Source: Cliona cf. orientalis | Taxonomy: Eukaryota > Porifera > Demospongiae > Clionaida > Clionaidae | Length of the DNA: 64,000 bases | Direction: 5' to 3' | Assembly (NCBI GenBank): GCA_963930775.1 | Contig: OZ005703.1 | Location: 2,294,001 to 2,358,000, forward strand | In this document: positions 1 to 64,000 of the stretch, one piece after another | How the letters are laid out: every line of letters starts with the position of its first letter | Position numbering within the stretch: the first letter of the stretch is position 1 | Position numbers and translations under genes: made by a program | Notes under the pieces: model-generated | Seen by the model: the letters and a program-made list of their open reading frames with translations, nothing else | The model's database searches: none | What the model was told of the DNA's origin: nothing

Positions 1-99
1 CCCGCTCTGTAGCTGTATAATAGTTGATCGTCTTATCACGCGGCCCGCGTGCTCAGAAGCCTAGCGCTGGTCAATTCTTGAGATTCAAAAGTGATATCA

Positions 100-238
100 T
101 TCGTAACTCTGGAGAGCTTGTCCTCTTTTGCAACTCTACATTGAAGTTTGATTGGCTCTCTGCTCACTATTGGTTGAAAGATCGATTCGACGGCGCGGCG
201 AGCAGTATTAAACTTGAAACTTCACCGAGATTCAAGCA
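100..238 (+). promoter_or_regulatory. Presumed promoter/5' UTR of TRAF-like gene 1
   Basis: The sequence just before the ATG at 239 has two ATTGG (inverted CCAAT) boxes near 151 and 169 and is more GC-rich than the intergenic DNA. The same arrangement, with strong sequence similarity, lies upstream of the second TRAF-like copy (about 19290-19428), so the duplication included the 5' flank. No clear TATA box is visible. The transcription start is unknown. Confidence 0.4.
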
Positions 239-1842
239 ATGCCAGGGTATAGTGTGCCGCTGAGACTCCTCAAAGACAAGAACTATCTCGATCTGAATCG
301 CTACGTTTGTTCGAAGTGCGAGCTACTGCTAAAAGATCCCGTCCTCCCGTGCTGCGGACACAGGCTCTGTAAATCTTGCGCCGACGGCCTGCCAGGTGCA
401 CCTGCTAAGTGCCCACGACAGGATTGCAAGAAAGATTTTGTGCAAGAAAATGGAGAAATAGTAAGTCTTGTCTGTAGCAGGGCCTAGCTGCATGATCCTT
501 CCCTAGCAGCTTGGTGGTATAGATATTATTAAATTTATGGTCAAACCTTCCTGAATCAGTTAGCTATGTTAGTGACCAAGCAGTGATCTATAACTCAAGT
601 TTGATATTTTCACCTGTGCATGCACTTAATAATTAATAGTATCAATCAGACGATTCTACTAAGCAAGAAATCAGAAACCTGCGTGTAATCTGTCCACATT
701 TTGAAGCTGGTTGCAGATGGGAAGGAAAATTTCACGACTATCATCAGCATAAAGAGAATTGTGACGCTGTAGTTGACCTTCCATCGTATAAACGTGGTAA
801 TGTGCGTCATTTCCACTCCATTCGTGAGCAACAACTTGAAGAAGATTTTGGTTATTGCGGTGCATCTGCGCATGTACGACCATATGAGCTGGAAGATCGT
901 AAAAACTCTCCACATTCAGGGAGAGAGCAGTGCCCCATCCGTTCTCTTACCCCTCCAAGTACCGAGAGCTACATGGAGGACTGCTACCAGCATGAGCGTC
1001 ACTTGCACATGCAGGAAAGTGATCATTCAGTTGTGGAATATAGCCACCTTATGATGATGGCCAATTGTCGCCAATTATTGACTCAAAGAGAGATTGTGCC
1101 TGTGTCAGCATCAGATCATGCCATCGGAGTGGATATGGCAATAGTTATGAACACTCAAGAGCTTAATGTACAACGATTTCAAGTTCCACTGCAGCAGCAG
1201 TCTGAGAATGAAATGCAAGGGATGCACAACAGATCTGCTTCCTCCACTATGCAACAGTTGGAAGATACAATAGTACTGCTAAATTCCCGAGTGGCCAAAT
1301 TAAAGGAAAAAACTCGATACTTGAACACTAAGCTTAAGCAACATAATTTTAGGCTCTCTTTGATCGAAAATAGTAACCATGGTGGTACGATTATTTGGAA
1401 GATTACTCAATTCAGTCAAAAAAAAGCCGATGCTGAGAATGGAAGAAGCACATCCCTCTTCTCTCTGCCCTTCTACTCAGGTCGTCACGGCTACAAGATG
1501 TATCTTTGTCTCTACATCATGGGGGGTGGGACTGGGAAGGGCACTCACCTCTCACTGTTCTTTGTGGTGATGCGTGGAGAGTTTGACAACATCCTCCAGT
1601 GGCCATTCACACACAAGGTCACCTTCAAGCTCATCAACCAGGCTGGAGGCAGGGATATTATTGATACCTTCCAACCAGACCCAATGAGTACTGCATTCAG
1701 AAAGCCAAAATCAGATATGAATATTTCCGGTGGATGTCCACGATTTGTATCCCACGCTGAACTGGAAGCAGGTGGTTTTATTGTCAATGATGCCATCTTT
1801 ATCAAGTGCATTGTGGATACTTCCACAATCTTTCATCCATAA
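239..1842 (+). CDS. TRAF-like protein 1: RING, TRAF zinc finger, coiled coil, MATH (two exons)
   Basis: Exons are 239-460 and 664-1842. The donor GTAAGT follows 460, the acceptor AG is at 662-663, and both are phase 0; the product is 466 residues. A RING finger spans residues 24-63 (C24, C27, C39, H41, C44, C47, C58, D62/C63). A TRAF-type zinc finger follows (C84, C91, H103, C107), then a linker with further Cys/His. A coiled coil runs about 270-310, and a full MATH/TRAF-C domain runs 314-466. TRAF proteins are cytosolic trimeric adaptors whose RING can act as a ubiquitin ligase and whose MATH domain binds receptor tails; that role is inferred here from the domains. A competing acceptor at 648-649 would break the frame, so 664 was chosen. 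The copy at 19429 has the same structure but is broken. This is the only TRAF locus in the window that reads through intact. Confidence 0.85.
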
Positions 1843-3480
1843 TGCCATACATGCACACTCTTAAAATTCCATGTGCACTAATCAATGTTTATGCTTGTTA
1901 TATTACACTAGGAACTGTTTTGTTTTTCTTGTTATCATTATTAATTTTTTTGTTGATAATACTAGCTAGTACTGAATATATTATATTAACTGAATGTAAA
2001 TAATATTATTAATTTTTAATATAATATTTCAGTACTATTAATGTTGTCACTGTATCATAATAATAATTATTATTATTTAATTACTACACAATATCAATGT
2101 TGATGTAAACTCAATCTTATTGTCCGCTGCAATTAAATTTTTGGCACAGGAAATGGACCCTCTAGCATCATCACTTCTCAGCCATAAGTTACACTAACGC
2201 TACAGCTCATTGACAAGTGTGCGTGTGAATGTAGATTGCAGATCCTGCATGGGGATGGAATAAGATAAGCTGTATACAGTAGATACTGGCATATCTCTTA
2301 ATGAGTCTTATTTTTGATTTAGAGTTATGTGAGTAAATTAAGTGCCATTTTATTAATATGCTAATAATTATTGTGCATACAAAATCACATGAGATGCCCA
2401 CTTAAAATTTTTGACAGTTTTGATTATATATATTTCACTAAGCAGTAAGATGTAAGGTGTACTTTATTATCCCTACTTTTTGGTGCTATTATCTTGCAAT
2501 CAGTAGAGGTTTTTTCCAGATTTTTTTGTGGTAGCTATAGCTAAGCATTTGGGCCGTGCCTACTCTAGTATGTTTACATTAATTGTATATTCTATTTATT
2601 TCCATCAGTATTACATTTAGGATGCATGGAGGAAATAGCTAGCTACGTACATAATTATTATACTATTCATAATATTTTTTGATAGAAATCCTGAGGTCCT
2701 GTTGCTATACTCTTTCCTGTTACTACACATTGCTATTCAGCGTTGTATCTGTCTACTTTTCAGCTTCTGTTCTGTAACAGGCCGGATTAATGATATTCTC
2801 TAATTGTACCAAATTGAATATATTATTCTATCTCTCTTTTTAGATCATGGAAAAGTAGAAATAGAGTTTAATCATGAATTCAAATGTTATCATGGGCCAT
2901 TTCGTCAACATGGTGCTGTACTTTACTAGGCATGCATGTGCAGGGGAAGTTGAAAGCTAATGCTATATAGCCCCAAGACTTTGGGTATTGTAGGCACTGT
3001 ATGATACATGTTTATTGATTCAGAAGCCAAAGCAAACTATGTTTACTTGTAGCTTTTTTTTTTTGAGAAAAGATACAATTTTGGCCTGCAAGGAATGCAT
3101 ACCTGTGTATACTGTGCATGCAAAATAATTAAGGTTGTGATCAATCTAGTTCCTATTCGGTATAATTCTGTTATCATAATGGTACGGTAACAACGTGCAT
3201 GAAGTATCCACTATAGTTCGAATTCATTCCCATGCATGTGCCTATAGAGCTATATTCATGATTAAATTCACAATGTTGCACATATGGCTTAGTAGTATAG
3301 CTTCTTTATAAAGAAGAGGAGACTAGATAATATAAGCAGAACCACTGATTGATCACTGTACTATTAATACTAATAAGGGGCACAACAGCTGATACAGGTA
3401 TTCAATTTAGTAGCTAACCTATGTACAAATAATATCATGCATGGCTGTATACACATTCCGTGAGTCACTTAATCATAGAG
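1843..3480. other. 3' flank and AT-rich intergenic DNA
   Basis: After the TRAF stop codon comes very AT-rich DNA with runs of TAATAATTATT type. I see no coding exon, RNA gene or clear repeat pair here. The first 100-200 bases are probably the 3' UTR. Confidence 0.5.
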
Positions 3481-3481
3481 T

Positions 3482-3605
3482 CAGTAGACTCTATGAGTAG
3501 GGATGGCACGGATATTCCATGTAATAGTAATATATAGAATATCCGTGCCATCCCTACTCATAGAGTCTACTGCATCTATCACATCCACTATACATCCCTA
3601 CGCTT
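3482..3605. repeat. Perfect 36-bp-arm hairpin within a CATCCCTAC-family element
   Basis: Positions 3482-3517 and 3538-3573 are exact reverse complements separated by a 20-nt loop. Each arm contains GTAGGGATGGCACGG. The stretch to 3605 (ending CATCCCTACGCTTG) matches, in reverse, the start of the family copies at 3764, 4273 and 16298. It is therefore probably a rearranged copy of that element. Confidence 0.75.
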
Positions 3606-3763
3606 GCTTTTGGAGTAGCCGTGCATACACGTATTATATATGGGGAACATGCATGCAGGAATGGAAATCAATACATGGATCAATATCAAAATATTATAGC
3701 GACACTTTACATACTCAATCAGAAAAAATTAAGTGTATGATGTTAATTATCGAGAAAAGCAAG

Positions 3764-3870
3764 TGTAGGGATGTAGCTATAGTGGATGTGATACGTTATC
3801 CCTACAAACTTTGTTTGTATATATCTTGGCACTGCCATCCCTACTTCATCCTTCAATTTTTTTTATACTT
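3764..3870 (+). repeat. CATCCCTAC-family short repeat, copy A
   Basis: About 105 bp beginning with GTGTAGGGATGTA and ending CATCCCTACTTCATCC. Three blocks of (G)TAGGGAT or its complement are spaced along it. It matches 4273-4380 closely and 16298-16396 in inverted orientation. It has no coding potential. It is probably a small non-autonomous element, but I could not fix its exact ends. Confidence 0.65.
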
Positions 3871-4272
3871 GTATTATTAACATAATAATAATATTGCTGC
3901 TATAGTTTCAAAGGCTTCCCTCATGCGTTCATGACATGTAATTGAATGCATAATAGTACTAGAACAATGTCATCAGTTGATCTGAGTCATATGGACTGCC
4001 AACAAGCTGCTGGCACCGTACCTACAGCTTTTACCCATTAACATCGTCCATAATGTCAAAATTGTATGCAAGGTTGATTGCACCGTGGTTGCATACCACT
4101 ACTCTCATACAGGAGACATTGTTTACGCTGACATGCACACTAATTGACACTAAATTAAATCAGGCACCAATTAGCTATTGCCGCAGTATTCTGCCACAGG
4201 CAAGTTCAACAGTGAGCGATTCTACAAAGATGGAAACTATGCTATAGCTAGTTGTATTGCAAGAGCCACGTT

Positions 4273-4380
4273 TGTAGGGATGTATAGTGGATGTGATACG
4301 TTATCCCTACAAATCTTGTTTGTGTACTTTTTAGCACTGTCATCCCTACTTCATCCATCAATTTTATTCAATTGTGTTTT
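4273..4380 (+). repeat. CATCCCTAC-family short repeat, copy B
   Basis: Same order of blocks as copy A (GTAGGGATGTATAG, GTTATCCCTACAAA, CATCCCTACTTCATCC), only about 400 bp away. Both copies are in the same orientation. Confidence 0.65.
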
Positions 4381-4439
4381 ATACTTGTGTTCATTTGCAT
4401 TAGTCATGTGTGGGCGCACCCGGCCCTACTAAAAAATAA

Positions 4440-5445
4440 TGCTCCCTTCTGCCACTATATATATAACGGTTACAATTAAATATAAGGCAGTGCCATAAGA
4501 GAGAGATTAACCTAACAATGGATGGCATTGACTAGGAAAATTTGTGTATAGCTAAAAAAATTTTTTTTGTTATGAAAATTGAGACGTGAATATGTATAAT
4601 TTCAAGTTCATAAATTAATGTTGAATCAGATCACTTTCAATACGAAAAATTGTCGTACAAAACATTTTTGACACGAAAAGTTTCCAGCTCTATGGTAACT
4701 GTGTAGCAAAAAATAAGCCCCCCTTAATACCTTAAGAACACTTTAATTTTGTGGATACTAAATATTAGCGATTTGTCTAAAAATTGTACCTGCAAATATT
4801 AAATTTTTCAACATTTTCGAATAAATAAAATTAATTTTGAAAAAATCGCTTAATGAGTACCCGCTAAATACACTATTTCTGAAATCTGCTAAAATTTGTA
4901 CCCGCAAATAATCGTAGCCCTAAGGTATATCCATGCATTTATTGCTTGTACTATTGAATGTTGTCTTAATTTATACAGTGGTGATATTATGCTTATAATA
5001 ATGTATTAACTGGCCCTTGTTGGGGTAGGTACCTCTCTTTGCCTTTCTTTCATAGCTGAAATTGACATACCGGCAGTTAGTACAATGACAATTATGTTGC
5101 TTGATAATGTGATCCACTGTATAGCATTGGTTATTTTTTGGTCTTCCAGCAATGGCATGATAGCTAGCCTTTCTATTTATTAAGTACATGCACATGTACA
5201 GTACACTGATAGGGGATGTAGCCGATACTAGCACTGTCAGGTCAGTCAGGCTTCATGTTATATTAGTTCCTATTGCATGGTTACTTAATTACGTAAGTTT
5301 AAATACAACATGAAACCAGACTGATAGTGCTTACTATATATTGGCTGGTACTGTGCATATAGGTTATTGAATAAAGTGCTGAATCAGATTTGTATGTTTC
5401 CATGCATTATACTATTAGTTATTGTATAGTACTGTATAAATTGTC

Positions 5446-5447
<2 letters not shown>
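4440..5447. other. Intergenic DNA, nothing recognised
   Basis: AT-rich sequence with scattered short A/T runs. I found no splice-bounded exon, RNA gene or paired repeat. Confidence 0.4.

Positions 5448-5521
<74 letters not shown>
5448..5521. repeat. (AG)n microsatellite
   Basis: An uninterrupted AG dinucleotide run of about 74 bases, followed by a short purine-rich tail. The long Arg-Glu or Leu-Ser reading frames across it are artefacts of the repeat. Confidence 0.97.
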
Positions 5522-5524
<3 letters not shown>

Positions 5525-6225
5525 GGCGGGAGGGAGGGGGAGAGAGAGACTGCATATGTGGGGCATTGTATGTTTGTTGTATTTATAGGTGATACACATG
5601 TAACTTTGTCCCTGGCTAGGTTAATTACCACGCGCGATCTGCAAGGGGTAATTGGTTGTGTCATCACTGTTGTCGTCGTGAGCACAAAAATCTGCATATC
5701 TATAATGATAGGCACCTTAATTAGAGACTCATAAGTACGACCAATAATAAACTGGCTACAGTATACATACTAATCCCAATCACATATACACACTGCTTGT
5801 TGATAAAAATATTATAATTGTGACTTATAATAATGTAGTATCTACCTACTTTCCTATTGGCCTAATTAGGCCACATAGTAAGTTGTTGTTTGAACATGCA
5901 TATATAGTCACCTTTGTAATAGACAGTGATCAACTTATGCTTCTGACTGAGGGCACTCAGAATACACACCTCTATAGACACAATAGCTGGAATACTACAA
6001 GTTACCACAGAAGCACTATAATTATACATAACTGTGCATGTGGGCACTAGGTTAATTAAATTATCACCTGCTTGCATTGGTTGACCATCCGTACATATTT
6101 CGTGGTCATGTTAGTTATGCCCAAATCGTTGTACCTTTCTTGGTGAAGAAGTTTGGCTCTTTCCCTCCCTCCCTCCCTCTGTATGGTAGCTGATAACAAT
6201 GCTGTCTATTGGAAGGTCAACTTGT

Positions 6226-6350
6226 AATAGTTATATCACGGGCGCGAGGGATATATGGCATTTATTGCACCGAAGCACGAGGGTGCGAAGCGGCCCGAGG
6301 GCTGAGTGCAATAAATGCCATACATCCCGAGTGCACGTGATATAACTATT
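6226..6350. repeat. Foldback repeat, 125 bp
   Basis: Outer arms AATAGTTATATCACG (6226-6240) and CGTGATATAACTATT (6336-6350) are exact complements. An inner pair around GGCATTTATTGCAC and GTGCAATAAATGCC continues the stem. The loop is GC-rich (GAAGCACGAGGGTGCGAAGC). Confidence 0.75.
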
Positions 6351-6374
6351 TTATATCCCGTGGGCGTTAGCTAC

Positions 6375-6812
6375 CATGGATACTGAAAAGAAGAAGAAAG
6401 AACAACTCATCTTGATCGACTACTAAGTCGCTCTCTGAGTCAGCTCTCGAACGTCGATCGTTCCTTAGAGCGCCTCGTGACTGAGGGGTGTGGTCAAATC
6501 GACACTAAACTCGATCGCGTGACAAGCACCATCGAGTTCAGAATCTGATATTCGTCGCTCAAGCTGTTGCCTAGCACAGAAGCGAATACCTATTGCCATG
6601 CCAAAGCTTCTACGCGGTAAGCTTACCTTGGTATGTCTGTAGCTTTCTCAGTCTGTGTAGACTTGCGATCGACCGACCGATCGACGATACGACTCCGCCC
6701 ATCGCTTCGAACCGCTTTTTGCTTTCTCCTGGCATTCTTCCCGCTACACGCTCCATTGATATAGCTTTACAGAGCCCCACAGAATCGCTGAAGAAGCGGT
6801 TAGTTCTTTGAT
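6375..6812 (+). pseudogene. Possible frameshifted coding piece, unrecognised
   Basis: This stretch is GC-richer than its surroundings and reads like protein, but in changing frames. An ATG at 6375 opens MDTEKKKKEQ and stops after 17 codons. A different frame gives a clean stretch beginning DRLLSRSLSQLSNVDRSLER and ending at TGA near 6550. A third piece ending at 6811 includes IDDTTPPIASNRFLLSP. This could be a decayed gene or exons of a real gene whose splicing I cannot resolve. No family is recognised. Confidence 0.25.
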
Positions 6813-6846
6813 CCTCGGCAATACTTTTGCCTGAAGCGCGTTTGAC

Positions 6847-6901
6847 AGTGCAATATGAGTTTGCGGTTAGTGCAATATGAGTTTGCGGTTAGTGCAATAT
6901 G
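6847..6901. repeat. 22-bp tandem repeat, 2.5 copies
   Basis: The unit AGTGCAATATGAGTTTGCGG plus TT occurs at 6847-6868 and 6869-6890 with no change, then a partial third copy follows. Confidence 0.9.
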
Positions 6902-7494
6902 GCATATATTTTACTTAGCAACAACATAGTAACGGGATATAATACCTGATAATAGACAGTAGTGAATCCTGTGCAGCACAAAGATTTGCTTGCAATTATA
7001 AGGAGCTTAAGTGAATCTGGCTGTGGATGTACAAGTACATGTGCAAGTGTGCATGCATGCATGCCTGTGTGCACAAGCATATGCATAAAATTATCGTTTT
7101 CCTAAGGCTGCATGTGACAGCCTTTGTTTGTATTGGCCATATGCATGCTGCACATATGTGTGTTCATCTCCAACTGCCAATACAATAATATACTGATACT
7201 TAATAACTGAACCTGTGGACAGAATCTGATAATATAGTTTTTTATAATATATAGTACACAGAAACAGAAATCGTTCAATATGTATATGTGCAGTATATAT
7301 AAGGTACTAGACCATTTTAAAATTAAATTTAATGACAAGCCTTTTCTGTGTCCAGATTAATTCTGGGGCGTCGATCTTCTTAGAGGCTGAGTGCCATTGA
7401 GCATAATATAATAGTATAATTAAGTTACATCGTAGGACTGAATTTGTTTTGCTTTCAATGATACTCCAGCCAAAGTTCAAATGTGGTTTGTAGT

Positions 7495-7680
7495 TAGTTC
7501 GACAAGATCACTTCCTTATTGAAATGTTAAGATTCCATATTTAATCACTTAAGGCGCTACTTCTATCTGTTTATACGTACACACAAATACATGTCAGCGC
7601 AATATCATAATAGTATCATATATATAGCTAATATGCATACCTCATCAAAGGCAGCAATTCCACGGAAGCCTCCCCTGTGC
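7495..7680 (+). repeat. Dispersed repeat, uninterrupted copy
   Basis: The sequence starting CACTTCCTTATTGAAATGTT and continuing through ATTTAATCACTTA, ACTTCTATCTG and AAGGCAGCAATTCC is found again at about 54815-54866 plus 55473-55600. There it is split by a 606-bp CCGTA-type element. This copy therefore serves as a related empty site. Confidence 0.7.
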
Positions 7681-8985
7681 AGCCCATGCACACATTGTCA
7701 ATGGCATAATATAATTAAAAATATGTAGCTATATCCCATAATAGCAAACTGCCGAATTTAAAATTATGGTTTCGGACCCAACTGCGCATGCCAAGTTTAA
7801 TTCTCACCAAAGTTTTAAGCTATACAGTATATCAGCATTGTGCATCTGAAAGTGTGCACTTGAATAGTGATTCTGACAGCTCAATTAAGTGGTGCTCATG
7901 AATGAAGCACTATAGCATCATTGTTGGCAGCCGTTGACAAATTGTTATTCCCGTACGCATAATTTATCAGTAACAGAAATTCCTGATCATACTGTAACAG
8001 AATACATGAATTTATCAGTATACAGACAACTCAAGTGGTGCTCATGAATGAACCACTATATATAGCATCACTATTGGCAGCCGTTGACAAATGTACATGT
8101 AGTATGAGTAATGTACACAAACGTATGACACTAAACTGCTACATCTAAACCTTGACAATACGTTTGGAATGGCACTTGGGACTCACAACTTCCATAATTT
8201 AATAGGCTGCTTCAGCATTACTATAATTATCTTATGAGCTTTTCATACCCAGACCCTCCCAGCTTTTCAAAGGCTGGGAGGGTCTGGGGAGGATTCTAGC
8301 TTTTAATGGGAATATTTAGCTACTGTGTCTGCATAGTCAAAGGGCTGAGGTAGTCGCATTGTATATATTCCCATTGGTCCAGATAATTATCCTGTGTGTG
8401 CAGTGACATGGCAATGTGTTAGTCATAACAATGTGGCAAGCTTTAATTTTGGTCAACTGAGTGTTTGCAGCCATGGTGCAAACCCACTGCTGTAATTGAC
8501 TTAAGTTACTCAATTGTATTCCTTTTAGTTCGCTGGGCAAGCCTCCCTTATTCTCACTTATACAAGCATTAAATAAACTGATATCATGTTATGTATATAC
8601 ATGAGCGATGAAATCACAACACCTGATCTGACCACCATGCAGTCCTGCATTGAAATATCTTCGACTAATATCATCCTAGCTTCATTCAATGATGGCTTAA
8701 GTTATATTACTGAAACAAGAATAGTAAATTTTCTTGGAGTATCCCCATTAAATTTAATTTGGTGTAGGTATACAGTTGTGTGCTTTGTTACAACGCAAAT
8801 GCAATCTACCAATACTTAGAAAAATTCGACAGGGAAAAGTGTACAGCTGCAGCAAAATTTGAACCCGCTCTATTCCATCCCATACATAAGAGTCCAAGCA
8901 CTTGGCCACCACTGTTGTTGCTGCTAATAGCCGTCATTTCAACTATTTTATAGATAAATCCTACACAACCCAGCCCCCCACCACT
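7681..8985. other. Intergenic DNA with a diverged direct repeat and a hairpin
   Basis: A repeat of about 70 bp (GTGGTGCTCATGAATGAA ... TTGGCAGCCGTTGACAAAT) occurs near 7874-7945 and again near 8024-8093. A 16-bp-arm perfect hairpin lies at 8248-8288 (CCCAGACCCTCCCAGC and its complement). No gene is recognised; the minus-strand reading frame at 8337-8540 is protein-like in part, but no family or clear splice sites were found. Confidence 0.5.
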
Positions 8986-8986
8986 C

Positions 8987-9255
8987 TAACCCTGCTAACC
9001 ATTCACAACCCAGCCCCTCCAGTCCACGTATACGCAAACCCTAGAGACTAACCCTGCTAACCATTCGCAACCCATCCCCAGACCTCCCAGCCCCTCCCAC
9101 ACTAACCCTGCTAACCATTCGCAACCTATCCCCTGACCTCCCAGCCCCTCCCACACTAACCCTGCTAACCATTCGCAACCCATCCCCAGACCTCCCAGCC
9201 CCTCCCACACTAATCCTGCTAACCATTCGCAACCTATCCCCTGACCTCCCAGCCC
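8987..9255. repeat. 54-bp minisatellite
   Basis: Four to five tandem units of 54 bp. Each contains TAACCCTGCTAACCATTCGC followed by a C-rich segment ending CCTCCCACAC. Units alternate between ACCCATCCCCAG and ACCTATCCCCTG versions, which suggests a higher-order 108-bp unit. The first unit is diverged. Long minus-strand frames here are repeat artefacts. Confidence 0.92.
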
Positions 9256-10030
9256 CTCCCATCCATATCGTCCAGTGATTGCAGCAGCGTACATACCGGC
9301 ATATCGCGATCGGGTCGGGATTGCATTTTACGTCGTTACATGATCGTCGATTTTGAATCACTGGCACTCTTAACGTTGTTCTCATACTAAGAACACAGGC
9401 TGCAGCAGTACCTTGTATTAGTTGGCAGCGTCTTAATAATAATATTATTATTAGGTCTCACTGTTAGCTAGCTTCATATCTATAGTTAACTTGGTTTTAT
9501 CTAAAACATGCAGGAGTATATATACATGGCTAAAATTAATATCCAAAGGAAATATTTTCCTATAATTATTATAATTTTTCATTAGCACTGATCTTTGTAT
9601 AAATTTCTTTCTTCACATGTACTGTACACGCCACACTTGGACTATAGCAAGCTATAATAATATTATGTGGGTATCTGTGTGATATCCCATACCAGGCCAC
9701 CCTCAATTCATAAAATTAATGAAGCTATACAAGTACTGGTATTTATCTGTATACACACACTAGTAGTAAATTTCCATCTGTGGCCAAGCAGTTCATAAAC
9801 ACCGGGAAAATAATAGCTTCTCAGAGTCTTAAGTGTGTGCTGCAGCACTCACTTAGCTGAACAATTAAAATTTAATAATAGTTTACATACAGATAAATAC
9901 CAGTACTTGTGTGTGTGTGTGTGTGTAGATTTTCAGAGCTTGATCAAAAGAAGAAATTCAAGGATGTGATTTGCACTTGTACTCCAATCATTGCGTGTAC
10001 ACTATACGTTAATATAATTTTTAAATTTTA
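9256..10030. other. Intergenic DNA
   Basis: AT-rich DNA with a short (GT)n run at about 9909-9926. Nothing else is recognised. Confidence 0.4.
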
Positions 10031-10043
10031 TCCCTCATTGCAG

Positions 10044-10957
10044 CTAAGGAGCCCATAAAGAGGCAACGAAGTCAAAAGACAATTGACTGTAAGTATTGTA
10101 GTTCTAGACTACTACATTGCAGTACTAATTAATGTTTATTCTCTCTGCTGCTGCTGCTGTAGATATTTTGGTGCACCTAAACTAATTATATTAATTGCTT
10201 AATGTTTTGGCTAATGTGGCCAATTCCACCTAGTATCTTAATTATAAAAACACACCTGGCCGGCCCTTTTGAGCTTCTGAGGTTCTAAGCTTTTGAGCTT
10301 GTGAGCTCAACAAAGCAGCATGCTCTAAATAAGGGTACTGAGGCAGATGATAGATACGCCCTTGCTGACCTGGGGATTGGTATAGCTACTTGTGTATGTA
10401 TGACATCGTATGTTGAATTATGTAAGATGAATGTTATGAAAATCATGCATATGCATGCAGTTCAATTTAATTGTCCAATTTGTGCACATCAAGCACTTCC
10501 ACTTAGTAATAGACATAATGTACATGTACATACACCAGATAGAGTTGAAGCTGATGGAGGTGTAGATATTTACCAATCCTCTTCAGGTGCAATCTTTCAG
10601 CAATTTTGATAGCCGATAAAATTTTCTTCAAAGCAGATCGAAGTTTGACGATTTAGCTGGAGGGAGGAGTAGCAGGATAGGCAGTCCGCTTAATCAATCA
10701 CCCTTTGACTCAAGTACTCAGCAATCTCATCCACAATCACTATGATAGTTGGCCCTTAAGCCTGGAGTAGTCCCGCTTACTGGGACACCAGATATTTTTG
10801 CCACTGATGTTCAGTATACCCACTTCCGAACGAAGTCGGATGATCTTGTGCGTAAGGGGAGCAATGGAGAAATACGTATGCTTGTTGGTGGTAAGGAGTT
10901 CATAATTAAGAAGACTTCCTACCGTAGCAGAGAATATTTATATTATGATCCATAGCA
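10044..10957 (+). pseudogene. Decayed or partly resolved coding region, unrecognised
   Basis: A short exon-like piece, bounded by CAG at 10043 and GTAAGT after 10089, reads KEPIKRQRSQKTID. Further on, one frame from about 10637 to 10957 reads as protein (RSSRIGSPLNQSPFDSSTQQ, then GVVPLTGTPDIFATDVQYTH, then GGKEFIIKKTSYRSREYLYY). It contains two adjacent stop codons (TGATAG) at 10743-10748. The C-terminal part is faintly like a FLYWCH zinc finger but lacks the expected Cys/His set. It is most likely a relic of a host or transposon gene. Confidence 0.3.
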
Positions 10958-11112
10958 AGCTTAATCACATTGATATTATTGAACTTCTTTGTTTAATGAT
11001 GGGTGAGAACCAACTATCTCTGAGTCAGTGTAAAAATTGTTTTTGTTATCATTTTTTGCTAAAAGTAAATGGCGACTTGGCTCAACTCTGCATCGATAAT
11101 GAACATAATACC

Positions 11113-11241
11113 TAGCCTCGTCCCCAGGCCACTCCCGATTTTTCAATGTTGCACGCTGCGTCCCCAGGCCACTCCCGATTTTTCAATGTTGCACGCAGCA
11201 TGCAACATTGAAAAATCGGGAGTGGCCTGGGGACGAGGCTA
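11113..11241. repeat. Foldback element of the CCTCGTCCCCAGG family, with partial internal duplication
   Basis: It begins TAGCCTCGTCCCCAGGCC and ends with the exact complement GGCCTGGGGACGAGGCTA. The left arm segment (GTCCCCAGGCC through GTTGCACGC) is present twice in tandem, so one arm is longer than the other. It is related to 57640-57718. No matching target duplication is evident. Confidence 0.8.
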
Positions 11242-12955
11242 CTGAAAGACAGGAAAGAAGCTTGGAGGCACTGAACTTGACGAATCTGGACAACTACCAC
11301 CGTTGCATATATAGCTCTCGAGGAAACATTTTTATTGTCGTACCGGTGGGCACAAATGGGAATGTAGTCAAACAGTTGTTGCAAGGGATCGAAAACAATA
11401 ACAACAACAAATAAACAAATAAAATGGTCACAGGCTGACCGATTGTATGACTGAAGAAAGGCTTTAAGTATTTTTTTACTTGTGTACCCGGTATATTATA
11501 GGAATACTATGATCATGGATCATGATCATGAGGTACCAGTGCATGTTTTCAACAAAGTTTGCTTTAGGATTCAGTTCAGTGCATATACTATAATATTCAA
11601 AACAAGCACTATAATCAGGGGCGTAGCTAGCCCATGAACATTGGTGTGGCTGAAGTGTGTTGAAAAGTGGGGGGGTGATGCTTAATTTTGTATCCATGAT
11701 TTAGAGAACCTGGTAGCTATTTAGCATTTTGTTACTCAAGCTTAAAAGAAAGTTAAGATTTAAATAATCTTGTGAAGATTGGTGTGGCAAGAGCAACACT
11801 CTGCCATACCCTGGCTACGCCACTGCTATAATCACTAGGCATAGGCTCCCACCTTTCTTAATCTTGTAGGCTTATATGCTGGAGCAATCCCAGATCTCAA
11901 AAAGGTGACCTCCCATTGAATTGAACTCACTTCACTACGTAGTTAAGTGAGTTCAATTGGCCATACCTGCATATGAGATGCAATAATATTATACATGTGT
12001 GCAGTAAATGTACTACATGTATTAATCCCTTGGTGTAATTTTAATAATTTCCAAAGTCCTTGTGGAAAAATTAACGTCATTATGATATTAGGGGGAGGGG
12101 GTCTTAGTCCATGACGCTATACAACTGCATTAATTGTCAGCACTATATATATATACCAGTAGGCTTTAGTTGTGACTGTACATTCTTGTGGTTGAACAAG
12201 TCTAGACATGCCTCCAGCACTCATTGAATGTGTCAAAAGTTGCATTTTAGTTGGACAGCTATGTCAAGCACTATATAATAGCTAGAAGTGTAGCTATAGG
12301 CAAGCAAGAAACTGTAAAGGGAAGATGTAGCAGAATACAAATGAATACCAAATGTGTAGGCTAAATGGAGCATAATTAGAGTTTCATGTTGAATCTATGC
12401 TGAAATGCTGTGACGTTAAGAGAGGAGGGAGGGGGATAAAAAGTTAACGTCATAATGATGTTAATTTTTCCATTAGTACTTTGGATAAGCCCCCTAACAT
12501 GTTAATATCTAGTCATAACAAATGGAGAAGCTTGAGTAAGTAATCCCACCATGTGTGGTAGTCCCATGTAGAAAACGAGCATTATTCCTATCACATTTTG
12601 ACCATTATTTCTACTTTACATGATTGTAACGTTACTCTGCTGTGCATGGAATCTCCCAGAAAGCTCAAATTAAGGCTCTAGTGACTTCAATCTGCTAGGA
12701 GTGAGCCAACTTTTGATTTCAACTGTCAAAGCATAGTATTAGGAGATCTAATTAAATTAAGCGAATTAAAAATGGAATAATATTCGTTTTCTACATGGGA
12801 CTGCCACATGTATTATGTGTGTGCACATATATGGTAAAAGTGATGGTTATTGCATGTTTGAAGCCCTAGCCTATTAATAATATCATTATACTAGCACTAA
12901 TCAGGAATTTTGTAGTATCCATGGCAACACTGGGTTAGCCTTCTTTGGTATATGC
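11242..12955. other. Intergenic DNA with three inverted-repeat pairs
   Basis: Short arms lie at 11930-11959 (TGAACTCACTT and complement). A longer pair is 12045-12095 versus 12445-12495 (CCAAAGT ... GGAAAAATTAACGTCATTAT and its complement). Another pair is 12547-12588 versus 12774-12814, sharing GTCCCATGTAGAAAACGA. These look like diverged foldback elements. No coding exon is recognised. Confidence 0.55.
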
Positions 12956-12956
12956 A

Positions 12957-13162
12957 TACTGTATAGCCGGAAAATTTGGTGGTTTGGCGGTCTATTATTA
13001 CAACCGCCAAATTAAAATCCGCCAAAATTTCCTACTCGCATATATACGTATGGCGATCCCGTACCGAACCGCCAAATTTAAATCCGCCAATATTCTTTCA
13101 ATAGCGATTTTGGGCTCAACCGCCAAATTTAATGCCCGCCAATATTTCCGGCTATACGGGTA
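12957..13162. mobile_element. CCGTA/TA small element, CGCCAAATT type, copy 1
   Basis: About 205 bp. The left end is TACTGTATAGCCGGAAAATT and the right end is AATATTTCCGGCTATACGGG. The interior is built from repeated CGCCAAATTT words in both orientations. Nearly identical copies lie at 56102-56323 and 62616-62825. Confidence 0.85.
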
Positions 13163-14100
13163 ATATTATTATTATAGTATAATGATGGCATGTCTATTTA
13201 TTATAGTTACAGCTAGATTACGTTATAATATATATTATTGTGAAGTCCTGTGGAAACCTAACATTAATACTGCAAAGGAAATATACTTTTAATTTGGGGC
13301 ATGTTCTGATCAATTAAACCAGCTTTTCTTGTTCAATTGTACTAAATCCCACTTCTCTCCCCCACTTGGTGCAAACCAGTCCAGCCATGCTATCCTTTCA
13401 CTGGACAATTTAACCTATACCAGTGAAGCTCATTCATGAGAAGCTCATTCTGAAGCTCATTCATGAGATAGCTAGTTATCAATAATTAAATACTAAGTGC
13501 TGAGGATGTGGGTAAGTACTGGTACTCATTGCTCATCACTCCTTGTAGTAGTATACACATAATATAATATTACATGTACTGGTACTATGCTCTTGGTGCT
13601 ACTTGCATTGAGTGTAAAGATTTTAACTTTTAGGGTGCAGGCTTCTTTTGAATCGAGGTTTTGTGGTTCAATTAATGTACTCCAATTCTTTTATCTAGTT
13701 ATTTATGGATCAATAAAATTATAATTAAGGTGCCTATTATAATCATAGATCTTGAGATAATAATTATGGTGATTTCTGTGCTGACGATGATGATAATGAC
13801 GACACAGCCAATTACTTTTAATTATCCCTTGCACATCGCACATGGTAATTAACCTAGCCAGGGACAAATTAAGTTACATGTGTATCACCCATAATAATAT
13901 TATTATTATAAAGTTAATACGACAAGCATACAAAAAATGCCCCATGTATGCGCTCCCCCCCCCCCCCTCTCTCTTCACGCAATTTATACAGTACATATGT
14001 CACGTGCAGGCATGTGTTATAGCTTAGCCTAGTGCTATAGTCTAGCACTATAGCCTAGCCTATGCTGCTACTGTTCTTTGCAAGTCAGCTGTCTATGAAA
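13163..14100. other. Intergenic repeats
   Basis: 13251-13335 (GGAAACCTAACATTAATACT through CCAGCTTTTCTTG) matches 63355-63458. A GGGTGCAGGCT-family repeat lies around 13500-13690. A C-run lies at about 13956-13967. No gene is recognised. Confidence 0.5.
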
Positions 14101-14109
14101 AGTTAGGGA

Positions 14110-14706
14110 ATGGCACCTATTTCTGTCACTGAAAGCCTTTATGGAGTAAGCGTTTACTATGGGTTACAGTGGGTGAAGCTTTACAAGGTTACAGGTAGCC
14201 CTAGAGTTGCTGTAATTACATCCACCTGTGTTCCAACGCTAAATGAGCAATTCAGTGGAGTGTGGTTTCCTCCATGTAAAGCTATCCACAACAAAAACCT
14301 TATCATAACAAAAACAAATGTCCTACGTACATATCTCATAATCTGCTCCAGTAGTGAAGTACTAATGCATACAACTTTGTGTGTGTGTGTAAGTACATAC
14401 GAATGTTTTGTTGCTATTCTTGCTACTGATACCTTATTTAGTCATAGTGCTAATTGCGCTGGCACTGTGTACGTACCAATTTGTTCTGTGTGTCTTCCTA
14501 TAATATTATTATACATATGTAACTACATCTCTCCATTTATCGTCACTCGATCTTCTTATCCTACCCAGGATTCCTCATATTATTGGGACTTTTTTAGCAT
14601 TCTTACAATACTGAGAATTTCATTTTTTCCCCCCACTTCATGGTTATATTTGTGCCCAAGGCATATGTTACATGACTTTTCTATATTAATAATAACATTG
14701 TTGTGA
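14110..14706 (+). CDS. Open reading frame of 198 codons, unrecognised
   Basis: This unusually long single frame for such AT-rich DNA starts at an ATG at 14110. The predicted product is hydrophobic and Cys/Ser-rich, with a possible membrane-like segment near the middle (VYVPICSVCLPIILLYI). No family motif, splice signals or codon-use support are evident. It could be a chance frame or an old transposon piece. Confidence 0.2.
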   Translation: MAPISVTESLYGVSVYYGLQWVKLYKVTGSPRVAVITSTCVPTLNEQFSGVWFPPCKAIHNKNLIITKTNVLRTYLIICSSSEVLMHTTLCVCVSTYECFVAILATDTLFSHSANCAGTVYVPICSVCLPIILLYICNYISPFIVTRSSYPTQDSSYYWDFFSILTILRISFFPPTSWLYLCPRHMLHDFSILIITLL

Positions 14707-15560
14707 GACACAGTTGATATAAATAATTACTTTCTAGACTTACCTATATCACTTTTGTGATTCTCCACTGTGTTTTCTATCACTAATAATTGTATATTTT
14801 CACATGCAATAATCCAGTCTCTTTGGTGGGCCTTAATTGGCACACGCTGCCACCAAAAAAGACATAACTTATGAGTTCTTGTAATGCATAATATAATTAC
14901 CTAATGTGTCCGCTGCAAATGTATTCTTTGAAGGCCAGCCGGCTCAAACAGTATGGTAATAATAATAGTATTATGTCGATTGTACACACAACAAAACATG
15001 AACATTCACAAGTATATGTGTTTGATGTCACAATCATGGGATAATGTGACTGAACACTACTAACAGCATGCCTAAGTACAATCGAGTGCCAGTCAGTACA
15101 GTGCGCATGTGCAGATGAAGACCACACCCCTAACTGCAGGCCAGGGGTAGCTAGCTAGAGAAAGAGAGAAGTGAGTAATCACTTGAGGTTATTATAATTA
15201 GTTGCTGTATGATACTGTGAGATGAGTGTTTAAGTATACAAGTTCATTATATACACACCTATAGCTCATATGTGCACACAAATGCAAGCACATGTAAATC
15301 TTGATTCAGAAGCCATAATAATGTGCATAAGTGGCTTCCTTCAGTGATCCACAGCTATTGGTGATTATTTATGGGTGATTCCCGTCTGATCTGACAATGC
15401 GTTAGAATCTGTGTATCCCTCTCTCTTACACGTGGTTCCAAGCCGTCCTCAACTTGCAAAAAAGATATAAGTACAGGTACTCACTCCTTGTACATACATT
15501 GGTACTGTGCCATCTATTGTCACATAATTGCATTGAGTGGAAATTGAGGGTGCAGGCTTC
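14707..15560. other. Intergenic DNA
   Basis: AT-rich sequence; from about 15440 it contains a copy of the GGGTGCAGGCT-family repeat. Nothing else is recognised. Confidence 0.4.
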
Positions 15561-15624
15561 CTTTGAATAGAGCTAGGTTTTGCACGTGGTTAGAGTTTAC
15601 ACAAGAGCATGCAGTGCTGCAGAT

Positions 15625-15831
15625 CATGAAGCCAAGGTTTATTCCAGCAGCGGCCGCGGCGCGGTCTCCTCCTCACACTAGGTCGCCAGGACTTGGTGGA
15701 GGAGCTCGAGGAGGGAGGGGAGGACGAGGTGGGAGGAGAGGACGAGGAGGGAGGAGAGGACGAGGGGGTAGAGGAGGAAGAGGAGGAGAGAGGTGGGGGA
15801 GGAGGAATGAGAAAATACTAAAAGAATTAAG
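15625..15831 (+). CDS. GC-rich RGG-repeat exon-like piece
   Basis: In a frame from about 15563, residues of the form PRFIPAAAAARSPPHTRSPG are followed by a run of Arg-Gly-Gly repeats, then EKILKELR just before GTAAGA at about 15832. The GC content contrasts sharply with the flanks. RGG repeats occur in RNA-binding proteins such as GAR1 and fibrillarin. The tract is also a simple purine repeat (GAGGAC/GAGGAG), so coding status is uncertain. Confidence 0.25.
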
Positions 15832-15904
15832 AGTAAGATATATGCAGTCAACCTATACTATAATATTATTATTATCATTTTACTTCTTATTTACTGACAG
15901 ATAA

Positions 15905-16297
15905 AAAAACTGCAAGGTTACCATAAACTTTAAATAAATATTATAGCCAAACATCATTATACATCTTATTTATTTCATCACTAAACTATTACTGCTGTGC
16001 TTTATGTACGATAATATTTATTATTATTATTATTATCAGTCTTTAATGCCATGAAAAACTTGACCACAAGGCCACAGCATGCAATACCAAAGCACCTGCA
16101 GCCAACGCGCGCGCGCACATGACAATATTATTAATAATTATTATTAATAACAATGACATAACATCATTCGTACGAGACCCGCGCATGCGCTTCAGCTCCA
16201 TCATCGCATGGAATGTCATTGTGCTCTATCATGCATATCATTGGACAGTATGCAATGTCATTTTGACAAAAAATAAGGACAACAAGAATAAAAAACA
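15905..16297. other. Intergenic DNA
   Basis: AT-rich with TTA/TAA runs and a short GCGCGCGC stretch. No gene is recognised. Confidence 0.4.
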
Positions 16298-16396
16298 ACG
16301 AAATTGAAGGATGAAGTAGGGATGACCGGGTCAAAAAGTACACAAACAAGATTTGTCGTAGGGATAATCATATACACCATACATCCCTACGCTTGA
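16298..16396 (-). repeat. CATCCCTAC-family short repeat, copy C
   Basis: Reverse-complement match to the copies at 3764 and 4273. It holds AGTAGGGATGACC near the left end and CATACATCCCTACGC at the right end. Confidence 0.65.
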
Positions 16397-16399
16397 TTT

Positions 16400-19030
<2,631 letters not shown>

Positions 19031-19039
19031 ATTGGTTGA

Positions 19040-19428
19040 TTGGCTGCCCGCGAGAGCTGAGAGTAGCCATATGCGTGCATGCGCTCGATGCAAATAAAAG
19101 AGGCCACGTTCCGCAGTCAACTGATCATTTGAAACTGACACTCATCCTCGCGGATCATATCCAGCCAACGCTCTTTGTCCCGACCTCGCCGCCACGCGTG
19201 AACAAGCAACAACAACGCGAGTCCAGAATAAAAGAGGACGTCTTCGATCCTCGGAGCTCAGAGATCGGACATCGTTCGCAACTCTGTATTGGAAATTTAT
19301 CCTCTTTTGCAACTCTGCATTGCGTTTGATTGGATTTCTGCTGGCGCGACCTCACTGTTGGTTGACTCGGGTCACGACGAAGCGTGTAATAAAATTATTC
19401 TGAGAGCTAAACCACCGATATTCGAACG
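19040..19428 (+). promoter_or_regulatory. Presumed promoter of TRAF-like gene 2
   Basis: GC-rich compared with neighbours, with several ATTGG boxes (about 19030-19042 and 19328). The stretch from about 19288 (TCCTCTTTTGCAACTCTGCA) aligns with 120-238 upstream of TRAF-like gene 1. Confidence 0.4.
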
Positions 19429-21119
19429 ATGCCAGGATACAGTGTGCCGCGGAGACTCTTCAAAGATAAGAACTGTCTCGATCTGAATCGCTACCAATGT
19501 TCGAAATGCGAGCTGCTGCTAAAAGATCCCGTCCGCAGGCTTCCGCGCTGCGGACACAGGCTCTGCAAATCTTGCATCGACGGCCTGCCTGCACCTGCAA
19601 AGTGTCCACGACAGGATTGCAAGAAAGATTTTGTGCAAGAAAATGGAGAAATGGTAAATCTTCAATTCAGTGTCACATAGTGCGCACCTAGCTGCATGGT
19701 CCTTCCTTAACAGTTTAGTGATGAGCTTTACATAACTATTTATATAGCTAGTCTGTTGTGCATAACTTGATAGGAAAGTCAAGTTGTCAGTGGCTACATT
19801 AAGTTACATGCTATATTATCATAGTGACTGAACTGGCATGCAGTGATTTTTTTTTATTCTTTTGATATTATTTTTCCCCTGTGCACATGCACCACTTAAT
19901 GTTAATAGTGTCAACCAGATGATTCTGTTAAGCAAGAAATCAGAAATCTACGAGTTATCTGTCCATATTCTGAAGCTGGTTGCAGGTGGGAAGGAAAATT
20001 TCACGATTATCTTCGGCATAAAGAGATTTGTGATGCTGTAGTTGGCCTTCCATCGTATAAACGTGATAATGTGCGTCTTTTCCACTCAATCTCTCCAGTT
20101 CAGTCATTTAGTGAGCAACAAGAAGATGATCATTGCTGTGCATCTGCGCATGTACGACCATATGAGCTGGAGGATCGTAAAAACTCGCCACATTCGGGGA
20201 GAGAGCAGTGCCCGATCAGTCCTCTTACCCCTCCAAGTGCCGAGAGCTACATGGAGGACTGCTACCAGCATGAGCGTCACTTGCACATGCAGGAAAGTGA
20301 TCATTCAGTTGTAGAATATAGCCACATTTTGATGATGGCCAATTGTTGCCAACTATTGACTCAGAGAGAGATCATGCCTGTGCCAGCATCAGACCATGAA
20401 GTGGATATGACGATAATCATAAATACTCAAGAGCTTAATGTACAACGATTTCAAGTTCCACTGCGATCTGAGAATAAAATGCAAGGGATACACAACAGAT
20501 CCCTTTCCTTCACAATGCAACAGTTGGAAGATGCAGTAGCTTTGCTAAATTCCCGAGTGGCCAAATTAAAGGAAAAATATCAATTGTTGAACACTAAACT
20601 TGAGGAACATAATTTTAGACTCTCTCTGATCGAAAACAGCAATCATGATGGCACGATGATTTGGAAGATTCCTCAGTTTAGCCAGAGAAAAGCTGATGCT
20701 GAGAATGGAAGAAGCACATTCCTCTTCTCCCTGCCCTTCTACTCTCAGACTGGTCGCTATGGCTATACAAGATGTGTCTTCGCCTCTACATCATGGGGGA
20801 TGGGATTGGGAAGGGCACTCACCTCTCACTGTTCTTTGTGGTGATGCGTGGAGAGTTTGACAACATCCTCCAGTGGCCATTCACACACAAGGTCACCTTC
20901 AAGCTCATCAACCAGGCGGGAGGCAGGGATATTATCGATACCTTCCAACCAGACCCAATGAGTACCGCATTCAGAAAGCCAAAATCTGATATGAATATTG
21001 CCTGTCAGGGATGCCCACGATTTGTATCCCACACTGAACTGGAATGGAGTGGGCTTATTGTTGAGAATACAATTTTTATTAAATGTATTGTTGATACTAC
21101 CACCATTTTTCACCCATGA
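19429..21119 (+). pseudogene. TRAF-like gene 2, frameshifted in the MATH domain
   Basis: Same two-exon structure as the gene at 239: exon 1 is 19429-19653 (75 codons, RING), and the second coding part starts at 19933 after AG. The RING has Cys/His at the same places with two extra residues, and the TRAF zinc finger and coiled coil are intact. Near 20764-20771 the sequence GGCTATACAAGATG replaces GGCTACAAGATG of copy 1, a 2-nt insertion. As a result the upstream frame ends at 20844, about 40 residues into MATH, while the rest of MATH continues in another frame from about 20772 to the stop at 21119. Everything else is highly conserved. The break is recent, or it is an assembly error, or it yields a MATH-truncated protein. 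The deduced intact family role is that of a TRAF adaptor. Confidence 0.82.
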
Positions 21120-22244
21120 ATAGTCAGTTACATTGACATAAATAGGATTAAAACTTCATAAAATTTTAATTTAATTAATGTGATCATTGTAAAAATTAAT
21201 CAGTATAGTAATAATTATGGTATTTATTCCTTATCTCATTCTGTCTTGGTTTTTCTAAGTTTGTTTGGATTAATAAAATGCATTATGAGTTAATGTATTG
21301 ATCTGGATAGTGCACATGCAACATAATAAATAATAAATTAAATAATATTATTACTGTTTCAGTTATATATAATATTATACTATAATAATATTTCTCCTCT
21401 CACATCCCACAGTCCATGACTTATGTATGTTGACATTACATGCATATGGATGTCTAAGTATTTTAAATGGAGAATATACACACCCCATTATGGCCAGTGA
21501 CCAGCAGATAACGGAGATGCCGTCCCCTCTAAAAAAACTCATGATCACCACTGGCCATGGTATGTGTGTGTGTGTGCTAGTAATATAAATAATTTGTACA
21601 CCCATTCAAGATCTACCGCTGGCCATGCATAGTGTGTGTATACATTTACTCTGGTAATAATATTCAATGATTTTGTGTGCATGTGTCAAGGGCATATTAT
21701 AGATTCCCCACATGCACGTGTATGTGTGCACGTGTCTATGATTTACTTCAGTATTGGGATGTATGCAGTGGGAGCCATTTAAGATACAGCCAGGGGTTAT
21801 CTGCATATATAGAGCCCAGCAGGGTATGTTTCTCCCCAAAAATTTACACAAAGTTAATTGAAGTTCATAAAATATTGCTTAAATGGCTTTTTTGGGAACA
21901 CGAATGTCAATTTATGCTTAGCTTCCTGCACTTCGCGCGGTGGGGGAATATCCCCCTCCCGTATAACAAATGAAACCACATACTCTATACACGACTTTCC
22001 CATAATAATAATAACAACCATGTTTTCATGCAACATATACGCTAGCTGTTGGGGTTTTATCTGGCCCAAAGATTGGGGGGGGGGGGGATAGGCAAGGTAT
22101 GCTGGTGAGTTGTGGTATGCCATTATATCACTTCACTGCATGGTGCCGATAGGGACCGAGTGATAATAATTTCTGTCACATATTTTGAGGTAATACACTG
22201 GCATCATTGGCTTCAATCCTCATCCAGTAGAAAAAAATTAGTAT
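21120..22244. other. 3' flank of TRAF-like gene 2 and intergenic DNA
   Basis: The 3' flank (CACCCATGAATAGTCAGTTA and the following several hundred bases, including CAGTCCATGACTTA near 21411) is similar to 48545-49300 downstream of the degraded TRAF locus there. The duplicated segment therefore reaches well past the coding end. A G-run lies at 22076-22087. Confidence 0.55.
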
Positions 22245-22259
22245 AGTCACTACTGGACA

Positions 22260-22710
22260 AGAATAGTCTGAAAAGTAACTTGATAGTGTCTTATATGTGT
22301 CTTAAAATGTGTCTGTGAAATTGATCTCACTGAAAAGCATCTGAAAAGTGTATGAAGGTCTTTGACTGGGACTCTAAGAAGAGTCTTAAAATTCTACATG
22401 GTCTCAAGTTACTTTAAGATAGAGTCTTAAAAGAGTCTTAGCAATCTGCAGCTGAAAAACGTCTGAAGTTGAAATGGTACTTTAAGATGTAATCTTAAAG
22501 AGTCCTAGTGATCTGAAAAAGTCTGAAGTTGAAAATGGTACTTTAAGATGTAGTCTTAAAAGAGTCTTAGCAATCTGAAAAGGCTTGAATTTGAAAAGGG
22601 TAGAAAATCATAGCAATCTGAAAAAAGCCTGAAGTTGTTAAAAATTAATGCTAATTTAAGATATAGTCTTAAAAGAGTCTTAGCATTGATGCAATCTGAA
22701 GAAGTCTGAA
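22260..22710. repeat. Left subterminal repeats of the outer CACTA element
   Basis: About a dozen variants of AGTCTTAAAAGAGTCTTAGC and TCTGAAAAGTCTGAAG in direct order. In plant CACTA elements such subterminal motifs bind the regulatory protein; that role here is an inference. The complementary words (TTTTAAGAC) dominate 34200-34660. Confidence 0.75.
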
Positions 22711-23237
<527 letters not shown>

Positions 23238-25185
23238 CTCCCCCAGCATGCTTTCCTTGTCTTTAATTCTTGTATGCAGAGGATGCTTGTCACGGTCACG
23301 TGACTCTATCAAAAGCGAATTGCACAATTTTGCTATACCACAAAGACTGCATTTGTTGCCCTCAAGAAAGATTTTGTGCATTGTAGCTAGCCGAATTGCC
23401 CGAGGTCCTGAGGCCAAAAAAAAGAAAGAATCAAGCACCTTTTCTGTAGATGGGCTGCTGTTTGTCCTTATGGTATTTTCCTGGGACCTGCGAGCAGTGT
23501 AGGCCTTCGTTAAACGCCTCGATAGATCCAGCATCAGGCAAAGAGTGCTAATGACGACCTAAAGTACAGTGCATTTTTATAAAGCAAGCGCAGCAAGGGC
23601 CAAATAAGCTCAGGTAAATTCAATCTGCATACGATTCGGGCTGTTATTAAAGCTCGCAGACCCAAGTGCTTGAGTTTGCCGAGTTCGTTTCAAGTTTGTA
23701 CCACACGCTACTCATTTCACCCTGGTTTTATTCCATATTTGAAATTCACAGAATTTTATTAGAAAGCTACATGTACACATGTAGCTTTCATTCATTTCAA
23801 AATTTACTTTTCCATGTCCATTTGATATAAATTATTCCGTATGCTTTATCCGAGTTCTGCCCACACTAGTCGGAAGTAGTCGTTCCGAACTACTCGGCAT
23901 TTTTTGCTGCCACTAAAGCCAACGCACAGACTAAAAGTGTAGTTTGGCTATTGACCAACATCACTCAAATCATCCTGGGCAGAACCCTATTCTATGTATA
24001 AGGCTATCAATAGAATATTATGTGGAGCCCACATAATACCTTATCCTAAACCAGCGGTCATTTATGGCTGCATACATAAGTGCTTACTGTGCTATCATTT
24101 ACATGTATGTAGGTATCTATGCTGAATTATCATTCAAGATGCACATGCTAATGACAATTGTGAAGGACTGAGTCTCTACAACAGTGGTTGAAGAAAAGAA
24201 GAGCACAGGACGGGGGCAGAAGACTGAATTTAAAGAGCTGGAGGTAAACAATTATGATAACATGTTTTTGTATGCATTTTTGAACAGCTGGAGTATACAT
24301 AATATTATCAGGTAGCTTATGATTGGGAACCTTAGTTTGAATTCCCGTAAATGCATTCGGTCCTAAATAGGTTAAAACTATCAAATTATATTTATCTGTC
24401 GGTCCATCCGTCAGTAACAGAGGGCCAGCGGAAGCAATTTGACCTCGAGGCACACCATGCTGGATCTCGGGCTACTGAGTGTTTTAAGTGAGAACTCGGC
24501 GTTCTCTGTGAATGGAAATTGTAGCACTGGCTACAGGTGGGAACGATAGCTACTGAACGGACCGTTCAAAGGTTAAGCAACACTGGGCACTTACATGTAG
24601 CGGCCTGCAGTTAGCTAGGCAGCTGGATTCATGTGGTGGAGTCGTCGTCGTGGAGGTAGCTGATTCTGTGATTGGCTTCTTGTGTTCAGATGTCGGAGAG
24701 GGAGACGGCAAGCGAACTAACAAGTTTCTTGGCCAGTTGATTAATTAGAATACAGGATGTCAAAATGTGCATGTTTATGGAAGGTTTTAGTAATTTGGCT
24801 ATGTGCTCCAAGTGGGTGTCAGAACGTGCATGCACAACAGAATGTTTGAGAGTTAACTTGGCCAGTCCTTGCTAGCAATGCTGATAACCTTTGCTCTCAG
24901 AAACAACATGTACGATTAGATTAGAGTCATCTACAAGCATCAGTTCACTTTCTCCCGTGCACACTACAAACCTAATAAACCAGGGAGTGGGCGAGCGAAG
25001 CGAGCCCCACTCCTTGTACGCTAAAACAAATTAACTAGCGTCTATATATTATATAATATAATATTTGAGCAAAGATACATGTAATTATGATGCTCTGGTA
25101 CTTGTATATTCACAGGAAGACGACTTTTTTTGTGGAAGAGTGAAAAGTTGGCAAAGAGAACGAACCTCAGATCAAAAGAGGAAAG
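23238..25185. other. Outer-element interior, weak coding-like traces
   Basis: A plus-strand stretch at about 23370-23500 reads ILCIVASRIARGPEAKKKKE and on to a stop, which looks protein-like, but no family is recognised. 24540-24660 shares words with 5S rRNA (GGTTAAGCAACACTGGGC). The rest is featureless. Confidence 0.3.
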
Positions 25186-25204
25186 AAGTACACTGTTAAA
25201 AAAT

Positions 25205-25400
25205 GGGTACTCTGGTAATACCTTTAGGGGACTTCAAGGTTATGTTTATCGTTAATACCCTAGGGGTATTACATTCAATACCCTTTGGGGTATGGCTCTA
25301 GTACCCTTGGGGTATTGGCTCAAGTACGGTGGAGTACTACTCCAAGTACTCTAGAGGTACTGTCACAGACATGTGTGGTACTACAGCAGGTATCACAGTT
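25205..25400. repeat. Left subterminal repeats of the inner element
   Basis: At least six partly palindromic words of the type AATACCCTAGGGGTATTAC, AATACCCTTTGGGGTAT and AGTACCCTTGGGGTATTGG. They recur in complement near the right end (33945-34105). Subterminal repeats in CACTA elements are usually protein-binding sites needed for transposition; here that is inferred from position and repetition. Confidence 0.7.
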
Positions 25401-25613
25401 GACGAAGGCATAGGGTTGCTAGCATTGATCCAGTGCATGCATGTGCAAATTGTTGTAATTACAGTTTCCACCATGTCATAAATACGACCTCATAACTCAC
25501 ACAAATCATAATCATTAACAAAAAGAAAACTGCATAAACAATTAACTAAAAAAAAAAAAAAACTAAAAATGAGATATGAAGTGTTTTACAATGTGAGATG
25601 CTCTGAAAAGTGT

Positions 25614-28285
25614 TCACAGTTTATCAAGACAACTAATAAACCGAACTAAAGCTTGTGGAATAACATCTTCCTTGATGGAGTACACAAAATGCTGAATAAA
25701 AGTCAGTGGTATGTTCAGTGGCTGGGGATACTGTATATCAAATACATAATAGCATGCCATCATCCCTCCCATAGCTTTGAAAAAGCTACTTGTCGTAAGT
25801 ACCACTAGCCGCTCTGTTACAACAAAGAAAGAGAGTGAATCATCGTTTGCTACTACTCCTACATAGGGATGATTGAGCTTGACTTTCTCGGCCTCTTTTT
25901 CGACATCAGAAGGATTCTACATGCATGATAAAGAAAATTAGTGGTTAATCACATGTATACCTTCAAAACACATGCACGCACGCACATGTACACAAAGAGA
26001 ATGGAGGAAGAGAGAGGATACACACGTTCACACAAAGATACCAATGCTACAGAGACTTGTTGGTAGTTGCTTAGCAACCAAAGTTTTTATAGGCAATTTG
26101 CCGGCTATGGGAAGGGGTTGGGTCATCATAAAGTAGGCCAATGATGAGCAGAGGTCAACTACCAACAAATAGTTATCTGCCAGTAATCGGGGTGCATTCG
26201 ACCATGCATCTTATGCACCACAATTACTGGCAGATAACTATTATATAGAGAAGACAGAATAATATAGAGTGGAACCCCTCTACAAGGAATTAGGACACCA
26301 CCCATGGTCTCAGCTACATAGGGACATGTACAACAGTACCCCTGAAATGAGGACATAATCAGAACACACACACATAATATACAGACTTACACTCGCACAG
26401 AAAGACAACACACATTCACACAGAGGGGAAGCAGGCAAGTTACTAGAGCAAAATTAAAGAGCGGTGCTGTGGTTAAACATCAATGGGTGTTTGTGGTTTT
26501 AAAAACTACATTTAATGCAAAATGACATTTTGAGAGTGGTGCTGCGCCGCTCTACTGCTCTTTAATGACTTCCCTGGGGTAATAGAGAGGATACACACAC
26601 ATACAGAGAGAGAGGGAGAGGAGAGTGAGAGACACACATAGTGAAATAGACAGATAGTGACACACCAACTCACATCAAAATGGTGTATCAGGGTACACTT
26701 TGCCTTGGGTGCAAGTAGACTACAAAGGTACTTCAGTCCGTACACTTGTTCCAGCTGACGCACTGCATATTATGTAAAATAAATCCTTGCAGAATACAGG
26801 TACACCAATGAACACTTACATGGATTTTCATCAGGATAAAGTAGCTTCTCTTCCTCGTGTTGGTCTCTCAGTTTTTGCAAATTTGACTTGCTTGCCTCAA
26901 TCTCCACCTTTCGGTTAATTTTTTCGAGGAATTTTCTCCATGTACTCTTGATTTCGTCATCCTCTGGCAAGTCACTTTTCACAACTGCTGCAAGCTCCTT
27001 TTGAAGCTAAATTAAGGAAAGTAATTAATTAATAATTATGTGTGTACAAGTGTAGTCATGTCTAATTCCACAACGTACGTAAGACGATGACATCTTCAAT
27101 GGCGGGAAATTCTCTAATATCTCGTCAACAGTAGGTCCCTCTTTATCGATCCAATTACGCCGAATTGCCAATGTGTCCTTCATGAAAGTCTTGACACGAG
27201 TCTTGCTTGGTTTGTCTTTCGCACACTCTTCTTGAAGAGATTTGATATCGTGTTTGTACTTCTCCTCTTCTTCTTCAGTGACTTCAATATCGCTGTTCTT
27301 AAACAATTTCCTCTTCTTTGATGGCTGGTTAGGTGGAGGCTCTACATTGTTCTCCTTGTCCTCATCCCTTGTCCTTTTTTGTTTGACTGATGGAGGGGCT
27401 CTAAGATTTTTGAATTTCCTCCTGATTTGTTGCTTCCAGGAACCCTATATGAACGTAATAGATAGAGTTGGAGCAAGAGAGAAAGATATTTAGTTAGAAT
27501 TTATGTATTATAGCAAGTATCAAACCATAATGAAGTATAGTTGCTCCAGTTCTCTCACTCACTTACCCTTTCCCGTACACACACACAGACACCAGCGAGA
27601 CATGCAACACATGCACCCAATTTCATACACAAGCACACACATGCATACACACATAAATCAGAAGCTAAGTGAGTGTAACTTACATAGCCATTTCCAGTTG
27701 AGTCTTTCAGAACAGGATATTTCTGGACCAGTTGTTGAGAGACTGCTGTGTACTCCTCCCTACTGGGGTATTCGCACATCTGGTACCACGGGACACAAAC
27801 TGCACTAACAATTTCACACCTCAGACCGTCGGTGATCTCCCCTTTGTCCAAGCGCTCCATAGTAGCTCTAGAAAACCGATCTGGAATCTTGAAATGGCCC
27901 TGGGCCAATGAGTTCTCACAACTACCAACTGGTTGTAGTGCACTGAGAACAGCCTATAAAAATTATAAAATTTTAAATATACGCAAATGCATGAAATATT
28001 GTGTTGAGTCAATACTAAACATACATTAAACATTATTGGTCTTACGTGGTGAGGTTGAGGTTGTGGTTTCAGGCTTGCAACAATTCTTTGTACAGCTTTT
28101 CTATCGCCGAACAATGAAAACAACTCTTTAAGATCGTCGTCAGAGAGGTCAACAAAAGTCTTCCCATTAACACGATTGGTTTCTATTGCAGTTATGATGT
28201 CCTCAGTAATGTCCTCTTTGTCTTCCAACCAACTGCAGAGTTCTGTCACTGTGAACTTCTGGACCTCGTCGTAATTTTCCACCAT
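25614..28285 (-). CDS. SAM-domain protein encoded by the inner transposon (six exons)
   Basis: Minus-strand exons: 28285-28046, 27953-27684, 27444-27079, 27006-26820, 26762-26674 and 25916-25614. All junctions are GT-AG and frames join without a stop, giving 484 residues. A SAM (sterile alpha motif) domain lies at residues 5-75 (TVTELCSWLEDKEDI ... FVDLSDDDLKELFSLFGDR). Residues about 105-185 contain PWYQMCEYPSREEY, then KYPVLKDSTGNGYGSWKQQI. A Lys-rich stretch with PSKKRKLFKN (possible nuclear signal) and an acidic coiled region follow. The last exon is hydrophobic (FFKAMGGMMACYYVFDIQYP). The layout resembles proteins annotated as SAMD3-like in fish and invertebrates. SAM domains mediate protein-protein or RNA contacts. 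Its position inside the element, divergent from the transposase, suggests an accessory or regulatory transposition protein. That function is inference. Confidence 0.85.
25917..26673 (-). other. Intron 5 of the SAM gene, with two repeat relics
   Basis: It holds a foldback at 26058-26245 (TGGTAGTTGCTTAGCAACCA ... GTTATCTGCCAGTAAT and complement), related to 35799-35920. It also holds a pogo-like fragment near 26268 (GTGGAACCCCTCTACAA). Confidence 0.55.
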
Positions 28286-28289
28286 GACT

Positions 28290-28895
28290 CCAAATTAAAC
28301 TGGGCCAACAAATACAAGTGCATGTAAAGAATAGAATTTTCCTAGAAGCACAACTAATGCTATCTATCAGAAAGAGTAAGAAACTTATAGTAAGTTTATT
28401 GCCTGTGGATTGACACCTTCGTTTAGTATTAAAATTACATTATTATTGTGGTCAACTTACATCCACTTCTTGGTTGTTCAGTGAGGGACGCGAGTACGCA
28501 CAAGACTTCAGCCAACGCCAGAAAGAGAGAGAGAGAGCAGGGATAGTACAGCGTCTTCACACAGACAGGGATCGAGGATCAGCTTTCTCACGTACACTTC
28601 AATGTGTCAGAAAATCACATGCACAACTACCACGTACGTGCAACGTATATCGCGTACGCGCGCGCATGCTCGAATGCTGAGCAACTGGACAAAGGGGGTT
28701 AAACTTGAAATTGTTATTTGAGTGGACTCTGCTGCTCTGGCTGGACTCGACTGCTTCCCCACGCCGCCACACTACCAGTAAGCAAGCTTTTAGCGAAATT
28801 ATAAGCTTAGCGTCTATTAAATATTATATGCTATAAATTATACATCATTGTGATATTAGACATATGAAACTCAGAGGTTTGTACATATCTATAGG
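28290..28895. promoter_or_regulatory. Shared divergent promoter region of the two transposon genes
   Basis: About 600 bp between the SAM start (28285) and the transposase start (28900). It contains a GC-rich CpG-containing stretch at 28610-28660 (ACGTACGTGCAACG, CGCGTACGCGCGCGC). The short frame at 28474-28680 is probably 5' UTR or promoter rather than a gene. Co-expression of both genes from this spacer is an inference from layout. Confidence 0.45.
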
Positions 28896-28899
28896 TGTG

Positions 28900-31800
28900 A
28901 TGTCTTTGGTTTGTCCTTTGTGTGGTGATGTTACTGTGTCTAAGCATTCACAGCTGATGACACACATCAGGCTCTTACACGCTGATGATCCAAATTTCAT
29001 GATTCAGTGCAATCGTCAAGGATGCAAGAGAACGTTTCGGAAATTTACTGTTTACAGAAACCACATTTATGCTTTTCATGGTACAGCACTAGATGAAACC
29101 ACCGTAACACCACATTCATGTGGAGAAACAAGTGGAAATCCTCCAGTAACAGGTATTATGACAACCATTGATTATTGCTCACCTGGTAAGGCCAAAATAA
29201 GGACAATAATGTTCAAGATAGGCGGCCACCTACATGCCTGGCATAAATAATATGATACAATCCCTATACTCATGTACATTCTGTTGCACGATGCAAGTTG
29301 TGTCTAATGAGTGCTATAGTTGTTCTCAATCTGTTATTCAGGTGATTCTTTTGACCAAGATGTGAGTGAGATGCGTGTGTCTATCACAGAAGAGGATCTA
29401 AAGGTGGCAGCAGCTAAATGGATTTTGAAAAACCGAGAAGGCCATCGGATTCCTAATTCTGTTATGGAATCCATTGTATCTGGAGCTAAGTTTCTGTATG
29501 AAACAGCCTTGTCAGAAATTCAGCGACAAGTAGTGGACGAGATGAAGGAAGCTAATATTACTCCCGACACCATTACTTCTGTATCACGTGTGTTTGATGG
29601 TGAAACGCAATACACGAATGTATTCAGGGGATTAGAAACAACTTACCGCCAAAATTCATTCATCAAAGACCACTTCAGATTTGTTGTATGTCTCTAATTC
29701 AATGAAGTGATACGTATAGTGTTCTTCCTAGCATACATGTTCCTAAGACATGTTGGCCCAACAAGCCTTCAGTACAGAGTTTCCTTTGATGTGGGAATAG
29801 GGATGATCCATGTGCTTTGTTGTGGTCAGAGGCGCGCAAGGCTCCACCAAACTATTCCCTCCCGTCATGCCTCGAGTTTAGCTTGGGGAGAACAATGCAT
29901 AATATACCACTCAATAATAATTATTAATAATTATCATTGTCTATCTGTCTTCCTTCCATGTACATGTAGGAACCTGTTCAAATACTCCTTGGTACCCGTT
30001 CCCAACCCGGCAAATTTCTCAAGGATGGTAGTGTCAAACAAACCAGGGACACCATGATCTATATTCCCATTCTTGAAACCATCCAAAACCTTCTCCAGAA
30101 TGAAACAGTGCTGTCAGAGGTATACTATGCAGTTTGTCATTTGTGTCTATGGGCTTCTTGTATGCATAAGTGCAATGTACATGTACATGCATGTACTTTA
30201 CATATATGTGTGTACACACATGTACATGTGCGATAACAACCATGTGTCCACACATTCATTATATAGATTGAGAGGGGGCATCGTACGAGAGAACCTGACG
30301 TGTTGAAGGATTTCTGTGATGGCCATGTTTTGAACAACCACAGACTTTTCTCAGTACACAGGAATGGATTGCAGATTCTATTCTACTTCGATGACATAGA
30401 GGTGGTTAATAATCTGGGCTCACACAAAAAAGTCCACAAATTGGGTAAGTTGTAGTATAGAGCACTGACAACATTAAACTAAGTATTCATATGCACAGGT
30501 GTGTTTTATTTCACACTGGGAAATCTCAGACCCAAATACCGTTCACGATATTCAAGCATCTATCTGTTGGCAATTTGCAAGAGAAAGCTGATTACTTTGT
30601 ATTCAATGTCTACTGTTCTTCAACCAATCGTTGAAGATATCAAGATTCTTGTAAGTTACACATGTACATGTATGTATTATTTAATTTGTGTACTTTAACA
30701 TGTGTATTAGGAAAAAGGCCATGTCTTTGAGGTTAGAGGTGAAACGAAGACCTACTATGGCACAATTGCTGTTGTTTCAGCTGACAACCCAGCTAGTAAT
30801 GGTCTTGGTGGGTTCAAAGAAAGCGTTTCTGCCACCAGATATTGTCGACAGTGTATGGTAGACAGTCAGACTGCCCAGCAGGAGGTATGATCACTTGATA
30901 CACAGTAGTGTTTTGATTTTCATTGATCCATTTTTGTGTGTACATGTAGTTTGATGAAGGTTCTCTTATTTTGCGTACCCGAGAGCAGCACCTTCGTAAC
31001 TGTGACACCCTTGAAGCTGACACCGTCTCACCTGCAGCAACCTCAACACAGCTGGGAATCAACTACCGCTCAATTTTATTCGAGCTGCAACACTTCGAAG
31101 TGGACGTGTTGGTTCCGGACGTGATGCACGATATACTGGAAGGGACGCTTCAGTTTGAAGCCAAGCTTGTACTTCAGCATATTGTGAGGGAGAGGTATGT
31201 TTCCTATTCCATGTTTGCAGGTGCTCTTGCTCGACTAGAGCTAGGGTACATGGAGGCTGACAATAAACCTTCTGAGATCTCTTCAGCTACTCTCTCATCA
31301 TCGGATAAGACTCTGGGACAAAAAGGTTGGGAATTCATTTCATTGTGTACATGTATGTGCCTTATTTAATCATACATACACCCTTACCATTTTAATATAG
31401 CTGCTCAAATGTGGTTGTTGGGAAGAGTGATCCCATACCTGATTGGAGAAAATATTCCAGAAGGAGATATCAACTGGAAGAATTACTTGCAACTGTTGGA
31501 GATTGTAGATCTGCTGATGGCCCCAGAGATATCTGAGGACGAAGTTGGTGAACTAACTCTACTTATCTCTCAACATCACACCCTATTCTCTCACCTATAC
31601 ACGAGTTCTAGTGTGCTACCTAAGCACCATTTTATGGTGCATATGCCCCGTCTTATCCTCAAGTAAGTGTGTGTGTGTGTACATGTATTTGTGCATGTGT
31701 GTACATGTACGTGTGTTTGTGTGTGTATTCATGTTGTGTAAGTGTATATAATACGTTTGTGTGTGTACGTGTATATATACAGTAGAACCCCAGTTATCCA

Positions 31801-32860
31801 ACCTGCTTGAGACCAAGCCTAAATGCCAGATATGTGAATCGACCATTACATACATGTACTTCTAGTATACGTGATGCAATCGGAAAGTGTGCATTAATTA
31901 GAAGTTTAGATGTACGTGTATAGAGGCGCAGATAAGAGGTTCCACTGTACATGTATGTGTGTGCATGTACAATATGTCATGTGTTTGTGTACATATGTAT
32001 GTGTATGTGTTTATGTGGTGTATGTGTGTACATGTGTGCATGTGCTTGTGTTTATGTGTGGTGTGTGTGTAAGTACTAGTGCTTTTAGACTATTACACGT
32101 ATATACATGTAAATGCACAGGTATGGTCCACTTGTCCGTCAATGGACGATGCGATATGAAGCCAAGCACAACCATCTGAAGAAGCTTGCTCAAAATATTG
32201 GCAACTTTATCAATATTGCATTGACCTTGGCAACAAGACACCAGTACTGGCAGTGCTACAAGTGGCAAGAAGGAGATTTGATGGACGATGAGCCAGAAGT
32301 TGGGCCAGGTATTATATTAAACATTTTTTGTACCATGTACAAGATTCATCTTCATGCATCTGCATCACTATTTAAGGCACTGTGTTTTATCCTTTCAAAT
32401 ATGCAGGTGATTTGGTTGCCACTAGGGATAGGCCACTGGAGCTAGCCACTATTGATACCTGCTACAAGTGAGTTTTTCTTTGCACTATGTGAACCTGGTA
32501 ATAATGATCGTTTTGTTCGGTTATAGGACCAAATGGGCTATAAAAGATGGTATTCTGTACAAGGTTCCCTGTGTGCTTACTGTTGAGATAGACAATGACT
32601 ACCCACAGTTTGGAAGAGTAGAGAGTATATACATTGCAGATAGTAACTCTGTGTATTTTCTCCTGAGAATGATGAACACAGTGAACTTCAACATTCACCG
32701 GCACTTCTACGTAGTTGAACTTTCCTCTAACTATAAAACAGTGCGTTTTACTGATTTGTACTATGTCTTCCCCCTACACCTGAGAAGATCTGTGGTCAAC
32801 AATTCCAGTTGTTTATGTGTCATTCCAAAACATCACATTCTGCACTCATTACAGCAATAA
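28900..32860 (+). CDS. CACTA/En-Spm-type transposase with N-terminal C2H2 fingers (eleven exons, intact)
   Basis: Exons: 28900-29152, 29342-29685, 29970-30119, 30267-30444, 30499-30650, 30711-30884, 30950-31325, 31401-31662, 32121-32308, 32407-32467 and 32527-32860. All introns are GT-AG, all phases fit, and no stop interrupts 823 codons. Two C2H2 zinc fingers lie at residues 5-27 and 37-60. Candidate catalytic acids are D291/D292 in ILFYFDDIEVVNNLG and D384 in VVSADNPASNGLGGF, the latter followed by CRQC, as in the Transposase_21 pattern. Conserved PDVMHDILEG follows at about 473-482, and E643 lies in MRYEAKHNH. The enzyme would cut and paste the element by binding its ends. An in-frame ATG at 28864 would add 12 residues; 28900 was chosen because the sequence before it resembles a splice acceptor. 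The exon 7 donor (GTTGGG) is weak. Confidence 0.9.
31778..31949. mobile_element. Small pogo/Tc1-like inverted-repeat element in transposase intron 8
   Basis: Begins TACAGTAGAACCCCAGTTAT and ends GATAAGAGGTTCCACTGTA. The ends are imperfect complements with TA at both borders. The end sequence resembles pogo-type MITEs of invertebrates. It lies between exons 8 (to 31662) and 9 (from 32121), so the transposase reading frame is unaffected. Confidence 0.6.
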
Positions 32861-32965
32861 TAATTATTTTTAATAACATGCAGTGTAAGCTGAATTTATA
32901 ATTATTATTAATAAATTATTGGAGTAATGATTGTGAATTTGCCTTATTGTACTTTGGTCTCTGCA

Positions 32966-33892
32966 TGGTGATCATGTACTGTTTCAGGTGTAGAATCAGG
33001 ATAACAAGTCCATTTTCATGGGCGATCAAGTGTTCTTGTGTATGAGGGGTGACGTACATGGGTTACGACACTTGCTGAATTCGGTACAATTTCAACACGT
33101 GTTTTGGTCTCACCAGCTCATACTTATGTTTCTGCTAACCAGACCTGGTGATCATGTACTGTTTCAGGTGTAGAATCAGGATAACAAGTCCATTTTCATG
33201 GGCGATCAACTGTTCTTGTGCATGACAGGTGACATACATGGGTTACGACACTTGCTGAATTCGGTACAATTTCAACACGTGTTTTGGTCTCACCAGCTCA
33301 TACTTATGTTTCTGCTAACCAGACCTGGTGATCATGTACTGTTTCAGGTGTAGAATCAGGATAACAAGTCCATTTTCATGGGCGATCAAGTGTTCTTGTG
33401 CATGACAGGTGACGTACATGGGTTACGACACTTGCTGAATTCGGTACAATTTCAACACGTGTTTTGGTCTCACCAGCTCATACTTATGTTTCTGCTAACC
33501 AGATCTGGTGATCATGTACTGTTTCAGGTGTAGAATCAGGATAACAAGTCCATTTTCATGGGCGATCAACTGTTCTTGTGCATGACAGGTGACGTACATG
33601 GGTTACGACACTTGCTGAATTCGGTACAATTTCAACACGTGTTTTGGTCTCACCAGCTCATACTTATGTTTCTGCTAACCAGACCTGGTGATCATGTACT
33701 GTTTCAGGTGTAGAATCAGGATAACAAGTCCATTTTTATGGGCGATCAAGTGTTCTTGTGCATGACGGGTGACGTACATGGGTTACGACACTTGCTGAAT
33801 CTGGTACAATTTCAACACGTGTTTTGGTCTCGTCAGCTCATACTTTTGTTTCTGTCAACCAGGCATGGTGATCATGTACTGTTTCAGGTGTA
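32966..33892. repeat. 180-bp tandem array inside the inner transposon
   Basis: Five full units with an exact 180-bp period, starting TGGTGATCATGTACTGTTTC, plus 27 bases of a sixth. Units differ at only a few positions (GATCAAG or GATCAAC, GACAGGTGACGTAC variants). The last unit is most diverged. It lies between the transposase stop and the right end. It is probably a recent amplification, and could be a binding-site or spacer array. Confidence 0.95.
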
Positions 33893-33944
33893 TACAATCA
33901 GCTAGGATATTAATTTTAGTGCTTGTATGAGCCACATTATGGGT

Positions 33945-34110
33945 ATTGCTAGAGTACTCTAGGGGTTTTAAAAGTGCTAATTGGAGATCATTAGAACATT
34001 CAGGGTATTGCAGCGTGCTTAGGGTACCATGGTAATACCCCCACGATACTGTCACAATACCCCTACTGTTTTGTCCATAGATTGGGGTATTGACACAGTA
34101 CCCCAATTTT
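33945..34110. repeat. Right subterminal repeats of the inner element
   Basis: Words such as GGGTATTGC, AGGGTATTGCAGCG, GGTAATACCCCC, CAATACCCCT and GGGGTATTGACACAGTAC mirror those at 25205-25400. Confidence 0.65.
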
Positions 34111-34199
34111 AACAGTGTAAAGACACAATTCTAGTGATCATGACTGTACGTAAGATGTACATGTGCCAACATTTCATTTATATTACGACTTTCCAAAAT

Positions 34200-34660
34200 T
34201 AAGTTACCATTAAAACTCTTTTTAGATTTGTACTGCTGCTTAATGCTCTTTTTTTTTGGCTGATTTCAGATTGATTTTAATGTATTCTTCAAACAATATT
34301 AAGTTCATTTTGAGATAGCAACAAATTTAAGACTGTAGATTAAGATTGTTTTCATATAATATTAAGACAGACGCATGCTCATGAACACACATTTTAAGAC
34401 TTGTTTCAGACACAATTAAGTTCATTGCAAGACATTTTTAAGATCTCTACTGGTTTCTACACATTATTCTTTTCATACCCCACTCAGACCCTTTTCTGCT
34501 TCTTTAAGATCCTTAAGGTGTCCAATTTTAAGACCATTTTCCGACCGTTTTTTGGTCGTTTTAAAACCCTTTCTTGACCCTTTTCAAGGACTTTTCATGT
34601 TCTGTGGTCCTATTCTTTCCCAGACAAATTATTAAGACTCTTCTCATGGCATTTTAAGAC
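34200..34660. repeat. Right subterminal repeats of the outer CACTA element
   Basis: Repeated TTTTAAGAC/TTAAGAT words, complementary in sense to the left cluster at 22260-22710. They end just before the CTCCAGTAGTG terminus. Confidence 0.7.
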
Positions 34661-34680
34661 TCCCTTCTCCAGTAGTGAGT

Positions 34681-35328
<648 letters not shown>

Positions 35329-35362
35329 TGCAGTGCACACACATGCAAGCACACACAACAAT

Positions 35363-35450
35363 GCTAGAGCTCATTGGTGGCCAGCATTAGTACATATACG
35401 AGAGAACGCTAAATTAAATCGATATCGTGACTAGTATGTAGGTAAGCAAT
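35363..35450 (+). repeat. CTAGAGCTCATTG-family repeat, copy 1
   Basis: CTAGAGCTCATTGGTGGCCA ... GAGAGAACGCTAAATTAAAT ... GTAGGTAAGCAA. Other copies lie at 38238-38310, 49187-49215 (partial) and 49642-49725. Two of these (49187 and 49642) also follow a CT/CA microsatellite. Confidence 0.65.
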
Positions 35451-35798
35451 TCAAGTAGCTGTAATTTATGTATAGTGAATTGTCCTAATTAATTTATCAT
35501 GCACTGCTGTATGCATATTATGTTGTATGTGTGTTTGATAATGTGTATGCATGTGCATGCACATGTGAGAGCCTGGGCTATAGGCACTACATAGGCTTCC
35601 TATCTTAGACTAGTAATTAACCTCATGCAACTAACCAGCTGTGCTTGCACCACAAAGAGGATTGCACACAAACATGCACAAAGTATGTATTATAACCACT
35701 GCTGTTCTCACTGCTCTATAATATGTAAGCATCCTTTTGTGTATGTGGGTGCATGTTGTGACCACAGTACAGCAGTGCTGTGTCTGCATGGCTCTTTG

Positions 35799-35920
35799 TT
35801 GGTAGTTGCCTAGCAACCAAAGTTTTTATAGGTACTCAGCTACAGGGTTAAGTTGTAGCTAGATATTTAATATATGCATCTCATGCACCCCAATTACTGT
35901 CAGATAACTATTTTGTTGGT
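35799..35920 (+). repeat. Dispersed foldback repeat copy (match to 26058-26245)
   Basis: Shares TTGGTAGTTGCCTAGCAACC, AAAGTTTTTATAGG and CAATTACTGTCAGATAACTA with the repeat inside the SAM-gene intron. The middle is shorter. Confidence 0.6.
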
Positions 35921-36561
35921 ATAGGATATGAATATCCAAGATAACGCCATTTTACTTTCTTACAAGACTGATACTGGCAGTGTGTGTTTGTTTAAAAAAT
36001 CATATAAGTTCAAGTTATGCGACTAAATTTGTTTTCTTTCATGTTGCAGCCAGTTAACAAAATTCAAATGTTAACATGTTTGTAGTTGGTGTATGATTTC
36101 CTGATTTGTTTAGTCGGCAGAAATATTTTGGGAGAATTATCACTTACGCACTGTACGTGAGACATCATGCAACTGTATTATCAAAATTAACAGACACCAG
36201 TCTGCTATAATAATAATACAGCATAGTGTATGTATCAGTTTGGGTTTGCAACACTTGTCGTAGGCTACGTATACCATTCTTTTTTCGTTGCACTGGTATA
36301 CGTATATAGGCCTAAACATAATGATTATAATGGATGTATATTATATACCTGCTTAGATCCTACTTGTAACAAATACTGTGATCTGATTGGTTAAACTGAA
36401 GTATCTATCCTTCATAGAAAATCATGTAAGCTCTGTAGAAAATCATGTAAAGCTCTGTAGAAAATCAATGACATGTAAATTTTCTTGCCTATGGTTAGGG
36501 TTGTTGCTAGGCAGCAGTTTATGTGTCTAGCTTTTGGGCATTGTTGCTAGGATCTCAACAT
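35921..36561. other. Intergenic DNA
   Basis: AT-rich DNA with a short tandem (GTAGAAAATCATGTAA) near 36415-36465. No gene is recognised. Confidence 0.4.
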
Positions 36562-36697
36562 GTTAGACACTGTTTAGTCGGTTTCTACGTGATTTAGAAG
36601 ACCTCAGGGCTCAGTAGAACCCTCGCTTTGCTCGGGATTCTACATAGAGCCCTTCAGTCTTCTAAATCACGTAGAAACATCCTAAACAGTGTCTAAC
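36562..36697. repeat. Foldback repeat, 136 bp
   Basis: GTTAGACACTGTTTAG ... TTTCTACGTGATTTAGAAGA on the left is mirrored by TCTTCTAAATCACGTAGAAA ... CTAAACAGTGTCTAAC on the right. The loop is GC-rich with CCTCGCTTTGCTCGGG. Confidence 0.8.
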
Positions 36698-36703
36698 TAT
36701 TAT

Positions 36704-36911
36704 ATAGTGGATAACTTTGGTGAGCAATTATTTTGGCAAATGGCTCTCCATTTTTATTGGCCAAATTTGAATTTGGTGATCTGAATCCTTACTGCCATAG
36801 GCGCGCATGTATTAAGTTCAATTGGCGAATTTTTTTTAATTTAGGGATCTATATACTGAGTTCATCAAATCACCAAATTAAAAATCTAGCCAAAGTTTCC
36901 CGCTATACTGT
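36704..36911. mobile_element. Diverged CCGTA/TA-type small element
   Basis: The right end is AAGTTTCCCGCTATACTGTA, the complement of the TACAGTATAGCGGGAAA end seen in other members. The left end is diverged (TATAGTGGATAACTTTGG). CAAATTTGG/CCAAATT words fill the interior. Confidence 0.5.
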
Positions 36912-38767
36912 ATTATATATTATACAAAGCCAGCTGTAGTATGGCATTATCAGTACATTATTGAGTGACCTCCAATATAAATGTACGTATAATAGTAGGG
37001 GCACTAAGGATTACACATCCCAAGCACACTAATCCCATGCAATGACATAAAACCAATTGAAAATTGAGGATGATAACGATATCCGCTTAATTTGTAAACA
37101 TTATAAGCATCATCCTTTCTGATATAATATATATAAGCCTACGTACCCAACTTAATTGCAAAACTGGTGATCTTCCTTCATACTAAGCCTCACATATTAT
37201 TGGAATTGAGTATGGCAATCCTGTACAGATTGAGCCATCAAAATTTCAATTTCAACATGGATTTGAGGTCTAACCACCAAATTTTGGACATACCAAAAAT
37301 TAAGGATTATTGAAACAGTATAATATGATTAGAGTGTTAGCATTATAATACTCTCTGGATGTAATAGCTATACCCGGTAGCTCAAATACATGCTATATAA
37401 TATCAAACATCACAAGATCTAGATGAGCTATTTAAACCTTCCTTTACTTCATGGACGCTACGTATATTAATTCCACTAATAATTTAGAATGTGAAAATCC
37501 ATATAACTTTACCAGAGCATACACCAGACAGCTAGAATTCAATACACATGCACATGCATGCCTTCACTCTACCAACAGCCAACTTAAATGAACAACATGT
37601 AGCCCCAACTATATTACTACTATAATAGTGCTATTATAATAGCTATCACTGTACTATATAGAGGGATATAGCGACATTATAATTATGCAGGATATCGAAC
37701 ATAAAATTATACTAAGGGATGTACAAAATACATGATATTATTATTATGGTGTTTGAGAGAGGAGGAAAATGAAGGAATTTCATGAACGTAACAAAATTAT
37801 AACATTTATTTTGATATACATGTAGGCAAGTACATGTACATACTGGTACGTACATGGGTATACATGGACGTTAATAAAGCTGGGTGTATATTGGTGGGGG
37901 GAAATTTTGAAATGAATATACTAGTACAATCCAGTTACCATGCAGCGTTTACCGATTGACTGTGTAATGAGTGTGAATTCGTTTAGGATAGTCCCTAGGG
38001 GGTATGATGCAAAACCTGGAAGGAACATTCTGTCTGCTTTTAACAACTTTGTAGCATGAGAATAAAGATGCTGCATGATGGTATGCAATATATATATATG
38101 ATTGTCATTGTACTAACTGCATACATCACTCGAGCTCACTTATACTATAGCTATACTATACATGTAGTGTTATTGCATGGCATAAGTAGTATGTCTGTTT
38201 CAGGTAAGGAGGGCCGCGGGGGCTTATATATAGATACTAGAGCTCATTGATGGCTAGCATTGTACGTATATGAGAGAATACTAAATTAAATCGTGATCAG
38301 TATTTAGTATTAATGTATTATCCACTAGTTGGAGCCAGAGCAGTTGCTTGCTATGAGGGGTGTTGCCTTTGCAACCGCTTTAATCTGTGCATGTGCACAG
38401 TACTAATAGGCAATCTTGCCCAGGCAGGATATAGTGTTTGTGCATGAACTATGTCTCTATGTTTTGTAAACATCTACTGCATGCTAGCCACAATATCCCA
38501 TGATTATGACATTAAACATACTTATCAACAATTGGAATAATGACTACCCACCTGCATGTTCTTCAGGCAAAGGAAAAATAAGTATTCAATTTACACTAAT
38601 TAGTAAAATAGGAAGTATTAAATTGCACAATTTCAGCTTATTTTATTATTTCAATTAATAAAATAGGGGCATGTGCAATTTAATCCTCCTAGGAGGTATT
38701 AAAATTAATTGCACATGAAATTGCACATGTGCAATTTAATTAATACCTCCTGTTCTGTAAATTAAAA
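36912..38767. other. Intergenic DNA
   Basis: AT-rich DNA with a CTAGAGCTCATTG-family copy at 38238-38310. A cluster of complementary GCACATGTGCAATTTAATTA words lies at 38660-38750. No exon is recognised. Confidence 0.4.
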
Positions 38768-39167
38768 TACCGTAGAAACTGGTTGTTAAGCGCATGCGCT
38801 TATAACATGTGGCAGCAAGAAAATATGCACTTAACAAAAGTATGCGCTTAACAGGAAGCATGCGCTTAATTAAAAGTGCTAAAACACGGTAGGTGGGGCG
38901 TGCGTAAAGAACGTGTCGAGGGTTGAAAGGCCTATACAAAGGTAGCCAAGAAGCGACCAGAGAGCGTAATTCTCGACGTTTTCTTCTCCAGCCCACTTCT
39001 AGCCTTCTTTCTTGGCTCATGTAACCGATCGCTCGTCGTTCAGCTGGCTTGCTGGGCATATGCGCCTAACAAAGAGCGATAAAGCTCGCACAAAACTATG
39101 CGCTTAATAAAAAAGCCTCGGTATGCGCTTAACAGCGAGCAGCGCTTAACAACCAGTTTCCACGGTA
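38768..39167. mobile_element. CCGTA/TA small element, GCGCTTAACAA type (400 bp)
   Basis: Left end TACCGTAGAAACTGGTTGTT, right end AACCAGTTTCCACGGTA, i.e. about 20-bp inverted ends next to TA. The outer thirds are repeats of TATGCGCTTAACA in both orientations. The middle (about 38900-39060) is unique and GC-rich. No coding frame is convincing. Confidence 0.8.
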
Positions 39168-39639
39168 TGCTGAAAATCATATTTTATTATTATGAGTGCA
39201 TTCCAACTTTCATAGTCAATCACCTCTTATATGCACATGTACATGTACTTACAAGGCTTGCTTGCACCTCAGCTAATGCTTTTATACTATTTTATATGCA
39301 CACATTGACCATGTACTAAACCACTTCCAAGGAACATATCAGCCATTTACTATAACAATGAATGAAGTTTGAATGCATAGTCAAAAGCACTATAATCTAT
39401 GACCGAATTTGTTTTCTTCGAATTCGGTCAAACTTATCATAGTTGTATATAATATTGCAATATTGCAACTAGTTATTCAAAATTTAGATGTTGTTTGTAG
39501 GTGCATGCATGATTCCTGATTTGTTTAGCTGGCAGAAATGTTTATCACTTAATATTAACGCTTTAGTTTTAATATTCACACTCTATAGTTCTGGTTTGTG
39601 TAGCAGTGGTCGATGTAAAGCCAGTGAGTGGGGATGCCA

Positions 39640-39915
39640 TGTGATCAATTGTCAAGTGTTTCATTGGATGGCTGGAATGCACTGTATGCGTACGTGGGAT
39701 GATATTTTGGAGGACTAAGCTAATGAAGACCTGCTGTCATCCGTGATATCACAAAAGCCTTTGGGGACGGAATCTGGAAGAGAGCACTATTCACTTTGAC
39801 CTTTGCTAATCAAGCAAAAATTCCACCATCTAGCAAGACTCAAAATATCCAAGAATACTTTCAATCGCACGAGAAGGAGTGGAGGAAGGGACTCCATCAA
39901 CTTCTCAAGATGAAC
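39640..39915 (+). pseudogene. AIG1-type (GIMAP-like) GTPase relic
   Basis: Frames reading MRTWDDILED (to the TAA at 39718), then after a frame change IRDITKAFGDGIWKRALFTL, TFANQAKIPPS and IQEYFQSHEKEWRKGLHQLL resemble the C-terminal half of an AIG1 GTPase domain. That half includes the T-x-A-N guanine-specificity element. The P loop and switch regions are not found upstream. Stops and a frame change make it a decayed fragment. AIG1/GIMAP proteins are membrane-associated GTPases; the assignment rests on pattern recognition only. Confidence 0.45.
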
Positions 39916-40289
39916 GTCCTACACTTGGGATTGTTTGTGAATATGATGTGTGTGCATGTAGTTGCATCACCACTGTCCATTCACTCCCTGCTGTCCGTAC
40001 ACGTATACACATGTTCAAGTTACTGTATATATTTTGATCTGTGTACACATTTGCCTTCTGTAAGTGCATATAAAGTAAGCCATTAAATTTTGCTAGCTTT
40101 AGCTGCACAATCGATGATGTAATCGATACATGCGCTCACGATCTTCTTCGTTACTAACAGAGACTTGGACAAATAGCATGAGATAGAAGAATATTTAATA
40201 GTGTTGAAGACGCTATCACCTGGATGACAATGGCTACTGTTGCAATATGTAATGCCACGCTCTGTCTTGATCCCCAAGTCACACTGGTT

Positions 40290-41105
<816 letters not shown>

Positions 41106-41169
41106 AGCTAATATCCAAGGGATGATTTCAAACTCATGCAGGCATGGACTACAGTTGACGTCATTTAAT

Positions 41170-42012
41170 TAGCAATACATTTATTATATTGCTACAATGG
41201 AGGAAGAAACCTATTATTGTGTTTTACGGTATGTTAGTCTTGTACTATAGGTTTGTGTGTATAGTACTAGCTGTGGCTTAGTGGAAGTACATGATGAGCT
41301 TTATATAATTCTCAGACTGTTTTTGATTGGATATTGAAAACAGCTTTGGAAAGCTGGACATTATATTATAGTGCCATAATTGGGTTGATGATGGTGCTTG
41401 TGTGTACTATGTATAATATTTCTCCATTCCAGGAACAGCCTTAGTTCTCTCCCCCCCCCCCCCCCCCAAGTGTATTTCTCAATGCATGAGGCTGTACAAG
41501 CGCAGGCTATTCGTATTAAGTAGGAAAACCAATTTGACTGGTACAACATTGGGCCAGACTGCCATGTTGTGGGAAAATTCATGGCATATCTGATCACATT
41601 GGTATTTCCTGTCAAGCTTAATTTATTATGCTTACTCAAGTACTCCATTGTCTGTTCTGTCAGCACGATGTACACTGGTCTCACGCCTAAACAAGCTACA
41701 ACAAATCCTAATCATGTGGCCAATACAATTACTGTCACCAAGTATTAGATTTGGTGTCATATACATAATATTATAGGTATGCAGTTTACACTTCTGACAC
41801 TGAATTCCAGTGAAGTGTAAAAAAAAACTTCATTCTTATCCCAGCTCACTAGGAAATTAAGACTGTGTACCTATAGCTAATGCAGTCTTAATTATCTATG
41901 AAGAAACAAAATCATGTACTAGTTGTAAAAATTAATTGTTGTATTAATTTGGGATGATTTTATGGAGAGCAAGCCATACTAGGGAGATTATAAAATGATT
42001 GTGGGTTCGGAT
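41170..42012. other. Intergenic DNA
   Basis: A poly-C run lies at 41451-41467. No gene is recognised. Confidence 0.4.
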
Positions 42013-42134
42013 GTACTGTAGTGTCCTGGGTAAACATAACTTGCAATTTTGGCCTGTATGGGTGCTTACCTGGGATTAATATGTTTTTATAGAAGCTGTT
42101 ACAGCCTTGAAATGGGGTCCGGGACACTACGGTA
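42013..42134. mobile_element. CCGTA/TA small element, GTGTCC type (122 bp)
   Basis: Left TACTGTAGTGTCCTGGGTAA, right GGTCCGGGACACTACGGTA. It contains GGCCTGTATGGGTGCTTACC. A partial relative starts at 63515 (TACCGTAGTGTCC). Confidence 0.75.
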
Positions 42135-42474
42135 AATATTGTCATATATATTGACCTTTTTAGCTATTTTTCATGAATGGCACTAGATCTACTATAGCAA
42201 TGTGTATGAGTATTGCCCTAAAAATCAGAGGGGGAGGGAGGGAGGGTGAGAGGGAGAGCACATGAGTGCTGTATAGCATGGATACTGTAATAGTAGTGCA
42301 TGTGCATGAGTGAGTGACTTTGAGTTAGTTGAGCTTCCTAGATCACATGCAGCTTATAGTTGTCCTGGTCAATATCTCTGTGACTCTTTGTAGTAAAGAC
42401 AGCTTAGTTGGCACAAAGATCATCTGATGTAGGAGCTAACAGAGGCACATTCCTTTGATTGTCTGTGTGGTCTG

Positions 42475-42546
42475 TGCAGCCCACACAATAGCATAATTAC
42501 ATTTTTGTAGTGCAGCCCACACAATAGCATAATTACATTTTTGTAG
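42475..42546. repeat. 36-bp perfect tandem duplication
   Basis: Two identical units beginning TGCAGCCCACACAATAGCAT. They sit within a dispersed repeat also seen near 51020-51140 and 59210-59320 (GGAGCTGACAGA, TGCAGCC, GTGGTAAGATAT, TTTCAAAA). Confidence 0.9.
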
Positions 42547-42599
42547 CATGTTAAGATATCAGGTTTCACAAGCTTAGCTACAATCCACTTCTGTGTTAC

Positions 42600-42854
42600 G
42601 TCTGGCTACTGATAAACTGTACTGTCATGTGATATCATTGTTCTTATGCAACTTCCTTACGTGCATTTGCATGACATTAACTATCATGCAGTGTAGCTAA
42701 AAATCTACATGCACGTACAATTTGGGACAACCTAACTATCATGCAGTGTAGCTAAAAATCTACATGCATGTACAATGTCATGCAAATCCACGTAAGGAAG
42801 TTGCATAAGAACAATGATATCACATGACAGTATACAGTGTATCAGTAGCCAGAC
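42600..42854. repeat. Large foldback, about 75-bp arms
   Basis: GTCTGGCTACTGAT ... GATATCATTGTTCTTATGCA ... TTGCATGACATT on the left is answered by AATGTCATGCAAAT ... GATATCACATGACAG ... ATCAGTAGCCAGAC on the right. The loop holds a direct duplication of AACTATCATGCAGTGTAGCT and its continuation. Confidence 0.88.
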
Positions 42855-43087
42855 ATTATGGGCAAAGTTACTTTACAGAGAAGAAATTAGCAAACTAGAA
42901 GATTATCATCCGAGTCATAACTTGATGCCTAACGTCCTGAGGAGATGCACCCCTCACCAATTTTCCAAGGGAAATAATCAACTCTACGTAGCTCTACATG
43001 CTTACAAGCAGCTCCTTATCTATCCAAAGTCTATGGGAGTTTTTGTTGGAAATGGTCGTCATTGAACTGAGCATTGGTCCAAAATCG

Positions 43088-43165
43088 AGATAGTCTCGTC
43101 CCCAGCCTCCTTTTAGCACGCAACTTTGAACATCTGGAAACACGTAGGATTGGGGACGAGATCAT
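43088..43165. repeat. Diverged CTCGTCCCCAG foldback
   Basis: TAGTCTCGTCCCCAGCC at the left and GGATTGGGGACGAGAT at the right. It is a weaker relative of the elements at 11113 and 57640. Confidence 0.5.
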
Positions 43166-43169
43166 TTTA

Positions 43170-44875
43170 GAGCAGGCTATCTCTCTGTTTTTGGTCTGAG
43201 ATGACTTCCTGAAGAATAATTGAACTGTGTGTGCATGACCACTGCCAGTACAAACATCTTAAGAGCTAGCCTCCACTTTAAACTGGTGGATTGGTCTTCT
43301 CCCCCCCCCCCCCCCCCCCAATAGTCATCCACAACCGCCCCCAAAACACCATAATCCTAAAGGTTATGACAAGAGGACCTGCCTCCAAGGCAAAGATCTA
43401 GCCCACAGATTTCCTGCATGAAGACCCACCTGGGACCATAAGGGAAGTGTAGTGGTGGTTACAATGATATGCATGTTGCAAGAAGAATCAGGTGATAAAG
43501 GAAGTAAGTGATATCGGTGGAGTACGGACTCTACAAGTCACTTTGAGCAACACTAATTAAAAGTTGTTCCTATTGTTGCTGGAAGTATAATATTATGACC
43601 ATTATCTAAAGGAAGACAGCAGACACTAAGTTGGAGTGCACTTGACCATACATCTTAATTGCATGACATGTGCACCCCAACTAAAATACAACTAACTATG
43701 TGTGTGCAGACAAAAGAGGATTAGTCGGGAGTTTATCAATATGGAAACCCTTAGCTAGTAGCTTCATGGTATGTGTGCTATTCCTGAAACCTTATCTAAA
43801 TTGAAGTACCGTATGCATGTATGTGGATACAGCAAAAATTAATAATGATTATGGCATATTTAGTTCATCTAAATTGTACGGTTGGATGTAATAATATTTT
43901 TATATCCCTGGCAAAATTTTGGATTCTCATATTAGATGGTACATGTATATAATCATAATTATTATGTTTACTGTATTGTAGTGGTTGACCACCATGTAAA
44001 TGTAATACTTTTACAAATGTCTGGCTACATGCATAATATTATTATGTGTACATACACATACTTCTGTACATGCACACGTACAGGGGAAGCTAGCTTAATT
44101 TGTAACAACCTTCATCTTTTTCTAAGAATATACTAGTCAGCAAACCAGAAGAGTTTGGTTACAATTATATGTCAAACATAAGGAAGTGCCACAAAAGGAA
44201 AAATACTAGACTAAGTGACCTAACAACAGATGGCATTGATGGGCCTGGAACAAAAAATTCCTTGTAGGAGGAAGGAAGACAAACCTTATAGGCCAGGTGT
44301 GCAGATATGTATTCTGTGTATGTACATACCTGTGTGTATGCCCTCAAAATCTTGATATCCAAGTGTGACACACTAATTTAGTATAATATATCAGGCACTG
44401 AGTCTCTCTCCACCCCCCCCCCTCTCTCTCCCTCTCCCTCCCCCCCCCCTCACACAATCTGATTAATTTATCAGCTGATATAGCTGAATGCACAGCCACA
44501 GTGACTATAGTCTATGTTCAAATGCTTCAGGAAAAAGTATACTTGAAAAGAAAATATTAACATACTGCCATGGTAGAATCTGATGTAAAATTAAATTGTG
44601 GGCATCTGATGCCAAGTTCAGAAATATGAGCCAGATCTATCTGTTTAAGATAATATTATACGTAGCATATGCATTATTATATAATATTGACAATGGTAGT
44701 CATTGTGTGATAGTTATGATTGCAGTACTATGATACATTTGCAATAGTAAATTAATCGTGGCATTGTAATAGCTAAATCCCTAGACCAATCTGTTTTGAT
44801 AGTGAACTATAGTAATCAAGTTTGCCCTGTGATGATATCCCTTTAAATATTGCGGTGCACCTTCTAGGGTTGATG
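43170..44875. other. Intergenic DNA
   Basis: C-runs lie at 43301-43319 and 44413-44450. AT-rich otherwise. No gene is recognised. Confidence 0.4.
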
Positions 44876-45074
44876 TACCGTATAGCGGGAAATTTTCGAG
44901 GGAGAAAACTTTCGCGGATCGGTAGGAAAGGAGCATTTCGCAGAGAAAACTTTCGCGGAATGTTAAAACTGGGTGTGGCATGCCTAGAATTTCGTGGAGA
45001 AAAGTTTCGCGGATGGCTGAAAATCGCTAAATTCGTGAAAATTTTCTCCCTCGAAAGTTTCCCGCTATACGGTA
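44876..45074. mobile_element. CCGTA/TA small element, TTTCGCGG type (199 bp)
   Basis: Left TACCGTATAGCGGGAAATTT, right AAAGTTTCCCGCTATACGGTA, less the final base of TA. The interior repeats GAAAACTTTCGCGG and TTTCGTGG words. The ends match the CGCCAAATT type, but the interior is different. Confidence 0.85.
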
Positions 45075-45840
45075 TGTTGTCTCTCTGAGAGTGGGATGGA
45101 TTAGTTTGATAACAACATGTAATTAAGGCACCGAACACTTCCTTGTAGTTGCTGTTTCGGATGTCATATTTAAGTAAGGAGAGAGCTAGAAATGTTTTTA
45201 ATTTTACCTTGCTGTTGGTACTTTATTAGGGAGGCACATTGTCATTTCTATCACTCACAAGTCACACTCTACACCTATTGTAGAATTTTGGCAAAGTAGC
45301 TGAGGATATATTAGTATTTTACCCATCAACCATTGTAGCATAGTACCAAAAGCATTTCTAATTACATTACATTGCAATACAGTAAAAGTGTGTGAGTGTG
45401 CATGTGTTTGTGTGTCGAGTGAATCATTTCCCGATGGATCCGTTACTAGGATACCGGTGCAAAACATGTGCCAGTATTTGGCAACCAGCTCGAGACATAA
45501 TTACTATAACCAAATTCAATTAGCGAGATAATGAGATGTGGAAGTAGGCTATATAGTGCTTACGTGGGGTACATTCTCCATACTCACACACATACATACA
45601 CCTGTACTAGATACTAAATTAAATATGTAACGGGTATACCATCTTATATGTAGCGATAATTATAACGAAATCTCTCTCATACTATACTATTGTGGACTCA
45701 CGGACACCCTTGTTCAAGTTTCATAAAGGGATTGTATATATAAGCGTCTAATTGATGATCCACTATAGAAGTGTCCATATTTGAGGACTCTCTCTCTCCG
45801 CTCTCTCTCCTTTCTCTCCAGATACAGAGTGAGTGAGTGT
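45075..45840. other. Intergenic DNA
   Basis: No gene or repeat is recognised; a CT-rich tract lies at 45787-45818. Confidence 0.4.
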
Positions 45841-45864
45841 GTGGGTGGGGGGGGGGGGGGGGGG
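45841..45864. repeat. Poly-G tract
   Basis: About 18 consecutive G, just downstream of the minus-strand exon at 45879. Confidence 0.9.
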
Positions 45865-45878
45865 TGGGGTGGACTTAC

Positions 45879-46006
45879 ATGGCTACTCTCTTGAAGGTGA
45901 GGGAGCCGCTTCTCTCCCTGGCTGTGTGGGCCGAGGGCCAGTGGTAGTGCTTCCATGGATCATCCTGGTACTCGTAGGAGGGGGTCAGGTAGTAGAGAAG
46001 CATTTC
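45879..46006 (-). CDS. Isolated coding exon of an unrecognised gene
   Basis: On the minus strand the sequence TTTGTCTGCAG precedes an open 128-nt stretch, and GTAAGTCC follows. The frame reads EMLLYYLTPSYEYQDDPWKH, then YHWPSAHTARERSGSLTFKR and VAM, ending in phase 2. GC content and codon use stand out from the AT-rich flanks, and both splice sites are near consensus. I do not recognise the family. No partner exon was found within several kb, so it belongs either to a gene with long introns or to a captured exon fragment. Confidence 0.55.
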
Positions 46007-47068
46007 CTGCAGACAAACACAAACGTAGTAGACATGCAATTGGAGTGAAACATAATATTATATAGTAGCAATGGCCTTCATTCATTGTGCATACACAGTG
46101 ACTATCCAAGTGCACATACAAAAGTAAGCCTGCAAAAGCAATATTCAATGATAGTGATGTTAACACTCCAACCACCTTGTTTGAATTCAGTCCTAGAGGA
46201 GACCCTGTGTAATGAGAGTGCTATCCAACTTAGACCCAGAAGATGTCAATCAAAGAGCAAGGCACAGATAAAAGAGGAGAGCATACACATAATGGAGGAA
46301 TGTAGCTAATGGAATAATTCCTGAGCAGAACTCTGGAGATAAATGTTTTGAAAACACTGATCACAAATGCATGCCTGTGTACACACTTGCTAGCATGTGT
46401 GCAAACACATGATGCAAGCATATACAATGTCAAGCACTTATTAAATTTAATGTGTGATCAATCTAAGTACAATAGTTCTTATTAATTATTTATCACAAAC
46501 CAGTAATTATTTTGATAAGTAATAGTATGGTCAATAACTACACACAATGCAAGCATGCTTTTTGTATTACCATAATATAATAATATTATAGTGTCAAGGG
46601 GAAGAATCTGGTTCTTAATGGCCTTGGTATAGCAGTACAGTGATAGGTGCAAGACTAGGTATAATTATGCCTATAGCTATAGCCTGTTCTACAAAGGACA
46701 TTTTTAATACAAAAAGTATGCATATAGGTATACCATTGTGTGTCACTTCTGCTGGCCACACTATGTTCACAGCTTTCCAATGTTGTATGCTGAGGGATCT
46801 GCATTGGAGAGAGGGCCTACGGATAGTGCTATAGTGGAGGACTGTATTTCTCATCAGCTGTGTCCTGGATATACATGCAGCTGTGGTCAGCAAAGCCAAC
46901 CTGAAGCTTCACTCTTTCTTAGATGCGCAAAATTGCACCTGATGGTTCTTCAATGCTTGGTCATGGCTACCATGAGACAGAGCTGAGCAATAACTATGTA
47001 TGCGCATGCATCACTTCTTCGGGTCCCTTGAGAGAATAAATATCTTGAGTTCATGATTTCTATTACAG

Positions 47069-47187
47069 CATACTGAGATCACAAACTGAAAATGAGAACA
47101 TTAGTGATACCAGCACAAATCTGATGAAGATTCGAATGAAGAAGAGGGACGTTGACATGATCATGCTGTTGAAGCAATGTATATCTG
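47069..47187 (+). CDS. Possible coding exon, unrecognised
   Basis: Preceded by TTTCTATTACAG and followed by GTAACA. One frame is open throughout and reads ILRSQTENENISDTSTNLMK and IRMKKRDVDMIMLLKQCISG. It may belong to the gene starting near 47658 or be independent. It is weak evidence on its own. Confidence 0.25.
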
Positions 47188-47507
47188 GTAACAGAATTTG
47201 AAAGAAAGCACAGTTCATAGCTGCAGTACTATAGCATCACTGTGCCAATAGTCTAAGTTAGACTATTAGCTTCGCTAATGTTGCTCCTAATGCTTACGTA
47301 CCTGTGATGTTCTGAGAAGTGGTGAGAATAATATGGATCTTGTAAAATGCTGACTGAATATGGCATGGGAATGAAAGATCTAGCCTAATAGGAGGAGGGG
47401 CACTGATATACATGTAATAGTAACTTGAGACACACAATCCTGGCCGCACTGCTGACCGCATACATGTCCGGGGCTTCCCCCACTACACGCACCCGCGTGC
47501 TAAAAGC

Positions 47508-47516
47508 CTATAAATA
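47508..47516 (+). promoter_or_regulatory. TATA box candidate
   Basis: CTATAAATA, 142 bases before the ATG at 47658, in a GC-rich context unlike the surrounding DNA. Confidence 0.4.
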
Positions 47517-47657
47517 CTTGGCTGTGCAGTATTAATTTCATTTCCGACCACGCTCTCAATTAGCAATACTGCGGCTGCCGAGCTCGGGTATAACCGGCCA
47601 TCCAAGAGCGATCCCGAGCGCAGTCCCATCACCGTGCAGATCGCTGCGGTCGCGATC

Positions 47658-48430
47658 ATGGACTTGCACCTCTCTGATTGGCCCCGGGCAGCATTGTCTG
47701 AAAAGGCGAAAGTGGTCGACGACTACGGGATCTGTGCAGAGCTTTTGAAGAATCCATGCCCTGAATATAGACAAAAAATCCAGGTATTTATAAAAATTTA
47801 ATAAAGCTATGATGCGCTGCATAATTGCATGCTTATTTTCATGGCATGTGAGCTTATAATAATATTATTATGACTCCAAAATTAATGTATTCAAGCCCTT
47901 CGGTGCCTTAGATCAGTTAATATCTAACCATTGCCTTCATGCATGTGGATGTGCATGCATGCATGTTATTTCTATACAGTCTTGCAAGCCCAGGTCAGAT
48001 ACAAATTCCGTGCATGATGTTAACTGCAATTGCAGCATGGGTCTGGCAATGGCTTGAGAGACTATAGTTGTATTAATAAATTGTTTGCATGGCATGTGAG
48101 CTCAGATGCTTTATTATGCAGGAGTGTGATCTAGTGAGCTATCAAAGTGACTTTGAGGGTTCAACTGATGCCATTTTGGAGCAGAATTGCCAATATCAGC
48201 ACAGTGAAGGTTACCATCCTCTCAGTGAAAAAGAAAGGATCCAACAGCAAGAGTCATCACTTTTACCACCTACACTTCAGGTATTCAGCAGTACAGTATC
48301 ACCACCTACTTCACCACTTCCATCACCACCTCCACCCACCAGCGAACATGTTCTACACGATTCTGGGACAGATATGAGAGAAAGCGATGCTGAAGAAGAA
48401 TCACCTTCAAGTTCATCAACCAGAATCTAG
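47658..48430 (+). CDS. Truncated TRAF-family-locus protein (two exons, 144 residues)
   Basis: Exon 47658-47783 (MDLHLSDWPRAALSEKAKVV ... CPEYRQKIQ) joins exon 48122-48430 (ECDLVSYQSDFEGSTDAILE ... proline-rich PPTSPLPSPPPP ... acidic tail) in phase 0 at GT-AG sites. It has no RING and no zinc finger. The link to the TRAF family comes from what follows the stop: 48466-48570 reads as a MATH end (SDMNI ... IFIKCIIDTS), and the 3' flank matches that of TRAF-like gene 2. The family start and coiled coil are lost or replaced. It could be an expressed short protein or a decaying gene. The frame is open upstream of the ATG, so an earlier start or exon is possible. Confidence 0.5.
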
Positions 48431-48465
48431 GAGAGGATGTTGTTTATAACCAGACCCCTCAAACT

Positions 48466-48570
48466 GCTCCTTCATCCGATATGAACATTATCATTGTTGA
48501 CAATACAATTTTCATTAAATGTATTATTGATACCTCACCATTCGTCACCCATGAATATATAGCCAGTTAT
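48466..48570 (+). pseudogene. MATH-domain end remnant
   Basis: One frame reads SDMNI, then IIVDNTIFIKCIIDTS, matching the last 40 residues of TRAF-like gene 2 with the GCPRFVSH segment missing and a frameshift before the final residues. The following bases resemble the 3' UTR of that gene. Confidence 0.7.
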
Positions 48571-50160
48571 ATATTGACAGAAATACCATAATTTGTGTTA
48601 ATTTCATTTGCAGAATTTTTGTGCTAGAAATTTTTGTGTAGCAATAATATTATTTTCAGCAATATCAAATGCACGCCATATAATTATTATTTGCTGTATA
48701 ATGTACACGTAAGCATAAAAAATTTTCTGAATTATCATTTTGTGTAAATTGTAAATATTATTTAATAACCGTGACAAAAAATTCGTGAATTACAGTAGGA
48801 CTGGATAGTTCACATATAATTTCAGTACTAAAAATACTCACACATTCCCCTCTCCATCTACAGTCCATGACTTAGTACGTATTATGTTGATATATTATAT
48901 TCTACATAATGCATTTATAATCATACGGCAACCATAGACTGGCTCTCACAATTTTAGGTTTATCTACTAGTCTAAGAGGACCCAAGTCTCTAGCGATGTA
49001 ATCTATAGAGTGAAGAATTATGCCTTTGTGATCAGTATAACATTTAATATCCATAATATTATGCTCGAGCACACTTGTACACATGTATGGTAACTTAAAG
49101 GATGAGTCCAACTCAAACCTAAGCCTCTCTCTCACTCACACACACACACACACACATTCTCTCTCTTTCATGCACGCATAATAATTCTAGAGCTCATTGA
49201 TGGCTAGTATTATGTATTTAATAATAATTATTATTACCATAATATACTAGCTATTCAAGACCCACCACTGGGTAGTGGCCATTATGGTGTGTGCACATTA
49301 TGGTGTGTGCACGTGTGTGCATATTTGCGTGGCACATATGACAGAGTTTACTTTCCTTCAAAGTCATGATAATTATGGTTTACTATTATATATTATAGCT
49401 AGTATTGAGATATGTACAGTGGGACCTGGAGCCAAGATAATAATTATACAGTGCTACATACATGTTCATGTTATGCACAACATGCATGATTATTATTGAT
49501 AAATTCAGGTCCTGTATACAGTATTCAGCACTACAAGGCTATAGGGTTTAAATTAATGTTTTATTTCATATGCCAATAAGGATGAAATCATCTCTCTCTC
49601 TCTCTCTCTCATACACACACTCCCTCTGCACCATAACAGTACTAGAATTCATTGATGGCTACCATTAGTAAGAGAGAACACTAAATTGAATCGTGACCAG
49701 TATGAGGTGTAGGTAAGCGTTGTAACTGTTACATTAATTTGATGATCGTATGCATTAATTATCATGCATGTACATGTGCGAGAGCCTGGCCACTAACCAC
49801 ATGTACTATGTATAGGTACTCGTAATCACCTAGCAATCATTTAATTATTGGCTATGGGACAAGTGCAGATGATCATAGGGTAGGTGGAGTGATTATTGCA
49901 TATATAAGGACAAACTAGTGACTCTCCAGGGTCTACTATATATGTATACAGAGTTTATTATAATAGGTAGTGTTATAATAACAGTACACATTATAAGTTC
50001 ATAATATTATTAATTTATACTATGGCATTCTGAGTTACTGTAGTAGAGGTGCAGGAGGATCCAGGTAATAATCGCTAGTATATTATGACACTCCTAATTT
50101 AATTTCTTGAACATAATCAATACCGTTAAGGCAGATTTTTAGTCCTAAATTTGTTAGCAA
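48571..50160. other. Duplicated 3' flank and repeats
   Basis: 48571-49300 is diverged sequence similar to 21120-21640. CTAGAGCTCATTG-family copies lie at 49187-49215 and 49642-49725, preceded by short CA/CT runs. No gene is recognised. Confidence 0.5.
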
Positions 50161-50167
50161 CCATAGA

Positions 50168-50731
50168 CTAAGTGTGTTGGACTGCCATTCTGTAGTGGAT
50201 GCAATATATTATTGTACAAATCTGCCTATGATAGTATGACATTATCAGTATGATGAGAATTCTCTGCTCCAATATAATATGTACATACAATAGAGAAGTA
50301 CCCTTATATGTACATGTATCATATGTCAGGTATGCTGGCATTGCAGTAGTTGGAGTGTTTGGTTGAATAGCTAGGCCTCCGCCAGACAGATAGTAATAAT
50401 GTTGAGACTGTGCGCCAGGAGGTAGAGAGATAACACCAAATGAGAAGTTAAGTACTTTATGGGCACCAAAGTACAAACATTTGCAATTAAAGTTGATGGT
50501 ATGACTTGGCACCAAAGTACAAACATTTGCAATTAAGTTGATATGGTATGACTTGGAAAATTGTTCTGTGAGAAATTGGGGTTGCCATATTTCAAAGTGC
50601 ACATAGAGTTTTCCTATAAATTTAATGTGATTGTCATAGCCAGGTATGCTGGCATTGCCAGCTCTTTGAGTCCATGAAAGAAGAATATGTGCACTGTTTT
50701 GCCTGGAGGGCGGTTCCTGTATTCTCACCAA
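50168..50731 (-). CDS. Open reading frame of 187 codons, unrecognised
   Basis: A long uninterrupted minus-strand frame. Its first part reads PPSRQNSAHILLSWTQRAGN and GKLYVHFEIWQPQF. A 31-bp direct duplication (TTGGCACCAAAGTACAAACA ...) lies inside it at about 50465-50535, causing a partial protein repeat. No family is recognised. It may be chance or an old transposon fragment. Confidence 0.2.
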   Translation of the reverse strand: MVRIQEPPSRQNSAHILLSWTQRAGNASIPGYDNHIKFIGKLYVHFEIWQPQFLTEQFSKSYHINLIANVCTLVPSHTINFNCKCLYFGAHKVLNFSFGVISLPPGAQSQHYYYLSGGGLAIQPNTPTTAMPAYLTYDTCTYKGTSLLYVHIILEQRILIILIMSYYHRQICTIIYCIHYRMAVQHT

Positions 50732-50759
50732 AGTGATTACTCAAGTGGGTTTGTGTAGC

Positions 50760-52070
50760 AACTGTGACTAATCAACTGTGGTCTCTCTCTCTATCCACAC
50801 ATACGCTCTATCCATACATATATGCTGTTATACTTGCTAGTATAACAGCATATAATATATAAGTATAGTTGTGTGGCTGGAAATTGGGAGCATAATTATG
50901 ATTATGCATGATTTGTAGGACGATGTACCAGAAGACAATCTAGGAAGGCCTAGGAGGTTCACATTAGCATACATGCACACTTGGACCATGTAGAGGATTG
51001 TCTGAGCCATATACAGTACGTAGGATCAAGGAGCTGACAGAAGCACATTCCAGACATAATAATCTGCACTCATGATCAGCTGTGCAGCCATACAATATGG
51101 CTTAGTTATCGTGGTAAGATATCGGGTTTCAAAACAATCTAGCAACCTGAGTGGGGTAAGTAGCTAGTGTGCCAAGTTGCTGTTGCATGTTATAATTAGC
51201 TATGTAGATAATGGAGGATATGGATGGTACCTTATTGGGTTGGATGATCTCAATTAACTTATCTCGTGGGCTAAAGTTGTAAATTTGTACTGTCTTTGCA
51301 GTGGGAATACAAGAATTAAGGCTTTAATATAAGGAGATTAATTATTTTTATGTAATTACTGCATGCTGACCTTTATCAATTAAAATAATGTTCATTACCC
51401 CTTCCCTATAGCTACCCCCCTCCTCTCTTTCTCTCTCTCTCTCCCTCCCTCCCTCCCTCCCTCTTACCCCTCTGTCTTCACACTAAAACTTCTGGATATC
51501 AATGGATAGCAATCATAAAGATTATCACAAGGCTGTGTGGTATCCCAAGCCATCTTCCTCGTACATGCACACATTGGTACTGTGCCATCTATTGTAGTTG
51601 CATAATATTACAGTCTACTAAGAGTGTAAGGATTTTAGCTTTAAGGCTCCCCTTGAATCGAGATTTTGTGGTTCAATGCAATTCTTTTATCTGGTTATCC
51701 AGCTACAGTATCTAGTGCTAATACTCTTGTCACCTCATACTATTGCAAGAAGTAGCAAGTGCCTCTGGCATTAATTAATATTTGTGTGGGATGGTTTCCT
51801 CTCTATATCTAGGCCACTGTACGTGGATTGGCTTGCACATGATAAACTGTCGGTATCTGAACTTTCATGTATGTCGCTCGATGATTGATTAATTTTTTTC
51901 CAAGCAGTTTACATTTGCTTAATGAAGTGTGAGTTATTGATTCCTGGCGTATGGGGACAAGTGCATACACACGATTGTGGGTTTGAAGTGGGTATATTTT
52001 GCCAATGGCATTCTTGAGGTCACCTGTGTAGTGAGACTGATAGAATTTGCCGTATTAACATGGTGGCCAA
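50760..52070. other. Intergenic repeats
   Basis: 51020-51140 is a copy of the GGAGCTGACAGA ... GTGGTAAGATAT repeat. 51360-51690 is a GGGTGCAGGCT-family copy with a CT-rich middle. No gene is recognised. Confidence 0.5.
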
Positions 52071-52074
52071 ATAT

Positions 52075-52225
52075 TCAGTTGTTTTCACAGTCGAACGTAG
52101 CTGTGGTAGGGTGAAGCTCTAAATCAAACACTCCACTGGTACTCCTTGGAATAGCTGTTGTCCATTTAAGGCTGTCAGTGACAGAGAGAGACAGAGAGAA
52201 AGAGCCTCTCCCACTCATTCTTTCT
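52075..52225 (-). CDS. Possible terminal exon, unrecognised
   Basis: On the minus strand, after GCTGGAATGCAG, the frame reads ATKERMSGRGSFSLSLSVTD and SLKWTTAIPRSTSGVFDLEL, and ends at a TGA. It looks protein-like, but no family or upstream exon is recognised. Confidence 0.2.
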
Positions 52226-52654
52226 TTAGTAGCTGCATTCCAGCACTGACCACAGCTTCCCTTGCTCTCTCTCTCTCTACATGCATGTAAAGGATGGTGG
52301 ATGGTCATGATATTGTGTTGATAATTGTTACTATGAAACTGCATGATGTAATTATAACGTTATGGTTTATTTGGCCCCATTTGTATTGGCTAATATATAT
52401 TCACATGGGTCATTAGGATCAACCCTGTCATGTGTAGCTATAGCAAATCTTCCAGGGGATCTTTTCCATGACCAATTAACTGACTGGTCGTGAGCCAGTT
52501 TTTCGAATAGATCTAAATTTGTGGAGGAGTTGCCTTCGGCTTTAGCTACCCTAGTGCAAGTACGTGTGTCAGACTAAACCACAATCCACCATCTCTGTAC
52601 TGCACTAGCTTGTGTTATCTTTATTCATGGAAGTTTCTTTCTTGTGCACCTCAA

Positions 52655-52783
52655 CCGTTAGTGGATCTCAAACTAAGAAAAGAAGAAAATTTTGACAGTC
52701 GTGATCCTTCTGAAATAGGAACTCAAGCCGGGACATACACAGCTGCACTGACTGACTCCTTGGCAACCAAGATTCTCCAATAA
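52655..52783 (+). pseudogene. Short coding relic, unrecognised
   Basis: One frame reads SGSQTKKRRKF and then a stop. Shifted by one base it continues FDSRDPSEIGTQAGTYTAAL and TDSLATKILQ to a TAA. The pattern suggests a one-base indel in a once-coding C-terminal end. Confidence 0.25.
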
Positions 52784-52849
52784 CTAGATGGCAAGAATAA
52801 AAATTTTGAGTTACCATGTGAGTGTGAGCAAGCTGGGGTTGTTAATATC

Positions 52850-54810
52850 GTTATCACCGGTGGGGGTAGGCAGTAGATGGTATGCTTTATCTACAGTGGG
52901 GGCCAGTATTATACATTTTAGTATTATGGTTCTCTGTGACATATGACGTGGGTACATGTGAACATACATGTATGCCAATGTGTTTATGCAGTCAACCTCC
53001 ATCATGTACCCATGGGCATGATCAAGGCTCTGGTATCTCCCCCTGTATCAGCCCAATAACAAAAAGATGTGGTCATGGGGATTCCCCCCTGTTTCCATAG
53101 GAGGCCTCCCTCCTAGCTCTACCGTTGTCTTAATTATCTCAGCGTCAGACCACATACATATATACATATGCCAGTGTTACGTGATTTACGTCATGGTCAG
53201 TAGTGAATGCTACTGCATGTAACGGTGCATACCATGGACCATGACAAGTGGCCAGTGATCTACTCTTATTAAGTTGAGACCCTGGGATAGGAAACAGGGG
53301 TTTTACTTTGAATTGGTGACCTTCCCATCTGTGGGGGAATCACTTGATGTGCATGGTGGTTCTGTATCTAAGGTGACTATATATCCGTACATTTTTGGCT
53401 CAAAATGCATTTTGCGAGCATATACTAAGGTCGATAATTTGTAATATTCTATAATAGTGTAGCTATCAATTAATGCTAGTGGATGCAAAATTTTGAATTT
53501 TGGGGCCAATCTGAGCAGTACAGTAACTACCCATAAAAATTCTCACCTTAAGATAGTGTCGGGTGGGCCACCCACTAGCTCAAATAATATTCTTGTTATA
53601 AACTCATGACCCTTGTTATACTTACTTCTCTCTCTTCCCTCCTCCCCCATGCGTCTAATTTAAATGAGCTATATAATTAGGTACATAGTGCATAGTCATC
53701 AGTCTGAGAATCTAAAATGTTGGTGTATAATGATTATGGGGGAGCTTTAAATTTTGTGATTATCAACAGTGGTAGCAATGTCTACACAGCAATAATACCT
53801 AGTGAGTGGCAGTAGCAGTACACTTGGCACGAGGTTTGGTGACCACAGCATACCACACACTTACTCAAGCATTATAATTAAATCAGGGTTGCAGTGCAGC
53901 AGTGGTTACAGTATACTTTGTGTTTGTGTGCAATCCGTACAGCTGGCTAGTTGCATGAGGCTATCTATTATAGCTACAAGCTATAGGAAGCCTAGTGCAT
54001 GCCTATATAGCTATAGATGCACTATACATACACTAATGGGGCCATTAATTAGTGTATGTGAGGGCCATTGGCAATGACCTCAACATATCACCAGGTAGAA
54101 ATGAGTGTGTCCCATTCTTTGAAATAATAATATTATATAATTAGGTTGTAGAGTTGTGTGTATAATTATAATAATATATACGTATTTGCATGTGCCTGCT
54201 AGTATGTCCATGTGTATGTGTGCATGTGTGTGTGGTGTTTCAAACATCCTTCCCTAATCCTATAGTTGAGGTTGTTAATAATATTATTGTAACTATAAGT
54301 AACTACAAGTAATACTAGTAAAAAACTTGTATTCAGCTCTTATCATAAAATAAATTACATGATCGTGAATATCATTAAATCTTGAGCGCATGTCCATAGT
54401 CAGTGTGCAAGTGACTTGAGTTTCAAGAAAACGGCTGAGGTGGCTACCAAAATCCCTTCAGCACCAAGGCTTTTGAGAATACTATTCAAGGTTGAGCGAG
54501 GTGGGAAGGCTGTCTAAATTTTAATGAGATCAATTTCAGCCCTAAATATGTAGTACTACATATCCGTCCATAGCTTTTGAACGCTTGGCTTTTTGCAATC
54601 ATTCTAGACATCACTATAGTGTCTTTTCTTTTGAATCCTGAATCTTACATATCTGTACTTAGAATCCAAGTCTAGTCTGCCTTAACAGTCCTGAGATATC
54701 GACTATTTTCATAAGTAATTAGAAGGGCCGAATTTTTAGAAGAAATACGTTATAATATTATTGTGTTATATGTACAGTACATTTTGACATTGTGTGGAAA
54801 ACTGGGTACT
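52850..54810. other. Intergenic DNA
   Basis: No coding exon, RNA gene or clear paired repeat is recognised. Confidence 0.4.
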
Positions 54811-54866
54811 TGTTAGAAGTTCACTTCCTTATTGAAATGTTTATTGTTGAGATTCTTTTTCTCTAA

Positions 54867-55472
54867 TACCGTATTATGTTCTAATATAGGCGCCACCCTA
54901 ATTTAGGCGCCCTTTGAGACCTGCGCAATTTTTTCGGTTCTAATTTAAGGCGCCTTTCCGGACATCAATTATTTTTAGGCGGCGCCTATTTAATTGGAAC
55001 GTATTGCCACGTGCAATATGGCAATACCTCGGTACCGTACCGTACCGTCGATTGATCTATCGAGCTAGCAGTTTAGATGTCAAACTAAGCTGTCTCCTAC
55101 ATTTATATGGGCACTTACCGACTGCTTTGATGTCTTTCTGGAGTTAGAGACAATCGTTCTGATGGCTACGGTACCGACAACTCGAGAATGATTCAGCGAT
55201 CAGAGTGAAATTTCCAAAAAGAACTGAAACTAGAACCATATTTTTGTTGTTCTCGCCACTATCATATTCATTGCCACTAAATAAGACCGATTAGTGATAG
55301 CGCTTGTGCTCTGGCAAAACTTCCAGAACCGTTCTAATTGCAGCTCTTAGGCGCCTCCCTAATTTAGGCGCCCCTTTGACCTGCTCGTGAATTTTTCGGT
55401 TCTAATTGGAGGCGCCTGCACGATCTGTAATTATTTTTTTGGGCGCCTATATATATTAGAAAGTATACGGTA
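54867..55472. mobile_element. CCGTA/TA small element, TAGGCGCC type (606 bp)
   Basis: Left TACCGTATTATGTTCTAATA, right TTAGAAAGTATACGGTA. The outer parts repeat TAATTTAGGCGCC and GGCGCCT words. A central unique segment of about 320 bp (55020-55340) has no convincing gene. It interrupts the dispersed repeat that is whole at 7495-7680. Confidence 0.82.
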
Positions 55473-56101
55473 TATTTAATCACTCACAGTTACTTCTATC
55501 TGGAGATAAGTATTTGTATACATTGTCAACGAACACATGTCAACACAATGTCATGTACCGGTATAATATACGTATATGCACATCAAGGCAGCAATTCCGG
55601 TGGACATTAATATTATTCTTTCTCTCTCTCGATCTCTAATGTGTCCTACCATAATATGTTTATTCGGAACGATAATTGGAAGTTTAACTTTATTAGCAGT
55701 ATATATGGGAGGACACCTGTCAATGATTAGATTCATGCCAGTAGGCGCTAGCAGAACTGACAGATGTGGTTTGAAAATAAATCATAAGCTATGACAGTGT
55801 GATTGGGTGATAGTATTCATGGGCTGCTTGAAGTGAGTCAGAAGCCACAATAATGTCTAATTTTATTGCTGATAATGGTACTCTCTCTCTCCCTTTCTCC
55901 CTCCCTCCCTCCCTCCACACGCGTACGTATAATATATGCACCACACTTGGATTTCTTGCTAGTAGCACATACGTATATCTGTGTTACTGTGTGGTATATC
56001 CCATACCAATTCCAGCTACTGGGCCATGGCCATATCCCCTATCGACAGTGAAGGTATACCTAAATACTGGTATGTATATACATATGTCGTCTATATATAT
56101 A
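55473..56101. other. Intergenic DNA, right part of a split repeat
   Basis: 55473-55600 continues the repeat begun at 54815. A CT/CCCT-rich tract lies at 55880-55915. No gene is recognised. Confidence 0.45.
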
Positions 56102-56323
56102 TACCGTATAGCCGGAAAATTTGGCGGGAAATTAAATTTGGCGGTTTGGCAGTCTATTATTACAACCGCCAAATTAAAATCCGCCAAAATTTCCTACTCG
56201 CATATATACGTATGGCGATCCCGTACCGAACCTCCAAATTTAAATCCGCCAATATTCTTTCAATAGCGATTTTGGGCTCAACCGCCAAATTTAATGCCCG
56301 CCAATATTTCCAGCTATACGGTA
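56102..56323. mobile_element. CCGTA/TA small element, CGCCAAATT type, copy 2
   Basis: Left TACCGTATAGCCGGAAAATT, right TATTTCCAGCTATACGGTA. Very similar to 12957-13162, with an extra GGCGGGAAATTAAA near the left. Confidence 0.9.
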
Positions 56324-57330
56324 TATATTGATCACATACAATTTTATCACATGAATGTAACTACTCTTGCATACGGCCAATGGGACAGCCTTGTGCCACC
56401 AGCAATGGCCAGTGCATGCAGTATAATTATTATGGATAATTAAACAAGTTAATAGGGTGGAAATTAGGAGCTTATATGCATGCATGCACACACATTGAAA
56501 AGCTGGCACGAGGCTAATTGGTATACATGTAATTAAATATGGTTTTAAATTAACTGCTAATTATAACCTACCAGTTTTCAAAATAATTACCACATCAAGA
56601 TTAGCTATTCACATTAGCATACATGCACACTTGGGCCATGTGAATTGCCTCAGCCACATACAGGATTTATCCTTATAGGAAGTATGCATGTAAGTGTGTA
56701 TGTGCTTTCCTTATTTATTTGGTTTGCTTTAGATATACATCATTTTGGGAGAAGATTGTTATTGATTATGATTTGAAAACACCAGTCGAGAGAGTATGGC
56801 ACTGCTATTCCTTTTCAGTGTAACACAATGTCATTAGCATTATAAATGCAGTGACAGCATGTGATCTACTTTATGCATGTGGCTGTACCCTAAGGTGCTA
56901 GGCGCACAGAACTAACATGATCAGAAAATTAGGGTAGGTGGAGCGGGTGATAAAGAATTTTAATTACAATATTATTGCCTAGCATTTCTATGTAAACTTG
57001 TAGTATTCCAGTGATCTAGAGGCTTGTCAGGCTTTCATATCTAGTGACAAAATTTGGTGTGAAAGTGTGATAAATGTGTGGGCGTATGTATCACATCAAA
57101 TTTCTTGAGATGAGTTTCTTTTAATTCTTCACGTAAGTGTTTTGAATATGAAATACTATAGTTGTGGTTTATTGTTATTATTATTATTATTATTATTGAA
57201 TTTCGCAGCCAGACACACAATGAATGACTATAGAAATAAGAAATAATGGGCAAAGTGTAGTAATTTAGAAAAAAGGTGTGCTGCTGCCAGACATCTCCAC
57301 CTTTGTGATATTAATAATATTATGATGCTT
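56324..57330. other. Intergenic DNA
   Basis: 56740-56880 matches 17838-17980. A (TTA)n run lies near 57174-57197. No gene is recognised. Confidence 0.45.
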
Positions 57331-57333
57331 AAA

Positions 57334-57394
57334 GTCAAAGGTTTATAGGGAGTTTGGAGAAGCTTCCCCTCCAAACTCCCTATAAACCTTTGAC
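57334..57394. repeat. Perfect hairpin, 26-bp arms
   Basis: Arms 57334-57359 (GTCAAAGGTTTATAGGGAGT ...) and 57369-57394 are exact complements with a 9-nt loop. The neighbouring GTGGTTTAGC and GCTAAACCAC around 57397-57439 form a second, weaker pair. Confidence 0.9.
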
Positions 57395-57639
57395 TGTGGT
57401 TTAGCATATTATTATAATGATGCATTCATGCTAAACCACGTTGCCTCTAGCTGGTCTCAAGGACAACCATGGAGTGGGAATCATTGGTTTAACTCACCAG
57501 AATGGGTTATCGTAAACAACACTTATATCTAGCAGAGAGAGAGAAAAATAATATAATACACACATATTGTATTCATTGGAGGACAATAGTAGCATGACTT
57601 CTAATTACAGTCCTGTCGTACCTTTATTAGAGATTTAGT

Positions 57640-57718
57640 TAGCCTCGTCCCCAGGCCACTCCCACGTTTTCAATGTGTGCAACATTGAAAACGTGGGAGT
57701 GGCCTGGGGACGAGGCTA
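57640..57718. mobile_element. CCTCGTCCCCAGG foldback element with 9-bp target duplication
   Basis: Arms of 37 bp (TAGCCTCGTCCCCAGGCCAC ...) are perfect complements with a 5-nt loop. They are flanked on both sides by AGATTTAGT (57631-57639 and 57719-57727). A 9-bp duplication is typical of Mutator-like elements; that class is an inference. Confidence 0.85.
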
Positions 57719-57728
57719 AGATTTAGTG

Positions 57729-58371
57729 GCACCTATGCAAGATTTGTAATACTCAGTGAACGTAGCTGTCTTCCACACCATTTTAGCCTCCTCCCCTCTC
57801 CCTCCTGCACCTTCCATTTCAGGGCAGAGACATTGGCGTATTTCTCTAAGGTCATCTTGAACATCTGTCCGAACGTGATGGGATCAGCTCCCCCTAGCGG
57901 TCCATCACCCATGGCCAGATCCACTCCCTCCGTTGGGACTGTGGTGCATACTTTATTCCTCACTGGATGCTTTGTCTTCTCCTTAACTACCTCTGCTGGT
58001 TCAGCCACTGCTGTTACACTTCCTTTTTTGCTCTTTCTTCAGTCGTAACCGGTGTTGAGTCGGGAGTGACGTCAGCAGCAGGTTGAATTTCAGGCACATC
58101 TTTTGCATGTTTTATTAGTAGTGGCTACTCCTGCTCGGTAGTAGTAATCTCTTCCGGATCCGTTTGTTCGGTCGCCTCTTCTCCAGTTCCACCAGATTGA
58201 GGTGCTACTATACAGGGTGTATTGCTTCCTCCTGTACTACTACTGTAGTGGATTCCTCCTCTTTGGGCTTCTCCTCATCAGGTGCTGTAGTATCAGCTGG
58301 TTACTCTTCTGGCTGGGGTTCCTCTTTTGCCTCTTTAGTCATTCGATGGTTTCTCTGTAGTTTCTGATTTC
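57729..58371 (-). pseudogene. Long-chain acyl-CoA synthetase (ACSBG-like) 5' fragment
   Basis: Minus-strand frames read VPTEGVDLAMGDGPLGGADP, ITFGQMFKMTLEKYANVSAL and KWKVQEGEG. After a one-base shift the text continues EEAKMVWKTATFTEYYKSC and IGATKS. This matches the start of the AMP-binding region of bubblegum-type acyl-CoA synthetases, which activate long-chain fatty acids. Further 5' (58020-58370) is a Glu/Pro/Thr-rich leader broken by stops and shifts. The catalytic AMP-binding motifs are absent because the fragment ends at 57729, just where the foldback at 57640 sits. Confidence 0.6.
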
Positions 58372-58447
58372 CTCTCCTGGGCTGGGGTTCACTGGCTCAG
58401 GACCATCGACAGTGCATTGCATGACCTGCAGTCCTTACACATGTCTG

Positions 58448-58449
58448 CC

Positions 58450-58481
<32 letters not shown>
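58448..58481. repeat. (CTGT)n microsatellite
   Basis: Eight to nine tandem CTGT units. Confidence 0.95.
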
Positions 58482-58847
58482 AAATGATATCCAGTGATAT
58501 TGATAGGGATCATTTATGGTTACCAGCTGAGCAATAATTTGAGGGAACCATTGATGTCAGATAGTGAAGTATACAATATAAATACAACTACACCTATGAC
58601 ACCTGTACACTATATTCATTCTTTGGTGAGAGTAAAATTTCTCCATACTAGGATATTAGGAAAATAATATGATAATATATTAAAGCGATGGTTATTATGA
58701 AAAATTAATGATATTACTGTCCTGGAGCAAATATAATCTCAGGTGGCAGATGTTTTGCATGTGGTACCGTATACCATATGCATGAATAGTGTTTCCATGG
58801 TGATCTCTCCCCTGCATGTATCCTGCCCGAGGCTTTTCTGGTATTCT

Positions 58848-58848
<1 letters not shown>

Positions 58849-58928
<80 letters not shown>
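58849..58928. repeat. (CA)n microsatellite
   Basis: About 80 bases of uninterrupted CA. The His-Thr and Cys-Val frames across it are artefacts. Confidence 0.97.
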
Positions 58929-58930
<2 letters not shown>

Positions 58931-59610
58931 CATATCATACGCCACACACAAGATGCCAGGAAAAAATTTCAAGTCGCATGCAGGATTTCCAGAAACCATA
59001 CATTTATACTCAGTCTGTAGTGTAGGTAAACTATATGGGAATCATGCAGAGCAAGGGACACAATAAAGGCTGGCACCACAAAACAGGTAGCTACCTTGCC
59101 ACTTGAACCGCTAAGGATGTATACGTATGCTGAGTATTATACACGCTAATTAATGCCAGTTAAGCTATAGATCATCATTTCCTAGCTATTGGCTGACAGA
59201 CCAGAAATTATACTATAGGAGCTGACAGACATTAGTGCAGCCCATTATGGCATAGTTACATTAGTCATATTATGCATGTTGTAATGTGGTAAGATATATA
59301 TCAGATTTCAAAAATTAATGATCAATATAATTATAATTAAATCTAGCTAGGTAAACAATTATGCTTAGAACCTCATTTACCTGATCCATGAGTGGGCACA
59401 ACAATTTAGTATTCTACAAATTTAGCTATATATATATGGGTGGCATGTTAGCTATGTAAATAATGGAGGCTATGCTAATTCTTTAGCTGGATCCGGTAAA
59501 AATTTAATGGTCTTGTACTATAGAAGCCGGCATACAGATCAAGGCACCGCCAGTTGTATACTGCATGCCGCAGTTTAACATCCGGGTCTGCATGTGTGTG
59601 GGCGTGGCCA
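58929..59610. other. Intergenic DNA
   Basis: 59210-59320 is a copy of the GGAGCTGACAGA ... GTGGTAAGATAT repeat. No gene is recognised before the TATA box at 59619. Confidence 0.4.
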
Positions 59611-59618
59611 CAATGATT

Positions 59619-59626
59619 CTATAAAG
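59619..59626 (+). promoter_or_regulatory. TATA box candidate
   Basis: CTATAAAG, 72 bases before the ATG at 59691, in a GC-rich stretch. Confidence 0.4.
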
Positions 59627-59690
59627 CCGCATGCATGCAATACTGTCGGATAGTTGTTTGACCTATGTGCCACATCGTTCTTCAGCGGCG

Positions 59691-60373
59691 ATGGCGAATC
59701 GACTGACAACCTGCCGCCATCCCTATCTTTACCGTTTCTCTCCTGGTATGTCTGTCTCGTCAGACGAGTTGGATGGTAGCAGTGGCGCTGCACTATGTCC
59801 TGTCTGCCGAAAAGTAAGTACGCTCTATGTTGCAACTGCAGCTTCATGCATTCTAGTAGGCCATAAAAAATGCAGTGCCTCGGCGCGGGCAATTGAAGCC
59901 ACATTCTCAACATTATGATAATATTTTTCTATTCGGGAAAATTTTTTGCTTCTCCGCAGGTTTTCTCCGAGTCCACGATCGCGAAGCCAGGCGATCAGAA
60001 CATCGTTGAGATGCTACAAAAATGCCCGTTTGCAGATGAAGGCTGTACTGCAGATTTCATGAGCTACAGTGAAGATTTGCAACAGCACTTGGAACTTGTA
60101 CATGTGCATACCGTTCAACCTCATGGAATAATGCTATTTCCACCTGACCAGACAACTCTTTTATGTTCCAGTTTGCAGCCCTTTACTGCAATCATGCCTT
60201 CTGATACGGAAGCAAGTCCACCCAGTGAATGGATTCACTGCGATTCAGAATTTGCAGAAGATGAGTTACATTTATACATCAATGATGAAGGGCAAGATGG
60301 CACCACTCAGCTACAGCAAGAATCATTAGTCAGTGGAGCTGATCAGAGTGGAAAAAGTACAACGTTAACTTAA
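59691..60373 (+). CDS. Shortened TRAF-family protein: one TRAF zinc finger, no MATH (two exons)
   Basis: Exons 59691-59813 and 59960-60373 (GTAAGT donor, CTCCGCAG acceptor, phase 0) give 178 residues. Exon 1 ends ALCPVCRK, the last Cys pair of a RING whose front half is absent. Exon 2 has CPFADEGCTADFMSYSEDLQ followed by QHLELVH, a TRAF-type zinc finger (C-x6-C ... H ... H). The tail is acidic and ends at TAA before the coiled coil. Bases after the stop still encode MATH pieces. Such a protein could bind partners but could not recruit receptors through MATH, if it is expressed at all. It may equally be a gene in decay. Confidence 0.55.
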
Positions 60374-60387
60374 CATTCTCCAGACTG

Positions 60388-60627
60388 AGTGGACATTCAC
60401 ACACAAGGTCACCTTCAAGCTCGTCAATTGCAACCAGGCAGGAGGCAGGGATACCTTCAAGCCAGATGTCTTAAGCTTAATAAATGTGAACAATGCATGC
60501 TATAAAGTATAGCGGCTGCCCATACTTTATCTCCCACGTGCCTCAACTAGAACAGGGAGGTTTTGTTGTGGATGATACATTATTTGCCACATTATGTACA
60601 ATCGAATCTGATACTTATCATCCATGA
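60388..60627 (+). pseudogene. MATH-domain remnant after the shortened TRAF gene
   Basis: One frame reads EWTFTHKVTFKLVNCNQAGG and RDTFKPDVLS, then stops. After a frame change it reads GCPYFISHVPQLEQGGFVVD and DTLFATLCTIESDTYHP to a TGA. This aligns with the last third of the MATH domain of TRAF-like gene 1, with an internal deletion. The first part of MATH is missing. Confidence 0.8.
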
Positions 60628-60639
60628 CTTTGCTACTGG

Positions 60640-61408
60640 TCTTTTCTTGTACTGTTCTTTTCCTCTTAATTTTTTGCAGCCTTGATTCACTCGTATGTTC
60701 TCGATGTCTATCAATAATGATCAGCTTAATAACCTTTTCAGTTTTTTTTTTACCTACATGCTGTTTTTTATATACCTGACAAGGCTTATCACTGGCATAG
60801 ATCCCTGCTTTGTCTATAATTAATGTGTTCAGTGGATCTTAATTTGACATGTTTGGACTTTTTCTATTATAATGCCCTCAGTGTGATACACATTTATTCA
60901 CATTCACTTCCTAGCAAATTTCCATTGGAATGTGAACTATATGTTTTATAGTAATTATTGTTTTATTTTGTGAATCTTGCTTCAAATTGGGCTTCACAAA
61001 CAGGCTATACCGTATAGTCAAAAAATTTTGTGGGGTCCATTTTTCGCCAAAAATCAGTATTCAAAGGTTTCACAGTTTAATTTTTATGGATGTGTATACA
61101 ATAATGCATGCCCATTAAAACCGTGCTTATTTCATGGGTCAACTTTTTGTGGATGGTATAATAATATGGCTTATCCACGACAACTGCAAAAATTGGATCC
61201 CTCATGCAGGGTAGTTAATGCCATGCAACGCGCTGAGGGTTTTGTGCTCAAAAGAGCTCTAGTTATAGCTAGTAGTTACCAGGTATATACAATGTCATTT
61301 ATGTGTTAAATGCACATGTACAGACGATGTGTGAGTGACTTCAATGCTCATTAAGTTTGCCAGGAACATACACATTTGTGTGGCCAATGGTTCCTGCTAG
61401 TATCCTAA
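60640..61408. other. Intergenic DNA, one-sided CCGTA-like end
   Basis: At 61006 TACCGTATAGTCAAAAAATT looks like a left end of the CCGTA family (with TTTTGTGG words inside), but I could not find its right end. The 110-codon frame at 60977-61309 lies across it and is not a supported gene. Confidence 0.35.
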
Positions 61409-61622
61409 TACCGTAGGACGGGTTTTAATTGCGTAGTTTAATAAATGCGTTCTAGTCAAGTCAGGCCAAATTGCAAATCCAATAATTGCGATGGACGACC
61501 CCGTACCGTACTGTAGTATACGTGAACGTTTATGTTTGCGAATCTAATAATTATTGCGAAACGTAGAAAAACTCGCAATTCGCATTTAATAGATACTCGC
61601 AATTAAAACCCGACCTACGGTA
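61409..61622. mobile_element. CCGTA/TA small element, AATTGCG type (214 bp)
   Basis: Left TACCGTAGGACGGGTTTTAA, right TTAAAACCCGACCTACGGTA. The interior repeats TAATTGCG/CGCAATT words in both orientations. Confidence 0.85.
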
Positions 61623-61639
61623 TATATATACAATGTCAT

Positions 61640-62615
61640 TATGTGTTGACCTTTGCATGTGTACGTATGTTCATTACCCTCCCCTCCTCTTATCTATCCC
61701 TCTCTCTCTCTCTCCTCCCTCTTCCCATTAAATTCCTCCTCTTATCTATGCCTCTCTCTCTCTCCTCCCTCTTCCCATTAAATTTTTGATTTTGAGGTTG
61801 CAGGCTCCCCTTGATAGAGGTTTTGTGGTTTTCGGTTAGTACTCCAATTCGCAAGATGACGTAATTCAATAAATTTTGATAGGAAGATATCTGTGCTATT
61901 AGCTGGTTCCCATTGTTAATTGTTATTGTTGATTGCTGTTATCAAAATATTATAGGAAGCACTTTCAAATTAATTTTGGAACTATTAATCGTGGCATTAA
62001 CTTTTGACTCCATTGTACAATGCAGGCAGGGAATTGTACACCTGGCTGCTGTGACAGCCTAGCTAGGTGCTCAATGTCATCCTTGGATACACACTGGGTG
62101 TCCTGTAACATGTAACCTCTTCTTTAATTGGACTATGAGTTGATAAATAATTGTTACATTATGTCACTTATAGTCCTTTCGTGGGCAATGCACCATGCTT
62201 GCATGGGCAATTCTGCACCATCAGCAAAATTAATGGTCCCATTTGTCGACTCACTTGACAAAAAGAGGACATGCACTGTAGCAGTAAATATTGTTCATGA
62301 TTGTTTGGTTCTTTTCTAACTTTGTGACAAGCACCCATGGCCAGTAGCTAGACATCTTATACCTTCAAGTAGTGACCTAAGGCCACACATGTATAGTGGT
62401 TAGAGAAGATCCATTATGACCACGAGTCTAACCACGAGTAGGCAACAATAACAGATAATCACAAAAGTAAAAGCTGTTTCCCGCTTCCTGCTTGTTAATT
62501 TTCTTAGTGTACAGATTCCAAGTTAACAGCATAAGACAAGGCATAGCCTGTTGTGTTAATTACAGGCACATGCACATAATGTATATATAATACCAGATAT
62601 GTATGTTTACAAAGC
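61640..62615. other. Intergenic DNA
   Basis: 61670-61850 is a GGGTGCAGGCT-family copy with a 50-bp CT-rich duplication (CCTCCTCTTATCTATCCCTC and TCCTCCTCTTATCTATGCCT). Nothing else is recognised. Confidence 0.45.
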
Positions 62616-62825
62616 TACCGTATAGCCTAAAAATTTGGCGGGGAATTAAATTTGGCGGTTTGGCGGTCTATTTTACAATCGCCAATTAAAATCCGCCAAA
62701 ATTTCATATATGTATGGCGATCCCGTACTGAACCGGCAAATTTAAATCCGCCAATATTCTTCTAATAGCGATTTGGGGCTCAACCGCCAAATTTAATGCC
62801 CGCCAATATTTCCGGCTATACGGTA
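62616..62825. mobile_element. CCGTA/TA small element, CGCCAAATT type, copy 3
   Basis: Left TACCGTATAGCCTAAAAATT, right ATTTCCGGCTATACGGTA. Same interior as the copies at 12957 and 56102, with small deletions. Confidence 0.9.
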
Positions 62826-64000
62826 TGATAGTAATCAACTCGTGATTATACTAGCAAATTATATTATGTTCCTGCACTGGTATAAATATAAATGTGTGCA
62901 TACTTTTGTGTTAGAAAGTAGGGATTTCCAGGATATTACGTGTAGTATGTAATATATCACAAATTTAAACAAAAATATCTTGAGAATGGAACGGTTACAG
63001 AATTTATTGATACCGGCTACAAAGCGCCACTTATCTGTGAGGTATTGTGTGTATATAGTCATATAGTGTCCCTGCTCTTCTATCTTTCGGTATAAATATA
63101 TATATTCCCATTTTCAGTATTTTGTATCCACTTTCAGTACTTTTTAAAGGGCTCCATATATGATATATATACTAATTATAAATTTTCCGTATTTTTGAAT
63201 ATTTATTCAGAATTCATTAAGAATACTGACAAATCCGTATACTTGGAGGCACTGACATATTATTATAGTGTAGTGACTGCCTGTTTATAGTTATTACCTA
63301 TTTATAGTTGTTATCTGACAGTGTCTGTTTATAGTGGTGGAGCCCTGTATATGTGGAAACCTAACACACTTAGTCTAATACTGCAAAGGAAATGTACTTT
63401 TAATTTTGGAGGCATATTCTGGTTTATGTATCAATTAAACCAGCTTTTCTTGCTCAAGGTACTACGTAAGTTAAAATGTTAGGTGCTGTGTGTCACTGAA
63501 TAAATAATTATTAGTACCGTAGTGTCCAACTCACTATTTTAGCCCATATGGGCATTTACCCAGGATCAATTAAAATTTATATAGAACCTGCTACAGCGAC
63601 CCCTTGAAATGTGGTACATGGGTGCTTACCTGGGAGTGGTCACTTGCCCAAGATGCTACTTACATAATGGTACTGCCTGAGAGACACTGTTATTAATATT
63701 ATGCAATGAGTAATGACTGGTGGTGTACTTGTTCAAGTTATCACAAAATCTGTAGTCTCTGGTGGGGTGGTGGGGAGGGGGTGAGGGGAGGCATAGATAA
63801 GGGGGGAGCTAGGTCACTGCATGTGTATGGTGGTAACAGTTGTGTGATATCAGATTGTGTATGCAGCCATTGCTTCTTTACTCTCTTCCCTCCCTCCCCT
63901 CCCTCCATCATGTGCATGATACTAGAGTCTCGTTCCCAGGCCCTTTGGCCTCTGGGAACAAGACTATTTACAGCGTAGATAAAAGAGAGTTACATGGAAC
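62826..64000. other. Intergenic repeats to the window end
   Basis: 63355-63458 matches 13251-13335. A partial GTGTCC-type CCGTA element starts at 63515. A short CTCGTTCCCAGGCC hairpin lies at 63926-63965. A G-rich tract lies at 63760-63805. No gene is recognised. Confidence 0.45.

Follow-up and report, generated by a model that had tools for sequence, protein, structure and literature searches.

Two head-to-head genes in the sponge Cliona cf. orientalis raise the question of whether a gene for a SAM-domain protein can be a working part of a DNA transposon. They lie in the window (the whole stretch of 64,000 nucleotides that was analysed), and the original prediction read them as a complete CACTA transposon in which an intact transposase is accompanied by a divergent SAM-domain partner, possibly an accessory factor. 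The reading that we favour, at a probability of about 60%, is that the SAM protein would be an accessory transposition factor in a two-protein cut-and-paste transposon of the CACTA/Mirage/Chapaev (CMC) clade.

A complete two-gene DNA transposon

Positions 25191-34117 of the window are confirmed as a complete two-gene cut-and-paste DNA transposon (Table 1). TA flanks both sides of the CACTG...CAGTG termini (ends CACTGTTAAAA), and the inverted-repeat arms (25189-25222 and 34086-34119; 34 nt, TA included) are 82% complementary; the CACTG-type termini claimed for the element are indeed present. The host site is an interspersed repeat, and flank alignment placed both flanks within 60 bp of each other at 28 places elsewhere; these empty sites show a flank overlap of exactly 2 bp at all 22 places where both alignments reach the junction. 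A 2-bp duplication is carried by all nine copies whose two ends could be located (TA in seven of the nine; AA on each side of copy B1), and a 3-bp duplication was found in none of these nine. Moreover, a second, dispersed copy (L009) is ~95% identical to the window element, has the SAM and transposase frames both open and keeps the exon lengths save for one 6-nt difference. Three contigs hold copies of a related family, B, that differ in their flanks and are 99.9% identical over 9.9 kb; copies of family C are 99.4% identical, and close relatives of the window element have moved recently.

Intron-rich, consistently spliced genes such as these resemble host genes, and one could imagine two ordinary host genes that stand head-to-head by chance between chance repeats. 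This idea is refuted by the 22 empty sites; the dispersed copy and the nine duplications out of nine also speak against it, and we give it practically no weight.

The two genes diverge from a shared spacer and splice, as the original prediction had it, into 823 and 484 codons; their 15 introns are all GT-AG, with consistent phases. Spliced alignment queried with both predicted proteins returned the same models, which is a consistency check only. In family B, which is 72% identical, spliced alignment found eight inner transposase exons to be equal in length (344, 150, 178, 152, 174, 262, 188 and 61 nt). An alternative start at ATG 28864, which would add 12 residues, was rejected: it is out of frame in L009, and the length of 823 residues is therefore taken as correct. 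An Rfam scan of 24500-35500 gave zero matches. The high-copy short repeat found here inside SAM intron 5 sits in L009 within a transposase intron instead.

Table 1 Features of the transposon and its two genes (positions in the window)
Feature	Position	Strand	Remarks
Whole transposon	25191..34117	+	8927 bp between 2-bp TA duplications; from terminal repeats, copies and empty sites
Left TA target-site duplication	25189..25190	.	
Right TA target-site duplication	34118..34119	.	
Left terminal inverted repeat	25191..25222	+	Begins CACTGTTAAAA; first 10 bases identical in families A-D
Right terminal inverted repeat	34086..34117	-	
Left subterminal region	25191..25490	.	5 ATACCC; partly ~23-bp units, palindromic-looking by eye
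Right subterminal region	33818..34117	.	5 ATACCC
SAM-protein gene	25614..28285	-	6 exons, 484 aa; frame open in L009
SAM gene exons	28285-28046, 27953-27684, 27444-27079, 27006-26820, 26762-26674, 25916-25614	-	
SAM gene exon 1, SAM domain	28046..28285	-	From four-family profile against PDB
High-copy short repeat inside SAM intron 5	26057..26244	.	Window copy
Spacer between the two start codons	28286..28899	.	Placed by gene coordinates; both promoters presumed here
Transposase gene	28900..32860	+	11 exons, 823 aa; frame open in L009
Transposase exons 1-6	28900-29152, 29342-29685, 29970-30119, 30267-30444, 30499-30650, 30711-30884	+	
Transposase exons 7-11	30950-31325, 31401-31662, 32121-32308, 32407-32467, 32527-32860	+	
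180-bp tandem repeat	32966..33892	.	5.2 copies, 97% matches; also in L009

The transposase and its clade

The larger protein was predicted to be a DDE transposase with C2H2-type fingers, and this description holds: one finger gives a weak Pfam match, and the other is recognised by eye and by its invariant residues. D291, D384, C404xxC407, H619xxxH623 and E643 are invariant across the four families, and they follow the residue order D, D, C(2)C, H(3)H, E by which the CMC clade is defined in PMC12730594. Profile alignment (hhalign) with this genome's Transposase_21 proteins reached a probability of 99.35% (E 6e-21) in that single comparison, and pairs D291, D384, C404/C407, M476-H477, H619/H623 and E643 with these proteins. 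D292, D384 and E643 had been proposed as the catalytic residues. The latter two agree with the alignment, but the first is more likely D291, because it is D291 that aligns with the Transposase_21 aspartate; both D291 and D292 are invariant in the four families. A PDB sequence search with the transposase returned zinc-finger and chance matches only, and its profile gave pattern matches, none confirmed, in viral and genome contig sets.

On residue order and profile alignment, the transposase is assigned to the CMC clade, and the element is classified as CMC but not as a canonical CACTA transposon. This refines the CACTA name given in the original prediction. Canonical CACTA/EnSpm elements end in CACTA...TAGTG and duplicate 3 bp of target (PMC4158355); such termini are absent from families A-D, which all carry CACTG...CAGTG. 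Transposase_21 (PF02992) is listed for one of the four family members, below the Pfam cut-off (best of the four, 16.2 bits vs 28.6), and is unlisted for the other three, while DUF1258 is almost as close (E 0.011 vs 0.0063). Together with the 2-bp, mainly TA duplications and the CACTG ends, these scores would fit a CMC lineage apart from EnSpm/CACTA (Mirage-, Chapaev- or ESTA-like), in which case the comparison with plant En/Spm would be one of convergence throughout. The strong alignment with same-genome Transposase_21 proteins points the other way, and 2-bp duplications have already been published for an animal CACTA element (PMC1636069). We consider a separate lineage a serious possibility at somewhat less than even odds; it concerns naming and is compatible with an accessory role of the SAM protein.

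The SAM protein and its pairing with the transposase

A SAM domain had been claimed for the second protein, and a four-family profile searched against the PDB bears this out, its top matches being SAM domains (Sfmbt, E 3.2e-5; Shank2, E 8.6e-5). Single sequences say less: their SAM scores in Pfam are below cut-off, Pfam lists nothing above cut-off for the window protein and weak matches only among the four members, and a PDB sequence search with the single protein gave zero matches. For the SAM exon, AlphaFold run on the single sequence gives a five-helix model (pLDDT 78.3); a fold search with it yielded no meaningful match to a SAM structure, with SAMHD1 appearing only at E 4 and above. The model of the last exon (pLDDT 44.6) was discarded. 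Searched against a viral contig set, the SAM profile gave pattern matches, none confirmed. An NLS-like motif, PSKKRK, is aligned in the SAM proteins of all four families. Fish SAMD3-like proteins presumably have a SAM domain at the N terminus and a comparable central core, and we take kinship with them as a lead only.

The head-to-head arrangement of the SAM gene and this transposase recurs in families A-D, and again in a fifth lineage that is degraded. Among 16 SAM-bearing loci read in this genome (11 weaker ones were left out), 11 hold head-to-head pairs and a twelfth has the two genes 10 kb apart. At the other four, the stretch read holds no transposase: L010 and L011 are remnants, D1 is interrupted, and L038 has an intact SAM-like gene whose 7.8 kb of upstream sequence lacks one. 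SAM homologues standing alone, which would have spoken against the predicted partnership, are thus not the pattern in these 16 loci, with L038 as the intact exception. A genome search with PF02992 gave 77 matches, by eye none of them closer than 20 kb to a SAM match. Since the two genes stay together in several distantly related copies, movement may need both proteins.

Comparison of the two A copies shows purifying selection on both genes (dN/dS 0.21 and 0.31, Fisher p 4.7e-6 and 0.013, for the two genes); for the SAM gene this is moderate, the estimate being based on 10 synonymous and 12 nonsynonymous changes. Between families, identity falls as low as 27% for the SAM protein and 39% for the transposase. 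A and B are the closest pair for both genes, and the remaining pairs rank differently (transposase 39-45%, SAM 27-32%).

The SAM gene might also be a mere passenger, captured from the host and with no role in transposition, as the intact gene L038 without a transposase in the stretch read and the lower conservation of the SAM protein in all six family pairs could suggest. We find this improbable: arrangement and orientation are the same although the SAM proteins are merely 27-32% identical, there is purifying selection, and the SAM domain is retained in A, B, C and D2.

A possible accessory role and its counterparts

In plant CACTA elements, short subterminal repeats are arrayed at each end, and such arrays are found here too: the left and right ends hold 5+5 ATACCC in family A and 6+6 in B, and 5+5 ACACCC in C and 3+5 in D, against motif means of 0.08-0.6 in random interior pairs. 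When the choice of motif is allowed for, the arrays are modest in A, where 4-8% of interior pairs hold an equally frequent 6-mer, and weak in D, where 20% do.

An accessory role of the SAM protein is plausible, with indirect support from selection, conserved pairing, subterminal repeats and the NLS-like motif. The shared central spacer would drive expression of both proteins. The transposase would supply the DDE catalytic core, its N-terminal C2H2 fingers probably contacting the terminal repeats. The SAM protein would enter the nucleus via PSKKRK, bind the ATACCC-type subterminal repeats at both ends, self-associate through its SAM domain and so join the ends for the transposase. In maize En/Spm this part is played, alongside TnpD, by TnpA, whose domain is unrelated. 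We infer nuclear entry, DNA binding, self-association and a requirement of the SAM protein for transposition; its likeness to TnpA would be convergent.

Alternatively, the SAM protein could be transposon-encoded and selected, but for regulation or escape from host silencing rather than for end assembly. Its SAM domain has the chromatin protein Sfmbt as best PDB match, fungal CMC elements keep other cargo, namely dioxygenases (PMC12730594), and TNPA reactivates the methylated Spm promoter (PMC1636069). The presence of motif arrays at each end suggests instead a protein that binds there, although the fingers of the transposase might do the binding, and we hold a regulatory or anti-silencing function to be possible but doubtful.

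The accessory reading can be taken further. Animal CMC transposons may have evolved their own TnpA, a SAM protein that polymerises on subterminal repeats specific to each family (ATACCC in A/B, ACACCC in C/D), pairs the ends and co-evolves with these repeats; L038 and other SAM-like genes that stand alone, presumably including the SAMD3-type genes of vertebrates, would then be domesticated descendants. This wider scheme is speculative, and we think it unlikely as a whole.

A literature search turned up no CACTA/EnSpm element described as carrying a SAM protein, which is weak evidence of absence as most subscription journals and Repbase lie outside its coverage. Within the CACTA group, plants provide most of what is known of transposition by two proteins. 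A partner gene that encodes an unrelated domain and persists through several families of an animal element would suggest more than one answer to the need for a partner protein. The pair offers a ready two-plasmid system for testing that need, and some multicopy SAM-domain genes could be transposon genes rather than host genes.

Maize En/Spm and the plant CACTA elements also have two proteins (PMC4158355), the same transposase residue order and CACT... ends. Unlike them, the element described here has CACTG rather than CACTA ends and a 2-bp rather than 3-bp duplication, and its partner has a SAM domain and is transcribed divergently, whereas the Spm proteins arise from one alternatively spliced transcription unit (PMC1636069). 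SmTRC1 and the animal and fungal TRC elements are alike in their animal CACTA-type transposase, 2-bp duplication and internal tandem-repeat region; they differ in their CCC ends and in that alternative splicing yields their extra proteins, which do not resemble plant TNPA, and a SAM domain goes unmentioned in the available part of that paper (PMC1636069). Fungal ESTA, Plavaka and TET-carrying EnSpm elements, of the CMCT clade, share mostly 5'-CA..TG-3' ends, duplications of 2-5 bp (TA in ESTA) and an extra gene, which in these fungal hosts encodes a TET/JBP dioxygenase (PMC12730594). Finally, PIF/Harbinger elements of the Nuwa lineage likewise combine a transposase with a separate DNA-binding partner protein (PMC12730594), but belong to a different superfamily and use a Myb/SANT partner.

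Gene structures, termini and insertion site

Both genes of the element could be reconstructed by splicing as originally predicted (see table), with GT-AG borders in 15 of 15 introns. A spliced-alignment script fed with the two proteins finds them again in the DNA, which is a consistency check only; better support for the gene models comes from the related family B of the same genome, in which spliced alignment gives equal lengths for eight inner transposase exons. The recognisable termini also hold, as a 34-nt inverted repeat with arms 82% complementary.

Features of the window
Feature	Position	Strand	Description
Transposon	25191-34117		two genes, head-to-head
Transposase gene		plus	823 codons, 11 exons (splicing reconstruction)
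SAM-protein gene		minus	484 codons, 6 exons (splicing reconstruction)
Short interspersed repeat	26057-26244		inserted in SAM intron 5
180-bp tandem repeat	32966-33892		5.2 copies, 97% matches; between transposase stop and right end
Left flank	24900-25190		part of another interspersed repeat
Right flank	34118-34420		part of the same interspersed repeat
Frame	640-1839		Pfam TRAF/MATH domain, mildly in favour of an animal source
Frame	19909-20841		similar to 640-1839 (by eye); no Pfam domain in this frame
Alanyl-tRNA synthetase-like frame start	40740-41168	minus	tRNA-synt_2c, E 2e-11
Long CT dinucleotide repeat	35197-35327		65.5 copies

The repeat that hosts the transposon reveals its borders. 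When the left and right flanks were searched separately across the genome (217 Mb, 149 contigs), both lay at most 60 bp apart at 28 other places, and they overlap by exactly 2 bp in all 22 where both alignments reach the junction, one alignment ending before it in the remaining six. The empty site is thus seen at 22 junctions, which fixes the element borders and the TA duplication. Moreover, all nine copies with both ends located have a 2-bp duplication (TA in seven, AA in one, TG in one) and none of the nine a 3-bp match; this count leaves out B4, a contig C1 locus at 12.88 Mb, the family D copy D1 (right end) and the degraded fifth lineage L039, whose ends were not located.

A second copy of family A, L009, lies on another contig in different flanks, is about 95% identical to the window copy and has both frames open. 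Synonymous divergence between the two (transposase 3.9%, SAM gene 3.4%) is close to that of non-exon sequence (4.3%). Nonsynonymous sites differ by 0.8% in the transposase and 1.1% in the SAM gene, a gap from the synonymous values that has strong support in the former (p 4.7e-6) and moderate support in the latter (p 0.013). L009 also contains the tandem repeat, and its short interspersed repeat sits in a transposase intron; a genome search returned 43 further matches to all or part of the latter repeat, at 88-98% identity. Family A is small, since its 250-bp left end occurs at only five places (one partial) and its 233-bp right end at three, window copy counted.

Pairing of the SAM gene with the transposase

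The SAM protein has at least 74 exon-level matches in the genome, from which 16 loci were read (window, L009, L010, L011, four of family B, three each of C and D, L039 and L038), 11 weaker loci, grouped by eye, being outside the count. The check suggested earlier was whether the two genes always occur together. A head-to-head transposase is found at 11 of the 16 (window, L009, B1-B4, C2, C3, D2, D3 and L039, where the N-terminal part alone is recognisable, with stops), and at a twelfth, on contig C1 at 12.88 Mb, it lies 10 kb away in divergent orientation, but it is missing from the stretch read at four. Two of these, L010 and L011, are left-end remnants; D1 is a D element that breaks off into different sequence and shows, by eye, a pogo-like frame; the fourth, L038 (C4:4386000-4394999, minus strand), carries a SAM-like gene built in the same way, and the 7.8 kb upstream of it contain no transposase, so it is a candidate solo or domesticated gene. 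The neighbour of L038 resembles, by eye, a ZU5-type gene.

Copies are 99.9% identical within B (on three contigs), 99.4% within C and 97.9-99.9%, with indels, within D. D3 (L030/L031) lacks 673 bp that contain the SAM exon in D2 (L028/L029), which itself lacks part of the transposase, so that each has one broken gene; their near-identity would fit a missing protein supplied in trans. The same genome has 77 places matching Transposase_21 (PF02992), many in long open frames, and by eye none of the SAM matches listed falls within 20 kb of them.

A and B are the closest family pair for both genes (transposase 72%, SAM 60% identity). The other five pairs (39-45% and 27-32%) are not ranked alike by the two genes in pairwise identities, and co-inheritance is thus supported more by the repeated arrangement than by the divergences.

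Identity of the two proteins

Pfam gave nothing above cut-off for the window transposase (C2H2 E 0.039, YDG E 0.18), and among the four families Transposase_21 appeared in C only, under cut-off (E 0.0063). A four-family profile nevertheless aligned over 404 columns with six same-genome Transposase_21 proteins, one partial (probability 99.35%, E 6e-21), pairing D291, D384, C404/C407, M476-H477, H619/H623 and E643. Residues of this type mark the CACTA/Mirage/Chapaev (CMC) clade (PMC12730594). Of the earlier label, CACTA transposon, the clade is therefore retained: judged from sequence, the transposase is a CMC member outside canonical CACTA, given the CACTG ends, the 2-bp duplications and the sub-threshold domain.

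The SAM domain encoded by exon 1 of the partner, a weak match as a single sequence, is clear in a four-family profile, with matches to the SAM domains of Sfmbt (E 3.2e-5) and Shank2 (E 8.6e-5); a structure comparison of exon 1 did not bear out the SAM fold. Shank, ETV6, Bicaudal-C and ANKS, among the profile matches, have polymerising SAM domains. The rest of the protein comprises a conserved core and an NLS-like PSKKRK, aligned across the four families, and its C-terminal part has no Pfam match above cut-off.

Subterminal repeats and known systems

Both terminal 300-bp regions hold ATACCC (5+5 in A, 6+6 in B) or ACACCC (5+5 in C, 3+5 in D), compared with averages of 0.08-0.6 for interior pairs drawn at random. 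Allowing for post hoc motif choice, some 6-mer is equally frequent in 4-8% of 1000 interior pairs for A, none for B, 0.5% for C and 20% for D. In plant CACTA elements, subterminal arrays of this kind bind TnpA, the En/Spm partner protein. From this analogy and the arrays at both ends, we infer that the SAM protein could be an end-pairing factor needed for transposition, which would bind the arrays, cluster through its SAM domain and bring the ends together, the transposase doing the cutting. The main rival is that it serves regulation or anti-silencing.

A SAM partner of a CACTA/EnSpm element was not found in the literature searched; Repbase and subscription journals lay outside it, and the pairing may be known there. 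The second ORF of plant CACTA elements aids excision and transposition in specific families (PMC4158355). The animal element SmTRC1 yields extra spliced products unlike TNPA and makes a 2-bp duplication, as does the window element (PMC1636069).

Follow-up and report, generated by a model that had tools for sequence, protein, structure and literature searches.

CACTA elements of plants depend on two proteins; the mechanism of animal CACTA elements is, to our knowledge, little studied. The locus described here, within a window of 64,000 nucleotides (the whole stretch analyzed) from Cliona cf. orientalis, raises the question of what a second gene does in such an animal element. We assign a probability of about 60% to the reading that the locus is a complete CACTA transposon carrying two intact genes in head-to-head arrangement, of which the one beside the transposase (hereafter the partner) is likely a TnpA-type helper that binds and joins the element ends.

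Boundaries and Insertion Site

Copy W of family 1 is a full CACTA (En/Spm) element of 8,927 bp (Table 1). An earlier interpretation made from this DNA alone (the sequence-only reading) had proposed a complete two-gene CACTA element with recognisable termini. Its exact ends were confirmed, and the proposal is supported by these ends, by 2-bp target-site duplications (TSDs), by joined-flank matches, and by further copies. The joined flanks match 28 places elsewhere across the insertion point, and one TA was retained at all three of the matches read directly. Copy E (C9) aligns to the window from 25188 through 34119. All nine copies with both ends read have TSDs of 2 bp, within the 2-3 bp of CACTA/EnSpm; the duplication is TA in seven of them, TG in copy B, and AA in copy D. 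The terminus CACTGTTAAA occurs at both ends, is common to four families, and also starts each reference copy of families 2, 3, and 4, such that all four families have the 5'-CAC..GTG-3' termini of CACTA/EnSpm. The 180-bp tandem repeat of the right arm is also found in copy E and in a right-end relic on C4.

Table 1. Features of the family 1 element, copy W, in window coordinates.
Feature	Positions	Strand	Basis or remark
Complete CACTA element	25191..34117	+	CACTG...CAGTG ends
Left TSD, TA	25189..25190	.	joined-flank matches spanning junction
Right TSD, TA	34118..34119	.	as for left TA
Left terminal inverted repeat CACTGTTAAAA	25191..25201	+	
Right terminal inverted repeat	34107..34117	-	
Left subterminal array	25191..25390	.	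7 GGGTA/TACCC, 5 of them GGGTAT
Right subterminal array	33918..34117	.	7 GGGTA/TACCC, 5 of them GGGTAT
Partner exon 6 with stop (conserved C-terminal region)	25614..25916	-	matched at other loci
Partner exon 5	26674..26762	-	89 nt, same length in family 2
Partner exon 4	26820..27006	-	187 nt, same length in family 2
Partner exon 3 (basic stretch SKKRKLF)	27079..27444	-	
Partner exon 2	27684..27953	-	
Partner exon 1 (SAM-like region)	28046..28285	-	SAM_KIDINS220 E 0.0088, SAM_1 E 0.067, both below cut-off
Shared spacer between start codons, 614 bp	28286..28899	.	
Transposase exon 1 (C2H2-like fingers)	28900..29152	+	zf-C2H2 E 0.037, below cut-off
Transposase exon 2	29342..29685	+	
Transposase exon 3	29970..30119	+	
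Transposase exon 4 (catalytic D291)	30267..30444	+	alignment of 15 sequences
Transposase exon 5	30499..30650	+	
Transposase exon 6 (D384, C404, C407)	30711..30884	+	alignment of 15 sequences
Transposase exon 7 (D474-x-M-H)	30950..31325	+	alignment of 15 sequences
Transposase exon 8 (H619, H623)	31401..31662	+	alignment of 15 sequences
Transposase exon 9 (E643)	32121..32308	+	alignment of 15 sequences
Transposase exon 10	32407..32467	+	
Transposase exon 11 with stop (C-terminal region)	32527..32860	+	BAH-like in relative's model
Five tandem copies of 180-bp repeat, right arm	32966..33892	.	

Gene Models

Both predicted gene models proposed from the letters held on re-splicing, and they diverge from a shared spacer as claimed. 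The transposase (28900-32860, + strand) has 11 exons and 823 stop-free codons, with GT-AG borders at 10/10 introns; the partner (28285-25614, - strand) has six exons and 484 codons in an open frame, with GT-AG borders at 5/5. In copy E, both genes are open, and 807/823 aligned residues of the transposase and 471/482 of the partner are identical to the window. In the sister family 2, the corresponding matches are 586/818 and 282/473, and exon lengths are equal for 8/11 transposase exons and 3/6 partner exons, with one extra intron interrupting the counterpart of transposase exon 7. Because copy E keeps both genes open and family 2 matches both, the gene models are beyond chance.

Classification of the Transposase

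Among 15 aligned sequences, D384, C404, C407, H619, and H623 are invariant, and the C(2)C and H(3-4)H motifs thus lie between the second D and the E, as in CACTA/EnSpm. The sequence-only reading had named D292, D384, and E643 as catalytic; the latter two stand, whereas position 292 varies (D, E, or K) and was rejected as the first acid in favor of D291, which is conserved in at least 90% of these sequences. The corresponding D290 of P0005, a transposase relative, is likewise conserved among 31 relatives. E643 lies within MR[YF]E[AG]KH, which is kept in most rows and is absent from the invariant and 90% lists. Structure prediction had been suggested as a check for an RNase H-like fold, and the modeled relative of the transposase has a predicted RAG1-like catalytic core, with its acids located on the first strand, following strand 4, and in the final helix. 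This model ends in a BAH-like fold of the chromatin-reader type. Pfam Transposase_21 gave no match in the window transposase at E up to 1, and matched 6/31 relatives at E up to 0.1 (best 8.1e-5), the match in P0005 being below the curated cut-off. These hits of relatives and the predicted fold lend further support to a complete CACTA element. The transposase's own N-terminal C2H2-like fingers could read an end motif, which we count against a TnpA-like role of the partner.

Three other assignments were considered. Transib/RAG was rejected by its TSD of 5 bp, compared with 2 bp here. Chapaev, defined by a TSD of 3-4 bp (PMC4079192), was rejected on the same feature. ESTA, defined by a TA duplication (PMC12730594), was judged by target duplication alone and does not fit the TG and AA of copies B and D.

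The Partner Protein

The N-terminal region of the partner may be a SAM domain, a weak identification from sequence comparison. The two Pfam SAM matches scored 16.3 bits against a cut-off of 27 and 14 against 23, the family 3 partner gave SAM_1 at E 0.21, and weak SAM chains were matched in PDB at E 0.77. The AlphaFold model of P0001 has a pLDDT of 42.9, which is too low to show a SAM fold. Pfam recognized no DNA-binding domain in the partner, with MADF_DNA_bdg at E 0.16 only. Both the sub-cut-off SAM matches and this Pfam result are counted against a TnpA-like role. Exon 3 contains SKKRKLF, which we take to be nuclear-signal-like.

Homologue searches with the partner returned P0001 alone. A gene model of the rotifer Rotaria combines a remote homologue with a CACTA transposase. 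This pair is on the same strand rather than head-to-head, the match is good only in the partner's middle, and the transposase part covers 65% of the query; this one-strand, partial match is also counted against a TnpA-like role.

Copies and Gene Pairing

Three sister-family copies at three places differ by 5-8 substitutions in 9.9 kb. Because these copies are near-identical, the pair of genes must have moved recently as a single unit, and such copies carrying both genes suggest recent activity. The sequence-only reading had proposed checking whether the genes always occur together. Among the at least 28 partner loci found in the genome, the transposase lies head-to-head at 20, with the matched pieces within ~4 kb; one further locus is a truncated member of a two-gene family, and at another a correctly oriented transposase lies at a distance of 13 kb. 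Two loci are C-terminal fragments and were left out of the neighbor check. At the remaining four, the 4.7-8.5 kb of upstream sequence that was read contains no transposase, so the co-occurrence is frequent rather than universal. A SAM gene standing alone at fixed loci, the pattern named beforehand as refuting, is not the rule within this genome.

Those four loci are counted against a TnpA-like role and are also what would favor the chance capture of a host gene next to transposases. We consider such a capture very improbable and already disfavored, since all 20 paired loci are head-to-head and the partner lies inside the termini in all four families whose ends were read.

Subterminal Motifs and the Role of the Partner

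The GGGTA arrays are confined to the element ends, forming the subterminal clusters characteristic of CACTA/EnSpm; in 397 inner windows of 200 bp, the motif has a mean of 0.25 and a maximum of 2. The motif matches at both ends of each family and differs between families, being GGGTAT in two and GGGTGT in two. The left end of copy C also carries two GGGTG, which is likewise counted against a TnpA-like role. Identities to the window for partner and transposase are 59 and 72% in family 2 and ~31 (146/466 for the partner) and ~40% in family 3, and the partner's exon 6 region has 59% in family 2 and 29% on C6. Because the identities of the two proteins fall together between families, the motif change is assignable to neither protein, a further point against a TnpA-like role.

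The earlier suggestion of a TnpA-like accessory factor whose domain is unrelated is plausible and is strengthened by the clustered motifs; we infer that the partner may bind the ends in the manner of TnpA, to which its sequence is unrelated. It would bind the repeated motifs beside both ends and bring these ends close to each other, allowing cut-and-paste of the element by the transposase by means of D291, D384, and E643. Reading of the motif would fall to the partner and not to the zinc fingers of the transposase. SAM domains often self-associate, and the SAM-like region may join partner molecules. The shared spacer probably drives both genes.

It is improbable that the fingers read the motifs while the partner persists through descent as a cargo-like or fading accessory. 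The fingers themselves and the right-end relic at C1:4.06 Mb, which survives with transposase exons and without the partner, point that way. However, the partner gene is under purifying selection, is retained in family 3 despite its divergence, and is carried by each of the six long copies in families 1 and 2. Several full-length copies have both genes.

A somewhat less unlikely alternative is that the partner acts outside the transposition machinery, as a chromatin or anti-silencing factor sustaining expression of the element, perhaps via the spacer promoter. The BAH-like end of the relative's model is consistent with this, as are accounts of comparable accessory genes carried by transposons, namely the TET/JBP genes of fungal transposons, which are thought to counter silencing (PMC12730594), and of TnpA itself, which reactivates the methylated Spm promoter (PMC1636069). 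This role is compatible with the matched motif clusters at both ends but alone leaves them unexplained, and both roles can coexist, as in TnpA. One genome offers four families with the same terminus, differing subterminal motifs at both ends, and a conserved second gene adjoining; which protein reads the ends and how specificity changes are therefore directly testable.

Comparison With Known Systems

Literature searches tying the sterile alpha motif to a DNA transposon transposase found nothing, with Repbase, a possible deposit site, outside their scope; those on BAH domains and CACTA transposases also found nothing. For CACTA transposons and SAM domains, the only paper found concerned plant miRNA targets, and for SAMD3 and transposons, titles and abstract beginnings concerned unrelated topics only. 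Vertebrate SAMD3 presumably resembles the partner, having a SAM domain and, after it, central and C-terminal stretches of similar appearance. If the partner family also has vertebrate relatives, transposon genes could account for some SAM-protein annotations that are so far unexplained. Tentatively, and with more doubt than confidence, animals may have a two-protein CACTA system of their own, in which an ancient partner (this genome and rotifer) accompanies a RAG1-fold, BAH-tailed transposase, reads a family-specific subterminal GGGTAT/GGGTGT code, and synapses the ends by SAM assembly, and vertebrate SAMD3 may have arisen from that partner by domestication.

ProtoRAG, too, is a transposon with two genes. 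The present element resembles Transib/RAG1 (ProtoRAG) in the modeled catalytic core fold and the C2C/H3H motif (PMC12730594), but differs in its 2-bp TSD and in a partner that is not RAG2-like by any search made. Harbinger (Nuwa) likewise combines a DDE transposase with a separate partner, there Myb/SANT DNA-binding (PMC12730594), but both the transposase superfamily and the partner are different.

SmTRC1 (Schistosoma TRC), which has a Transposase_21 domain (PMC1636069), and Spongebob are animal members of the CACTA superfamily with 2-bp TSDs (PMC4298943, PMC1636069), but TRC elements and Spongebob start with CCC rather than CACTG. Alternative splicing gives SmTRC1 several proteins, and a separate head-to-head partner is not described in the portion available. 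Soybean Tgmt* has a TSD of three bases (PMC2613891), compared with 2 bp here. En/Spm of maize (TnpA and TnpD) and Tam1 (TNP1 and TNP2) each have two element proteins (PMC2613891, PMC1636069) and share with the present element CACT-type termini, clustered subterminal repeats, and a DDE transposase, here putatively of the Transposase_21 type. The partner differs from theirs in Pfam, as the plant TnpA/TNP1 families (pfam03017/pfam03004) are not among the three families matching it at E up to 1, and the two proteins of the present element come from separate head-to-head genes, whereas those of En/Spm and Tam1 come from alternative splicing of one unit.

A complete two-gene element and its copies

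The genome searched comprises 217 Mb in 149 contigs (C1, C4, and so on), with the window at C15:2294001-2358000. In this work, we found that the CACTA-type element of the window, W, extends exactly from 25191 to 34117. Both gene models of the sequence-only reading were reproduced from the DNA with all introns GT-AG: a transposase (823 codons, 11 exons, + strand), predicted to be of the DDE type, and a partner (484 codons, six exons, - strand). The two genes do diverge from a shared spacer, with 614 bp separating their start codons. All named relatives of the transposase are animal; they include sponge proteins (Dysidea avara, 39%; Amphimedon, 32%) and others from fishes, a hydrozoan, a sea cucumber, and a rotifer.

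Five further genomic places were recovered by the first DNA search: copy E on C9, which matches the window from 25188 to 34119 and forms family 1 with W, and copies A to D of a second family. Each of W, E, B, C, and D spans 8.7-9.9 kb, and the TSDs are TA in W, E, and C, TG in B, and AA in D. When the flanks of W were fused at a single TA, 28 of the 32 genome matches spanned the junction (27 of these with at least 200 bases); the other four were the two W flanks themselves and two partial matches. Three junction-spanning sites that were fetched read through without a gap. Because these matches span the junction elsewhere, W lies inside a dispersed repeat and its 2-bp duplication is real. Together with the exact ends and the further long copies, this upholds the earlier claim of a complete two-gene CACTA transposon. 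Copies B, C, and D have 8, 5, and 5 substitutions, respectively, over ~9,895 aligned bases (gaps uncounted). W is a complete CACTA element of the animal type; its second gene is separate and conserved, and the element was probably recently active. The insert in partner intron 5, by its looks a separate small mobile element, is missing at the corresponding position of copy E.

Coordinates of elements, partner loci, and associated features (plain positions are those of the window; L, loci fetched from the genome)
Feature	Position	Remarks
Head-to-head pair	Families 1 and 2	Six loci
Head-to-head pair	C4:7.07, C5:3.15, C1:23.74, C1:35.80, C1:30.66 Mb	By coordinates
Head-to-head pair	C1:20.28, C1:22.64, C1:29.72 Mb	
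Head-to-head pair	C6:5.95, C11:3.20 Mb	C11 by DNA similarity to C6 element
Head-to-head pair	C1:30.67, C6:1.91 Mb	
Head-to-head pair	C1:15.50, C1:14.93 Mb	Upstream of distant transposases
Partner locus	C1:12.89 Mb	Transposase 13 kb off, orientation correct; outside the 20 pairs
Partner locus	C1:25.46 Mb (L027/L035)	Truncated family-3 copy, 99.9% identity over 3,595 bp; left end and partner kept, transposase gone
Partner loci	C1:13.74, C4:4.39, C1:30.10, C1:19.73 Mb	No transposase in the 4.7-8.5 kb read
Stop-containing C-terminal pieces of the partner	C12:4.69, C15:4.87 Mb	Outside pairing check
Family 3, full-length element	C6:5.943-5.957 Mb (L033/L034)	9,750 bp
Copies F and H	C1:4.06, C4:4.89 Mb	Right-end relics without partner
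Transposases 36-42% identical to that of W	C1:15504214, C1:1013662, C1:14933942, C7:6390322, C5:3602981, C3:4255858	Long uninterrupted frames, 475-653 codons
Insert in partner intron 5	26057-26244	~188 bp, 30-bp inverted repeat (93%); relatives elsewhere, e.g., L007:8073-8253, L009:107-292, L010:3570-3684
Tandem repeats, family 1 right arm	32966-33892	Five 180-bp repeats, shared with copy E and the right-end relic on C4; blastn gave no match to the family-2 copies
Dispersed repeat around W	25071-25190, 34120-34239	Insertion point spanned by matches at 28 other places

Coding state and selection

Judged from their sequences, both genes look functional. Both are open in copy E. In family 2 (B, C, and D), 12 exons make up an open transposase, and the partner is open with the exon 1/2 junction set by eye, the aligner's own placement giving one stop there. 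Between W and E, dN/dS was 0.31 for the partner and 0.21 for the transposase by Nei-Gojobori and 0.57 and 0.33 by YN00; a rough synonymous/nonsynonymous count gave Fisher p values of 0.013 and 2e-5, respectively. The divergence between W and copy C is too high for dS, and codon positions were compared instead: differing sites at positions 1, 2, and 3 amount to 31, 18, and 62% for the partner, compared with 23, 15, and 55% for the transposase.

Pairing of the two genes

The partner search of the genome, with 88 of 119 candidates scored, gave 74 exon hits that were grouped by hand into 26 loci (C1:30.089 and C1:30.099 Mb counted as one). Two distant transposases both had a partner upstream, which brought the total to 28. 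The expectation that the genes always occur together mostly held: 20 of these 28 loci have a transposase paired head-to-head with the partner, and four have none in the sequence read. Transposases without a partner are undercounted, since only 55 of 409 candidates were scored in the transposase search.

The partner protein and its relatives

The N-terminus of the partner is SAM-like (Pfam E 0.0088 and 0.067, both below cut-off). The middle is basic, and the C-terminal region, ~100 residues long and conserved, has no Pfam match. The sole database match of the partner is P0001 (JGI, 73%). The partner may resemble vertebrate SAMD3 over its full length. Among the transposase relatives, two Rotaria magnacalcarata gene models (P0031 and P0032) contain a partial transposase and, after it, a stretch homologous to the middle of the partner. 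This homology scored 32.9 bits for the whole protein and 38.6 bits for the tail when a profile of four sequences was used (E 0.63 for the best of 1,000 shuffles), and the hhalign probability was 93%; the C-terminal region alone reached only 4.0 bits. Although the join could be an artefact of annotation, these models put the two genes side by side in another phylum, on one strand rather than on opposite strands as in W.

Subterminal motifs and comparison with known CACTA elements

GGGTAT, counted on either strand, occurs 5+5 times in the terminal 200 bp at the two ends of W and 6+6 times in copy C, compared with at most one and two, respectively, in inner windows. Two further families of this genome, 3 and 4, start with the same CACTGTTAAA as W and copy C, have no GGGTA in the terminal 200 bp, and have GGGTGT there 2+5 and 5+5 times, respectively (family 4: ends only). 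The subterminal motif changes concordantly at both ends between families, while the terminus is constant. The main alternative for what reads these motifs is the zinc fingers of the transposase; by analogy with plant CACTA proteins, we infer that the partner is the best candidate reader.

The kind of element is already known. As far as our searches of the open-licence literature go (Repbase outside the search), no earlier description was found of the partner family, the head-to-head arrangement, or the family-specific subterminal motif, and all three appear to be new. For plant CACTA elements, the view given in PMC2613891 is that conserved transposases act on the conserved termini and that non-homologous proteins bind the variable subterminal repeats; TnpA and TnpD are both required (PMC1636069).
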